DNA of 64,000 nucleotides from Isoetes taiwanensis. Lineage: Eukaryota > Streptophyta > Lycopodiopsida > Isoetales > Isoetaceae. The stretch lies in contig JAJEKV010000049.1 in the NCBI GenBank assembly GCA_021234155.1, forward strand, positions 8,216,036 to 8,280,035. The letters run 5' to 3'. The translations under genes and the position numbers were made by a program. The notes beneath the pieces are model-generated. The model saw nothing but the letters and a program-made list of their open reading frames with translations. It was not told the origin of the DNA and ran no database searches. Of the stretch, positions 1 to 64,000 are shown piece by piece (position 1 is the stretch's first letter; each line of letters starts with the position of its first letter).

Positions 1-510
1 ATTAGTATATATTCTACAAAATGCAAAAAACATTCAGGTTCTTATTTCATATTTTAATTAAATATGATTTGAAGTGATGTGGTGATATGATAATTTAGAG
101 ACAAGATATCTTGCACTGGAAGGTTTAAATGAAAAACGCAGTGTTATATTGTGCATAAAAAGATCCAGGGTAGTTAAACTGATAAGCATAAAAGATAACT
201 AAAACTAGACATAGACAAAAAGATACTTTACAAAAGGTATGGTGGGCTAGTCCATGTATGTGAACAAATTTGAATTAGATAATAAAGTACATTATCCTTG
301 AGTATAGATCTAATGAATGGTTGCAAATACATAAGTTAGTGTTTGAATATGAGAGGATTCCAAGTAAAGAGAATTCAGCTGGAGAGTTGTAATCTATGTA
401 TTAATCACAAATATGGCCCAATTTAAACCTGTTGAATGAGAACAGGAAGGCCAGAGCAGGTCTAAAGATGTAAGAAGTACATTTACGTCACCAAACATTG
501 TGGCATGGTG
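1..510 (+). repeat. Terminal repeat copy 1 of the PLE region
   Basis: The first 140 bases match 6,264-6,385, and bases ~145-505 match 29,172-29,660. Together they are an undivided copy of a segment whose second copy is split. In the second copy the left part is the 3' end of an open frame (5,938-6,342) plus its 3' flank. Repeated termini around a Penelope-like reverse transcriptase resemble the pseudo-LTRs that PLEs form when copies lie in tandem; that reading is inference. The copy continues beyond the left window edge. Confidence 0.6.
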
Positions 511-1115
511 AAGGGGATAAATGCAAGAAAACTTATAGCTTACCTGTTAGTTCTGCCTTAATTACTCTAACCTGGCTAATATTTGGCTTTTTAAATGCAA
601 GTAACCAGATTTTCTTGCTCCATGCTTTGATGTTCTACTTAAGCTATAGTTTGAAAATACAATATGTCAAGTAAGCATGTTCCATATGGAAGTCAATACC
701 TGCGTAAGAATAATTTGTTGTAAGAATAAACGATTGTGTAAATCTCAAATATTTATAAGCTGATGTAAACATAAAGTTTATCTTCAAATATTGGATATGA
801 GATATGGAAATTTAAAATAGAAAGGCAATTATTCTTCTAATATCATGGGTATTTTGAAACTGGTATGCAAACATTGAATTTAACTTTGTCTTTGGCCTAG
901 AAATTGATTCCTATGAGGTTTCTAGGGCTGCTAATTGCAATCTTGGTATTTCTGAAATAAATATTAGGGTTGGGAGTCTGGTAACAGATTCTATAAGGTT
1001 TTTTTTTATCTTAAATTCAGTTTTCTAGTTTTATTAGAGACCAAGATAAATTTATGATCTTACAGGAAAAACTTTATACTAAATTGCTTATTGAAATATA
1101 TAGGAACCCTCTAAA

Positions 1116-1516
1116 ATGGTGGAAGTTGAAGCCAATGACAAATGGATAAAGGAACTTGTCCTTTTCAAGTATCATGAATGTGGGATTAAGAGCCCCAACA
1201 TTGCAGTTCAAACCATTCTTGCCTGTATCAAAAATAAGAAAAATCATGAGTACATCACTTTCAGCGAGACCAACTTGGTGGACAAGGCAAGATCTCCCGT
1301 GACATGGCTGGGATTCAATGGTTGGTTTAAACTATTTTATTTCCTAAAAAAAAGCCAATTTTGAGTACAACAAATTCAAAAGGAGCTATCTTCGAGATCT
1401 ATAATCACATCAACAATATCTTGTACCAGAGAACTTGCCTAGAAGATGACATTGCCCGAAATTTTATGAAGGGCCTCACAACCCTAGAGGATGGAATGAA
1501 ATTCCCAACTTATTAA
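1116..1516 (+). pseudogene. Unrecognised open-frame relic
   Basis: An 82-codon frame opens at 1,116 and stops at 1,364. A second frame continues from about 1,380 and ends at a TAA at 1,514-1,516, with plausible coding composition across the junction (a frameshift in an A-rich run near 1,350). The protein is charged (many Lys/Glu) and I see no motif I can name. It lies between the terminal repeat and the reverse transcriptase relic, so it may be a 5' part of the same element. Function unknown. Confidence 0.25.
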
Positions 1517-1883
1517 TTCTGCAAATGATATCTGAATGCCTATTTTCGGATAAGAACCTATTTGTTATTGATCAATCTTTTTATACTCTTGAAATTCAAT
1601 AACAAGATGGCCAATGCAGTCTGGAGGAGGTACCAAACCTCACATTAGGAAACTCCTCTTGCTTCCCAATTATCACTGAACAATCAGTAGAATGTCTGCT
1701 GCACCCTATAACCATGCCATATAGAAAAGCCAAAATTTTGGTGCACTGGACTCAATTAACACTGAAACTTGGATGGCACTGACAGGGATTACAAAAGATG
1801 AATTAGCAAAGCTAAGGCCACTGCAGTGAGATTGGAAAAAGTCTTTGGGTACATTAATCCTGGTCTTGTATTGGATATGACCC

Positions 1884-2960
1884 TTTTTTTTTTTTTTTTT
1901 TTTTGAGGGTAAGAAATTTTTTGATTAATGTAAAAATGGTAGACGACCTTTTTGTGGGCTCCACAATAGGCCAGATAGGAAGTGTAATAAGCACATGGTC
2001 ACCAGATAGAAAAAATTAATTCAGAAAAACAAGACAGATATCAGCCTAAACGCCAATATATGATGATGTCTCTGTACTCTGTCAACGCGTCCTCAATCCT
2101 TCCATATAGTAACAGGAAAATATGTATCGCTCCACTCTTCCCATTCAGTACTAGAGGGCATGGCCCTCTTCCATCCATTGCAGGTACTATGGAAAGTCTG
2201 TTGCATTAGTAGAGCCCTACTATAAATGATACCTCCAAACCATGAAGCACACTCCCGAAAGATATGTCTAGAAGCACAAATTTTTCAGCCTAGAGACCCT
2301 GCGCAAGAAATGCACTCTCAAAATTCCCCTGTCTTCTCCTATCTCTAGTACTATTGAAGGTGTAATCCCTTTCCATGAGCATATCTCAGCCACCCTGAAG
2401 CACCACCCGAAGTATTTCAGCAGAGATAAACCTGTGTACTAAGGAGAACTGATCTCCATCTTCCCATAGAAAGAATACTATGAGTGGCGCTCCAAGAGCG
2501 TACTTCCAACACAAGGTTCCCATCACTCCACTCCAGCAACCACCTCAACCTCTTCCCTGTCACAGAGCTACTATGGGCCATGGCATGTTTCCATGAACAA
2601 GCTGAGGAAGAAAAACACATATTACCTGCAACCACATGTACTCCAAGAGGGTGCGTTTAGCTTTCCTAGAAGGCATCACCACAGATTGGCTTCAAGCAAG
2701 ATACTGCAACCCCAAAGAGCTATAACTGCCCACATCAAGCCAGACAAAAGCTATGGTAAATGTACACAAAATCACAGGCCTCCCGTCCTCTAATCCTGCT
2801 TTCATCAACCCTCTTCTCTGCCTGCCTAGACAACCATATCTCCCTCTCCAGCTGGGATAGAGTAGGGGAAAATGCCCACAAACAGCATTAAGGCAAACAA
2901 CAACACAGAAGATCTGAAAGCCATTTAGCTGATGCCCAAGGAAATGATCAAAAACCATGA
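1884..2960 (-). mobile_element. Possible minus-strand retroposed sequence with poly(A) tail
   Basis: A run of 21 T at 1,884-1,904 reads as a poly(A) tail on the minus strand. Upstream of it on that strand (up to ~2,960) are two short open frames (2,417-2,635 and 2,692-2,958) with Trp/Cys-rich composition like the 3' part of plant LINE ORF2, but no diagnostic motif. I see no target-site duplication. It could also be a processed pseudogene or a chance homopolymer. Confidence 0.25.
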
Positions 2961-3090
2961 CTGAAGGCTGCAGTGAGTGCAGCCTTTACCGCAGTGAGTG
3001 CGGCTTCTCATTGCATGAGTGCAATAAACGAGCTCAAAACTTAAGCCATCTTCAACGCACAAACAAATGAAATGACTTTACAAATCTGAT

Positions 3091-3673
3091 ATGACCTTTT
3101 TAGATGAGGTGTGTACCAAAGATCCAACTATCCTATTATGCCAAAATGGTCACATGGCCTTTCCAACTGAGCAAAGAGACGATTTTTTCCTAAAAGAATG
3201 TGGCACACTCATTGCACATATTTCAAGTGTAAATGCTTCAAGAACGAAAAATCTTCTTGCAGATGTGGCATTATCTGGTTTGGCCTTTATCTTGATTTTT
3301 ACTAACGTGTCTAGGTCATATAGGATGATAACACTCAAACCAGGATAATCTTTAGGATATTAACAGGAAAAGACACTTGAAAAGCAATAAAGAGACAAAT
3401 GATAAGAGAATTGTTCATCTTACCTTCCTATTGAAATCCATGGAAAAAATGGATATCAGAAAATCATTCCATGTAGTCATTGGGGAAGCATTACATGATA
3501 GGAGCTTAGAGATGGTTGACAAAACTACATTTGCATGGAAATATGTGGAGCAGATAAAGGATAAGGTATATAAAATATATATTATATTTGTTGAAGGCAA
3601 GTCAGCAAAATGCCCATGCGGTAACCCATATCTTGCAAAATACACTTGGGAATTATCCACAGTATTAGACTAA
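3091..3673 (+). pseudogene. Unassigned frames upstream of the PLE reverse transcriptase
   Basis: Two open frames (3,091-3,348, 85 codons; 3,377-3,673, 98 codons) lie in line with the reverse transcriptase relic that follows. The second carries a Cys-Pro-Cys-Gly stretch near its end. Neither matches a domain I recognise. Orientation and spacing suggest the N-terminal part of the same decayed element protein, but this is inference. Confidence 0.3.
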
Positions 3674-5336
3674 GAATGGCGTTGCCAAGGGACTTAAACA
3701 TATCCCTAATTGCAGCTTCAATGTACAAAGCTTCATGGAAGACTTTGCTAAAGTATGTCAGCAGTTTTGGGAAGTACATAAATATGATACACTGTACCTT
3801 ATAGATATCGACAAGCATAACATTATTGAGCTATTGATACAGTATGCACATATGGAAGTGGTTGAAAGTGGAAGGGACTTACGAATAGAAGATTCTTATG
3901 GAACGATCCAATAGTCTGCAAAAACCTAGAATGGCTGATACACAATTTGTATATTTCAGGCTTGGACAAGGCCAGCAAGAATCCTGCTTTCATATCCCAG
4001 AAGCACATCTTGGACATGGCCAGGAAGAGAATGGATGGAGATGACTTTGAAAAAATATCAGATGACCCTGATACAATCAAAGCTCGATGCAAGGAATATA
4101 TCTAAAATATGCTAGGCAATAAAAAATGCAGTTAAAAAAAACTTCCCTATCTGATGGCAAGCTTTAAAGCTCATAAGTCTGAGTATAGATGGCTGACTAA
4201 TGCACTTGGATCCATCTTTTCAGAAATGCCACAATGGATTATTGCAATCCTCAATAATATTTCAGAAATCTGGCCATTACTATGCCACAGACTTACTACA
4301 TCTTATAGCATGTTCAACAAAGGCAGAATTAATGCATCATTGATTGTTAACTCTTCCTATGATGTCATTCTAAACTTACCATGCAGAATTGATAGTGTGT
4401 TCTCTGCAGATATAACAAAATGTTATGAAAATATACCGTTGTATGGAGAGGACGCGATAATTGAGATACTCAATGATATCAGCAGGAAGGGATCTTCAAA
4501 GTTAAATGGGAAAGACATCTCAAAAAAGACATTGAAAATACATGCTGGGGTGAGGTAAAGAAGGGTGATTTTAAGAGTATTAATGAATGACCCTTGACCC
4601 ATTGTTATCTCCAATCTAGAAATGAAATATGAAGGCAGAAAAAAGGCATACCCATGGGGTTTTTGTGTAGCCCAGCTTGGTGCAATTTATACCTAGCATG
4701 GCATGAATTGAGATTCATGCTAAAACTTGCTCACTATGGAAGGTTCCAAGATATTAAAAAGTTTGAGTTTGCAGCCAGATACATTGATGACCTCAATGTA
4801 ATTAATGCAAACAACATCGAGGTTTACTTCTTACTGGATTATGAGTTTACAATATATAATATGGAACACTTGGGGATTATGGATGAGACCATATACATGG
4901 TTTCAAACAATGCAAAATATGGTTACATGGCTAATTTCCTCAATATCACTATAAAAAGGCAGGACAGGAGCAGAGGTCTCTTTTCAATTTCCAGATATGA
5001 TAAAAGAGTCAATCTACCTTTTGCTGTTTACATGTTCATTAAAGCAAACAGTTGTAGACCATATTGGCAAGCCCTCAAAGTAATAATTTCGCAAATCATG
5101 CCCTATCTGTACTCTTATTCTGGTCATACAGATGCAGCCAATGATATCCATGATCTGATACAAATATTTGCGAATAATGGTTTTGGAAAGAAGGAAATTT
5201 GCAAAACGGTATTAAGATATCTACAAAAGGAGCAATTCCCATATTAAGATATCTACAAAAGGAGCAATTCCCATGGCTACTATACAACAAACGGGATATG
5301 ATTCGTGCTCTAACTCTAAAAATACTAGAAGACTAA
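3660..5336 (+). pseudogene. Penelope-like element reverse transcriptase (decayed)
   Basis: This is a reverse transcriptase relic of Penelope/telomerase-like type. Within 4,154-4,558 it shows a Lys-Ala-His-Lys block and the motif SADITKCYENIP, the equivalent of RT motif A with its catalytic Asp. Within 4,654-5,247 it has MGFLCSPAWCNLYLAWHE (motif B region) and the catalytic box RYIDDLN (motif C). RYIDD is the form found in PLEs, unlike the YADD/YVDD of LINEs and LTR elements. The frame can be followed from about 3,660 to a stop at 5,334-5,336 only by crossing several stops and frameshifts (around 3,895, 4,105 and 4,560). A 32-bp tandem duplication at 5,211-5,274 creates the early stop at 5,247. 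No GIY-YIG endonuclease was seen downstream. The element is non-functional; family assignment is good, clade unknown. Confidence 0.75.
5211..5274 (+). repeat. 32-bp tandem duplication within the PLE coding region
   Basis: Two perfect copies (5,211-5,242 and 5,243-5,274). Because 32 is not a multiple of three, the second copy shifts the frame and gives a stop at once. After the second copy an open stretch of about 20 codons continues to a TAA at 5,334. Confidence 0.9.
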
Positions 5337-5937
5337 GGTGCAAAGGAGTGGATATAAGAACATTGTGAGGGCAGGGCCTTGGCTACAACAAGGCCCTGCA
5401 CATCTTGTTATATGGATTGTATGTGAAAATGATTGTTTTATGCAACTGTCCTCCGAACAACAGTTGGAGGAAGGATTTTTATGATATGTTCATATCATGG
5501 ACTATAGGGAATCAGGTGAGAGCACAAATGTTCGAACATGAAGGTATATTATGGCACAACCTAGGTAACATGGGGACATCGAAATGATAATAGGAAATAT
5601 AGATATTCTTCAATTTGATTATAGAGCTACACATTATATTCTCTTAGGATTTTCTAACTGTAGGTCAGAAAGATCGCCATCTACCAGGGCCATCTAATAA
5701 GGAACAACTGCAGATGATCGTGTACAGGCACTGTGTCTATAGCATCTAACGAAACATTGATGAGGTATTTTTTTTATTTTCAATAACTGATATATTTAAA
5801 GGGTCGGAGGTTTAAGCACACGGCTGACTGTAGAACTGATTAGGTACATACCCAGTAAGTGCATAAATATGGGCAAGACAATTCTCGCAGGGGATGAAAG
5901 CCTTAGCTCCATTTTTGCGCCTGAATGATGCTATATT

Positions 5938-6342
5938 TTGATTAGTAGTCCGTTAATGGGTAGGAAGAAAAGTGATCTGAAAATAGCCACCAGGAAGAGG
6001 TTAGAATTTGAGAAGGTGGTTGGACCTAAGAGTAAGAAGTTGTTTGATGTTAGAAGATCTGCTAAGGGTCCTGTTAGTGATAGTAACAGAGGCCTGATTG
6101 GAGGGAAGGAAGTGAATAATATTGTTGTTAAGGATGGGATTGCGAGTGGGAGAATTGATGAAATGATGAAGCAGATTGCTAAAGGCATAGATCCTGAGAC
6201 AACTTATAAAGAGGTTGAGACTATGAAGGTGGCAACAAATGCAACTCAACATTTGAGAGTTCTACAAAATGCGAAAAACATTCAAGTTCTTATTTCATAT
6301 TTTAAGTATGATTTGAAGGGATGTGGTGATATGATAATTTAG
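5938..6342 (+). CDS. Lys/Arg-rich hypothetical protein, 3' end of the PLE unit
   Basis: A 134-codon open frame of basic composition (many Lys and Arg in the first 50 residues, few aromatics) with no domain I can name. Its last ~28 codons and 3' flank are the part repeated at the window start, so a coding 3' end lies inside the repeated terminal segment. It lies 0.6 kb downstream of the reverse transcriptase relic on the same strand. It could be an accessory protein of the element or a chance frame in it. The start chosen is the first codon of the frame; a Met codon lies at residue 7. Confidence 0.35.
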   Translation: MISSPLMGRKKSDLKIATRKRLEFEKVVGPKSKKLFDVRRSAKGPVSDSNRGLIGGKEVNNIVVKDGIASGRIDEMMKQIAKGIDPETTYKEVETMKVATNATQHLRVLQNAKNIQVLISYFKYDLKGCGDMII

Positions 6343-6385
6343 AGACAAGATAAATGGCACTAAAAGGTTTAAATGAAAAATACAG
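6264..6385 (+). repeat. Terminal repeat copy 2, left half
   Basis: Matches 1-140 of the window with few changes. Similarity stops abruptly after AAATGAAAAATACAGTG. The sequence that follows this point in copy 1 is found again only at 29,172. Confidence 0.8.
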
Positions 6386-7260
6386 TGCCATGGGAATGCC
6401 TCATCTCACACTCCTATTTATTCTGCCTCTTCTCCTATATTCATCGACGTTCTCTTGAGTTAGATTTCTCCTCCTTCGTTGTCCTACTAGTTTATTGGGT
6501 TCTCCTTGTGATAGTTGCCTGTCGCAACCAGCTTTCACGCTCCACCTCTCTAGCCACAAATAGATTCAGATTTTTATACAAGCAGGCCAACTTCCTTCAA
6601 GCACTTCAAACTCGGATTTCCTTCAAGCAGTCTGGCTTGCATCAAGCACTCCACCTCCAAAGACGAATTATAAGAGCATATCTCGTTTACGGTATTTCTA
6701 TTTGATTTGGTTCATTTGTAGGCTTCCTGTGCATTGTTGATGGCTATTCTGCTCCAGAGTACAGGATCGAAGCTTGCCAAGGCTTGTCGATACGTTTTTT
6801 CCTTCTTTGCTTTTTTATTTTGTAAATGTAATGTCTTTGAGTTTGTGATCACAGCTCACAGTTTCTGGTTTATTTTATGCCTTTCTTTTCTCTCTACTCT
6901 TCTCTTATCCAGCCCCTCCAGCGTTTATGTGAGATGTCATGCTATGGGTTTGGTTTTCTAAATCGTGCCCTCCTTTTAAGGTTGTAGCTTTGGTTTCTCT
7001 TCAAGCTTCCGGTCCTCTGTCTGGTTTATACATAAAGGGGTTCGATTTTGCCTTCTACGAAATTAGTTGGCAATGGATCTCTATTTCGACCTTCATTTTC
7101 CAGATTTTGAGGTGTTAAATCTGAGGTTCCATTGCCCTATCTGATTTTTTTTTTCCACCGATGCATATTCGATTCGGCCTCCTCTACTTTTTCATGGTTG
7201 AAACTATGCAGTTGTTGGGCATATTCAGTTGTATCTGGTCTGCATCTACTTTTTTGGTCC
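6386..7260. other. T-rich block, no gene found
   Basis: Pyrimidine-rich DNA. Its first ~100 bases (6,386-6,490) match 28,087-28,190. Short open frames (6,373-6,705, 6,734-6,961) have no coding character. No RNA gene seen. Confidence 0.5.
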
Positions 7261-7272
7261 TACCTGGCCTTA

Positions 7273-7475
7273 GGGTACCTGCACACTAAAAGGTTAAAAT
7301 TGTTATGTTAAGAAAATTTAACTTAACTAGAAACGCACATGTTTTTTGTTAAGGAAATTGTTAAAAAAGAGGGGTTAATTTGTAACAATTTGTTAGCGCT
7401 AAATTAAGGGTTTAACCAGATTTCACATGCAGGTTGTTATGTTAAATGTTAACAATTGATTAACAATCTTCCAAG
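7273..7475 (+). repeat. Left TIR and subterminal repeats
   Basis: TIR followed by AT-rich sequence with repeated GTTATGTTA and GTTAAxAATTG-like words. Similar words recur, in both orientations, near the right end. Confidence 0.65.
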
Positions 7476-7854
7476 AATTGGACGAAATTTTATTGGAAGC
7501 CCCTGCCGCTGGTTTAGTGCTGTTACGGCGGCTCCATCGCCGCTCCGTCGCCAATCGACCAGCAGACCAGAAGTCCAGCATTTCTTCAGACTAGAAGTAG
7601 GGGATATGGCCGACAAGAAAATGCGGAAGCTCAACAGAGGTATGAGGTATGGGAAAGATTGGGGCCGATTTGGGTTTTCCTTTTTACTCTGGTGGTGATT
7701 AATGGCCATCTCGGATGAATAATCTGCCGCCAGATTTCGCATTTCTTCAGCTTTCTGCTTGGTTTCTTCCTGCGATCTTTGTCTGGGCTAGGTTTCACAT
7801 AATAATCCTTTTTTGCTTTGGACCTGTGCATTCAATCTTTGCTTGGGCTAGGCA

Positions 7855-8792
7855 ATGGGTTTTTGCGAGGAGCTGGAGCATCTGCAAGAATGTAATGACG
7901 ATTCTTCTGCCGATGATATCCAAGCCCTTTTCGGCCATTATAATGATCTCTACTTTCATGGAGCCCTTGGCTCCTGTACAGTCGATTGGAGTCCTTCCAG
8001 AACCACCACGGAAGTGTTCTGCATAAAAAAATGGCTTTTCTAAAGTGGGTTTTTATCTAGGTTGCTGCATTGTGCTTTTTAGCTAAATTAGAGTAAAATG
8101 GATGTGCATTAGAAAATGAGCAGTTCGGCATTATGATCAGTTTGCCTCTACAAAAGGATGTGTTTTATTATAGAAATATATCCTCTGCACTTTCCACTCT
8201 GCCAAGCAAATCATGTCTGTGTCTTCCTTGCTTTCTATTTGGAGGTGGCATCCCTTTGGGTAGCTGAGTGCATTTCTCCAGTTGTAGGCTTGTCTAACGT
8301 AGGAGGGTATAGGAAAAACTCGGACTCTCAGTAGCATTCTTTAGCGCGCCTTTTATTTTTGCAGGGGTACAGGGACATGTAAGTACGAGACCTCTAGTGG
8401 TTGTGCAATCCGTCTTTCAGAGTCACTTCTTAGAGATCGAAGTAGAGCAGATTTGATGGATACTTTGCTTCATGAGATTATCCATGCGCACTTGTTTCTG
8501 TCAGATGGAACGAAAGATTATGAGTAAGGACTTCATAATACATGTTTGGTTGGATTTTGCATTTGATAACATGACATGATTTTTCTTATTAGAGATCATG
8601 GTTTACGTTTTGAGTCATTTATGAAAGGAATCAACAATTCTGACGTGAAGGATTTAGAGGTGAGGCTCTTCCTGATGCTTATAACTTTAAAATATTTGCT
8701 TATGAATACGGTGGGATCGGTATAACTATTCGTGTCTGGCGTGCTCCAAAAAGCTCGTTTATGAATGGATTGATAGTTCAGCATTGGAGGGG
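7855..8792 (+). pseudogene. SPRTN: SPRTN (SprT-family DNA-protein crosslink protease) fragment
   Basis: SPRTN/Spartan is a nuclear metalloprotease that cleaves proteins crosslinked to DNA. The first exon (from 7,855) encodes an N-terminal SprT segment with ALFGHYNDLYFHGALG and DWSPSRTT. The second (from about 8,373) encodes GTCKYETSSGCAIRLSESLL and the zinc site HEIIH at 8,471-8,485 (HExxH, with the catalytic Glu). The third (8,592-8,792) continues with the His that should supply the third zinc ligand (DHGLRF). The first exon loses its frame just before its 3' end, where no GT donor is visible. The third exon diverges from the family after ~25 residues. It runs into CTP synthase sequence within the Harbinger-type element. 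A captured, probably non-functional fragment; family call firm from HEIIH and context. Confidence 0.75.
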
Positions 8793-8857
8793 GTAAGCCA
8801 TTATCATAAAGTTACATATTTGCTAGTGTATGTTTGAACTATTTTGCTGCTTGATAG

Positions 8858-9290
8858 GTGGATAATGGATATAACAAGTCCTGGAGCTTATTGAAGGTAA
8901 AACACATTCTTACGAGCTCAGAACAAAGAACAAAGCTGTTTAGGAAATTAAATTGTTGTTCTGTTCAGAGTGCAGACGGAATTGTTATTCCTGGAGGATT
9001 TGGCGATGTAAGAACACAAGGATTGATTCTTGCTACAAAATATGCTCGTGAGAAGAACATTCCATTTCTGGGAATTTGTCTTGGGATGCAAACTGCAGTT
9101 ATTGAATATGCAAGATCTGTGAGTATGAGTATAAAAGAAGGGTTTTAGTCATTCATCATCATGTCCCTTTAGTATGTCTGAAACCTGGCACATATGCAGG
9201 TTCTTGGGTTGCAGATGCTGATAGCACATAATTCAATCTTGCCATGACAAATGCCTGTATAGTCTATAAGCCAGAGGCGTGTATAAGCAG
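8858..9290 (+). pseudogene. CTPS: CTP synthase, glutamine-amidotransferase part (fragment)
   Basis: CTP synthase makes CTP from UTP, taking ammonia from glutamine. An exon ending at 8,896 encodes SWSLLK. The next (8,969-9,118) encodes [13 protein letters not shown] and [11 protein letters not shown], the amidotransferase nucleophile motif GICLGMQ with its catalytic Cys, then AVIEYARS, split from the next Val by a GT-AG intron. The following exon begins after the AG at about 9,199 with VLGLQ. It has lost one base and has a stop where the family has Glu (STEF region), then fades near 9,290. Introns are kept, so this was copied from DNA, not mRNA. The synthetase domain and the rest of the enzyme are absent. 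Clearly a pseudogene. Confidence 0.85.
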
Positions 9291-9440
9291 TTATTGAATA
9301 TGCAAAATCTGTGAGTATGAGTACAAAAGAAGGGTTTTAGTCATTCATCATCATGTCCCTTTAGTATGTCTGAAACCTTTAGTATGTCCCTTTAGTATAA
9401 AATAAGGGTTTTAGTCATTCATCATCATGTCCCTTTAGTA
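9096..9440 (+). repeat. Local duplication of the CTPS exon/intron junction
   Basis: The segment 9,096-9,188 (end of the CTPS exon and start of the intron) recurs at 9,291-9,376. Its last ~40 bases recur again at 9,399-9,440. Copies differ by a few bases. Confidence 0.8.
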
Positions 9441-9689
9441 TGCCTCCTGAATTGGAAGCAGTGTGTATTCAAAGAGCAGTTTAGAGCGTGTCTTATGATC
9501 TTCTACATGGGCATTTATTCTCTGTTTCCTTCTAATTTGATGCAGTGCATGGGGGAGCATCTGAAGATGAAAAGATGACGAATTATTTTGTTGACTTGAC
9601 TCGGGATGGCGGGGTTTGGGCTTGTGACCCTCTGCACCCAGAGCGGATGCACTACCCCTCTGGTAGATCATCTTAATTGAGATGTTATG

Positions 9690-9816
9690 TAGAATGGCAT
9701 GGGGGGAGCCATTTTTGCTGCCCCCATGCCTGCAGAATCAGGGAGTGCCGTGTAGGCGCGACCTGATTCTGCAGGTCATGGGGGCAGCAAGAATGGCTGA
9801 CCCCATGCCATTTCTA
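9690..9816. repeat. Long imperfect hairpin (about 53-bp arms)
   Basis: Left arm 9,690-9,742 and right arm 9,763-9,816 are reverse complements with only three or four mismatches and bulges, around a 20-base loop. Both arms contain TGCTGCCCCCATG. A second, weaker pair brackets the region to the right (GTCAAGGTAA at 9,821 and TTACCTTGAC near 9,916). Transcribed on either strand it would form a miRNA-precursor-like foldback. It could also be a small foldback transposon. Confidence 0.8.
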
Positions 9817-10284
9817 CTACGTCAAGGTAAGGCAGACTGGATTCTACAGGTTTTGGAGGGCGATTTATCATTCTTGACAAGAATGGTTCAAGAAGATGCA
9901 AGAACGGTGATCCATTTACCTTGACGTACCATTATTGGTTTTCCACAATTTTCTGAATGGCCTTTCTGTTTCTTACAGTATATATCTGTCAGCCTGGATA
10001 TCAGAGATGGGAGGCGCAGATATAGGATGCACATATTGCAGTTGAAGGTCTAAGATTGTAATTACCATTTTATAAGTCAGAAGAAAAAGTTCAATAATTG
10101 TTTCTGAATAAATGTTTCAATAATTGCTACGGTCTATTTGATCGCCTATTTGATCGCATGCCTTTTGTAATGCAGAGAAGGTGCTGATAGGCAGCCGAAT
10201 ACAAATAGCAGCATAGGCCAGGAAGAAGAACATGCAGTGGCCATTAACATATTGAATTTCTATTTTGCAATGTGAAACGCTTTT

Positions 10285-10536
10285 TAACAGATTTTGTTAT
10301 GTTAAAAACTAACATAACAAATTTTAGTGCGAAAATGTTTTTAACAAATTCTGTTATGTTAGTGGATAACATAACAAATTCCATGTCTGAAAGTTTTTTT
10401 AACAGAATTTGTAATGTTAGTAATTGACATAACAAGTGGTGTGAAAGCTTGACAAAAATAACCTTAATTTATCATTAACAAACAATTGGTTACTTTAAAA
10501 TTTAGTTTAATTTAACCCCGTAGTCTGAAAGTACCC
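10285..10536 (-). repeat. Right subterminal repeats and TIR
   Basis: Three inverted pairs of a TTGTTATGTTA-like word with short spacers (for example 10,290-10,325 and 10,345-10,382), then the TIR ending at 10,536 and TTA. Confidence 0.65.
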
Positions 10537-10539
10537 TTA

Positions 10540-11620
10540 ATCTACAATATATCGACTGTCTTTTTGGATTTTCCCTCTCCAAAATCAGCAACCGCTTTTG
10601 CTGTTGTCGCCTGTCGCAAGATATTGAATTTTGGTTTCCCATATTTCCCTTTTGCTGTGGTGCTTTCCCCATTTCGATTTTGAAGTTCTTACAATTCCCC
10701 GACCCTTCATTTCATTCATTTTTTCCTTGATTGCCTTATCTTTTTTGTCCCTTTGGTTTGATCGTTTCTCATTTTTATTTTTCATATGGCTTGTCTTATC
10801 CTTTATATTTTTTCTTTTTAATCATTTTCTATATATTTCTTATGAGTTTTATTGTTTCACGCTTGCTAGTTCCCTGTCCCTCTACTCTTCATTTTGTCCC
10901 TCTACTCTTCATTTCTTGCTTGCTCATCTGCTTGTGTGTCCTTGCTCATTTTGTGGATTCTGCATTTATTCTCTTGCTTGGTTCGCCTCCTTTAAAGTTG
11001 CTTATATTTGTTGTCAGGTTGCCCCTTTGTTCCCCACTTTCTTGGTTCCGTGGTTTCTCCTTATTTTGCATATTGGTGCATAGTTTTTTTGGGGTTATCC
11101 TTCGTGTTGCACTTTATTGGCGTAGTAGGGGTGCCTCTCTCTTGTTAGTTGATTTTTTGATGTGACTAACCTTTGGATTGGTGAAGGTCTCGCTCTCGTG
11201 TCTAGCCTTTCTTAATCTGGCGACTTGGAATTTATGAGTCTATGTTTGTGGTCTATGCTAGGGGTTTAATGCCTCACCGTCCTTGTTATTTGGTTTATGA
11301 CGAGTTTCTCTTAAGCGAGGAGTTTGGCTTCGTTTAATTTTAGGGTTTTAAGGTTTGGCATAGTTGCCACCTTGTCTGGAATTTTTGTGACATTTTTCCC
11401 ATTTTAGTTGTTCCCTTGATCATATGTTGTTTGATACCCACGTGCGCTTTTGGTGATCTAGTCTATTTTTTCCTCTATCCCATTTTTATTCCAGTGGTGC
11501 CTACCATTGTTTTTTATTTCAGCATGTTCCCTATGTGCTGTCATTTTGTCCATGTTCTCTATCAATCTATGTGAATTTCATAGACGTAAAAATACTATCT
11601 ATCTATCTATTATTCATTGG
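10540..11620. other. T-rich block, no gene found
   Basis: Strongly pyrimidine-biased plus strand, similar in character to 27.0-29.1 kb. A 22-bp word (CCCTCTACTCTTCATTTTGTCC region) is repeated near 10,877-10,915. The frames at 10,631-11,165 are hydrophobic only because of T-richness. At 11,582-11,612 a stretch GACGTAAAAATACTATC plus (TATC)n resembles the microsatellite tails of the LINEs at 19.5 and 21.2 kb. Confidence 0.45.
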
Positions 11621-11624
11621 CTTT

Positions 11625-12785
11625 TGTTTCATCTTCACTCTGCGCACATTGATTGAGGATAGCAGGAATCGCCGGCAAAACCTGTACTGTTGTTTCGTGG
11701 ATTTTGCAAAAGCTTTTGACACAGTGCCCCGCGACATGCTATGGGAGAGACTGCGGCAGCTGGGGACCCCCCTTGACTTGCAGAATGCAGTATATAGGCT
11801 ATATGAGGCATGCTCAGGCCATGGTATTTTTTAGTGGCCCCGGCGGGCCAGTTGGCCACACATTCACATATTTCATAAAATAGTCGGCCACGCCAGAGTA
11901 GGATGCATTCTCACCATGACCAAAGGGTGGTGGCCAGTTCAAAGCACCATTTCAGTAAATTCACTTCATAAATGGCCAATTTGATATTTGCCAAATCTTC
12001 AAACTCCTATGGCGTGGCCATTCCAAAATGTTATGTGAACTTGTTGTGGTGGCCATTTAAACCATGGAATAATTTTATATTTCAAGGGCTATGGCCAAGT
12101 GTAGGGACATAATTTTGCCACTTGTAGGGGAATGAAGTCTTTTTTAGTTTAGCCCTAAAATTCTAAAAGCATTTCTAATAATATAGTTTTTTTTTTTCTT
12201 CGGTTCAATTTTTTTTATTTGATTTGCAATTTACATCCCAACTTTGTTCTTCATCATCCAGCTCGAATATGCACTTCATTGCAAATCAAGGTTAGTTTCC
12301 ATTTACCAAGTACTGCAATATGGCTTTGGGTGAGATCAATACTACCAACTCCATTTGCGCTTTTGCCTAAATTCAATATATTTAAAACATTCAAATAATC
12401 TTATAGTAATCTTAGTTAGAGAAGTGTAGCATGTATTTGTTTGTGACAACTGCATAGCGCATCATAGAAACTACATATTATCTTAGTGACGTGGCTATCA
12501 TATTTACATTTTAGTTGTATGGATATGGTCAATTCAAATTATTGGAAAAAAATTAGTTTCATGATTTCGCTATTTAAGTTACAACCTCTTGCTGTAACAA
12601 TTCGGAAAAGGGCCAGGCCAAACTACGCTTAGCAAATTATCTAAAGTAAGTAGTGGCCAATATTTTACGCCCCGTCAAATATGTAATGAGGTTAAAAAAT
12701 ACCCTGGCTCAGGCCGTATCACATTGTCAGGACAGCCGGTAATCAGTAGTATTGGAGTGCGTCAAGGCCCTTCTCCTTAACATTT
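11625..12785 (+). pseudogene. LINE reverse transcriptase fragment, split by a hAT-type element
   Basis: A 5'-truncated LINE piece. It begins in the motif leading to FVDFAKAFDTVP (RT motif A, 11,690-11,730) and runs to VYRLYEACSG at 11,819. After the 887-bp insertion it resumes in the same frame at 12,707 with the segment ending SIGVRQG (RT motif B), then breaks off near 12,785. It is closely similar to the copy at 17.8-18.05 kb. No endonuclease or C-terminal part remains. Confidence 0.85.
11820..12706. mobile_element. Non-autonomous hAT-type element (887 bp)
   Basis: The 8-bp direct repeat GCTCAGGC flanks it at 11,812-11,819 and 12,707-12,714. The left end is CATGGTATTTTTTA; the right end read inwards is CAGGGTATTTTTTA, agreeing at 13 of 14 positions. 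An 8-bp duplication and CA(G)GG-like ends are hallmarks of hAT elements. No transposase frame is present. Removing it with one duplication restores the LINE reading frame. Confidence 0.85.
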
Positions 12786-12829
12786 CTCTGAAACCCTAGA
12801 CGCTCTGAAAGCCGGTCACACGTTTTCAA

Positions 12830-13660
12830 TCATAACTAGAGATCTGGAAGTCCGTTTCAGCCGAAATCTGTTGCGTTGGAAAGCTATCTCAGAGTTCTTT
12901 CTATCGGTATGTGATTTGCATATGTTTCACTGATTATTTTACATCAGAAACACAGATTTCCGGGCTGCAAATTGGGGTCCCAAAAAACCCTGAAGTGCTG
13001 TGGTGCTGCCCAAACACTTTTGATCATATCTGGAGATCAAGAACTCCGTTTCTGCTGAAATTTATTGCGTTGGAAAGTCATCTCAGATTTCTTCTTATTG
13101 GTATGTAATTTGTATATGTTTTCAATAATTTTTCCTTTGCAAAAACTCGAACTTTTTGGCTGCAAATCGAGGGCGCAAAAAAACCCTGAAGTGCTCGTGG
13201 TATTGTCCACATACTTTCTATCGTATCTGGCGGATTTTAACTCCGTTTCAGCTGAAATTTGTCATGTTGGAAAGCTCTCTCAGTGATCTTTCTGAAGGTA
13301 TGTGATTTGCATGTGTTTGAATGGTGTTTCCATAGCAAAAGCACAGATTTACAGCCTGCACCACCACTTTGTGGTTCATATTACATTTTTGTTCATATCT
13401 CTTTCTCTGTGACTCGGTTTCTCATGAAATTTATATCTTTGGAAAGCTCTCTCAGAGTTCTTTCAAAGATATTTTATGTTGCTAATGTTTAGACAGGATT
13501 TCAGAGCAAAAACAACAGATTTTCAGTGCTGGCTTTAGGGTTTCCATTGTTCGATTTTTCAGCACTATATACTTTTCTTCATATCTATTGATCTGCAGCT
13601 CTGTTTTGGGAGCAATGCATATCATTGGAATTCTTGTTCTGTGACGATTATAAAGACATA
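12830..13660 (+). repeat. Diverged tandem repeat, period about 180-195 bp
   Basis: A core of the form CTCCGTTTCAGCTGAAATTT followed by GTTGGAAAGCTCTCTCAGA occurs near 12,852, 13,046, 13,234 and 13,412, with a weak fifth copy near 13,602. Between cores lie shared words (GGTATGTGATTTGCATATG; AACCCTGAAGTGCT). Units have diverged considerably, so the array is old. No coding potential is evident. Confidence 0.8.
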
Positions 13661-13786
13661 TGGTTTGTACACATTCGCTTAAGATCTGAGAGGAGAAAAC
13701 AACAAGTTTTTGCAGCCCGATTTTAAGACGGGATTCAGAGGGTGTGATACCATCCAATCACCTTGGCTTAAAGCATTTACATGATG

Positions 13787-14280
13787 AAGCCTTGCAGACG
13801 GGCGTCTGTAAGGGGGGAAAAACCATTGCTTATTTTCATTTCAGACACGCGTCTATAAGGTGGCAGAGGTTGCACTAGAGGTTGCGCTTGATTTATGCAC
13901 TTGAACACTTTCAGACAGGTGTCTGTAAGGTGAAATAGCCTGCACTTGCTTCTTGCACTTAGAAGCCTACTCCTGCTTCTGACACGTGGAAGCTTTCAGA
14001 CGGGAGGTTGTGCATCATCAAAGTGCTTGGAGGCTTTCGGACAAAGCGTGCCTGTAAGGTGGCAGAGGTTGCACTAGAGGTTGCGCTTGATTTATGCACT
14101 TGAACACTTTCAGACAGGTGTCTGTAAGGTGAAAGAGCCTGCACTTGCTTCTTGCACTTGGAAGCCCGCACCGCCCGACACGTGGAAGCTTTCGGATGGG
14201 CGCCCGTGAAAAGGGCGAGGTTGTCGTCATCAAAGTACTTGGAGGCTTTCGGACAAGCGTCGTAGGGTGACACCGTATTC
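13787..14280 (+). repeat. LINE 5'-UTR with a ~196-bp direct duplication
   Basis: The segment ~13,857-13,972 recurs almost unchanged at ~14,053-14,166. Within both, TTTCAGACxGGxGTCTGTAAGG recurs, itself partly palindromic (CAGACG...CGTCTG). The block ends at the ATG of the LINE ORF1, so it is likely the 5' UTR/promoter of that LINE, which in several LINE families consists of tandem monomers. Confidence 0.65.
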
Positions 14281-15850
14281 ATGGCAACTCCGGTGATAGA
14301 AGAGCCGACGAGCCCTGCGCCCCTTCATCCAACCCCACGGATATGCATGTGGATGGTGGCGATACGTGATCCCCTCTACCTAGCCTTGAACATGGCAGCA
14401 AAACTTCTACCGGGAGAGTACATAGATGCCATTCCCAATTGCGAAGAGCCGGATGACACCGCAAAATTGATGTGATGCACACTGAAAAGAGAAGCGGGCA
14501 AAGTCTCGCGTGCAACAAGCATAGCTCGGCGGGCATATGACGGATACTCTAGCCTAGCGGCAAGTCAGATTATCGGCTTCACCACCACCAAAACCGGTAG
14601 TTGAGGAGCACTGGAAACATGTTCAAGCAATGGCAGAGAGCAACATAGCTCGAATTGCTTGCTTGGCAGAGGAAATGCAGGCCTCTACACCCAAATTGCT
14701 CAAGAGGCAGCTGGCTACTGAAAAACAACGTGTTTCCAGCATGGAGACCATCTGATTAAGACTGAAGATGGCCTTCGCCTAGTGCACTCTGAAAGGCAGA
14801 AGGATAAGAAGAGTCTTGATGACAAGCAGGCCCGCATAGATTCCTTGTACACCGCCATGGAAACCATGACACAGGACAAGCGACGTGTTGAGCAGGAGAC
14901 AATGGTAACCATCTCCGCTAACCGATCGAGGTCGAGGAGGGCTGCTACTGTGATGCGAAAAGTCCAGGTCGCTTTTGAAGAGAGCCAGTCACAATTGAGA
15001 GCCCTTCAAAGTAGGGTCGAGACACAAGAAGTGGCCTCATCTGCAATGAACCCTATGCTGGACTCTCGCTTGCAGAAACTGGAGCATAGCTCCGCAGCCC
15101 AAGATCGGAAGATGCAGGAGCTGAGGGCAGCCATTGCTGAACAAGGCAAGGGCCTCAATGCAGACGCTCATGAGCAATTGCAATGGTGCATGCGTGAATT
15201 GACAAGGCAGCAACAATTTCAGCAGGAGCTAAGCTCCCGGCTTCAGGAAGGAGAGACCACTATACCTGCCACGGCAGTCCCACCTGCCCAAGAGTCTGCA
15301 AGGCGTCAGCCAGGGCCGTCTACTACTGCACCCCCAAGCCGCTCCATGCCACCCCCGCCCCAACGTAGGCCACAGCCTATGCCCCGCCGACAGCAAACAA
15401 CTCCTGTTGTGCCGGGCAGGATTGACCCAACAGTCAGAGAGCTCCAGGAGCTGAGGCGGAGAAGCCACAATGTGGTGTGCGCGTGGCCCGGCGAAGAGGG
15501 GGGGAGGACCTCATTAACCGGCTCCAAATGTTGATTCTTGCTCGAATGACATTCCCCACGCCGGTAAACATTATTAGGGCGAGACGCCATGGCGTCCAGC
15601 ACCCAGACTGCCCACGGGTGGTCATGTTCCGCAGTCATGAGATGCACAAGTGGCGACCATCTGCGCCCGGGGTGAAGGCGACTAAAGGAAGCATACGTAT
15701 GTTGGCCAGAGACGACCCGGCCCAACAAAGAAGACCCTTGAGCACGAGGTGGCCAAAGTTAAAAGCATTAGCGGGGAGGGGAGGAGCTGCGGGACTGATT
15801 CGGGGCAAGATGCAAATTTTCCGGGCCGTAGAATGCGCTCACGAATCTTG
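14281..15850 (+). pseudogene. LINE ORF1 (nucleic-acid-binding protein), decayed
   Basis: ORF1 proteins coat LINE RNA and act as chaperones. A 64-codon frame starts at 14,281 and stops at 14,475. From 14,782 to 15,534 a 250-codon frame encodes a long heptad-like, Gln/Glu/Arg-rich coiled coil (residues ~1-165), then a Pro/Gln-rich linker. A further shifted frame (15,477-15,854) resembles the C-terminal domain found intact at 54.1-54.3 kb (the segment with PAQQ). At least three frameshifts or stops separate the parts. ORF2 follows 0.3 kb downstream, the usual LINE order. The RRM seen in related ORF1s is not obvious here. Confidence 0.65.
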
Positions 15851-16129
15851 CTAACCCTCCAGTGACCTCGGCGCGGGCCACTTCTTCGCCTGCTCTGACC
15901 CATACTGCTCAAGTTGCCTCACCTTCATTTGCTTCGCACATCTCGGGCTACTCAAGTTGCATCACCTTACATTTGCTCGCACATCTCGCCCTGCTTCCAT
16001 ACGCCACCCTCCCCTTCTGCTATCGCCTTTGAATCCCCCCCACTGCCCCTGCCAACAAATAGGAATTGTGCCTCCGCATGGTCTCTTGGAATTAGCCGGG
16101 GCTTCCCATGGCGAAGGGAGATAGTCTCA

Positions 16130-19100
16130 ACTTCGATTTGCCATGAGACATGGATCTCATCTTCCTCATAGAAACATGGGAGCATGGGGACCACGGGATA
16201 CCCGACTTGCTAGGATACCAGCACTACTCAATCTTCAATGATTGCACAGAAAGCGGGGGCATGGGGGTTGCTGCTACTACCGAACAACCCCAGTGCAGTC
16301 AATCTCCTTGTTCAAGATGGACAAGCACAACCGGTTTTGTGGGTGCGTATGCAAACTGGCGAGAGAGACCCTCTTTGTGGCGACCGCTACTTTCCACATC
16401 GAGAAAGCAACTTCTATCACACCCACTTGGATGTGGATAGGCTGGATCCCTATGTCGATCTATATGATGACATCTGGAAGATATAAGCGGTTAGGCGGTG
16501 TCATACTCCTTGGAGACTTCAATGCACGCGACCGGGTAGAACAACCCATGAGATTTGATCCCTTGATCGATGATATATTACGGTTTAAGGCCCGAGAAGG
16601 AGCTTGGCCACGGACATTAGATGACAATCAGGTCATGCGCTCTGCAGTATCTTTGACCTGGTAATCTGGAATGGACTGGCACAGTGGCCTTCCACCCGCA
16701 AGAGCACTTGTAGGCAGGAAAACCAGGGGGGCGGATCTAGTGTGGTGGACTATGTGTTGGTGCTTGAGCAGGATATGCATGTCATCAAGCACTTTCAGGT
16801 GGGAACAACTAATAGGGATGAAGAGATCGACTCAGACCACTCACCACTTTACTTGAAGTTGGCTTGGCAGGTTGTGCGAACCCCCGGTGCAACAACTCCT
16901 CACATGTCTCAGCTGCGACTGGATTATGAACATGCAGGGGCTTATGCCCAGATGCTTATAGATGACCTGGCAGAAATTTTGCAATATCCTACACTAGAGC
17001 AACAGACAGGCCGGCTGACTGATGTGCTTAGGACTGCGGCAGAGAGATGCTTTGGGATAAGCCGCCCGCGACAGACCTCTAGGAACACAACCTTCCCACG
17101 TAATCAATGGTTTGATGCAGAGTGCAAGGAACACAAATGCTGGCTCCGCCAAGTCACAGACCCTGCTTTACGCCCACATGCAGTCAGACAGTACCGCATC
17201 TTTCTTAAAGCTAAGAAAGCCAGGTACATTGCAGTGCATCAAAGGGAAATGTTTTACCTCCTGGAACATCACCCCAGGACCTTCTGGCGAAGGGTTCTTA
17301 GAAAGCAAGTACAACCCACAGGGAATATCACTCCCGAGCAGTGGAGGCAATACTTGCATAGCTATATGACCCTCAGGGTGCACATGCAGCATTACCCTTG
17401 CAAGAAGGCCCAATGCTGGAAATCACAGATTCAGACGTGGAACAAGGCTTACAGCGTCTTGCCAATGGGAAAGCTCCAGACTTGGATGGTATGCAGGCAG
17501 AATTGCTTAAGTGGGCAGGGCCGTCCATAATACCAGTGCTGACCGCCTTGTTCAAGAAGGCATTACAGGAAGGCTTCCTGCTGTAGTGGACCAATAGCAG
17601 AGTTGTTCCCATCTATAAAGCAGGTGACCCACACTGCCCAGCAAATTACCGAACAATCATGGTCAGTTCGGTGTTTGCAAAACTGCTTGCTGGGATTCTC
17701 GAGCAGCAGTTGACGAGCTGGGCAGAGGCAACAGAGGTGCGGGCCCTCACCCAGGCAGGATTTAGACCCCGGCACTCAACCATTGACCACATCTTCACGT
17801 TGCGAACTCTGATTGAAGATAGCAGGAACCGCCATCAGGATCTATATTGTTGCTTTGTGGATTTTGCGAAGGCGTTTGACACTGTGCCTCGAGAAAAACT
17901 ATGGGCAAGACTGCAACAACTGAGGGTTCCTGTAGATTTGCAGAATGCAGTGTACAGGCTATATGAAAGATGCTCGGGTCGGTTGCAGCAGACAAGCCAG
18001 CCATTTGATAGTAGTATCGGGGTTCGTCAGGGTGCCCTCTCTCCCCAACATTGTTTCGGCTTTACATTGATCAATTGGAGAGCTGGCTTGCTGATAATGG
18101 AGGCGATGGAGCTCATCTTCTCTATCAGATCATCAGACAGTTAATATATGATGATGATGTGGACCTCCTAGCTTACACACCAGCAGACATGCAACGACAT
18201 CTCGATGCCCTGGACACATTCTGCCAAGCGACTGATATGTGTGTCAACCTGGCCAAGACTAAGGTGGTTTTCATATCATCTTCACGTCAGTCAAGGGTCC
18301 CCTCCTTCAGTTACCAAGGTCAGAATGTGGAAGTTGCATCCACATACAAGTATTTGGAAGTGGAGTTTCCTTCTACTATGCACTGGGACACATCCATACG
18401 GCTACGAGTGACGGCAGGCTGGAAGGCACTATATGCAATGCAAAACAATAGTCATAGAGCGGAGTTGTATGATTGGGCCCATCAGTCACACCTGTTCAAG
18501 GTCTTATTAGAGCCCGTCCTTTTATACGGGGTGGAAGTATGGGGCCCAGTAGTATCACTTGCTACTTGGAATGACTTGGAGCAGGTCCAGAAAGCGTTCT
18601 TAGTACGAGCACTAGGGGTGAAGTCCATAGTCCCATATCAAATTCTACTCTTCAGAGGGCGGCCCTTGATCGCCACATTGTCTATTTTCAGAAGGTGGTC
18701 AATATGGACGATGCTCGTCTCCCTAAACTAGCTTATATCATGGCAATGGGGCCGCAACGCCTCAAGGCCTGCTGGAGGGAAAAGAGAGCTCAATGGTTGG
18801 CTAGATGGAATGTGCAGGAGCACAGGTGCATACATGTGCAAACAGAGGCAGATCACCATAGCTTGAGGCAATATCTTGACGCTTGCTTCCTCAGCAAGCT
18901 TTGGGATGTCAATGCCCTTGAACATGTCAAGACAGCACACTACCAGCACCACATAAATCCCACATTAAAACGAGGCCCGCAATGCTACCTGCGTACCCAC
19001 TTGCCCATGAAAAGGCGCAGACTCATTGCCTCCATTCGCACAGGGGCACATCATCTTCGAATTGAGACGGGCAGATGGATTGGTGAGCCACGCCAGGACA

Positions 19101-19207
19101 GGCTCTGTCAATGCTGCCAAATGGGAGTCATTGAGGATGAATCTCATACCCTTCAAAGTTGCCCAGCATATGATCAAATTCGGACGCGCTATGCTGAGTT
19201 GGTCTAG
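16130..19207 (+). pseudogene. LINE ORF2: APE endonuclease, reverse transcriptase, zinc knuckle (decayed)
   Basis: ORF2 nicks target DNA and copies LINE RNA into the nick. The endonuclease runs from FLIETWEHGDHG (16,160; catalytic Glu region) through ILLGDFNARD (16,505-16,535) to SDHSPLYLKL (16,836-16,860), all APE-type motifs. The reverse transcriptase shows YKAGDP and ANYRTI (17,615-17,655), AGFRPRHST, FVDFAKAFDTVP (17,857) and SIGVRQGALSP (18,015). The catalytic box is YDDD where active relatives have YADD (18,150). The C-terminal part has LLYGVEVWGP, KSIVPYQ, and a CQCC...H...C zinc knuckle (19,110-19,160). Several frameshifts (about 16,480, 16,660, 17,400, 17,585, 18,050, 18,640) and the altered catalytic box show it is dead. 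Confidence 0.9.
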
Positions 19208-19510
19208 CCTGGCCAACCGTTACATGTGACATTGAGCACAGCATCCGTACGGGTGTTAGGATCATACCTTCAGGAGGTTATGGACATGCGAGATCAGCTA
19301 TGTCCTCGGGCACACACTTGACATGTATATAAGCATTGATGTATACTTGTACAGTTTGACATCATTCTTATTACTGCAACGGTTTTTCTCTCGAAAACCC
19401 TTCGGGGCGGGGGTTTTTTAACCCGGACAGTAATAAGTTTGCTGCGCTCCTTATGGGTCCCATAGGCCGATTGGCCTCAGTGGACGATAAAAAATCATTC
19501 TCATTCTCAT
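19208..19510 (+). other. LINE 3' UTR and microsatellite tail
   Basis: Contains the hairpin AAACCCTTCGGGGCGGGGGTTT (19,396-19,418 region; shared with 21,090), then GGTCCCATAGGCC and GTGGACGATAAAAAATC followed by (TCATTC)n up to ~19,510. The same order with a (TCTAT)n tail is seen at 21,070-21,210. Such tails mark the 3' ends of several plant LINE groups. Confidence 0.75.
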
Positions 19511-20650
19511 TCTCCCCCACACTCTTTGGCCTATACATTGACCAACTGGAAGATTGGCTCTCTGAGCATGGAGGTATGGGCGCCCATCTCATGCATCGCA
19601 CAATCCGGCAACTCATATATGCTGACGATGTCAACCTCCTGGCCTATACTCCAGAGGACATGCAACGTCACCTGGATGCTCTTGACACTTTTTGCCGATT
19701 CACTGGCATGCGAGTTAACTTGGCCAAAACTAGGGTGCTGCTAGTTTCATCATCCCGCCAACCAAGGCTTCCCTCATTCACTTACCAGGGACAAGATGTA
19801 GAGGTGGCTCCGACCTACAAGTACTTGAGGATCGAGTTCTCAACTACCACCCATTGGGATGCTGTCATCAGGTTACGGGTCACGGCGGGTTGGAAAGCAC
19901 TATATGCCATGCAGAACAATAGCCACAAGGCAGAGTTGTATGCCTGGGGCCACCAGTCACACTTGTTTTGGGCCTTGGTCGAGCCGGTCCTTTTGTATGG
20001 GGCAGAAGTGTGGGGTCCGGTGATATCCCTCAACACCTGAAATGACCTCGAGCAGGTGCAGAAGGCCTTCTTGACACGAGCCCTTGGGGTGAAGTCCACA
20101 GTTCCATACCAGATCCTACTCCAGGAGACAGGCTTTCTACCCCTTCAACGGGCTGCATTGGAACACCATATCATTTACTTCCAGAAGGTGGTCGCTATGG
20201 TTGAGACACGTTTGCCCAACCTTACTTTGGCCATGGCGATGGGTCCCCAACGCCTGAAATCCTGCTGGAAGGACAAGCAAGCTCAGTGGTTCTCACGCTG
20301 GGGTGTACAGGCAAACAGATGCGTACATGTGAGGACAAAGAAAGATCACAAGGCACTTAAGCTGCTTTCCTTCGCAAGCTCTGGGATGCAGATGCTCTGA
20401 CGCACGTTAAGCTGGCACACTATCAGCATCAAGTCAATCCTAGGCTCACGAGAGGCCCACACCAGTACTTGTACACCCAGCTGCCATGAAGAAGCGCAGA
20501 CTTATAGCTTCCATTCGCACGGGTGCACACCGCCTCTGCATTGAAACAGGACGTTGGACTCGGGAAGCGCGAGAGCAAAGGCTTTGCCAGTGTTGCCACC
20601 AGGGCGCCATTGAGGATGAATGTCATGCCCTTCAGATCTGCCCAGCGACA
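19511..20650 (+). pseudogene. Second LINE copy, 5'-truncated ORF2
   Basis: Begins abruptly inside the reverse transcriptase right after the tail of the previous LINE, with LFGLYIDQLEDWL, and keeps the intact catalytic box YADD (19,618). It continues through LLYGAEVWGP, a stop at 20,038 (TGA for a Trp), KSTVPYQILLQETG, a frame break near 20,360 (and again near 20,485), and the zinc-knuckle CQCC (20,590). It is ~80% similar to the 18.05-19.2 kb copy by eye. The 5' truncation is typical of incomplete target-primed reverse transcription. Confidence 0.88.
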
Positions 20651-20880
20651 AGGCTCAAATTTGACGGCTTTCACACCTGTTTTTGGCATTTTTGCCTGCC
20701 AAAACAAGCAAAAATAAAATTTGTATTGCAAATGAAAGGTAGCCAATGATCAAATGCTTGTCATACAGAAGGGCCATCAAAATATATATTTGTCATTTGA
20801 AAGGCTAGAAATTTAAATTGTCCTGTCATTTTTTTTTTCTTATCTTTTTGTAAATAAAATGATATAATATATAGGCCCAT
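20650..20880. mobile_element. ~230-bp AT-rich insertion in the second LINE copy
   Basis: Interrupts similarity to the first LINE copy just after the zinc knuckle; LINE sequence resumes near 20,880 and runs to the tail. No coding frame. Clear terminal repeats or a target duplication could not be fixed, so the type is unknown. Confidence 0.5.
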
Positions 20881-21210
20881 ATCCGAGAGTGATATGTTCG
20901 ATTACTAGTGCCTGGCCAGCCATTGCATCAGTTATTGACTACGGCGTCAGTGGGTTTGTTGGGATCATACCTCTAGGAGGTTATGGATGCACGGACTCAG
21001 TTGTGTCCTCCGGGACGGTATTGAACTATCCTATACAATTATACAGCGTGCCAGCATACTTATTACTGCGAAGGTTTTTCCCTCGAAAACCCTTCGGGGT
21101 GGGGTTTTTTTAATCCTGTCAGTAATACGCTTGCTGCTCTCTTTTTTGTTTGGGTCCCATAGGCCAAACGATCTCCGTGGACACTAAAAAATCTATTCTA
21201 TTCTATTCTA
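20881..21210 (+). other. 3' UTR and tail of the second LINE copy
   Basis: Matches 19,205-19,500: GGATCATACCTCTAGGAGG, the TTCGGGG hairpin at 21,085-21,110, GGTCCCATAGGCC, then GTGGACACTAAAAAATC and (TCTAT)n ending at ~21,210. Confidence 0.75.
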
Positions 21211-21454
21211 CTAGTAATGGTGCCCAGCGGTGCTGGGCATAATTTGGGAGCCTTTAAAAGTTTTAGCCGCAATGAGAAAATCGTGCAGTATTAATTTAAC
21301 ATTTGTACTCTTTTTTCGTAATTTTTGTACAAAGGATAAAAAATGAATGGGTGCCAAGAATATGCTGTTAGATTCGTACATTTAGGTGTTGGCAAAGTAT
21401 AGCTTGAAATGCCTTCTATTGTAGGAGGGTAATGTCTCATTCATTCAAATTCAC

Positions 21455-21775
21455 ATCGATTTTTTGTAGGTGCCTGTAAAGCAAAAGCATGATGCTAATT
21501 GATACATTTTTCTGGATGCCTGTAAAACAAGAGCATGATGTTAATTGATATATTTTTTTGAATGCAACCGAAAATATGTCTTATCCTAGGGTTGATAACG
21601 ATGCCAAGATCTTTCGGTACCTAAGTTGTGTTCATTATTGTCCTTTATCTTCGTCCTAGGTTTGATAACTTCATTATTGTCCTCGATCTTCATCCTAGGG
21701 TTGATAACGATGCCAAGATCTTTCAGTACCTAAGTTTTGTTCATTATTGTCCTCCATCTTCGTCGTAGGCGAGAG
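21455..21775 (+). repeat. Two short tandem duplications
   Basis: A ~64-bp unit with GCATGATGCTAATTGATA occurs at ~21,466 and ~21,513. A ~110-bp unit with CCTAGGGTTGATAACGATGC and AAGATCTTTCxGTACCTAAG occurs at ~21,587 and ~21,695. No gene is seen from 21,210 to 22,400. Confidence 0.75.
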
Positions 21776-22454
21776 CTGTTGGATAGGCATATTCACCCCT
21801 TATTCCTTAATCTACACCGTACACAAAGTTCCTCGTTTGTGGGGTATAGATGTACGAAATTTATTATACTGTATAACAAGTTTTACAAAATACTATAAGA
21901 TTTCAGGCAATATACTATATGGTGTTGATTTTATACGTACAAAACATAATTATAAGGGCTCTCGCTGCCCTACGTCACCCCCCGTGTGAATATGCACCCA
22001 AACCAAAGGGGGTTTAAGGGGGATTTTAATTTAAATGTGTTGGACCCAATGGTTTGTGTTAATTAATGTTAATGATAGTTATATGTTGGTTGTTATACTA
22101 AAAAAATTTTTGGGCCCTTCGGGCCCCTAACAAAACCAAACATAGCTATATATTAATACTAAGAAGCTTGGATATTCTAGTTGAACACATGTATAAGAGG
22201 GCATGGTTCATGCTAGAACATGGATTAGTTCCAAGAGGAACATGCAATTTGTCCAGATATAAAGATAGCAAGAATATATTTAACATTGAGCTATGAGTGT
22301 ATGACAAAGCCTCCAAATGTTCTCTATAGTCGCACCTAGATCTGTTTGAAAACTCCTATGATCTTCTTTCTAAAAGCATGAAATAATCTGTGTGCCTTTC
22401 CAACGTGCAAATATGTGACCTTCACTTTCTATTTTCCATGCATATGTGCTCCAT

Positions 22455-22825
22455 GTTGGCTAGTGCTTGATATGCTTTGCAAATGCCTGTATATCTCTTC
22501 AAATAGCTATAAGGAAGCCATAATAGTAGGTCATAATATACAAACGCCAATCAGATATCCTGTAAGACATGCATGTAACAGAAATACTTTACTGCATTAT
22601 GAAGATGTCGAGATGGAAAGAATATAAAAAGAACATAAAGAACAGCTAGCATCATCTTAATGAATCACTGTTTAACAAATGATACAGAATATTTTCGAAT
22701 CTACAGCACTTGGTGCAAGATTATGGCCGGATTTAAATGCTGCAGCAATGGAAGCCAACATGGGCAAACAAAAGGCAGTGCTTGATATGCTTTGCAAATG
22801 CCTGTATATCTCTTCAAATACCTTA
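22455..22825 (+). repeat. Short direct duplication in otherwise unassigned DNA
   Basis: About 46 bp (GTGCTTGATATGCTTTGCAA onwards) at 22,465-22,506 recur at 22,778-22,820 in the same orientation. A stretch GGGTCTGTGCCAA is duplicated near 22,880-22,902. The surrounding frames, on both strands from 22,400 to 24,000, show no domain I recognise. Those at 22,940-23,253 (minus) are Lys/Arg-rich and could be an exon of an unidentified nuclear protein. Confidence 0.5.
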
Positions 22826-23640
22826 AACCCTGCTAATTCATCAATGTTTGAGGAACGATTTCTATTTCTATTGCTCCAGGGTCTGTGCCAAGGGTCTGTG
22901 CCAAGATTATCAGATTTATGGCGTCTACGTTTTCATTTTTTAGACCGCCGGACGGCAGTAAGAAATGGGAAGAAATGGGAAAGAGGGAGAAGAAATGCAA
23001 GAAGCCACCGTAGTTGCTGTTGGCTGCCCAACACATATCGTTATAAGCTCATCCTCGCTTTCCTTGAATGGTGGGTAAACAGATATCTCTGATTTTGTCC
23101 TTTTCCTTGGTCTTTTTCCTTTTTCTGGCCCGGAACTACGACGTTTGTTGGCCATTGGAAAATATGGACTAAAACACTTTGTCCAATTGCCTTTGTGCGG
23201 TTCACACCTACCCAATCGGCGGCGGCTCTTTCTTTCATGTTTTCAAGCAACATGAAACCGCTGAACTAAAAGGATCATAACGCGAACCTCAGAATGACAC
23301 ATCCGTTGCTAATTTAGAAGTAAAGCCTGATTCATACTCTGCTTGCCCAGCTGCATACTGATAAACAGATATTAGCATTCAAGGGACAAAAGAAGAAGCG
23401 ATATGAAGACCACTTCTGCCATGTGACAGAACAATACTATCTATTCCATGGCTTACCGAATTTATTCAAGCTTCACCCACAGTAGATCCTTGCCAGATCG
23501 AACTCCTTTGCAGGCTAATCTATCCACCAAACTTTGTGTTCCCTACCGCTGGCAAACCCCATAGCCATCGCCTCTTTTGAGAAAGGCCTTGCAAACGTGG
23601 AAAGGCCATAGGGCGGCGTCCCATAAGCCAGAGAGAACCC

Positions 23641-23859
23641 TCAGAAGCAGATCGGATCGTCTGTCAGCTTTAAATCAACAGTTTTGGCTGCCTTCGATCC
23701 GTTTGCTAGTAGCGTTGGTGAGCTAAGAAGAGAAGAAGAAGGAAGTCCGCCAAGAAGACGTCGCCATAGCCGCCAGAAAAAAGAAAAATTTCCCTCTCCA
23801 TTGGAAGCCATAGCGAGGACAGAACTGCCGGAAATAGTCCTGTAAATCCCTTTCTCCAC
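23641..23859 (-). CDS. Unrecognised short frame (possible 5' exon)
   Basis: A 72-codon minus-strand frame with an internal Met at residue 17, followed by Ser/Leu-rich sequence resembling a transit peptide in composition. It ends at a stop. I cannot link it to a family; it may be a remnant exon or chance. Confidence 0.15.
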   Translation of the reverse strand: MEKGIYRTISGSSVLAMASNGEGNFSFFWRLWRRLLGGLPSSSLLSSPTLLANGSKAAKTVDLKLTDDPICF

Positions 23860-24124
23860 AAACCCTAAAGTCGAACCCTAAAGTTGAATGCAAGGCAAAA
23901 CCATTGCAAAACCATAAATAAAATGTCATTCAGGTATGAGAATCCAGTGTGCACTCTAGATATACTGATTAGTATGCCTCGTGCAATACGCCCATGAAAT
24001 CATATAAAAACCATGCCAAAAAGCGTACAAAATCACAAAAAAAACCCCCTGTTATAATGCTACATATAGGAAGTTCTTTAAAAAAGGGCCCATGTCACAT
24101 GTCATTTTACCATTCCCCCTTTTC

Positions 24125-24435
24125 TTTTCATATAACCCTTGTAGTTGTAGTTGTTGAAAAAGGACATGACAATACAATTATTTTAAGTATAAAATTGTAG
24201 TTGCTGAAAAATGACATGGCACATAGTTGTAGAAAAGGACATGGCAATACAATTATTAAAGTGTAAAGTTGTAGTTATTGGAAACGAACATGGCATTAGA
24301 GTAATGTAAGTATATAAAGGAGCAAACACCAAAGTCTATTTAAAATATAAAATCCTTCCTCAAAAAGTGCACAAACTAAACAAAGTCTGGGCATCCAAAA
24401 AGTGCACAAATTAAACAAAGTCAGGGCATCCCATT
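24125..24435 (+). repeat. Two families of short tandem repeats
   Basis: About three diverged copies of a 55-70 bp unit with GTTGTAGTTGTTGAAAAAGG and GACATGxCAATACAATTAT (24,135-24,300). Then two near-identical 38-bp copies of CAAAAAGTGCACAAACTAAA plus CAAAGTCTGGGCATC (24,360-24,435). No gene is seen from 24,000 to 26,190. Confidence 0.75.
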
Positions 24436-26204
24436 AATCGATGAAAGCCTTTGTCTCCAAACATCACTTAAACGTAACACATTGAGTTTTCTAAAAAAAT
24501 GATGTTACCCCTGTAGGGACATGTAACTGTAACCTGCTGTAAAAGTATGCAAATCAAGTCCAATCATTTGTTTGCGACCTGCATAATTCCTTAGCTCTTG
24601 TGGTTTATTTTATTCAATTTCCATGCAAAGATATCTTTGCACTAATTCCTAGACATATTCACAGGAAGTTCTAAGCATTTTACAAATCTACCCAAAGCCT
24701 GCCAATATAACAAATGGAGAAACAATCAATTTCCAAGGATAAGCTTTTAAATTCTCATTGCCATTGTATAACCTAGATTTGCTGAGAAAGGGCTCATGGC
24801 TTTTAGAAAATGATGCAAGCTTGAGCACCTGATCTGTAAAGAATGACAGAAACCATGCATATATGGGCCTTCATATTCTTATGTTGCCCCTTCAAAATGC
24901 ACTTTTATGTTGTACAAATATCCATAGTTGGAGTAAAACCTGTATTCCTCAAAGATAGCAGGATTTATTTGGTCTTTTCAGCCATCATTACATGCCTTTA
25001 ATAACGTATCTTCATGTCTCTCAATAAGATGTTGCAACTTCTGGGCAAACAGCCCTTGTTTTTATATCAAGAAAAGGACAACATTTTATACCTGATTAAA
25101 GGAGACTATAGAAATTGACGACATAGATAGTGCCAACAAATGTCATTTTACATGCATATCAAGAAGTTTGAACCAAGCCATGGCACCAGAACATGTAACC
25201 GCACTGCACTGGGAAGCAAAACTCCAAAGGCAGGATCCTCCAGCATTTTATGCAATATGAGCAAATTCCTAAATAGAAGAAAACAGACATTTTTGAACAA
25301 ATGAGCAAGATCCCAATGCTAGAACCATGGGCATAATCTCCTGATCATACCTTTAAAGTTGAGTGTTATCAAATTTTCATTTACCGTCGGAGAAGCAGAC
25401 CCTTAATAATTTTTGTCTTAGCAGTCCTGGAAGGAGTAAATGGTGTATTAGAGCTAAGGACCAAAACAACAGAGAAATTACAAAATATGATATCCTTCCT
25501 TATATAGAGCTTAATTTACAGGTAAATACTTACATGAAATTTTCTACGAAAAGGCATGGAAATTCGATGCCCTTCGTGAGTAAACTTCAAGGTATTTTTG
25601 AAGATTTCAAAACGTTTCGAATCTTCAATAAACCTTCCATGTTTGCATGTTTCCATGTTTGATTGTTCTGCTGCGGTCTTGGAAACCTAACGGCTCAAAC
25701 TCCAAACGATAACTTATACTATATTCCAATCCGTAAAGAGCAGCATTAACCCTAGAAATAAAAAAGAGATGCCACACTTAGAAATGATTAGAACTGGGAT
25801 TGACAGGATATAAACATGGCCTTTTAATTCTACAAAATCAAGCCACAAAGAAACAAATACCTTTGATTTCGCCTTGTATGTCCAGGCAAAAGAATATCAT
25901 TATAAATGGTCCAGACAGTAGTGCCTCTAGCAATTCTGTTGTAGATTTGTCCGCTCTCAGACCATGAGCAAGAAATGAGCAAGAAATGGCCATCTGCATC
26001 ATAATCCACCATTTATTCTTTTCTAATGCAGATCCTTAATAAAAGCACGGGAAAATGTAGAACAAAGGGTTCTTCCAATAAGCAAAGGGTTATCAAGAAT
26101 TTTCCCCATCTTCGATACAGAGCAAAAGAACTGGTCGTCTTTCCCTTTTGTAATGCAAAATTACGAAGGCAAAATCCCTGGAAAAATGTAAAAGAAAAGG
26201 GGGC

Positions 26205-26345
26205 TTACAGTACGTCACTCTTGCATCACTGTTGCAGCATGCAGAAGATAGCAAGGAGCTTATGTAAATCCTTCTCCTTAAAATCCGAATTTGCTGTAGC
26301 ATGCCAGAAGATCATGTAGACCTTATATAAATCCTTCCCATTAAT
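26205..26345 (+). repeat. ~66-bp tandem duplication
   Basis: Two diverged copies with GCAGCATGCAGAAGAT and TATxTAAATCCTTC (26,228-26,296 and 26,297-26,347), just downstream of the PPR fragment on the minus strand. Confidence 0.6.
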
Positions 26346-26414
26346 AGCCGATTTGACTAAGAATTCTGGTTATAGAGCTTGGCCGTTTTTCCTGAAGGGA
26401 ATTGAAGCTAGAAG

Positions 26415-26745
26415 CGGAACAGAGCACATACCTGGAAAGCTTTCTTAATCTGCTTGTGGCTTGTGCCTGAGCAATTGTTAACTGCCCATGTTTGATATAA
26501 ACGGAAAGCATAATATTCCAGGAAAAACAATTTCGATTGGATATACTCTGAAACACTGCATATGCATCTTGCATATCTCCACATTTGCCATACATATGCA
26601 TAAGCAGGTTACCTAAAAACACATTTTCTTGAAGTCCAGATTTGACGATATGGCAATGGACGTTCTTAGCTTCTGATAACGACCTCGAATTGGCACACCG
26701 TCGAAAAAAAGCTGCTATGTTGGAAACATCGCTTTAAAGCATACT
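26415..26745 (-). pseudogene. Pentatricopeptide repeat (PPR) protein fragment
   Basis: PPR proteins bind organellar RNA for editing or processing. Read from high to low coordinates, the minus strand encodes CANSRSLSEAKNVHCHIVKSG then NVFLGNLLMHMYGKCGDM, DAYAVFQSISNRNCFSWNIML and YIKHGQL. These are the consensus first repeats of plant PLS-class proteins (VH..I..SG, N.L..MYGKCG...A..VF, SWN.M...Y...G). Coding similarity ends near 26,450. Upstream, a stop near 26,745 and a frame change separate it from an N-terminal frame (26,666-26,884). Only two or three of the usual 10-20 repeats remain and no DYW domain is seen. A 5' fragment of a PPR gene. Confidence 0.85.
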
Positions 26746-26999
26746 GGTCGTCCGAAATTGAGGGATTCGGAGAAGTTTTTAAGCTGTAGATAAATTTTGG
26801 AAAGGAAACTTTGGAAGAGCTGTCTAAGAAAAGCCCAAAGCCATGTTGAGGTGCTGGGGCTTGGGCGTAGGCTCCAGAGCTCACAGAGCTCCCTAAATCG
26901 CAAGCTTCCTTGGCTATATATAGCCGAGTGCTAGAGAACTCGTTGCTAGAATCCCGTTGCTAGTCCGAAGATGAAAAAAACCCTAAGCCCTAAATCGAT

Positions 27000-29171
27000 A
27001 TAGCGAGAAGAAGAAAAGAAATCCGTAGACATTTGGATCGTTAAGTTTTTAACTCAAAATCTTGGTCCATTACTTGCACTAAAACATTATAATATAAGAT
27101 TCTATTTGATGAGCTCAGTTGTCCCTTTAGTATTGATTACCCATTTTTTGGTTGCGGTGTTGATGAGCCAATTTCTCCACTCCACTTCTTTGCTCTGTCT
27201 ATTCTATTCCTCCAACTTGCCTCGCTGTGGCTTTATTGTGCTCCAGCATACGCTCTTCATTGCATCTCAATAGCTCTATTTGATATCGTTTCTCTTTTTT
27301 GGCGTGTCTGCATTGTTTTCTTCATTGAGTTCGTTTGGCTTATTGTTCCATTTAACTTTGTTGACATTATTACTTATTTAGTTGCATCAGTTCCTTCTTT
27401 GGTTTCTTTGTCTTCGTGCTCCTTTCCCATATGCTAATTTAGTTAGTTCGGTTTTATAGTATCTTTGTTTATGTAGTTTCTAGTACATTAGTCATTTGAA
27501 ATCTTTACTTGGTTGACAATGTCACATTTGTGGCTTTGTATCGTTACCCCATAAGTTCCTTTCTCTATCTCACACCGCATTGTTCCATTATGTCCTTCAG
27601 TTTTTCCATTTCCATCTCTCTCTCTCTGCATTGTTCAATTGTATTTTTTATTTTTATACATCCCATTATTCTAATTCTAGCTTTATTTACGCATTCTACT
27701 TCTTCATTGCTCGGTTGTCTCTATCTTCTGTTTGTCCTCTTTTGCTCCAGCTTTCTTGGTCTCCTCCTCCCAATTAACCTAGTTGCCTTGGTTGCTCTTT
27801 TATACTTGATGAGCCATCTCCTCTAGTAATCTGTCACTCCTTCTTTGCCCTTCTGCCTCGTTTGTCCCATTGCTCTATTATCTTGTTATCTCATTATCCC
27901 CCTTCTTATCTTTGTTATCTCATTTGTTCTATTGATGTCTTGTATTCTAGCCATCCTATTTGCCATTTCCTTCCTTTATTTATTTTGTCCCTTTTATTCC
28001 CGTGAGCCTATTTTGTTTGAAGTAGATTCCTCTTCTATCGGCCACTTGGTTGTGTCATAGGACCCATCCCAGAAATGCCACAGACATTCCTTGGATGGGG
28101 ACGCCTCATTTCACACCTCCTTTTTATTCTGCCTCTTCTACTATTTTTCATCCATCGGCATCTCTTCAACTAGATTTCTCCTCGTTCCCTATCCTACTAG
28201 TTTCCCTCTTCTTCCCCTCTTCATGGTTCTCTTACAATAGATCATGTTTATTTTCTCGTTTTCCATTATTCCATTCTATTGTTGAAGTTGCTCCAATTCC
28301 TTTTGGTCGGTTGGTCATCTTTAGTTTTTGTCTATTTTTCTATACTTCTGGAGTCGCTCTGCAGCCTTCGATATCCTCCATGTCTTCTTTCAATGGTCTT
28401 TACAATTATGGATGTTCTTATGTTTCATTTTTCTCAGTGTGGCACTGTAGCCTCTGAGGCATATTTATTATTTCATTCTTTCTTGGCGTGGTGTCGTAGC
28501 CTTTAAGATATTCTTCTTTTTCATTCGCTCCGAGCATGCCATTGTAGCCTCCGAGGCAGCACTAATTGGATGTTTTTTCCTGCGATGGTCATTCTGCGGA
28601 TAGTTGCCAGTTGGTCGGCTGTTGGTTCTTTCTCGGCGTGGCCCTGGAGCCTCCGAGCTTTATTAGATATCTGAGGAAGGCACCTAACTCCCTGGCGGGC
28701 CTCGCTCTTTTATTTTCATCCTTGACTTTGGAGGTTATTTTTGGAGGGCTCTTGGTTGTTGGGATGCATAGAGTCGCGCTTCATCCTTTTTTAGTGCTTC
28801 AACTTTTTATTTGGCGAGACGTATTTCAGTTGTCTTCACTTTGGTTCAGGCGCAATAGGCATTTCTCGAGAGCATTGGCGACCATTTTCTCATTCCCGAA
28901 AGGGAGAGGTTTTCTCATCTGATGAGAAGCTGTCATCAGTTTCTCACCTTTTGTTAGCCTACACGATGGATAGTTCATCTTTGATCTTGTATTCTCAACT
29001 TTATCATGCTCTGGATGATTGTCTAGTTTTAGTGCATTTTTTTGTTTCCAAGTTTTTTCAAATATTTCTACCTCTAGTAAGGGGCACCGATTTGTACTCA
29101 GTATTTTTAAAAAGCTCAATAAGAAGACCACTTCACTTGGGCCACTTGGTTGTGTCATAGAACCCATCCTA
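27000..29171. repeat. T-rich repeat block with repeated ends
   Basis: Pyrimidine-rich DNA with no convincing gene. The 37-bp word GGCCACTTGGTTGTGTCATA followed by GRACCCATCCYAG occurs at 28,040-28,072 and again at 29,140-29,168. The first occurrence is followed by its own partial reverse complement (CCCATCCCAGAAATG...CATTCCTTGGATGGGG, 28,063-28,098). This marks 28,070-29,171 as a unit with inverted ends, abutting another copy's end on its left. Its first ~110 bases match 6,386-6,490. A GTAGCCTCYGAGGC-like word recurs at 28,448, 28,545 and 28,650. Confidence 0.55.
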
Positions 29172-29660
29172 GGAATGTTATATTATGCATAAAAAGATCC
29201 GGGGCATTTAAACTGATATGGGCTAATTGTGGACATGCAAGTCTTATGAATTATAAAAACTCTTGATCTGAAAGATGGATACATTATATGTGGACAGAGT
29301 TGAACTAGATAATGAAGTACATAATGCTTGAATATAGATCTAAGGAGTTGTGGAAATACCTGGCAGAATAATAGCTAGTGTTACATGTCTTATGCAAATA
29401 CGTCCTTTTTTCAAGATTAAGAATGGAACTGATTTTAAATACACACCAGGGTGCTTGCTGGTTCATTTGCACCATACATATTAATGGTTGCAAATACATA
29501 AGTTAGTATTTGAATACGAGAGGACTCCAAGGTAAGGGAGTTCAGCTGGGGAGCTGTAACCTGGGTATTAATCACAAATATGGCCCAGCTTAAACCTATT
29601 AAATGAGAACAGGAAGGGCAAAGTAGATCTAAAGATGTAACATGTACATTTATGTCATCA
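29172..29660 (+). repeat. Terminal repeat copy 2, right half
   Basis: Matches ~145-505 of the window, beginning exactly where 6,385 broke off (TTATATTATGCATAAAAAG). About 130 bp not in copy 1 are inserted at ~29,345-29,478. Similarity ends at TCATCAAAC, where an LTR begins. Confidence 0.8.
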
Positions 29661-29663
29661 AAC

Positions 29664-30243
29664 TGTTAGTCCTGTACCACCAGGCACAGGACTTTTCTTG
29701 AGTTCCACGCAGCAGGCCAGAAACAAGGGAGTTGGTCAAGCGTCAGGTGTAAACCCACACTCCCACCAAAAGCCACGCAGAGGTCCATGCCCCCATAAAA
29801 AAAGAGAGCCAGAATGGATAAATGATGGCCTTCGGGGAGTGAGGCCCTAAGTTGGTGGGATTCCAGGCAACTAATGAAGACACACCCAGATTCTCTGAAA
29901 TCATGCGTTGATCCAGGAGTTGGTGGCCAAGATCTGCCATCTACCTATTTTGGGCCTGAGGCCATTGTACTATATATATCAGTAGAGATAGATCTCGAGT
30001 TTTTAGATGAGATTTTAGCCTTGTCTCGCTTCATTCCTCTCGTTTGACGAGAGTTCATTGTACTCTGATCTATATTCAAGAAAGTCTTATTTGCGCACAT
30101 TGTTTCTTAGTCTTTGCTATTTTTCTCTTTCCTTCAATCTCTTTGCAAATCCCGGGTTACACTTAGCTAGGATTTCCCTGCTTGATCCAAGGGTCCTCAT
30201 GGAGAGTTGTTTTGTAGGTGATCCCAAACCCAGACCCTAAACA
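29664..30243 (+). mobile_element. Candidate 5' LTR of the Tat-like gypsy element
   Basis: Starts TGTTAGTCC immediately after the PLE repeat sequence stops and could end at CCCTAAACA. It holds a TATA-like stretch (TATATATATC, near 29,970) and lies directly upstream of gag. No 3' LTR is found (the element is cut off at ~36.3 kb), so the boundaries are inferred from the insertion point and a TG...CA form only. Confidence 0.5.
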
Positions 30244-30286
30244 CTGACACTGCTGCCGGGTCTTAGTTCTTTTTTCTCCCTCGACG

Positions 30287-31960
30287 ATGTCTGCTCGTGC
30301 TTTCACCCCAGAGGAACTCCTCAGCCAAACTGCGGATCGATTGGAACGTCACCAGCGCAGAGAAGCTGCACGCGACATGTATAATCCTGACTATGACATT
30401 GAAAGAGGTCGTGTCTGCTCGTGTGCTCAGTCAGCACTGCCTATCCCTCGTGCTAGCTCCAAGCCAGGGTCTCCCCCTGCTTGCAAATACTGTTCCCAGC
30501 CACAGTCGCTGCATCATACTCCTATCGATCCCACTCCTCATTATTTTCAAATTCCAGACAACACTTACATTCATATCCCTTCTGGCCACACTCCTTTGCC
30601 TTCCCAGCCATCTTCTCCTCAGCAGGGTATGGGCTATCCGCATGTCTCTTTTGGCCCTCCTCATGTTTACGAATTCCATCAAATTAAATGAGGATGGCAC
30701 CCACGACATAGTGTCCGTTGACGCCCCTCTCTCAGGATCTTCTGGTTTTTCAGTCCCCATGCAACTATCTTGTTCCCAGCCTAGGGTTATGCCTCAAGGT
30801 TATGTTTCTACTTATAGTCTGCCACTTTATACACAAGTTCTAGTTCCGTCCCCTGTTCACAATCTCAAGCTCACATATCCAATTTTTGGGAATGCCAAGG
30901 GCAAGCCCCTTGATTAAAGTGCCCAAGCCCACATGGAAGAATTTGAAGCCTTGGCTATTCTGAATGGCCATTCTCAGCCCCAATTTAAGTTCCATATTTT
31001 CTCCACCACGCTGCGTGACGTTCCTCATCAGTAGCTCATGGCAAATAAAAGTCATTGGAAACAAAATTGGCAAGAGATGAAGACTGCCTTTCTCTCTCAT
31101 TATGGTACCACGGATGACGATCAACAGCTTCTTAAGCAGCTTAATGATCTCCAACAATAACCCACGGAGTCTGCTCGCAATTTTGCAGATTGTCTTCATA
31201 TTCGCGTCAGCAAGCTTAAAGAATATATCACGCAGAGTCTTGGTTTGGTTTCTGCAAGGTCTTCCTCCTGCTATCCGTCTCATGACTGAGTATTTGTGCC
31301 CGAAAACATTGGGTCAAGCCATTGAGTTAGTCAATCATTCCGTCAATGTGTTTCCTGAGGTGTTCCCCTCACGGAGCTTCCCTTCATGCCCCCTGTCATG
31401 GTTCTTCAAAATATCGTACAATCTCATCAGTCTGCTCATACTCAACGCAGTCAAATTTGGTGTCACATCTGCAAGTATCAAGGCCACCTTGCTAACGAAT
31501 GTAATTCTACCAATGGTCCTCCTCACTGCAAGCACTGCAACATGTGTAATCATACCACTGAATAATGTACCCGTGCGCATCCTACACCCTTCAGGCAAAA
31601 AATGGTCTTTTAAGTTCAAACCACGCCTCAACAATATCCACAGCAGCAGCAATATCAGCAACAACAATATCAACAGTTTCAGCAACCTTAGCAACCTAGG
31701 GATCAAAATTCATGCACTCCTTTCGATCCCTCCAAAGCCCAGTGCTATCATTGCCAAAAATAAGGTTTCACGACTACAGCGTGCCCTCAACTTCCTCAGG
31801 TCCAGATTCAGTTCCTAGGCACAAATCAAATTGTCTCAGTTTGTCTCACTGCTTGTCAACTGTGGGTCGCCAATGCTAAACAAGGCCCTCGACCAGTTTT
31901 GAAAAAACTACCTCAGCCGCCTCAATAACAGCGACCTCAACAAGTGCCGCTGGCTGCAGC
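30287..31960 (+). pseudogene. Ty3/gypsy gag (decayed)
   Basis: Gag forms the retroelement particle. A 134-codon frame starts at 30,287 (MSARAFTPEELLSQTADRL, then a Pro/Ser/His-rich stretch). After frame changes the capsid-like part is readable at ~30,850-31,330 (KFHIFSTTLRDVP; TAFLSHYGTTDDDQQLLKQL). A nucleocapsid zinc knuckle CHICKYQGHLANEC lies at ~31,470, a second Cys-rich motif follows, and then a Gln-rich stretch (31,625-31,700). Stops (for example 30,689, 30,917, 31,032, 31,158, 31,563) show it is dead. It lies in line with the protease/integrase remnant at 35.2-36.3 kb. Confidence 0.7.
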
Positions 31961-32351
31961 TCTTGATCAAACAGGCTCAAGAAGAAATATATCAAGCCCT
32001 CAATCCTCTGGTTCAACAATCAAATTGGGTTGGTCTGGTCTCACGCCAAACCTGGGGCTCACGCCCCTTGACGATCATTCCTCACGACACTCAACCTGCT
32101 TTCGCCATGGACACTATTCCTCATGAGGCACACAAGATGGTCCACTTTGACCCCGATCTTGACAAGCTTATGCCTCATGTAATGCCTAAAGTACGCCAGA
32201 GTATTCTCAAACTTATGCAAGCTGCTGAAGGTCGCACTCTTACACCACGCACGGCCAACAGCGTCAGGAAGCACCTTCGACGTCAAAACCCTCCTCACAC
32301 ACTCAGCAGTATCTGAACATTGTTGCTGAAGTTGAACTTCTTAAGGAAGTC

Positions 32352-32512
32352 TAATAAACATTGTTGCACCGTTGGATCCTGCTGATCTTTTTTCTCATTT
32401 CCTTTGGAACTCCAAGAGGAGCTTGCCAAAATTAATATTCCACTGATTCTTGCTACCATTCTCAAGCTGTGTTCTGCACTCAAGGAACATTTCCCACTAC
32501 CCACGGTTTTAT
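32352..32512 (+). repeat. Duplicated gypsy segment, left copy
   Basis: About 160 bp, starting AACATTGTTGCACCGTTGG and ending CACGGTTTT, recur at 35,049-35,212 with ~95% identity by eye. The two copies bracket the tRNA-derived array. Confidence 0.9.
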
Positions 32513-35048
32513 TCTTTTTGTTTAAGGTCCATAGTAAGGAAGTCAACAGACAGTCAAGTCTAATAGACACCTGCATATCCTATCCATATCAGGTTATGCC
32601 TACCCACCCCAGTCAGAATCAGAATAAGACTTAAGATCTAGGCAGTCACGATTAAATATAATTCCATAATCACGGTTTTATTCTTTTTGTTTAAGCTCCA
32701 TAGTAAGGAAGTCACCAGACAGTCAAGTCTAATAGACACCTTCATATCCTATCCATATCAGGTTATGCCGAATGGACTAGTGGACATGTATCAATAGAAA
32801 GTTCTGCTATGTCGTGGGTCATCATTAATATAACCCCTAGCAACTCCCACCAAGAAATGACATGTAAAGCAGGAGTTTGAACCCCTGACCAAAGTGCACA
32901 AATCTTAGGCATCGCTAGGTCTATACCAACTCGCCACACATCCGTTGAGCAAAATTTTTATGGTACATGTATACTTTGTAGGCAGAGATATCTCTTGCCT
33001 TAGGAAGTCACGATTATGTTTTTACTCTTTTTGTTTAAGGTCCATAGTAAGGGAAGTCATTAGACAGTCAAGTCTAATAGACACCTTCATATCCTATCCA
33101 TATCAGGTTGCGCCGAATGGACCATAGTGGACATGTATCAACAGAAAGTTCTGCTACGTCGGGGGTCATCAGTAATATAACCCCTAGCAACTCCCATCAA
33201 GAAATGACATCTAAAGCAGGGGTTTGAACCCCTGACCAACATGCACAAATTTTAGACATCGCTAGGTCTATACCAACTCGCCACACATCCGTTGAGCAAA
33301 ACTTTTGTGGTACATGTACACTTTGTAGGCAGAGATATCTCCTGCCTTAGGAAGTCACGAGTATTTTTTTATTCTTTTTGTTCAAGGTCCATAGTAAGGA
33401 GTCTAATAGACACCTTCATATCCTATCCATATCAGGTTGCGCCGAATGGACCATAGTGGACATGTATCAACAGAAAGTTCTGCTACGTCGGGGGGCATCA
33501 TTAATATAACCCCTAGCAACTCCCATCAAGAAATGACATCTAAAGCAGAGGTTTGAACCCCTGACCAAAGTGCACAAATCTTAGGCATCACTAGGTCTAT
33601 ACCAACTCACCACACATCCGTTGAGCAAAACTTTTGTGGTACATGTACACTTTGTAGGCAGAGATATCTCCTGCCTTAGGAAGTCACGAGTATTTTTTTA
33701 TTCTTTTTGTTTAAGGTCTATAGTAAGGAGGTCACCAAACAGTCAAGTTTAATAGACACCTTCATATCCTATCCATATCAAGTTGCGCCGAATGGACCAT
33801 AGTGGACATGTATCAACAGAAAGTTCTGCTACGTCGGGGGTCATCACTAATATAACCCCTAGCAACTCCCATCAAGAAATGACATCTAAAGCAGGGGTTT
33901 GAACCCCTGACTAAAGTGCACAAAGCTTAGGCATCGCTAGGTCTATACCAACTCGCCACACATCCGTTGAGCAAAACTTTTGTGGTACATGTACACTTTC
34001 TAGGCAGAGATATCTCCTGCCTTAGGAAGTCACGGGTATTTTTTTATTCTTTTTGTTTAAGGTCCATAGTAAGGAAGTCACCAGACAGTCAAGTCTAATA
34101 GACACCTTCATATCCTATCCATATCAGGTTGCGCCGAATGGACCATAGTGGACATGTATCAACAGAAAGTTCTGCTATGTCGGGGGTCTATCTATCTACT
34201 CCCATCAAGAAACGACATCTAAAGTAGGGGTTTGAACCCCTGACCAAAGTGCACAAATCTTAGTCACGAGTATTTTTTTATTCTTTTTGTTTAAGGTCCA
34301 TAGTAAGGAAGTCACCAGACAGTCAAGTCTAATAGACACCTTCATATCCTATCCACATCAGGTTGCGCCGAATGGACTATATATCAACAGAAAGTTCTGC
34401 TACGTCGGGGGTCATCATTAATATAACCCCTAGCAACTCCCATCAAGAAATGATATCTAAAGTAGGGGTTTGAACCCCTGACCAAAGTGCACAAATCTTA
34501 GGCATCGCTAGGTCTATACCACCAGCTCGCCACACATCCGTTGAGCAAAACGTTTGTGGTACATGTACAATTTGTAGGCAGAGATATCTCCTGCCTTAGG
34601 AAATCACGAGTATTTTTTTATTCTTTTTGTTTAATCTTTTTGTTTAAGGTCCATAGTAAGGAAGTCACCAGACAGTCAAGTCAATAGACACCTTCATATC
34701 CTATCCTGCGCCGAATGGACTATAGTGGACATGTATCAACAGAAAGTTCTGCTACGTTGGGGGTCATCATTAATATAACCCCTAGCAACTCCCCGCCGAA
34801 TGGACTATAGTGGACATATATCAACAGAAAGTTCTACATGACATCTAAAGCAGGGGTTTGAACCCCTGACCAGAGTGCACAAATCTTAGGCATCGCTAGG
34901 TCTATACCAACTCGCCACACATCCGTTGAGCAGAACTTTTGTAGTACATGTACACTTTGTAGGCAGAGATATCTCCTGCCTTAGGAAGTCACGAGTATTT
35001 TTTTATTCTTTTTGTTTAAGATCCATAGTAAGGAAGTCACCAGACAGT
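32513..35048 (-). repeat. Tandem array of tRNA-derived SINE-like units (period ~340 bp)
   Basis: Units begin (plus strand) with ATTCTTTTTGTTTAAGGTCC at ~32,511, 32,683, 33,022, 33,371, 33,700, 34,046, 34,279, 34,621 and 35,006. Most are 330-350 bp; some are shortened by deletion. On the minus strand each full unit holds GTGGCGAGTTGGTATAGACC (like a pol III A box) and, ~45 bases on, GGTTCAAACCCC (a perfect B box, GGTTCRANNCC). The plus-strand complements of the B box are at ~32,873, 33,220, 33,550, 33,894, 34,229, 34,468 and 34,855. Unit ends are A-rich on the minus strand. Head-to-tail units of high mutual similarity point to recent expansion. Confidence 0.8.
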
Positions 35049-35212
35049 CAAGTCTAATAGACATTGTTGCACCGTTGGATCCTGCTGATCCTTTTTCTCA
35101 TTTCCTTTGGAACTCCAAGAAGAGCTTGCCAAATTAAGATTCCACTGATTCTTGCTACCATTCTCAAGCTGTGTCCTGCACTCAAGGAACATTTGCCACT
35201 ACCCACGGTTTT
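35049..35212 (+). repeat. Duplicated gypsy segment, right copy
   Basis: Right-hand copy of 32,352-32,512. Here the gypsy sequence continues past CACGGTTTT into the protease region, so this is the original junction. Confidence 0.9.
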
Positions 35213-36277
35213 GGTCGGAGCGGTAGCCACTTTTACTCCCACGGTACACGCTACTATTGGGAATCAACAAATCAATCATGTGCAGATTGACGGCGGTAGT
35301 GTTGTCAATCTCATCACAGGCAAACTTCAGAGATTCAAGGACGCCCATGCTCATGCGCGCAACTGTGATGTCTGTCAACGTGTGGATCGACCCACGGCCC
35401 GTGACGCTCTACCTTTAACGCCAGTTGCCAGGCTGTCATCCTTCAGTAAATGGGAAATGGATTTTATTGGGCCCATGGATCCACCTGCGTGGCACTCCCG
35501 TGCCCGCTATATACTGGTTCTCACAGGTTATACCACTAAGTGGGCGGAGGCCTATGCCCTTCCTGATAATACTGCTGCCAGCACAGCTAAGGTACTTTAC
35601 ACACATGTCATCACACGCTTCGGCATCCCACGGATCTTGTCAGTGACCAAGGTATTCATTTTGTCAATCAGATGATCAAAAAATCGACAGATTATCTACA
35701 TATTCATCATGGGAAGAGTACCCCTTATTATCCACAAGGAAATGGCCTTGCAGAGAGTACAAACAAGACACTCATCAATATTTTGAAGAAAATTTGTGAC
35801 GCTTCCAAAACTGATTGGCGGGAAAAATTACCTACTGTTTTGTGGGCTTACAATACCAGTTTCAAAATTGCTATAGGACAAACACCATTTAAATTGGTCT
35901 ATGGTCAAGAAGCTCTTATGCCTTTTGAGTATGTTCTTCCGTCCCTTCGCTTCCAACTTGCTACTGTGCATGATCCATCTGCTACTCTCCAGGAGCGTGT
36001 TTCTCAATTACAATAGTTGAGCTTCGCAGAGATGCTTATCTTCGAGTTCTTGCTGGACAACAGTTAAGAAAGTCCTGGCATGACAAATACATCAAAGAAA
36101 ACATTCAAGGAAGGAGACTTAGTTCTTCTTTATGATTCCAGGTATAAGATTTTTCTAGGGAAGCTGAAATTTCGGCGGCTTGGCCCTCCATTACCCACTC
36201 TGGTTAATGGCTTTCGCCTTAAACCATTTCACACAGACAAAACATATACAATTCCAGAAACAGCAACGCAAGAGTGA
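35213..36277 (+). pseudogene. Ty3/gypsy protease-integrase remnant (reverse transcriptase deleted)
   Basis: A retropepsin-like stretch (VHATIGNQQINHVQIDGGS, 35,245-35,300; DGGS where D-S/T-G is expected) runs straight into the integrase zinc finger (CDVCQRVDRPT, 35,365) and core (SKWEMDFIGPM, then TKWAEAYALPDNTA and ITRFGIPR). So reverse transcriptase and RNase H have been lost at about 35,325. The second catalytic Asp region is frameshifted at ~35,645. The frame resumes at 35,672 with STPYYPQGNGLAESTNKTL (catalytic Glu) and ends at 36,016. A C-terminal piece follows at 36,080-36,277. The integrase type (KWAEA, PQGNGLAE, no chromodomain) fits Tat-like elements. Dead element; no 3' LTR visible. 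Confidence 0.85.
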
Positions 36278-36332
36278 GTACAAACACTTGTTTATATTAA
36301 AACCGCCGAGGATTAAAGCACAATTTCATTAT

Positions 36333-36649
36333 AATAGAATTTTTTGGGTTGCCCCTAGGGGGGCAAACCCTTTGTTTATGTGGGTTTTTGGCATATCCTA
36401 GGTATATGCTAGAATATCCCTAGGATACGCTGGTGACTGCTCCAAACCTCCTATTTCCTGTAAACTCTCGGTCACCTGGCTAACCGGTAAGATAAACAGA
36501 GCACCGGGCTATGGCGACCCCCAAGAGGCGAGGCCCTCCAAGTCCGGCAGCAGCAGAGGCAATAAAAGAGGCTAGAGATATGTCTCGGCCATCATCCAGT
36601 GATAACCAGTCTAAGTCTTCAGGAACTGGAAGGGTAAAGGGTCGTGGGG
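36333..36649 (+). repeat. Dispersed repeat R1, copy 1
   Basis: About 315 bp nearly identical to 40,216-40,531. It contains an inverted pair TATCCTAGG...CCTAGGATA, and an ATG at 36,511 opening a basic Pro/Ser-rich frame (MATPKRRGPPSPAAAEAIK). Similarity between copies ends at GGTCGTGGGGGA; here the MINPP coding sequence starts within two bases. Identity of the repeat is unknown; it could be the 5' part of a retroelement. Confidence 0.85.
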
Positions 36650-39409
36650 GAAGGCTAGACATGGTACTCAGGCACCTACAAAGAAAAGATTGCACGAATT
36701 TATGGAGTTGGAAGATCGTTTGGCATCATTGTTTGCTTCATCTAATAATGGTGGAGTACCAGCTTGGCTGTTGAAATGGCGCTCAACATGGAATGGCAAG
36801 GTTGTTGGAGGCGAACTTACTGTGGAAGGAGAAGAAGAGATGTTTGGACTTGGTGAAAGACTACGTGAAAGATTTTCAGACCTCTTTGAACAGAGTTATC
36901 ACCCTTCTATTTACCCAATTTTGGCAACACAAGTATTTACTGATAACCTTACAGCTTGAAAGGGTTTTCTAAATTTTTGTTCTCCTATAACTAGGTTTCA
37001 TGTTCAGGTTTCAAGAGCATCAGCTAGTGCAGTTGCATTTGGATTGGGCTTATTTGCTGGAAAAGGTTCACTATGTCTGGGAAGGAATCGTACATTTGCT
37101 GTGACAAGTGACTCACGAGCATATGATATTCATCTTCGCTTTCATGAAACATGCCATAACTACAAGGTATTATAGTTCCTATTGTAATAAAGAAATAAGT
37201 CTTTTGGTTTATTCTTTGGTGTCGTGTGAGTTCCTTATATTCACAACTCTGCAATCCTAGGAAGCAAAAGCAAGTCGTCAACCATTCGTGGCAAAATGGC
37301 AAGGTGACGTGTATACAAAGGTTGCTGGGACGATATCAGAACGTTTGAATATTAGCCTCACAAGCAGTGATATCTCTTCTCTATGGCTTCTTTGTAAACA
37401 GGTGACCATGCATGTTGGTATGCTTTATGAAAATGGAACCTGTCATCAAGCATTTCTTTACTTTATATCCATAAAGCACACGTGCATGGCAATCTCAGAT
37501 ATTAACTAATATCCAGATGCATAACAAATATGTCTTGCACATAATTGATCAAACTGTATGTGTTCAAATGAGCATCTAGAAAAACATGTGATGTATTTTG
37601 GATTGCCTATCCTGCTCCCTATTTAAAGGAAAATTTTAAAAGTGGATTATATTAGATATAAAGCATTAGGAAGCTGGAATGGTCAGAAAGTAGAAAAAAG
37701 TTGAGGTGCTATTTTGTTGATGGGAAAACAAGCTTACAGACGCAATCATAGGATTACCTTGAAATACATCTGTTTGCAAAGAAAAAAAGTAATACTTTGT
37801 GCAGAAGATTAAATATCAGGCATATGAAACTTTAGATAGTCCAGATTAGGAGATGTAAATTGCGCTACTATCTGTAGACATAAGTGGTAACAGGGTCCTT
37901 CCAAGTGCGTTGGTTTTATTCACTTAATATGTGTTCTACAAAATGGGTCTAGACGATATTACATCATTGTATGCATTTCACATTCCCAATTGCAGTTTCT
38001 TTACTTTCTGCATCTGGTAACAACAATGGTCGATATTCATCCAGGAAGCTTCAATCCTCGAAATAAGGGACCAGGCCTGTGGGCTGTTCACAACAGAAGA
38101 GGTGAGGTGGTTCTTTTCCTCTAGTGCTTTTCACGAGATCTATTCACTTTGTATTTTGTATTTATGCTCTTGACCGTTGACCAGGTTATGCTGTTGGAAT
38201 GGGCTGATGATGTGGAGTTGCATCATTTAAAAGGCTATGGTGAATCTATCAATTATCGGATGGGTATAACTCTTCTGGAAAACGTGATAGAAGCTATGGA
38301 CTTGGCTATTGAAGGAAACAAAGGTGCCTATTCTTTCTATTCCCATATTGATATTGGGCACGTAGAGAAGAATCTGAAATGCATTTGGAAGTGCAAAAAG
38401 AACATTCTGGCATTTAAAGCCATTATCTGATTCTTCTGCGGTAGATTTTGGCATTTTTATATTGACTGCATTTGGTATGTAAAAAACTAATTCTACTGAC
38501 TTCTTCTAGGTAATACCACTGCATGGTCACTTGAAAAAGGCAGGTTTCGATTTGCACATGCCGAGACTGTGATACCATTTACTTGTCTCCTTGGCTTGTT
38601 TTTGGACAAGGCTGGTATGTTTCTAGCTCATTAGACTTCTATTGATAAATACCTATGCTATCGCTCCAAGCTTTTACTGAGATGATCTGTAGAATCTTGG
38701 ATTGAGCTCTAAAGACTCTTTTGAAATAGGGCAACCTTAATTTTATGTTTAACCTCATCCTGACTCAAGGGACTATTACAGACATGAAGACTATTCAACA
38801 GGAGAAGCCTTTAACCAATCCAATTAAGCCTCCACTGCTAAGGTTGTGGAGCGGAAGCATTGTAGCACCATTTGCTGCAAACACACTTATTGTTCTATAT
38901 AAGTGCCCTTCAGATAAGCAAAATATGAAGGAGGCAAAATACCTAGTGCAAGTCATGCACAATGAGAGGCCTGTTACAATGCCAGTAAGCATTTTTTCCT
39001 AAATGCAATGCTACAAGTGTTTGCTTCTTTTTGCTCATAGAAAACATCCTATGTCCAGGCTTGCAAGGAAGAACACTTTTGCCCACTGGAGCTATTCAAG
39101 GTGAGATCCCATATAGGCTTCTTTTCTTTTCTTTTCTTCTTTGTAGCAATGTTCAGGAAAATCATACCAAAAGAGTGAGTTACTGAACTAAAGGCAAGGT
39201 GGAACTGACCTTGTCGTCCTTTCATTTAGGAGGGGGTTGCAGCATCTCACCTGAAGCACAGTTTTAATGGTCTGTGCATGCCTGAATGCAATTCGAAAAA
39301 GTTGTCTTGGACTGCCTGGGTTTATAAACAGCTGGCATATGGACCACAAAAATGTAATTCAAGAAACTCGTATTATAAAAATGGGTTGGATAATAATAGC
39401 GATCTATAA
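36650..39409 (+). CDS. MINPP1: Multiple inositol polyphosphate phosphatase (MINPP), 5'-truncated
   Basis: MINPP is a histidine acid phosphatase that removes phosphates from inositol hexakisphosphate and related molecules in the secretory pathway. Ten GT-AG exons are readable: to 36,932; 37,008-37,166; 37,261-37,401; 38,045-38,101; 38,185-38,323; 38,510-38,614; 38,782-38,984; 39,059-39,100; 39,230-39,409, plus the split within the first. The first exon opens with ARHGTQAPTKKR, the catalytic RHG motif. FGLGLFAGKGSL, RAYDIHLRF and EASILEIRDQACGLF follow. The second catalytic motif is FAHAETVIPF (HAE), then GSIVAPFAANT and a Cys-rich end CPLELFK. The frame ends at TAA 39,407. The exons with signal peptide and N-terminal ~50-60 residues are missing, replaced by repeat R1. 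No stops are seen within the exons, so truncation is recent or an upstream exon is elsewhere. Confidence 0.88.
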
Positions 39410-40215
39410 CTCTTACCAGATTTGGCGTAAAGCTTAGTACAACAACTTGCACAACACGTTTTGTCGAAATGGCAGTGTAAATTCTGGAATGGATGCGCGT
39501 ACCTAATCTTTGACAATGACATTAATATGAACTAGCCATGGGGTTGCCATGTATATTTCATTTTTATCCAGGCTCCAACTTAGAGATAACGTAAGGAGTA
39601 ATTATGATGAGGACATTAATGCTGATGCCCAGTTGTTGATGAAGGACCTTTGTTTTTGTTGTATATTTTGTGTTTTTGGCAGTGTGAACGTCTATTTTTA
39701 CCTGTTACAACATTGCTTTGACTTGCGTTAGTGATTTAGTGATCGGCAATAACAGGGAGGTTCATTTCGATAAGGAGGTTCATCTCACAGTCGGAGGGTT
39801 ATGCACGTAACTTGCCGGAGGGCTAGCCACCCATTCAAAATTCAACCGCCAGATTAGCAGTGGGTGATTATCGTATCGTGATAATCTGCAGTGGGTTATC
39901 GAGATAATCTGCTGCTTTTCCTGTTCTTTATTTTAACTGTTTTTTATCCAATGACCATCAACAGTGAGATCATAATATAAGGTCGATCCAAAGACCACCA
40001 ACAATGAGATTCTAATATAAGGTTGTTCCTACTTAGGGTTCAGGTGAAATCATAAGCTTTATATTCTTGCTAGTTTGATTTTTTTTTGGACGAAAAGCTT
40101 GGGATATTGGGAGGCTAGGATTCCTAGGTTTTTTTGGGAGTTTTTGCTTATGCAATCATGGAGAAGCTATTTAGCAAGTGGGCAATTTTGTTCTTATCTA
40201 GAGGTCCCATGAGCG
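39410..40215. other. No gene found; short repeats
   Basis: 3' flank of the MINPP gene. A ~44-bp word with CAACAGTGAGATCATAATAT is duplicated at ~39,957 and ~39,998, and ATAATCTGCAGTGGGTTATC occurs as a short pair near 39,880-39,915. Confidence 0.5.
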
Positions 40216-40531
40216 ATTTTTGGGTTACCCCTAGGGGGACAAACCCTTGTTTATGTGGGTTTTTGGCATATCCTAGGTATATGCTAGAATATCCCTAGGA
40301 TATGTTGGTGACTGCTCCAAACCTCCTATTTCCTGTAAACTCTCGGTCACCTGGCTAACCTACAAGATAAACAGAGCACCGGGCTATGGCGATCCCCAAG
40401 AGGTGAGGCCCTCCAAGTCCGGCAGCAGCAGAGGCAATAAAAGAGGCTAGAGATATGTCTCGGCCATCATCCAGTGATAACAGGTCTAAGTCTTCAGGAA
40501 ATGGAAGGGTAAAGGGTCGTGGGGGACATCA
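40216..40531 (+). repeat. Dispersed repeat R1, copy 2
   Basis: Direct copy of 36,333-36,649. Its ATG frame has a stop after six codons (TGA for CGA). Beyond the shared end it continues with CATCAGCCTCAAAGGAG, probably the true continuation of the repeat. Confidence 0.85.
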
Positions 40532-40599
40532 GCCTCAAAGGAGTTTCGTTTACAATGGCAAGAAACAAAACAAATAAATTTGTGCCATTCACCATTAGC

Positions 40600-42600
40600 T
40601 GAACCCCATGCACCAGTATTTGCTTTTGAAATTAAGAAGAACTATACTAAAAGCAGATGCAATATAGAATGCGGTCAACTTATGTAAGCAGAAGCATAAT
40701 TTTGACCTAAAGAAATAGATAAATCTGAAATCTTGGCTGATTTATTAGCCATATCTTTTATTCTACATAAACAAGTATGCAATCTTACAAACGGCCATCA
40801 GCAGAAGCGACCATCTTCAGCGGACAAAACTCGCTTGCACTTCATTCTACTTTAAAATTACTAGACTAGGAATGCACATGGCATCATCTAGTAGCACCAA
40901 GTGTGTGGCAAGTATAGATTCTGTTGCCATGTCCAACTGCTGAAGCTGTTGGCATAGCTTCCGACCAACCCAGCCAAAACATGACTTTGAACTATGATTT
41001 AAGCCACTCCACCCTCCGGCCATGGAGGGCAACCCGCCGTGCGCAGCACCTTGTTTTAGTAAACTGGACTTTTTTTAGTGTAGACCTTATGCAGGGTTGT
41101 ATACACGTGTACAGTACCCGTGTATCATAGACCTTATGCAGGGGTTGTATACACGTGTACAGTACCCCTGTATCATACATATGTTGTGTACACCATGAAA
41201 TATTTAGAAAACATATTTACTCGGTATCATACACCTTCTACATGTGTTAGGTACACGGATATGGCACCCATGTATCATACATATATTTTTAAGATACATG
41301 AATAGATTTGTAGACCTTCTGCAGGTGTATGATACACGTGAATAGTACATGTGTATCATACATATGTTTGTAGCATACAAGCATCAACCAGTCTTACATC
41401 CTTCTTTGGCAACTGAATAAATGCACCTACTGCTTCACCAATGTTATCTGCACCCCAGCATGGAAGCAAAACAACAAAATGGCACCTTGAGGATGGCATG
41501 GCGCCATTTGCATCCGCAGCACCAAAGAAAAAAAAAATAATAATAATAATAAACAATAACGTTGCTATATGGGTCTGCCCCCATCACTTTGCACTGCATG
41601 GCATCAGTCAAGTGAACCATGTTAATCACTGAAAACAAAACATGTGGGGAACAAAAACCATAAATTCTAATCCAACCACTACCAAGTGAAAAAGAACAAA
41701 GAAACGTTTAGGGAGTGCTTGTGTGCTACACTTGTTTTAAAAGAAGCAATATTACTATGAGCTCAGAGTTGTATACTTAATTACTTATTGGAACACAATA
41801 ATCCATCTACTAGTGGGTAGTAGAAAATACAACAAAGAAAGAATGTATGCTAGATTATTTGTTTGCAACACAAGAATTTGTTGTAGTTATTTACGTAGGA
41901 GTTTAGTCAATTGTCATAATTATAATTGACAAAAGTCATAGGTATACTACTGTTACTTTACTGTTAATGGGTAGGCAAGCAGGAGAAGTGAGTTTATCAT
42001 TCTAGCAACTTGTGTTTGAGATGCATATATGTAGATAGAAAGAACATTGACATGATAGATCTTAAAGAATCATATACTCATATGGTTTTGTCATACAACA
42101 ATACGCTAACAAAGAAAACCTTTAGGTATGAAGTTTTTTTTTTTCTTGGAAAGATAAAACCTTTAGGTACCAAATTGTCATGGTGGAGAAACTATTTACC
42201 AGGGACATGTCTGGCTAGAAAGCAATAGGCTATATTGAGTATTATTGACATGGGCCAGAAACCATAGTATTGAAGCAAAAAAAGGCTGGCAAGAAAAAAA
42301 TATGACGCCATCAAGGGGCCCAAATATTCATCATCCGTGGAGATCACGGGGGCCATGAATGGCCACGAAAGAAGAAACAGCTCCTACTACTCAAATGAAG
42401 ACTACGTCATAGCCGGCGGACGGCATTGTAATGTCCTGCTTTGGCTCAAGGATTCGTGGATCCGGAGCAAAGATATAATTTGTTATCCGTTGTCAAAAAT
42501 TTGAAGTGGGCACTTTCATACTTTCATTTTTTGAATAAGTTGCAATCAACTGCAAAGGATTATTTTTAGCTGGCTGTTCCCAGCTGTAGATTAAGTCCTC
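40600..42600. other. Intergenic region, no gene found
   Basis: AT-rich apart from the tandem repeat above. It includes a short (AAT)n run at ~41,537-41,553. A plus-strand open stretch at 42,355-42,510 has no recognisable domain. Confidence 0.4.
41083..41360 (+). repeat. Tandem repeat with CACGTG palindromes (unit ~46 bp)
   Basis: TAGACCTTATGCAGGGTTGT then ATACACGTGTACAGTACCC occurs twice (41,083-41,128 and 41,129-41,175), with two diverged copies around 41,225-41,280 and 41,308-41,360. Each better copy contains TACACGTGTA, a palindrome with a G-box core (CACGTG). Confidence 0.85.
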
Positions 42601-42691
42601 GTGCTCCTTCCACCGGATTGCGTGTCTACGTGCGCGTGAAACAGTGTTCGGACAAAGGGGCTATCTTCTAGACGGAACCAAATGGCATTAA

Positions 42692-42979
42692 CATGAGGGC
42701 GGGAGGCTGCTGTTCTCAAAATGGGAATTCTTTTGTGGGTTTTTCTTTCCTGATTATCGAGTTCAAGATCGAAGGCTATACAATCCACGAGCTCTTGCTG
42801 GATTAGGTGCGCCTCGTTTGTGGATCCTTTACGGCATTCTTTTAATGGCAGTGAGTACCACAATTCTTTATTTGAGTGGGAATTTGAGTCTCAATATAGC
42901 TCTGTCTGTAAGTGTCGTAGGCTTGGTTAAGTGTGGTATCTCGAATGAATGGTGGGCTGGTCAACGTAGTCATGAATAA
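42692..42979 (+). CDS. Unrecognised open frame with a hydrophobic segment
   Basis: 96 codons open between two stops, without a Met at its start, so it would have to be an exon. The middle (about residues 45-80: LWILYGILLMAVSTTILYLS) would make a membrane helix, followed by another hydrophobic run. No family recognised. It lies upstream of the RIN4-type gene, in what may be that gene's first intron. Confidence 0.2.
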   Translation, partial: HEGGRLLFSKWEFFCGFFFPDYRVQDRRLYNPRALAGLGAPRLWILYGILLMAVSTTILYLSGNLSLNIALSVSVVGLVKCGISNEWWAGQRSHE

Positions 42980-45302
42980 AGGCTCATTTTCTCTTGATAT
43001 ATTTAAGCCTAATTACTCCATTCGTAATGCTGTTTCATTGGAGATGGATTTCAACGTTTAGAGTGAGCATGGAAGGGGATGCTTAATACAGTTTTAAGAA
43101 TAAGAATCCTGTTTTTTGATAAGTTGGGCATGAGGGGATGTAGCAAGGATTGTTATCTTCATTAGGATTATTAAATGTTGCAATTTATGCTGGTTGTAGA
43201 TAAGGAAATAATGAGTATCAGCATACAGGAAGTTTATCCTCCGTCACTGTTCAAGCCATTACAACATTAACAGCTGGAATTTTAGTCTGTTGTATATAGC
43301 TGTTTATCTCGACATGGGTAGCACTTGAGGGGCAGCAGAAGCATACGCTGCTGCTGCTTCGTTCTTAGCACGTAAACATTTAATACACGAAAAGAGTGAT
43401 GGCCTTGCCTATCCAGAGTTTATCTATATCTGAAAAATTAATAATAAATGTTATCCAAGGGTTCTGTGCTGTAAGATCCTGTGCTTTACTTTCAAACTGG
43501 TTTTCAAGAATTGTGACAATTTGCCTTTCCCACTTTGTGGACAGAAAGTCTTGATTATTTTAAATACTGTTGAAGATACAGGAAACATATCTTGAAAGAG
43601 CAGGCTTTGTTATCTGGTTCACATTCGTAATTGAATAAGCCTGGTAATTCTGATATCACTTGGCAAGAAATAGAAAGATGACTATCTGGCTTTTTATGAG
43701 AAATCTAGAAGTCCATTGAGTAGACTTTCTAAAACGCATTTATAAAAACTTAGTCCGGTTGACGGTTGCATGGGTCTAGTTAAGTTGCTGCAGTTAGAGA
43801 AACTTAGTCCTCTTTTCTGGGCCAGACCATAAAAACATGTCCGTAAGTTGTGGGCGAGGAGATGACAGCTGGTACATGGTATGTTTCTACTTCAGAAGGC
43901 AAATAGAACAGAAAGGGGCTGGTGAGGATATTCATTAGATCCAATTGGAGTGGAGTTTTTGGCAGAAGTACCTGCAGTTCCTCTTAATGAGAGGTACGAA
44001 CATTTTTTGAATGAAGGAGTGGACATCAGTCATGCAGTGATGGACTGTAAAGATAAAGGTATAGATTTACATGAAAGAATGTTTCATGGGAAAAGCAACG
44101 TATTTGCTATTTTCTGATATGCCTAAGAAAGTGCTCTGTTATTGGTTTGCAAGAAAGAGAGGAGTTATGTTTTAAGATTTAGCTAGTTGTTGGGAAAGAA
44201 AAGAAAATGAAAAGTATGCACAGGAGATGACAGAATGGGTAGAGCATAAACTGATATTTAAGAAATAAAACTATCATGGATTCTTGTAATATAAGATGAA
44301 TATATTGGTGTATGTATACATATATGTGTCTTTGAGAAAGAATAAGGTGGCAATATTTGGACTGCCATCTCCAGAAATTGGCAGTTATGCTCATATAGCA
44401 CTATGTCGTGAGTCTGGCAGCTGACGTTTGAAAGGATGGTTGTTAGATTACAAAATAAGAATGGATGTATATGAGCTTGGAGAGGCAAGATGCTTAAGAA
44501 GACGATTGGAAAATCCTCAAGTCAGAAAAGTTTTTCTCGCCATTTTTGTCATTGGTTAGTGAATGTCCAGAATGAAGGATGAGTCTCTGCTGGGTGTAGG
44601 AAGAGAGCAAATAAGGACGATTATAGTATAATCAACTGGATTGGAAAGGGGTTAGAGGAATGTTTTTCCCGATATAACTTATTAATACCCCCAAGAAATA
44701 AGATGTTTAATTATATGCTTTCACAGAAGCAACTTTGAAGCGGTTTGTCATTTCATATAAATCTAGGATACAAATGTTATTTGAGTGTTGCTTCTCTTAC
44801 GCTTATTGGTTCCATTATGGAGTTGGCATGTGTGACTTTATTGTAAGGACATGACCATGTTTCTTTTAAAGAGAAGAATGTACGTAGATTTTCTGAAGTG
44901 TATATTCTCTTGGCGATTTGTGTGATTTGTAATGAGTACTTTAAAAGCTACGATATTACCATCTGATTATCTCTCTTTCTGGGCTGCTGAAAGGAGGCTT
45001 GCACGTACTCTTCAATTTTTGCTTATCAATTTCTTACATATTTCTTTTTCCATGAAAGGGTTAGCAGGGTTTCTTATGCTAATAATTTATGGCATTGTTT
45101 TGACCTGTAGGATATAGCTGATCCTAAACTTTAATCTCATCTACGAGTTCTCATGAAAGGTTAATCTTAGATACCCTTTTGGGTTGTTCCTGTTCAATTC
45201 CAGAGACTTGGCTCTTTCCTTGTTTATCTATAATTTAGAAGCTATGGTGGGATTATTCCTCTGCTGGAAGGTATCTGCATTAATATCTTCTATTGGTGGC
45301 AG

Positions 45303-46230
45303 GAGAGACTAGGGAGTAAAGAAGATAGTGAGCCCCATGGACATGCAGAAGTGCCCTCGAGGCGACCATCAGGAGGAGGTCTAGGGAAGGCATCTGGTGA
45401 AGCCCGAACTCAAGATACTAGTGCACGAGGAAATAGGCATGGAAGCCAACATGGTGGAAGTCAAAAGGGCCCTGATCGCTCTCCTCTACATCCCCAAGCA
45501 TATGCAGGAAGAGCTAATCAATCGTTAGAAAAGAAAGGCCCGACTGAAGGTGGTGCTACACCTGGACGAAGTCGTTTAGGGGGGAAGCCAAAAGATGATG
45601 TGGTATGTCTTTTAAGTTATGTTGTGTATGGCTTAACATCCAAGAATCATAGTGCAAGATAAGGAGTTCAATTCTACGTAGGAACCCAATAGATAGATGA
45701 CCTAGTGGACATTTTGAGTTATTTTCAGGTTTTAAATGTCTACATGTTTAAGTGCAACACTAGTTAGTGAGGCTATGAAATGTGTAAGGATCGTTACTGG
45801 AAAAGGGTATTTTTTTGACACAATTCGCAAGAGCTTACCAATTATTTTATAACATAAAAGCTTGTCAGAGAATGCAGTCTTGAAGGATGCAGCATGTCTG
45901 ATTTGCATCATGTGTGACAGGGCGAGAAAACAGCATTGCCTGCGTTTGGTGCATGGGATGCAATGGATCCAGCATCTGCAGATGGATTTACTGTCATATT
46001 TAACAAAGCAAAAGATGAGAAAATGACAGGACGTGCTCCTGTTCGACCTCAATCACCCTCAGGAAATGATGGAGATCTTTACAAACCTTCAGGCGGTGAA
46101 GGTGCAAATGTATGTATACTTTTTTCCCTTTAAAAAGCTGGAAATAACTTTGTTGGGTGTCTGCTGATTTGTATTTATGCTGCAGGGCAAGTGGTTTTGT
46201 TGTTTTCGAGCAGCAACAACAGATCACTGA
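45303..46230 (+). CDS. RIN4: RIN4/NOI-family protein
   Basis: RIN4-type proteins are membrane-anchored regulators of plant immunity. Three exons are readable: 45,303-45,602, 45,921-46,109 and 46,186-46,230, all with GT-AG borders and phase 0. The first encodes a disordered Gly/Arg/Ser/Gln-rich linker. The second encodes the C-terminal NOI domain: LPAFGAWDAMDPASADGFTV (PxFGxWD core, the type of site cut by AvrRpt2 in RIN4) and IFNKAKDEK. The third encodes GKWFCCFRAATTDH then TGA; the paired Cys is the usual acylation (plasma-membrane) signal. Family members often have a second NOI at the N-terminus; no upstream exon with that motif or a start codon could be found in 42.6-45.3 kb. The first exon may be farther away or the gene truncated. 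Function is inferred from family. Confidence 0.88.
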
Positions 46231-46890
46231 CACCATGCATTTGAATTGGTTAAAGATTGAAAGCCTCACTGAAGATGGGCCAGGCTTAGCGGAGGCTTAT
46301 AGCTTATGTGTATTATTTCCCAGGAATCTAAGTCTGTACACAGTCTCTGCAAATAGTAAAATCAGAGAGTAACAGCATTGCTTTCCAGGTGATCAGGTCA
46401 TATTTCATGTCTGAGAGCATGGGACTTTTTTCTTTTTCTTTTTTTGTGAAGCTACTGGTAGCCCATTGCAATAGGACCTCAAGTTGCAATACCTGATTCA
46501 TAGTCTATGTGAATAAAAATGTGGATAGCTTGCTTGAATATTTGTGGTACTTCAGTTTGGACCCTTCCAGTTTGGACCCTTCCCCTGGGGGACGATATTG
46601 GTTGTGGGCATTTTTTAATTGGCCATGATTGGGCCTTATCCTTGTGATTACTTTGCGTATTTTTCTGAATGAATACGAGTCTTATTATCACGTTGATGTA
46701 AGCTTATTTGGTCTCCCTTCTGAACTAAAGTTTGCTCCATATTTTCATAATATTTGCTTAAAATATATCTCTAATATATAATTCTAATATGGAAGGTAAG
46801 GGGGCAGCTTACGTGTGTGTATTTTTATAGAAAATTATGATCTTAATTAAATACGTGTCAACACAAGAAAATTTGGGAGGAGATAGCTCT

Positions 46891-46994
46891 TTCTAGAACT
46901 TTCGTGTTCGCTGTAGGATATTCCAGAACATTGTTCTAAAAGCTCCGTTCACCTTCTCGAAGTTTCCAGTGTATTCTGCGGCCTGTATATAAAG
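46891..46994 (+). promoter_or_regulatory. Heat-shock-type promoter: HSEs and TATA box
   Basis: TTCTAGAACTTTC (46,891-46,903) and TTCTCGAAGTTTC (46,954-46,966) are perfect three-unit heat-shock elements (TTCnnGAAnnTTC). TTCCAGAA (46,921-46,928) adds a two-unit site. TATATAAAG follows at 46,986-46,994, 20 bases after the last HSE. This spacing is typical of small heat-shock protein promoters. Confidence 0.8.
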
Positions 46995-47063
46995 AGCAGA
47001 TGTTAGCTGTCGCAGGCGTAAATTTGCTGCGCTAAGCTCCTTTCTGCCAGCGGTGTTACACAA

Positions 47064-47375
47064 ATGGATCCTTCCTATGGGTTTGTCAAATAAGAATCAG
47101 AACCCATTGTCTTCTGAGATAAACAATCCACTGCTCCGTTTGTTTGACGAACATCAACCAGCTTTGAAAAAGTAGATGTGGGTTATCTCTAAGTGAAGTA
47201 ATTCAGGCCAAAATCTTCTGGCTTTGGCGAATTGACAGTTTCTGCAGAAATCGGAACAGACCCAGGGCTCGTATAAATAGTTGGATTGGTCTGGCGAAAT
47301 TGAAAAGGAGGAAATTCATGCCGCACTTGCAGATTTGCCGAAGCTATTTCCTTCCAAAACCCTATGTCTGAAGGA
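47064..47375 (+). pseudogene. Possible heat-shock gene relic downstream of the HSE promoter
   Basis: An ATG at 47,064 (70 bases below the TATA box) opens MDPSYGFVK then stops. In a second frame a readable stretch continues (NPLLRLFDEHQPALKK, ~47,123-47,170). Further on a stretch like DWSGEIEKEEIHAALADLP (47,285-47,340) faintly recalls the start of an Hsp20 domain (W.E....H....DLPG). Several stops interrupt it. The call rests mainly on the promoter and could be wrong. I see no gene in 47,400-49,100. Confidence 0.3.
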
Positions 47376-49099
47376 TAACTAATAGCTCACCATGTCTTTA
47401 GCACATCGGTTGCCCTCCCCAGGTTGCCCTCCCCAAGCTGTATTGCTTCCAGAAAACCAAGAACAAATTTCCAGCTGCCTCCAAATCTTAACAACAGACT
47501 TAATCTAACCTGAGAAGGCATACCCAAGAACAACGGATCCAATTGGCACTTATGAAAAGCAAAAAGTAGCAACCCCAGAGAATAGAACAACTGAAAGCTC
47601 AAGAAACTCCAAGAAAAAAGATAAGGCAATAGATCAATATTACGTGATTTGGCACAACACTCTCCTTCTCGGGATCCAAGAGTACGTGTATCCACCGACT
47701 TGGGATGCTCTGTTGTGGCGATCTGCATCACGGGCCGCAGATCCGCCAAGCTCAAAGATCTGATCCAACTCAACAATTTGTCGCTTTTTATAAGTTAGTA
47801 GGCGTTGCTTTTTCCGATACAACGACGGTGGTTGGTTTTTCCGATGCAACCACGGTGGTTGGCTCTCCAAAGATAACAACCGATCCGGGCGATTCTACCG
47901 AGTATATGAAAACTTAGTTCTTCATATTTTGTAGTGAAATCTCTTTCATTTCAGAAAAAATGTATTTTTGGTAGTTTACAGAAAAACATATGGACCCATC
48001 TGCCTTGAAATCCGTCCCACAACATTTACAGTGTATATATGTATGCACTGCTTTGCATTGCTTCACATGGGAATACTGTAGAACCGATGCTTACTAGTTC
48101 ATCAAATTACAGATGGTGGTTTTTTATGCTACCTTTATAATGCGTCCCAAAGATATGTGAGAGAGTTGTTTTGCAAGGGTATGATTATGCTGTGGGCTAC
48201 ACAGATGGGAGTTGCTAGTCATCTACAGAACCTGCATTACTGATTTTAATCATGTTTTTAATCCTGTTTAGAGCATTAAAGAGTAGCAACATTCGTAGGT
48301 GTATCACGATTTGATCTTAACATGAATTTTACTTTATTCGCTTAGCTTTACTCCATTCACCGAATTGTGCCACTCAATCAAACTTAACCATACTGCACCG
48401 AGAATAATTTTTTAGCTAATCTCACTTTATCAAAATCACATGACTGAAGAAGTGCCAATAAAGTCCAAGGGGACAAATATTATGAAAAGGTTCTTGGTAT
48501 GGAGATGAATTTCTAAATGAAGTGAAACCGTAAAACAGCTTGCTTTTACTCATGGAGATGCAAATGTATATTATGTAGTTGAGGGTGGTTGTAATACATT
48601 ATTCTAACTTTTATTCTATGTAAAAGTGAAATATTTTGCATAAATTTGAAGATACGAGTCACTTTATATTGTATATGCCATTCCATATTATTGTATATAC
48701 CCTTTCATATTACCTTCATTGCAGAATGTAAGGCATATTTTCTTTTCTTATTGTCAAATATCATATTCCGTATAACTTCTCAAGATACAAATTAAAAAGC
48801 ACAATGTAGCGGCAGCGAAGGCTGCCGCGACAAATACTTGTAAAATATAAAATATATTGCTCACCAGTACCATTAAACTTAATAGAGCAAGGAAATTCAA
48901 GGAATTCGCACAACAAAACTTTGCCCTTTTCCTCCCCCTTTAGGCTAGAGGCCAGATTGGCTTTTTTTCTACTACTACACTTCTCATTTAATAACTACCA
49001 TTCAACTTAATAGAGCGAGGAACCTTAATTAATAGAACCTCAACTAATAGAACAACTGTAAAGACAAACCCCTAATAATGGTCTAGATTTAGAGTTCTC

Positions 49100-49330
49100 A
49101 GCTAGATGATGATGATGATGATGGTCATTTATTTTTTATTATTTTGGATGGTCATTTATTTTTTATTATTTTGGGTCCTAACTTTTTCATGGCCAATGAA
49201 TCTGGATTTTGGATTCACGTTTTTCATGGCCAATGAATCTGGAAAAAAGGAGAAATAGTTGTTCTATTACTATTACTATTACTATTACTATTACTATTAC
49301 TATTACTATTACTATTACTATTATTATTAA
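49100..49330 (+). repeat. Microsatellites and short duplications
   Basis: (GAT)n at ~49,105-49,122. A 28-bp word GGTCATTTATTTTTTATTAT is duplicated at 49,121-49,175. TTTTTCATGGCCAATGAATC is duplicated at ~49,184 and ~49,221. A run of (TATTAC)n lies at ~49,264-49,328. Confidence 0.9.
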
Positions 49331-49556
49331 CAGGCTTGCCTTACAATATTTATTGAATTTCTAGCCTATCTACGTTTCATGACACATCAGCAAAATTCAC
49401 TCTTGACCACTAGATCTTTGAATTTCTCCATGAACGACTGAGAAAAATAGAGAAATTCAACGTAAAGATGAGAATTGTATTTTTATTCTTTTCCATTGTA
49501 GTTTGGCCCCAAAAATTCATTCCACCGCCTTTCCTTCCCTCCGTCGTCTGCTCCCT

Positions 49557-49660
49557 CCCTCTGGCTAGACGACTAATTGTTAAGCCGTCAATTCTTAGAA
49601 CCAGTCCCCCTGGCTAGACGCTAATTATTAAGCTGTCAATTCCTAGAACCAGTCGGCCTC
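49557..49660 (+). repeat. ~50-bp tandem duplication
   Basis: CTGGCTAGACGACTAATTGT plus TCAATTCTTAGAACCAGTC occurs at 49,560-49,606 and, slightly changed, at 49,610-49,655. Confidence 0.8.
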
Positions 49661-50267
49661 CCTTGAGACCTTTGTCTTATATTGCATGGCAGGTATCAAG
49701 CACTAATCTAAGTTTTATCAACGGAAAGTAATGATGGCAATGATCTGCATGAGGAGCTGATCTAAAAATTACAAGGATCCAAGCTACAAGAGAAGCATAA
49801 ATTTAGAAAATGGTTTTTCCAAGCAAGGAGAAAAGAAAATAATAAGTAGTGGTGCAGGTAAGGGCTTAGTATGTGTTGTTGTGGGAAGTGTAGCGAGAAG
49901 CTTTATATTATCACTTTTAGAAGGAATTCATAACTGGAAAGGACATGATAAGAGCAAGGGCTTATGAAATTCTTTAAAAGCATAAGGGAAGCTTGATAAT
50001 GATTTCCTTTCTTGGAATTTGCTTTCTTGGAATTTAGAAAACGTAAAGTTAGGGGGGAGAATATTTCGCCATATTTCAAGCCATCTTAAAACAAATAATC
50101 TGCTGCAGCTCGCTTCCTCTCCTCCAATGCTGGCTTCCTGTCCTCCGACGCTGGCTAATAACGGATTAATCAAAGTTCTGTGGCTATGATGGCGCGACGT
50201 GGGAAGAAATATTCTCCCCCCAACTTTACATGAGAAAATGGGCGCCCACAGGCCCTTATGCGGGGTG

Positions 50268-51500
50268 CGCTTATAGTCATTTATGATTGGAGGCGCGTAT
50301 GATTTTGAAATATGAAATATGATTTCGTCTAAGGTTTTAAGGGAATATCGAACCTCTATACAACTTTCCTTAAGATTTTAGAATATAAAATACGAGGGTT
50401 TGAACCTCTACCAAAATAACTCAGTGTCCTAATCAGACTACTTTAACCAATGTACCCAGTGAACTAATGTGATTATTTTTTATCTTGAATCTATATTTTT
50501 TTTTTTTTTTATAACAACCCATTCAATGGTTTTAGGGATATATGGTCTATAGTTTCAGGAATTGTTATTTTTACATCCATATCAAATCCCCCTGGAACCC
50601 CCTGTTATTTTTCTACATATTTCTAAACGAGGTGCACCCTGGACTATCACAGTCGTCGAATTCGTCGATCCTACGACCCAGATCGTATGTTGGGGCCTCT
50701 GGTCACCTCTCGTTTTGCTTATATAGTCATTTATGATTGAAGGCGCGTATGATTTTGAAATATGAAATACGATTCCACCTAAGGTTTTGAGGGAATATCG
50801 AACCTCTATATAGCTTTGCTTAAGATTTTAGAATATGAAATATAGGGGCTTGAACCTCTACCAAAACAACTCAATGTCCTAATAAGACTACTTTAACTAA
50901 TGTACCCAGTGAACTAATATGCTTATTTTTTTTATCTTAAATCTATGTTTTTTTTTTTTTAATAACAACCCATTCAATTGTTTTAGGGATATATGGTCCA
51001 TGGTTTCAGGAACTGTTATTTTTACATCCATATCAAATCCCCCTGAATCCCCTGTTATTTTGCTACATATTCTAAATGAGGTGCACCCTGGACTACCACA
51101 GTCATCGGATTCGTCGATCCTACGACCCAGATCATATGTTGGGTCCTCTGGACACCTCTCATTTCGCTTATAGTCAATTATGATTGAAGGCGCGTATGAT
51201 TTTGAAATATGGAATACGATTTCGCCTAAGGTTTTGAGGGAATATTGAACCTCTATACAGCTTTGCTTAAGATTTTAGAATATGAAATACGGGGCTTGAA
51301 CCTCTACCAAAACAACTCAATGTCCTAATAAGACTATTTTAACCAATGTATCTAGTGAACTAATGGGATTATTTTTTATCTTGAATCTATGCTTTTCTCT
51401 TATAACAACCCATTCAATTGTTTTAAATTTCAGGAATTGTTATTTTTACATCCATATCAAATCCCCCTAGAACCCCCTGTTATTTTGCTACATATTTTAG
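50268..51500 (-). repeat. Second tandem array with tRNA-like heads (period ~450 bp)
   Basis: 2.7 head-to-tail units starting near 50,268, 50,719 and 51,168 (TATAGTCATTTATGATTG then GGCGCGTATGATTTTGAAAT). On the minus strand each holds TGGTTAAAGTAG (A-box-like) and, 31 bases on, GGTTCAAACCC (B box). A poly-A run on that strand lies just upstream of the A box (plus-strand T runs at ~50,499 and ~50,949). This family differs from the 32.5-35.0 kb units. No gene lies in this stretch; plus-strand frames at 50,542 and 50,919 are shadows of the repeat. Confidence 0.75.
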
Positions 51501-51909
51501 CAATTGTTGTAAAAATTTAAGAAAGTGAATGGATTTGTTAAGTGGTGACAACGGGCCTAGGAACAAGGCTAAAGTGACCATAGTAAAACTCTATTAATAC
51601 TCTTCAAATCGGAAATATATAGGCCGTAGCTGAGGCTGTCTTTTTGTGAATTCTCTCGATTTCAATACTTTCGACACAAGTCCATAAAGTGACCTTTTGA
51701 AAGGTCACTTTAATTTTCAGTGTAATTTTGATTTTAACATAATCTAGTATGAAGCCAATTTAACCTAACACTTTTAGGTTAAAATTAATGTAAACCTAAC
51801 CTAGCTAGTGGTATGAAGGCAAATACCAGTAAAATCCTAACGGAATCCTAACTTGACGGTGGGTTCGAAGGTACCCAAATACTCGTATGGTATGAATACT
51901 CGTATGTCG

Positions 51910-52367
51910 TCAGACTAACCAGGTTGGGCAGCTGTCATCCAACCTCACAAGAAAGAACATACCCTTCTTAATGTCTTCATACAAGTCAAATACCTGAGCA
52001 TGATTATTTGGCGGATCATTATTTTCCTGTTGGATGACAATTTTTTGTTCAACTAGAGTGTCTTGCCTTATATGAGGCAAGAAATTACTTTCCATATTGA
52101 TTTGGCTAGCTTTTCTAGTCTAGGCAACATAGTCTTATTTTGATCCATCTTATCATGAAAAATTGTAAGAGTCTGCTTTGGTTGCGAGAGTGCCAAGACC
52201 AATAAAGGCATCTGCAAGAAAGTTATGCAATGATGTGATCCTTTCTCTACCAATAATTCTATCCTCTCCCTTGGATCCCTCCTTTTAGCCACTTTTTTCT
52301 TGATCATTGTGCAGGTATTCCATTCAAAAATGCTATGTGCTATTATGAGTGGTTTTTTTCCAGCCAC
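51910..52367 (-). pseudogene. Unrecognised coding relic
   Basis: Two overlapping minus-strand frames (52,068-52,367 and 51,910-52,095) read like one protein broken by a frameshift near 52,085. The first is basic (VAKRRDPRERIELL), the second ends GMFFLVRLDDSCPTWLV. Composition looks coding, but I know no matching family. It may be from a transposon. Confidence 0.25.
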
Positions 52368-52727
52368 ACAAAAAGCATGCCTTATACACTTGCTTTCCTG
52401 TCAGCTCTTTTACTGATATTACTTTCTTGATGTATATCCTTATCTATACGGCATGGTCTCTGCATTATCAGCAATGTACATTGAGGACAAGTTATTAGCT
52501 ATCAAGGTGTTGGAATGTGCTTGGATATTACGTGTATATAGTGCCACAAAGTTTCCTTCAGATCGCCTAATACCCTATCAAAGTTCTAAAACGATAGAAT
52601 GGCTTTCAAATGATAAAAATTTGAAGGTATATTGCCATCTCAAGTATTGCGAGATTTGTTCGTACATGCAATTCATTTGTACCACCCTGAGTATTTCGCT
52701 ATAGTTTTTTACGCAGGCAATCGGACA

Positions 52728-52910
52728 AGACAAAGCAAGCGAGGCGCATTGGGCAGGCGTGCAGTACGCACGCAGGCAGGCACGCACGTACGCGAGGCAT
52801 GCACGCACGCACGCATGCAGGCGAGCATGCACGGCGAGCGAGCGTACGCATTTACGCATGCACGCGAGCAGGCGATTGCGTACGGCGCAGGCAGGCGTGC
52901 ATTGAACCAA
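52728..52910. repeat. GC-rich simple repeat (ACGC/CAGG)n
   Basis: Imperfect runs of CGCACGCA and GGCAGGCA with many CpG. All frames here on both strands are open only because of the repeat. A short GACCGGACCGG run follows at ~53,190-53,213. Confidence 0.9.
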
Positions 52911-53439
52911 CTAGGCAAAATCATCTAGATGTTTATGAGTAGTCGCTTCTACCCACTTATGCCGGTGTCTCGGGAATGCCCCACAGCACATGACTAAGAT
53001 GTCTAGATGTTTATGAGTAATCGCTTCTACCCCGGCCTAACCAATTGGCCAAAACATCTATATATTTATAGGAAATCTATCCCACCCACTTATGGTAGTA
53101 TCAGGAAATGCCACATCAAGATCTACTCGAGCGATCTCCCATAGGTCTGTTACATACGCATGGATAGAGAGAACAAACGGATGGATCGGACCCGACCGAC
53201 CGGACCGGACCGGATGCATGCACGAGAGACATCTGAGACATTATTTTGACATCCACAGAGGGCCATGGGATGGAACTATACATACTGCGACTCTGGGTGG
53301 CCGAGATACGATTGTTCTAGAACTACTATATTACTACTAAAAAGCAGAAGCAGGAATACTTTTATATATGTCTGCTCAATGAGATCGTGAATATGATTCT
53401 TTGGAACTGTGCGGTATACTACTCCATATACCTCTAGGT

Positions 53440-53935
53440 CTAGAACATCACAACGGGTGGGATCTTTACAAGCTAAAGCATCTATAGGTCAAGCAGGCCA
53501 AGCTCCGCATCGGCAACTGCAAGAAGCTTGCTCCAAGATGGGCTGGGCCATTCAGGATAACCAAAAGAGTAGGAAGCCAATCCTACAAGTTGGACCTGCT
53601 AGCACATCTCAAAATCCATAGGGTCTTCCATGTAAGTCTCCTAGGACACACTCCTAATCCAGAGGAAGTATTGGAGACAACCGAGTTACTGGAAATGACG
53701 GACTTACCTGTGGACGGACAAGAAGATCGCAATTTCTCCAATACCTAGTGAAATGGACGCACTTACCTGTGGAAGACGCTACTTGGGTACTACAATCAAA
53801 TTTGGAGAATCAATACCCTCAATTCATGGAGCAATGCAAGGGTCGGCTCGTCACCGAAGTAGTCGACACCGACTCGATAGGTGAGTGGAAGATAGATTAA
53901 AAAGTCTACTTCCGTCCCACGGAAGTAGACGGGAC
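53440..53935 (+). pseudogene. Chromovirus integrase C-terminus and chromodomain fragment (plus strand)
   Basis: Encodes [20 protein letters not shown], then SYKLDLLAHLKIHRVFHVSL and HTPNPEEVLE, matching the last part of the minus-strand element at 56.9-57.4 kb residue for residue with few changes. A decayed chromodomain follows (stops at ~53,750 and ~53,845). It ends with a perfect hairpin, 53,911-53,937, then LINE sequence. A truncated copy of the same family in opposite orientation. Confidence 0.85.
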
Positions 53936-53937
53936 CT
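53911..53937. other. Hairpin downstream of the chromodomain, plus-strand copy
   Basis: GTCTACTTCCGT-CCC-ACGGAAGTAGAC: a 12-bp perfect stem with a 3-base loop. The same hairpin follows the chromodomain of the minus-strand copy. Confidence 0.9.
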
Positions 53938-54539
53938 TCGCGAGGAGAAGGACCGCCAGTCTCGTTGACTGAACATTATCGTTCGCGGCTTGCCTGAAGA
54001 ACAGGGGGAAGATCTCCCAGCTAAGCTCCATGCCCTGGTTTTGGCAAGGCTCCAATTGCAGCACTTGATAGTAAGAAACCCGACCAGAGTCGGAGGGCCA
54101 AGCATGAGACCTTAAACTCACAGTGCTCGACCAAGCGTCGAAGACGTTGATGCTGCAGCGCGCTAGTCGCTTGAAGGGGACATCGGTGTACTTAGACACG
54201 GATCTGACCCCGGCTCAACAGAAGGAGAGGCAGGAGGAGTTCGCAAAGATTAGACAGGTCAGGCAGGCAGGGGGATCGGCAGGCTTGGTGAATGGCAAGA
54301 TGAAGGTGTTTGTGCCTCCACGGCCAACAGTGGCAGAAGCGGCGACTGGGGGACCAAGCACTTCTGGATCCCCCACTTCCAGAATGGCGGATTGCACACA
54401 GCAGCCAGGACCAAGTAACCGGGCACCACCCACAGCAGCAGAGCCGGACGTGAGAGCCCCAGCATGTGACGTCCCCTACTCGTATACGGTGCACTCACCA
54501 TATACAAACAGGAGTTCATCCCCCATACCAGCTCCATAC
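53938..54539 (+). pseudogene. LINE ORF1 fragment (RRM-like and C-terminal domain)
   Basis: ORF1 of a LINE related to the one at 14.3 kb. It reads NIIVRGLPEEQGEDL (RRM-like strand, ~53,975-54,020) and HLIVRNPTRVGG. Then from 54,123 comes an open frame with LKGTSVYLDTDLTPAQQKER and AGLVNGKMKVFV, the conserved C-terminal part of such ORF1 proteins, and a Pro/Ser-rich tail. It stops being LINE-like at 54,540, where an LTR begins. No ORF2 follows. Confidence 0.7.
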
Positions 54540-56031
54540 TGATACAGGGCCCTCCACAATCACTGCACCCGTAACGAGTCTCAGTGGGAAGAGTGAAGGG
54601 GTCATTTTACCCCGTCTCCCTCAGGGCCTACCTAGCTGCGGAAGCGTAAACATACATGTCAGTATACAACATAATCACATATCCACCTCGAAGGGTGGTG
54701 CATCAACATCTGCATAGACAATGATCAGCATCATACATAGGGATCCTACCCAAGGCTCAGACTCGAAGGGGTGACTGACGGCTTGGGTCTCCAGAGTTCA
54801 TTGCAGACAGAATTCATGGCAATGGATTTGGCTAGCATAAGAACATGGCATAGGGTTGTCCACTCCATCCGCCCCTCCTGTGCACACTTTGCAGAGTAGG
54901 TTGAAAAGTGTTGGGACCTGACTGTAGCCCGCCGGATGCATAGCCAAAAGGGCTATTCCTGGGTTGCATCTCCCCAGTTCCGATGGGGCAGGTAGGGATC
55001 ACTCCCTCCAGAGGTCTACATGCTGACTCAAGGTGACTAGAGGGCCACTGCCCTTATTCGACTGAACCCACTGGAAAGTGTACACCACCTCACGGGTGTC
55101 GAGCCCATGCCTTACCCGCACTCGGTGGTAAGCCATTAGATCTAGTCACAATGAACCCCGGTAGGCCTTACACACCAGAGGGATCGTTCAAGAGTCAGAA
55201 CACGAACCTCCTTCTTAGCCAGTCTGGCCCCTTCACCCACAACCAGGTGTGGTTCTTGTACACAGGCCGAAACTACAGTGTGCTAGAGAGGCTAATCTAG
55301 GAGCATCTACTACCAAGCTTGAGGTCTATACCCCCCTTCCCAATACAAGGAGCTCACAGATATACATCATCCATATACATCACAGAGAGCTAAAAAACTA
55401 GATCTAATCATAGAGTTAGGTTCTTTAGTTAGAGTCTGGTATCTAGAGATCTAGAGGGCTGCTATGGGCAATTTAATAGGCTAAGCCTACTGATTCTATG
55501 ACTGAGGGATGGTTTAAGCTATTGAATTGCCTAAATACCTGATCCTTGAGTTGCTCCTCCTGACCTGAGTTCGACCATCCTGCTGAACTGCTCGAATCAA
55601 GGGAAACTAATGGTGCAATTCGCTTAGACAGCTTTTGGGAGGCGGTTTTGGCTACTGGGGCAGCCAAAACAGAGCTCTAAAACCCTAGGAACGAAAATGG
55701 CTAAATTAGGGTTTCTCCTACCTAAATAGACAAGGGGTTAGGCTAGGGTTTCCAATTATTCCTTTAGGCATGTGGGATAATTGGGAATGGGCCCACTTGC
55801 CTTTAATGGCTAGGTGGCAAAATGTGCCCACATGGAAAGGTGTGCACCTTAATAAATGTGCACATTGGTAAATGTGCACATTAATAATAAATGCACATAC
55901 CTAGCAAGTTGCCCCCTAGGGGCTACCCACCTGGCTACACGTCGGCGTACACGTCAGTCGGAGTGGCGTGTACGCGTGACGAGGCAATACGGTATACGTT
56001 CTAGTACCGTATACTGTGCTGGAACGTCACA
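54540..56031 (-). mobile_element. 3' LTR of the minus-strand chromovirus
   Basis: On the minus strand it starts TGTGACGTTCCAGCAC (56,031 downwards) and ends CCCTGTATCA (54,540), the TG...CA form. It is preceded by the polypurine tract. Length ~1.49 kb. It lies inside LINE ORF1 sequence, so the element inserted into that LINE. The partner LTR is outside the window. The short coding frames in it are not convincing. Confidence 0.75.
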
Positions 56032-56042
56032 TTCTCCCCACC
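56032..56042 (-). promoter_or_regulatory. Polypurine tract
   Basis: GGTGGGGAGAA on the minus strand directly precedes the LTR start TGTGACG: the primer site for plus-strand DNA synthesis of LTR elements. Confidence 0.8.
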
Positions 56043-56903
56043 TTGCAATGATGCTGTCCGCAGCATCGTGGGTCTCCCCACCTTGGGATCTTCCTAACCT
56101 GCAATCAACCTGATACATACAATATACTGCTATAATACTTACACATTTACTAAGATTACCTTAAGGTAATATTTTTAGAACATTATTACGCCATTATCTT
56201 ATGAAATAACTTATCAATTCATAACATCATTAAGACAAGTTACTCAATAATTCACTCATCACGACAATTTAGTTTATCAAAATTTTAAATCAACGTTCGA
56301 GGTACTCTTCATTCCTTGCAACACATTCCAACAAAATTTGTGTTGCAAGTCTTCATAGCTCGACTCCCTTGCCCTTCGAAGCGCTCTATTGGCCTGCAGG
56401 TCGACACTATGTTAGTACCATTTATTTATTAATAAAATTTTGGTTATATGGTGACCACCCCACCTATCTACATGAATGCATGGCTAATCTCCCGGCGTAG
56501 GAAGAGGATGGTTCTTCCATCGTGGCCGTGGAGACAGCGTCCTATCATGCCTATATGCCGCTCATGCCTACACCTCTAGTTGCCCAGCGTGGAGGATATC
56601 CTTCCCGTATATGGGGCGTGAAGGATAGATTCCTCCTATCAAAGCATATATGGGGCTAAAGGTGCCTTTCCTATCAATGCATTTCTCAATGACCTCGTTT
56701 CTCTCGAGGTCGTCTACTTCCGTGGGACAGAAGTAGACTTTCTAATCTACCTTCCACTCGTCCAAGCGGAAACGCGGTCATGCCTACATTGACATTACAC
56801 CACGCCCTAGAGATCACCGTAGTGGTCTCATCATCGATGACAACGCATGCGACCCATACCTAGCATAGGTTGCATGTGTAGATTAATCTTACTACACATA
56901 GAA
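56043..56903 (-). other. Chromovirus 3' untranslated region with hairpin
   Basis: Non-coding stretch between the chromodomain frame and the polypurine tract. Near 56,709-56,735 lies GTCTACTTCTGTCCCACGGAAGTAGAC (minus), the same hairpin as at 53,911 with one stem base changed to a G-U pair. Confidence 0.75.
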
Positions 56904-58289
56904 TTAATCTACACAAATCGACATACCTGAGCCGATTTCTTCGGAGATGACTTTGCCATCCCATTGCTCCATGAACTGTAGGTACTGCTTTACTAGATCT
57001 TTCTTAAGTACCCATGTCGCGTCTTCCACTGGCAAGTGTTTCCACTTGACCAAGTATTGGAGAAACTCTGATCTCCTCGTTTTCTTGAAGGCTTTATCAA
57101 GAATCAACTCTGGAACTATTTCCAGCTGCTCCTCCGTCATTTCCAACAATGTTGGAGTGTCCAAGACTTCGTCTGGATTTGGAGTGTGCTTCTTCAACAA
57201 ACTCACGTGGAAGACCTTATGAATCTTTAGGTGCGCTGGCAAGTCTAGTTTGTAGGATTGATTACCTACTCTCTTGACTATTCTGAAAGGTCCAGCCCAC
57301 CTTGGAGCAAGCTTCTTACAATTTTCGATGCGGAGCTTCGCCTGCTTCACCTTGATCTTGAGCCATACATCATCTCCAACTTGGAACTCTCTGACTGTTC
57401 GATGCTTGTCGGCGATGCTTTTTTGTCGACTCCTTGCTGCTAGAAGATACCCTCGAACTTCTTCCACGAACTGTTGCATGTCGGACAACATCTGCTGCGA
57501 AACCTCTACTTTTGACACGGGATTGTGCCAAGTGTCTGGAGTTAGGCATTGATAGCCGTAATTAATCATAAACGGCGACATTTGGGATGATTCTTGCTTG
57601 GTGCTATTGTAGGCAAACTCCACCAAGTGAATAAATTCTTCCCACATACCTTGCTTATTCCAGACATAGTTCCATAGCATGTCCTCCAAAATCCTGTTGG
57701 TCCGCTCCGTTTGGCCATCTGTCTGAGGATGATACGCTGTGCTCATGGATAGCTTCGTCTGAATGGTCGCAAAGAGGTCTTGCCAAAAGGCACTCATAAA
57801 CTTCGGATCCCTGTCGGAGATAATCTCCCTTGGCATGCCATGAAGCCTGAAGATCTCTTTGGTGAAGAGCTTCGCTGTATCCATAGCCGTATCTGTGGTC
57901 CTGCAAGGCACAAAATGTGCCATCTTCGACAACTTGTCGACCACTACCATCAAAGCATCCTTCCCTCTTACTGTCCTTGGAAGCCTTGTGATGAAATCCA
58001 TGCTGATCACCTCCCACTTAGCGTTTGGCACCGCTAATGGCTCTAATGCCCCTGGAATTCGAAGCTGCTCTGCCTTCGTCTGCTGACATAGTTGACATTC
58101 CTTGATGTAGCGAGCTACCTGCTTCTTCATTCCTGGCCAATAGTAGCTGCTGTGCACTTTGAAATATGTTTTTATGAATCCCGCATAGCCAGCTATTGGG
58201 CTGTTGTACGTGTCGTGGAGGATCAATTTCCTTACACCTGATGATTCGGGTATGCACAACTTGTTCTTATGGTATAACAGGTTGCCCAT
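56904..58289 (-). CDS. Chromovirus integrase with C-terminal chromodomain
   Basis: A 461-codon open frame. The order is: zinc-binding region ([20 protein letters not shown] ... CQLCQQ; the second zinc His is Tyr here), integrase core with [24 protein letters not shown] and [18 protein letters not shown] (the DD35E Asp, Asp and Glu). Then come the GPY/F-type region ([20 protein letters not shown]) and [15 protein letters not shown]. From residue ~375 there is a chromodomain: [27 protein letters not shown]. Chromodomains bind modified histone tails and steer integration to heterochromatin. Upstream the frame joins reverse-transcriptase sequence with RT motif C and RNase H deleted, so the element cannot be autonomous. 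This is the longest intact frame in the window. Confidence 0.92.
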
Positions 58290-58797
58290 ACCGCGTTCTG
58301 AAGGCGGTTTTATGGATATCTTCTTCCTTTATCCGGATCTGATGATAACCTGACCTTAAATCGATTTTGGAGAAGACCTTTGCACCTTGAAGCTGATCCA
58401 TCAAGTCATCTGATCTGGGGAGCGCATACTTGTTCTTGATGGTGTGCTTGTTCAACTGCCTATAGTCTATGCACATCCTCAAGCTGCCATCCTTCTTCTT
58501 GACAAAAAGAATAGGCGCTCCAAACGGCGAGACGCTAGGCCTAATGAAGCCTAGGTCGAGCAACTCCTGCAATTGCTTCTTTAGTTCCGTTAACTCCTGC
58601 GTCGTCATTCTGTATGAAGCCTTACTTGTCGGCTTTGTTCCTGGTTCGAGTGCTATCTCACACTCGACTCCCCTATAAGGAGGGAGCTGCTTGATCTCAT
58701 CTGGAAAAAGAACATGGAACTCCATGATCAAGTTAGCTACCTGCTTAGGTAACTTGCTGAGCCCCTCATCCTCCTTACCTTCTTCTGGCTCAGGCTC
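58290..58797 (-). pseudogene. Chromovirus reverse transcriptase, N-terminal part
   Basis: Continues protease on the minus strand. [66 protein letters not shown] and [13 protein letters not shown] are the fingers/palm with motif A (its Asp in KIDL). Just after FRTRYG the sequence jumps to the region before the integrase; motifs B and C and RNase H are missing. The jump also shifts the frame. Confidence 0.9.
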
Positions 58798-59511
58798 TTA
58801 GATCTCAAGCTTGAAGATATAAGCTACCTGCTCACTCTTTATGCACTTGAGCATCCGTTTAGAAGACATACACTGCATGATGGGAACAACTTCTTTACCT
58901 GTGATCTCAATGATCTTGCCGTCGGGCGTTGGGAAGGTCACCTTCCGCTTCCCACAATCGATGATGGTCCCTGCTGGTCCAAGATACTCCATTCCTATGA
59001 TCAGGTCATACTTGCCAATGCCCATTATTTCTGCCCCCATCTGGATATTAATCCCTGACAAGTCGATGTCGAAATTAATTCTCTTGCCTGCCGTCTGCCT
59101 TACTGCTCCACTTGCTAAGACAACGGGTCTTGGCTTCGACTTTAATGGTTTCAACTTCAACATTTCAACCATTCTGGGGGATGCAAAGTTATGGCTACTT
59201 CCTGAGTCTATCAGGACTATGAAGGACTTGGTCTTGGCCTTCCCTACTGTGGAAATTACTTTATACTGGCTCTCTGCTTGCTCTGTATCTATTGCGGCAA
59301 AGATATGACACTCACCCTGAATGTAGTCGCGGGCTGCCTCGCCGTCGTCGTCAGACAGAGAGTCCCAATCTCCCAACTCCGCTAGTGCTGCACTCATGAC
59401 GTAGGGGCAGTTCGCTGTCCGATGACCTGGCTGGAAACACCTGAAGCAAAGCTGCTTTTCTATGCACTCCTGCCTCTTTTCCTTGGGCATAGCCTGCAAA
59501 AAGGACCGCAC
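58798..59511 (-). pseudogene. Chromovirus nucleocapsid zinc knuckle and protease
   Basis: A 237-codon frame with CFRCFQPGHRTANC (CCHC knuckle of gag, residues ~22-36) and the aspartic protease DSGSSHNFAS (active Asp-Ser-Gly, residue ~103) followed by the flap-region IDLSGINIQMGA and IIGMEYL. It ends at a TAG directly before acidic sequence leading into reverse transcriptase, so protease and RT are separated by one in-frame stop, either a mutation or a read-through site. Confidence 0.88.
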
Positions 59512-60673
59512 TGCTTTGGACTAGTTTGACCCCTCCTGCTTGTCCTTGAAGGACACGTGCTTCTTCTCCTGCTGCTTCCCCTGGTTGCCACCATATGGGG
59601 CTCTAGCTGGGCCTGGGCTGGCTGCCCTAGGGCTATAACTCCATGTTGCCTTACCTTTGTCCTGGTAATACTGCTGCCTCTGCCCGCTATTCTGAGGTCC
59701 TGTTCCTTGCAAACTTATTGCCTTGGACTCTGCTTCAGATACTGTCTTAGGGTTTATTGCCCTTACAAGCTTGCGGATCTCCTCATTCAGCCTCTCAATA
59801 TATATAGCTCTCCACTGCATGCTTTTCACCCAACTTTGGCACATACAGCCTTAGCCTCATGAATTCCTCTGTATATTTTTGGACTGATTTGTTGCCTTGC
59901 TGCTCTGTAGAACTGCTGCATCATGCTGGACTTATGCTCTCGTGGGACGTAGTGGCGCTGAAGGCTTTAGCAAACTTTCTGAACCTGCAAGCATCCCTGC
60001 TCAAGCCATGTGCCTTTGCATACCCTTTCCACCAAATGCGTGCTGCTCCTTTCAGGTTGACTGTTGCCACCCTGCCTTTATCCTTGTCCTTCATACCATA
60101 GGCGTTGCCATATTCGCTCATCTCATCGAGCCAAGCCTCTGCCTCCATGCCTGACCTGTTCTCGCCTGAGAATTGCTCGAGCTTCCTGGCCTTCCAAACA
60201 TTTCCCAATGCAGAGTCTACCTTCTTCTGGTAGTCAGAGGCTCTTGTGTCCCTTTGTCATCCATCTGTGGTGTCCCTCTGCCTTCCATCTGCAGTGACCC
60301 TCTGCCTTGCATCTCTACTGTCCTGAGCCTGCTCTTCCTCTTCCTCGGAGTCGGTGTCTGAGTCCGAGCTTGAGTCGGAGGATTCCGAGCTGGAGGACCT
60401 CCTTCTCTTGCTCCTCTTCTTGTCCCTTCCTGTTTTCTGAGCTGATGCTTGAGGCAACTGAGCGTTGCCCTCCGAACCCACTCCTGCTTGTGCGGCCAGC
60501 AAAGCCTTTATCTGCTCAAGGTTTGTCCTCATCTGTGATATTTCCTCTTCTGGGGTCATGGGTCCAAATTCCTCATACAGGTTCCTTGCCAGGGGTGGCC
60601 TGGGCGGACTCTGTTCTTCCATATGGTCTCGACGTTGTCGTTCTCCTGAGCCTAGGCCTCTAGCTGCATACAC
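59512..60673 (-). pseudogene. Chromovirus gag (three broken frames)
   Basis: Read from 60,673 down: an N-terminal frame (to 60,257) with coiled-coil residues (ISQMRTNLEQIKALLA) and a Ser/Asp/Glu-rich stretch with basic cluster (KKRSKRRRSSSSESS). Then a frame (60,208-59,921) with the capsid motif AEAWLDEMSEY...AARIWWKGYAKAHG. Then (59,844-59,521) a Gln/Gly-rich linker before the zinc knuckle. At least three frameshifts or stops break it (near 60,240, 59,920 and 59,520). Confidence 0.8.
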
Positions 60674-60921
60674 AAGTAATTCATGGCTATATGATTAGTT
60701 TTACTTGTTCTCTTGCATTATTTATGTTTGTTGGTATAGTTGGGAAACAAAATTCATCAACAAAACATTTAAAGTGCAAAAGAAATTATATTTATATTAT
60801 ATAATATTTTAGTACAAAATCTCCGGGATCAAGAGTCTACTAATCTTGAAATCGTCGGTAAGATGGGTTGTCCTCGGGGAACTTTTTAACTTGGGCCGTT
60901 CTTATGGAGCGTCCCAAGTTC
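60674..60921 (-). other. AT-rich spacer between gag and the upstream frame
   Basis: No LTR end, primer-binding site or open frame visible. If gag followed a 5' LTR directly, an LTR should start here; instead an unrelated reading frame ends at 60,922. Confidence 0.5.
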
Positions 60922-62342
60922 CTAAGGACATTGGTTGATGTCCCGCCCTGCAATGCTGTCACCAACTCCTCTACTCTGCGGTCGGAGGTAGGTCGCAGTT
61001 ACTGCCAATCTTCCCTGCTGTCGGTAGGGCACGACGAAGTCGAAGAGGCTCTTCACTAGGACAGCATAGTCGACATTTGCCGCTATTCGAGCATGCTTGC
61101 CGAAGCCTGAGAGTGCAATAAGCATGAACACTCCTTCTTCACCTCGTGGACTGAATTTGCGGTGTATCACCGCTATTCTCCCATCCAGCAGCAGGTGCAG
61201 GTAGTACCTCAGCAACCTGTCGTTGTGTGTCACAGATGATTCCCCACTTGCTTGGCCTCCAGCTCTATGCCGTCCGGCGTACTCGTCGACCTCTACCTCA
61301 GTCAGTTCTCGGTAGTCTGCAATTGTCGAGTCGACTCGCCTGATGTCGATTCCTGCTCCTCTTGCTGGAGGTGGTGTCGAGGGGCTCGGCATCAAGATGC
61401 TAGTGGTCTTGCCTCTGATTCCCATCCGTTCCTGAATGGCGAGGAACTCTTCTTCAGATGGCAATTCTCCGGCCTCCATAACCTGTCTTATGTTGCTGTA
61501 GGCCTGGATGTCGGAAGTCGACTCCCCTGTGTAGGTGTCGGCTTCTCGCACTTGAAGCAGGAAGTCTGAGCCTCCCCGGATGATGAAGTCGTCCAAATCT
61601 GGTTGCTGCCATAATTGGTGCAGCAACTCATCAAGGCGGAGCTCCCTCTCCCTGCATTCGGGGAGATTCTGGATGTCACTGAGGAGTAGGTACTGTTGAT
61701 GATGATGGGGGCTAGGCTTGTGATGCCTAGCCCAAGTGGGGGAGCGACTCTGAGGGTCTGCCGGTTCCGCTCGATGTTGGCCAGCTCCTCCTCTGCTTGC
61801 TGCCGTTCTTCCTCTGAGTCGAGCTCCGTGTACTCTTCGTCGTCCGACTCCTCTTCTTCTTCTCTTCCTTCTTGCTCTTGCTGGTACTGCAAAAGCATCT
61901 GCTCTTCTGCTTGGGCTGCTATGGGGTCCACCTCCATGAGAGGGATAGAGGTTGCCCCCATTGGGTTTTCGGCACGGTGGGATAGGAAAACAGCTAGGGC
62001 GGCGGTGTAGGAGAAATACTTGGTCCTGTCAACTGTCAAGACCATGTAATCTGGTAGCCTCTGCGCCTTGTTGGTCAAGTACATGGCGATATTCGGGACA
62101 TCACCCAAGGCTGCTTGAAGGGATGGGTGGGGGACAAAGTAGCCTATGCAAGGGGGAAGCTGGACGAGGGAGGGTCCTACCCTAGCTTGGAACTCTGCTA
62201 AAACTTGTCTATATGCTGGGGTTGCATTCAGCGTGGCTTGGACATCTATTTCTTTCTCAAAGACTCGGAAGATGTTATTGACATCAGCCTCAGCAGCATG
62301 GGCACTGGCGCTGTACCATCGCCTGAAGTCAGTAGTGGCCAT
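60922..62342 (-). pseudogene. Unrecognised acidic protein (ORF X) upstream of gag
   Basis: Starts MATTDFRRWYSASAHAAEAD at 62,342. One frame runs to about 61,700; the continuation is in another frame from ~61,690 (LLSDIQNLPECRERELRLDE) to the stop at 60,922, so one frameshift near 61,690 breaks a protein of ~460 residues. Residues ~145-185 are very acidic (QEGREEEEESDDEEYTELDS). The rest is mixed, with YFSYTAALAVFLSHRAENP and a C-terminal part with NDRLLRYYLHLLLDGRIAVI. No domain I know. The codon use and length say it was a real gene. Its TATA box lies 115 bases upstream. Same strand as the chromovirus. Confidence 0.6.
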
Positions 62343-62455
62343 TGATCTAGCGAAGAAGAGACTAGCAAACAGATGCAGAAGCGCCTCAGGGAACTGGAAG
62401 ATCGCCTAAGCAGTCGAGAGCAAACTTGTAGGGTGCTAAATGAGAAATGGGGGAC

Positions 62456-62464
62456 CTATTTATA
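62456..62464 (-). promoter_or_regulatory. TATA box of ORF X
   Basis: TATAAATAG on the minus strand (within TTTTCTATAAATAGG), ~115 bases before the ATG at 62,342. Confidence 0.55.
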
Positions 62465-62657
62465 GAAAAGGGAAAAACCCTAATTTTTGGATGATCTAGA
62501 ATTTACTGGGATTGGGCGATTCTGATCTATTAAGAGGTGCAATTGAGAATTTGAAGACTACTTTTAGGGTTTGAGCATGCTAAGATCAACTAATGAACCT
62601 GTTGCAACAAACTGGGGAGATCATTTGGATATGGCATGGTGAAGAAAATGCTGAGAG

Positions 62658-62724
62658 GTCTCACACGTTGCGCCCAGACCGATAATGAAAAGTTCATTTT
62701 CTGTCCTGGCGCGATGTGTGAGAC
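62658..62724. other. 67-bp hairpin, copy 1
   Basis: Arms GTCTCACACGTTGCGCC and GGCGCGATGTGTGAGAC pair over 17 positions if G-U pairs are allowed. An inner AATGAA...TTCATT pair sits in the loop. A second copy lies 348 bp to the right. Confidence 0.85.
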
Positions 62725-63005
62725 ATGGGCTCTAAATGGGCTGAACTTGGTCAATTTGGGTGATCTAAGGGTCTAATTCTACTGGAGGGTAAAAGCATGA
62801 AAGAGTGAACGTACATTGTACTGAATTGATGTACAAATATGGATACTTTTCACGTACATTTTGGTTATTTTTTATTTGTATAAACATACACTTTTTTATT
62901 TTATGTACTTTGCATATACATTTAAGCTAAATTTCGGATATTTTTTGGCAGAATTGACCCCTTATTTGGTCAATTTGGAGCTGTTTTGGGCGTTTTTGGG
63001 GCATG

Positions 63006-63072
63006 GTCTCACACGTTGCGCCCAGCCCGAAAATGAAAAGTTCATTTTCTGTCCTGACACGACGTGTGAGAC
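63006..63072. other. 67-bp hairpin, copy 2
   Basis: Same 5' arm and inner loop as copy 1. The 3' arm (ACACGACGTGTGAGAC) keeps the outer 11 pairs. Both copies lie between ORF X and the H3-like frame. Confidence 0.85.
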
Positions 63073-63218
63073 ATCGTCTCAATTTTGCTCAAAAAGTCCA
63101 ATTTTTCCAAAACAAAAGCCAGAATTCAATATCTTAACCTAATTAGGCAAGATTAAACATATTATTTAACAAAAAAAAATCCTTTATATTAACAAAATTT
63201 CTGTTATTTACAAAAGGT

Positions 63219-64000
63219 TTAAGGGCGTTCTCCCTTAATGTGCCTAGCAAGATGCATGTCTTGCCTCATGAGTGTGACTCTCTTCGCGTGAACTGTGCAG
63301 GCCGTCGAATCTTCAAAGTGCTGCACCAGTTTCTGCTCATGCTGCCTCCTGTAGGCACAGCAACATTTCGTCGGTCACCCTCATGTCCATGTTGTACTCC
63401 TGGATGACCTCTCGGACTAGGCGCTGGAACGGTGCACGGGGGATCAAAAATCCGTAACTTCGCTGGAAGTGCCGGATTTCCTTGAGGGCTCTCTGCTCCA
63501 TCTGCTTCCTGCCTGTCCGCTTCTTCCCTGGCGCTCTAGGAGGCTTGGGCTTTGGTGGTGGCGGCCTTAGTGTCTGGCTCTTTGTCGGACGTCCGCCCTC
63601 GATAGTCCGTACCCTGTTCTCCTGATAGTATGCGTTATATGCTTCCCACTTCGCCATGAAGGCGTTATGTTCCTTCATCTTCTTTTGATAGACCTTTACG
63701 GGGTCTATCACATACGCCTCCCATTGTGGCCGCCGGCCTTTGTTCCTATCCCACATTGGGTAGGGTGGGGGCTTCGGTGCCTGCCCGGGCTGCTTCTGCT
63801 CGGGTGCTACCTGCTCCGGTACTACCTGCTCCACAACCGGGGGTTTTGAAGAGCTTGCCTCCTCAGTGTTGGGGACGTAATCTTCATCGGAGTCGTCAGT
63901 GGAGGGCGGGGTCTGGTCGCCTGAGGGTTCGTTAATAACTACACCTTTTCCCCGCTTAACTTGCACGACTCTTCTTTTCCCCACCTTCTTGCCCTTTGCC
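63219..64000 (-). pseudogene. Histone H3-fold protein with long novel N-terminal tail
   Basis: The frame is open from the right window edge to a TGA at 63,337. The tail (~165 residues) is Pro/Lys/Glu-rich with AYNAYYQEN and lacks the canonical H3 tail. A histone fold follows: RALKEIRHFQRSYGFLIPRA (alpha-N), PFQRLVREVIQEYNMDMR (alpha-1, loop 1), [11 protein letters not shown] (alpha-2). One extra base then shifts the frame. The remaining H3 C-terminus is readable in the new frame ([33 protein letters not shown]) to a TAA at 63,219-63,221. PFQRLVRE, LQEAA, FED, HAKRVT and LAR.I.GER are hallmark H3 residues. Loop 1 has the H3 length, without the CENH3 insertion, but VTLM is CENH3-like. It lies upstream of a chromovirus gag on the same strand. 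Broken by one base here; an intact relative probably exists. Confidence 0.88.

Follow-up and report, generated by a model that had tools for sequence, protein, structure and literature searches.

Silencing of retroelements works largely through marks on the tail of histone H3, and such marks are regarded as targets of chromoviruses. Retroelements pick up host genes, and giant viruses and bracoviruses encode viral histones. The closest described systems to the elements analysed here are the plant Ty3/gypsy chromoviruses (Tekay, Galadriel, Reina, CRM and Tcn1 clades), with which they share the order of LTR, primer-binding site (PBS), gag, protease, reverse transcriptase (RT), RNase H and integrase, the 5-bp target duplication and, as seen in the window copy, a chromodomain after the integrase. 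The H3 elements differ in having two additional genes ahead of gag, one of which ends in an H3 fold. In the accessible part of PMC6317226, the terms 'additional ORF' and 'upstream of gag' are absent, and 'histone' occurs once, in connection with chromodomains. No H3-coding retrotransposon is described in the titles and abstracts of the literature searched (preprints and most subscription papers lay outside this search), and a chromovirus with two extra genes before gag, one of them with a predicted H3 fold, appears to have no earlier description there.

The window, a stretch of 64,000 nucleotides of Isoetes taiwanensis DNA (contig JAJEKV010000049.1; C1055:8,216,036-8,280,035), contains one copy of such an element on its minus strand. 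The features of this copy, in their order along that strand, are an H3-fusion frame, an ORF2 relic, gag, protease, the first half of RT, integrase with a chromodomain, a G-rich tract and a 3' LTR.

63340..64000, minus strand: H3-fusion frame, 5' part (Pfam Histone PF00125, E=1.8e-12, 48 bits with a cut-off of 26.4; profile of element H3 frames, E=5.5e-16)
63219..63374, minus strand: last third of the H3 fold, in a different frame (profile of related element H3 frames, E=1.9e-11 for the piece alone)
60922..62405, minus strand: ORF2 relic, in two overlapping frames, 61,488-62,405 and 60,922-62,028 (matches to the ORF2 profile)
59611..60328, minus strand: gag (tblastn, 45-47% identity to the gag of the C1019 copy, L018)
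58798..59520, minus strand: aspartyl protease (RVP_2, E=2.4e-10) and a weak zinc knuckle (zf-CCHC_2, E=0.0056, below its cut-off)
58267..58797, minus strand: reverse transcriptase, first half only (RVT_1, E=4.2e-13, profile positions 1-97 of 205)
56904..58328, minus strand: integrase (zinc-binding, core and SH3-like domains) with a C-terminal chromodomain (Integrase_H2C2, E=3.1e-16; rve, E=1.1e-9; SH3_Tf2-1, E=4.5e-22; Chromo, E=7.3e-9)
54465..56031, minus strand: 3' LTR, preceded by a G-rich (polypurine-tract-like) tract (LTR start and alignment; far end from alignment only)

A sequence-only reading of the window had claimed an unmistakable H3 fold on the minus strand. The fold is recognised by Pfam (frame 63,337-63,999), but it is split over two frames and not contained in one. 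In the 5' part of the fusion frame, the first two thirds of the fold (about 63,340-63,495) come after a non-histone region, and a stop at 63,337-63,339 closes this part after the 'LQEAA' stretch. The second-frame piece terminates at 63,219-63,221. In the flanking genomic sequence the fusion frame extends past the window edge to about 64,125, the whole span being 63,219-64,125 on the minus strand. The same reading had placed a chromovirus gag-pol on the strand of the H3 frame and a 3' LTR at 54.5-56.0 kb, and both are found there. The LTR starts with TGTGACGTTCCA at 56,031, directly after the G-rich tract, and these 12 bases are identical to those that open the LTRs of other H3 elements, including the C1019 copy. 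Its far end, near 54,465, was placed by aligning the last 547 bases with the LTR end of L018 (64% over 614 columns). The 5' LTR expected beyond 64 kb was not found up to about 82 kb, roughly 18 kb upstream of the window's end.

The RT match stops at position 97 of 205 and gives way directly to the integrase frame, so the remainder of RT and the RNase H are missing. With a split H3 fold and a truncated RT, the window copy is therefore a defective chromovirus. The ORF2 profile matches the window frame 60,925-62,028 with E=2.1e-7 and the frame 61,488-62,405 more weakly (hhalign probability 60%, E=8.8e-5; hmmsearch E=4.7). The relic ties the window copy to the H3-element family.

Several other features were observed in and around the window. 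In the interval from the ORF2 relic to the H3 frame, a stretch of 76 bases with nearly inverted ends is present at both 62,657-62,732 and 63,005-63,080, the two copies being 348 bases apart and 91% alike; it may be a small mobile element. At 50,272-51,496, a unit about 450 bases long is repeated three times in tandem, and a related stretch lies on the same strand on the other side of the element, at about 65,770-66,124. The plus strand carries an integrase and chromodomain fragment at 53,472-53,836, with 77-78% identity to 56,962-57,363 of the minus strand, which looks like a second chromovirus piece in the opposite orientation. Beyond the window, a further LTR (L011:9,013-9,519, about 81,013-81,519 in window numbering) is 64% like the LTR end at 54,464-54,936 and runs in the opposite direction. 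The flank there also has open frames at L011:6,670-8,037 (456 aa) and L011:90-629 (180 aa).

The genome searched for relatives comprises 1,658,258,908 bases in 1,110 contigs. A six-frame histone search gave 8,705 first-look candidates, the best 150 of which were scored, all above the Pfam cut-off. The 15 best of these span profile positions 2-122, like full-length H3, and the eight examined are canonical 136-residue H3. The open frames of the remaining 135 matches are 108 to 494 aa long. From these non-canonical loci, nine were fetched, 10 kb each. All nine have an N-terminal domain of about 200 residues ahead of the H3 fold, eight have an LTR on the same strand with its end 613-724 nt upstream (the exception is L014), and gag lies inside the fetched piece in six. 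ORF2 follows the fold in eight; the sequence-only reading had proposed to check whether this frame, its ORF X, is regularly present, and it is found in these eight loci at the equivalent place but not in the ninth (L018, the bounded C1019 copy). The usual order of the element is LTR, PBS, a frame composed of the orphan domain, a linker and the H3 fold, ORF2, gag-pol and LTR.

The C1019 copy (L018) is bounded on both sides. It consists of CAATC, an LTR of 1,684 bases, a PBS that we take to be of the initiator-Met type, a leader of about 720 bases, a 453-aa H3 frame, gag-pol, the 3' LTR and again CAATC, the 5-bp target duplication. The LTRs have the ends TGTGACG...CGTCACA, and the two differ by a K2P distance of 0.0455 over 1,656 sites. 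Gag, protease, RT, RNase H and integrase are in the gypsy order, and the H3 frame matches the Pfam histone profile with E=2e-43 (E=3.3e-42 for the frame of L019). With these boundaries and the target duplication, the copy was therefore inserted as one unit, with the H3 gene inside the element. By every feature tested, the H3-bearing element is a chromovirus, with the chromodomain seen in the window copy.

The association of the H3 frame with the other parts of the element is regular. Among the best-scored 150 N-terminal matches, 47 have a scored H3 855-1,061 nt downstream and none has one upstream; 37 of the 150 are in stop-free frames of at least 440 aa. Scored H3 is found upstream within 12 kb in 11 of the 51 gag-pol matches on the scored list (at 2.80-2.98 kb in nine of the 11) and downstream in none, and 16 of the 51 have a scored H3 or N-terminal domain. 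As the scored lists contain the best-scored matches only, random samples were drawn from the remaining matches. Twelve of the 103 other N-terminal matches were sampled in this way, and ten have the H3 fold (not L044 and L052). The gag-pol sample consists of 12 of the 35 other matches, drawn from those with no scored upstream match. Here the H3 fold is found upstream in seven copies; H3, the N-terminal domain or ORF2 in ten; and none of these within 4.8 kb in two (L053 and L060). The random sampling includes L051, with a fold that is only 39% identical, and L063, with a fold that covers residues 28-97. A deletion form without the fold, L064, has the LTR, PBS, leader and first 89 residues, followed by ORF2. 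These counts make H3 the usual state of the family, and they show that copies that lost it exist. They agree with the suggestion of the sequence-only reading that the element captured an H3 gene and swapped its tail, as H3 is regularly located between LTR and gag in other copies.

Each of the folds of L018, L019 and L057 shares 86% identity with host H3, as compared to 57-58% with Arabidopsis CENH3. In a tree of the fold (45 of 52 rows, with identical rows collapsed), 24 element folds share one side of a branch supported at 97/99, next to host H3. This suggests a single capture, from a canonical or H3.3-type gene, for the folds of the main family. A kinship with CENH3 is not supported for them.

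On the other hand, the H3 piece of the window has 47% identity to host H3, 47% to Arabidopsis CENH3 and 57% to the public protein P0004. In the tree it groups with the public proteins P0001, P0003, P0004 and P0016 (91/100), on a long branch outside the element group, and it may come from an old sister lineage or from a second capture. A profile search of its N-terminal part gave no match to the N-terminal part of the other elements. This unlike N-terminal part, the grouping of the fold with public proteins and the lack of a 5' LTR up to about 82 kb would all be in keeping with an H3 frame that is a chance neighbour, namely an old host-type H3 beside a chromovirus, or that was captured separately. 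We nevertheless consider this unlikely. H3, the ORF2 relic, gag, pol and an LTR of the same type follow each other on one strand as they do in other copies, and a pure chance neighbour is therefore improbable.

The equal distance of the window piece from H3 and CENH3, together with the earlier reading of the fold, could also point to a variant or centromeric histone gene of the host, which would be expected at one or a few loci. Instead, 135 of the 150 scored matches lie beyond the 15 full-length ones, and all nine that were fetched carry the N-terminal domain of the element. The loci are many and dispersed, with LTRs and, in one case, a target duplication, and the main-family fold is far closer to H3 than to CENH3. 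Such a host gene is thus a most improbable explanation. For the main family, a host variant histone gene is ruled out by the bounded C1019 insertion.

The best solved relative of the fold is an H3.3 chain (7ux9_E, E=1.5e-51). The match starts at residue 28 of this chain, so that nothing recognisable corresponds to K4, K9 and K27. Arg stands in place of K36 in 18 of 19 frames. A GGK motif is present in the linker in 16 of 19 frames, where the alignment is ambiguous, and this motif might be a relic of the tail. For the sites that we take to form the H3-H3' interface, Asp106, Cys110, His113, Ala114, Arg116, Asp123, Leu126, Ala127 and Ile130 are retained in 18-19 of the 19 frames. Seventeen of the 20 listed positions presumed to contact DNA are kept in 17-19 of 19 frames, and the changed ones are Tyr41 (kept in 6/19), Lys64 (2/19, mostly Arg) and Ser86 (0/19). 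Lys56, Lys79 and Lys122 are kept in all 19. The substitutions found in most frames include L60P, K64R, S86A, S87F, G102E, F104L, E105S, T107A and I124L, as well as the last two residues.

Purifying selection on the fold has been strong. For 19 frames, the median pairwise dN/dS is 0.106 in the N-terminal domain, 0.213 in the linker and 0.046 in the fold (75, 102 and 120 pairs kept, of 171). These are 19 of 24 frames, with L012, L036, L023, L038 and L059 omitted as partial or near-identical. Twenty-three elements, each taken together with the RT of its own copy, gave medians of 0.125 for the N-terminal domain, 0.054 for the fold and 0.037 for RT (48 of 190, 82 of 253 and 245 of 253 pairs kept, respectively). 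The ratios were obtained by Nei-Gojobori counting; the pairs are non-independent, and saturated pairs were dropped (those with dS of 0.02-1.5 were kept). The frames were mostly chosen for openness, and 17 of the 20 loci fetched as open keep the whole fold in frame (not L030, L034 and L037). Between subfamilies, dN of the fold is 0.10-0.12 while synonymous sites are saturated. Constraint on the H3 fold is similar to that on RT within the spread. The plain reading of these ratios, a check that the sequence-only reading had proposed for intact copies, is selection on the protein during continued copying of the element.

The known capture of host genes by retroelements, and the copies that lack the fold, could also fit a transduced host gene that is not used and was multiplied by hitch-hiking. 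A fold dN/dS of about 0.05, as low as the 0.04 of RT within the spread, the low dN between subfamilies at saturated synonymous sites and the stop-free frames of at least 440 aa in 37 of the best-scored 150 N-terminal matches are against such a passenger, and it is very unlikely.

The H3 module and pol have not always travelled together, as their histories disagree. Synonymous distances of the N-terminal domain and the fold are correlated with r=0.79 (190 pairs), as compared to r=0.21 for the fold and RT (253 pairs) and r=0.36 for the N-terminal domain and RT. Between e938 and e1019, RT has a dS of 0.216 and the fold is saturated; between e1030 and e1019, dS is 0.032 for the N-terminal domain and 0.516 for RT. 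The 5' accessory module and pol thus were exchanged between lineages, as template switching would produce.

About 350 residues precede the H3 fold, formed by the orphan N-terminal domain and a Q-rich linker. A sequence search with the N-terminal domain found no relative, and a fold search gave no match of weight. An AlphaFold model from a shallow alignment predicts this domain with pLDDT mostly of 68-89 over residues 10-225, with a dip to about 55 at 110-130; in the same model the H3 region has a predicted pLDDT of only about 33-51. For ORF2 (about 470 aa), no known relative was found and no usable model was obtained.

The explanation we favour is that a lineage of Ty3/gypsy chromoviruses long ago captured a canonical or H3.3-type gene and retains H3 as its first gene, which is probable. 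In its sequence, the histone tail is exchanged for the orphan domain and the Q-rich linker. With the interfaces of nucleosomal H3 kept and the tail dropped, the fusion is most likely deposited in chromatin with host H4; retained interfaces in a protein that lacks the tail are what would be expected if it enters nucleosomes and yet is not written or read as H3. Its pairing with host H4 and entry into nucleosomes as an H3 variant are accordingly the readings to which these residues probably point. Several points speak against the explanation. Five of the 12 sampled gag-pol copies lack the H3 fold, two of them (L053 and L060) having no accessory gene in 4.8 kb, and L064 has lost it. ORF2 is missing from the bounded C1019 copy, the histories of H3 and RT are discordant, three of the 20 DNA-contact positions are changed, and the H3 region has a low pLDDT in the AlphaFold model. 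The identity of the window H3 to host H3 is only 47%.

The main rival to nucleosome entry is import by the H3-H4 pathway. Histone chaperones and importins of the Asf1 and Importin-4 type handle the import of H3-H4, and the H3 part could serve as a passport, by which the fusion binds H4 and these host proteins, so that Gag or the pre-integration complex enters the nucleus with it; alternatively, it could coat the cDNA. Chaperone binding would keep identical interfaces, the H3 frame comes directly after the leader as the first in the element, and the long N-terminal part offers a possible binding site for Gag or integrase. But the retention of the DNA contacts (17 of 20 positions) goes beyond the faces for chaperones and H4. 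We regard such a passport as a minority possibility, although one of some weight.

If the fusion does enter nucleosomes, these would lack K9 and K27, and the orphan domain would be displayed in place of the tail. The benefit to the element is a more tentative matter. Its copies might resist silencing by escaping K9/K27 methylation, which is conceivable but doubtful; with similar reserve, the element H3 might be a docking site for the integrase complex and a beacon for integration. In host chromatin it would possibly be free of K9/K27 methylation and be an address for the element's own integrase complex, perhaps through the group II-like chromodomain, and this too is a tentative proposal. The partner of the group II-like chromodomain is not yet identified, according to the accessible part of PMC6317226.

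By supplying a tail-less H3, the element would act directly on the substrate that silencing and targeting use. This H3 would also be a natural tail-swap H3 under long selection, and as such a tool for asking what the H3 tail does. In the I. taiwanensis repeat library, repeats with a BLASTx match to plant proteins were taken out (PMC8566536, accessible part), a removal that would have hidden H3-bearing elements from annotation. Elements of this type can thus vanish from repeat annotation. The word 'histone' is absent from the main texts of two Isoetes genome papers (PMC8566536 and PMC10541799).

Compared to host canonical H3 or H3.3, the element protein has the same fold from residue 38 on, with 86% identity. 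It differs in lacking a recognisable counterpart of the tail, up to about residue 27, and in the roughly 350 residues located before the fold. The histones of giant viruses and bracoviruses are, like the element H3, core histones encoded by a selfish element, but their carriers are DNA viruses and not retroelements. Among public proteins, P0026, P0036, P0011, P0070 and P0001 represent several kinds of long H3 fusion. P0026 has a start like an intact H3 tail (MARTKQTARK), about 240 other residues and then the H3 fold. The public fusions (for example P0001, P0026 and P0070) share with the element proteins a C-terminal H3 fold behind a long non-histone part, and they have several diverged members. 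In comparison, their alignment to the element proteins and to the window frame is restricted to the fold. Together they hint that long H3 fusions may not be confined to the family of H3 elements.
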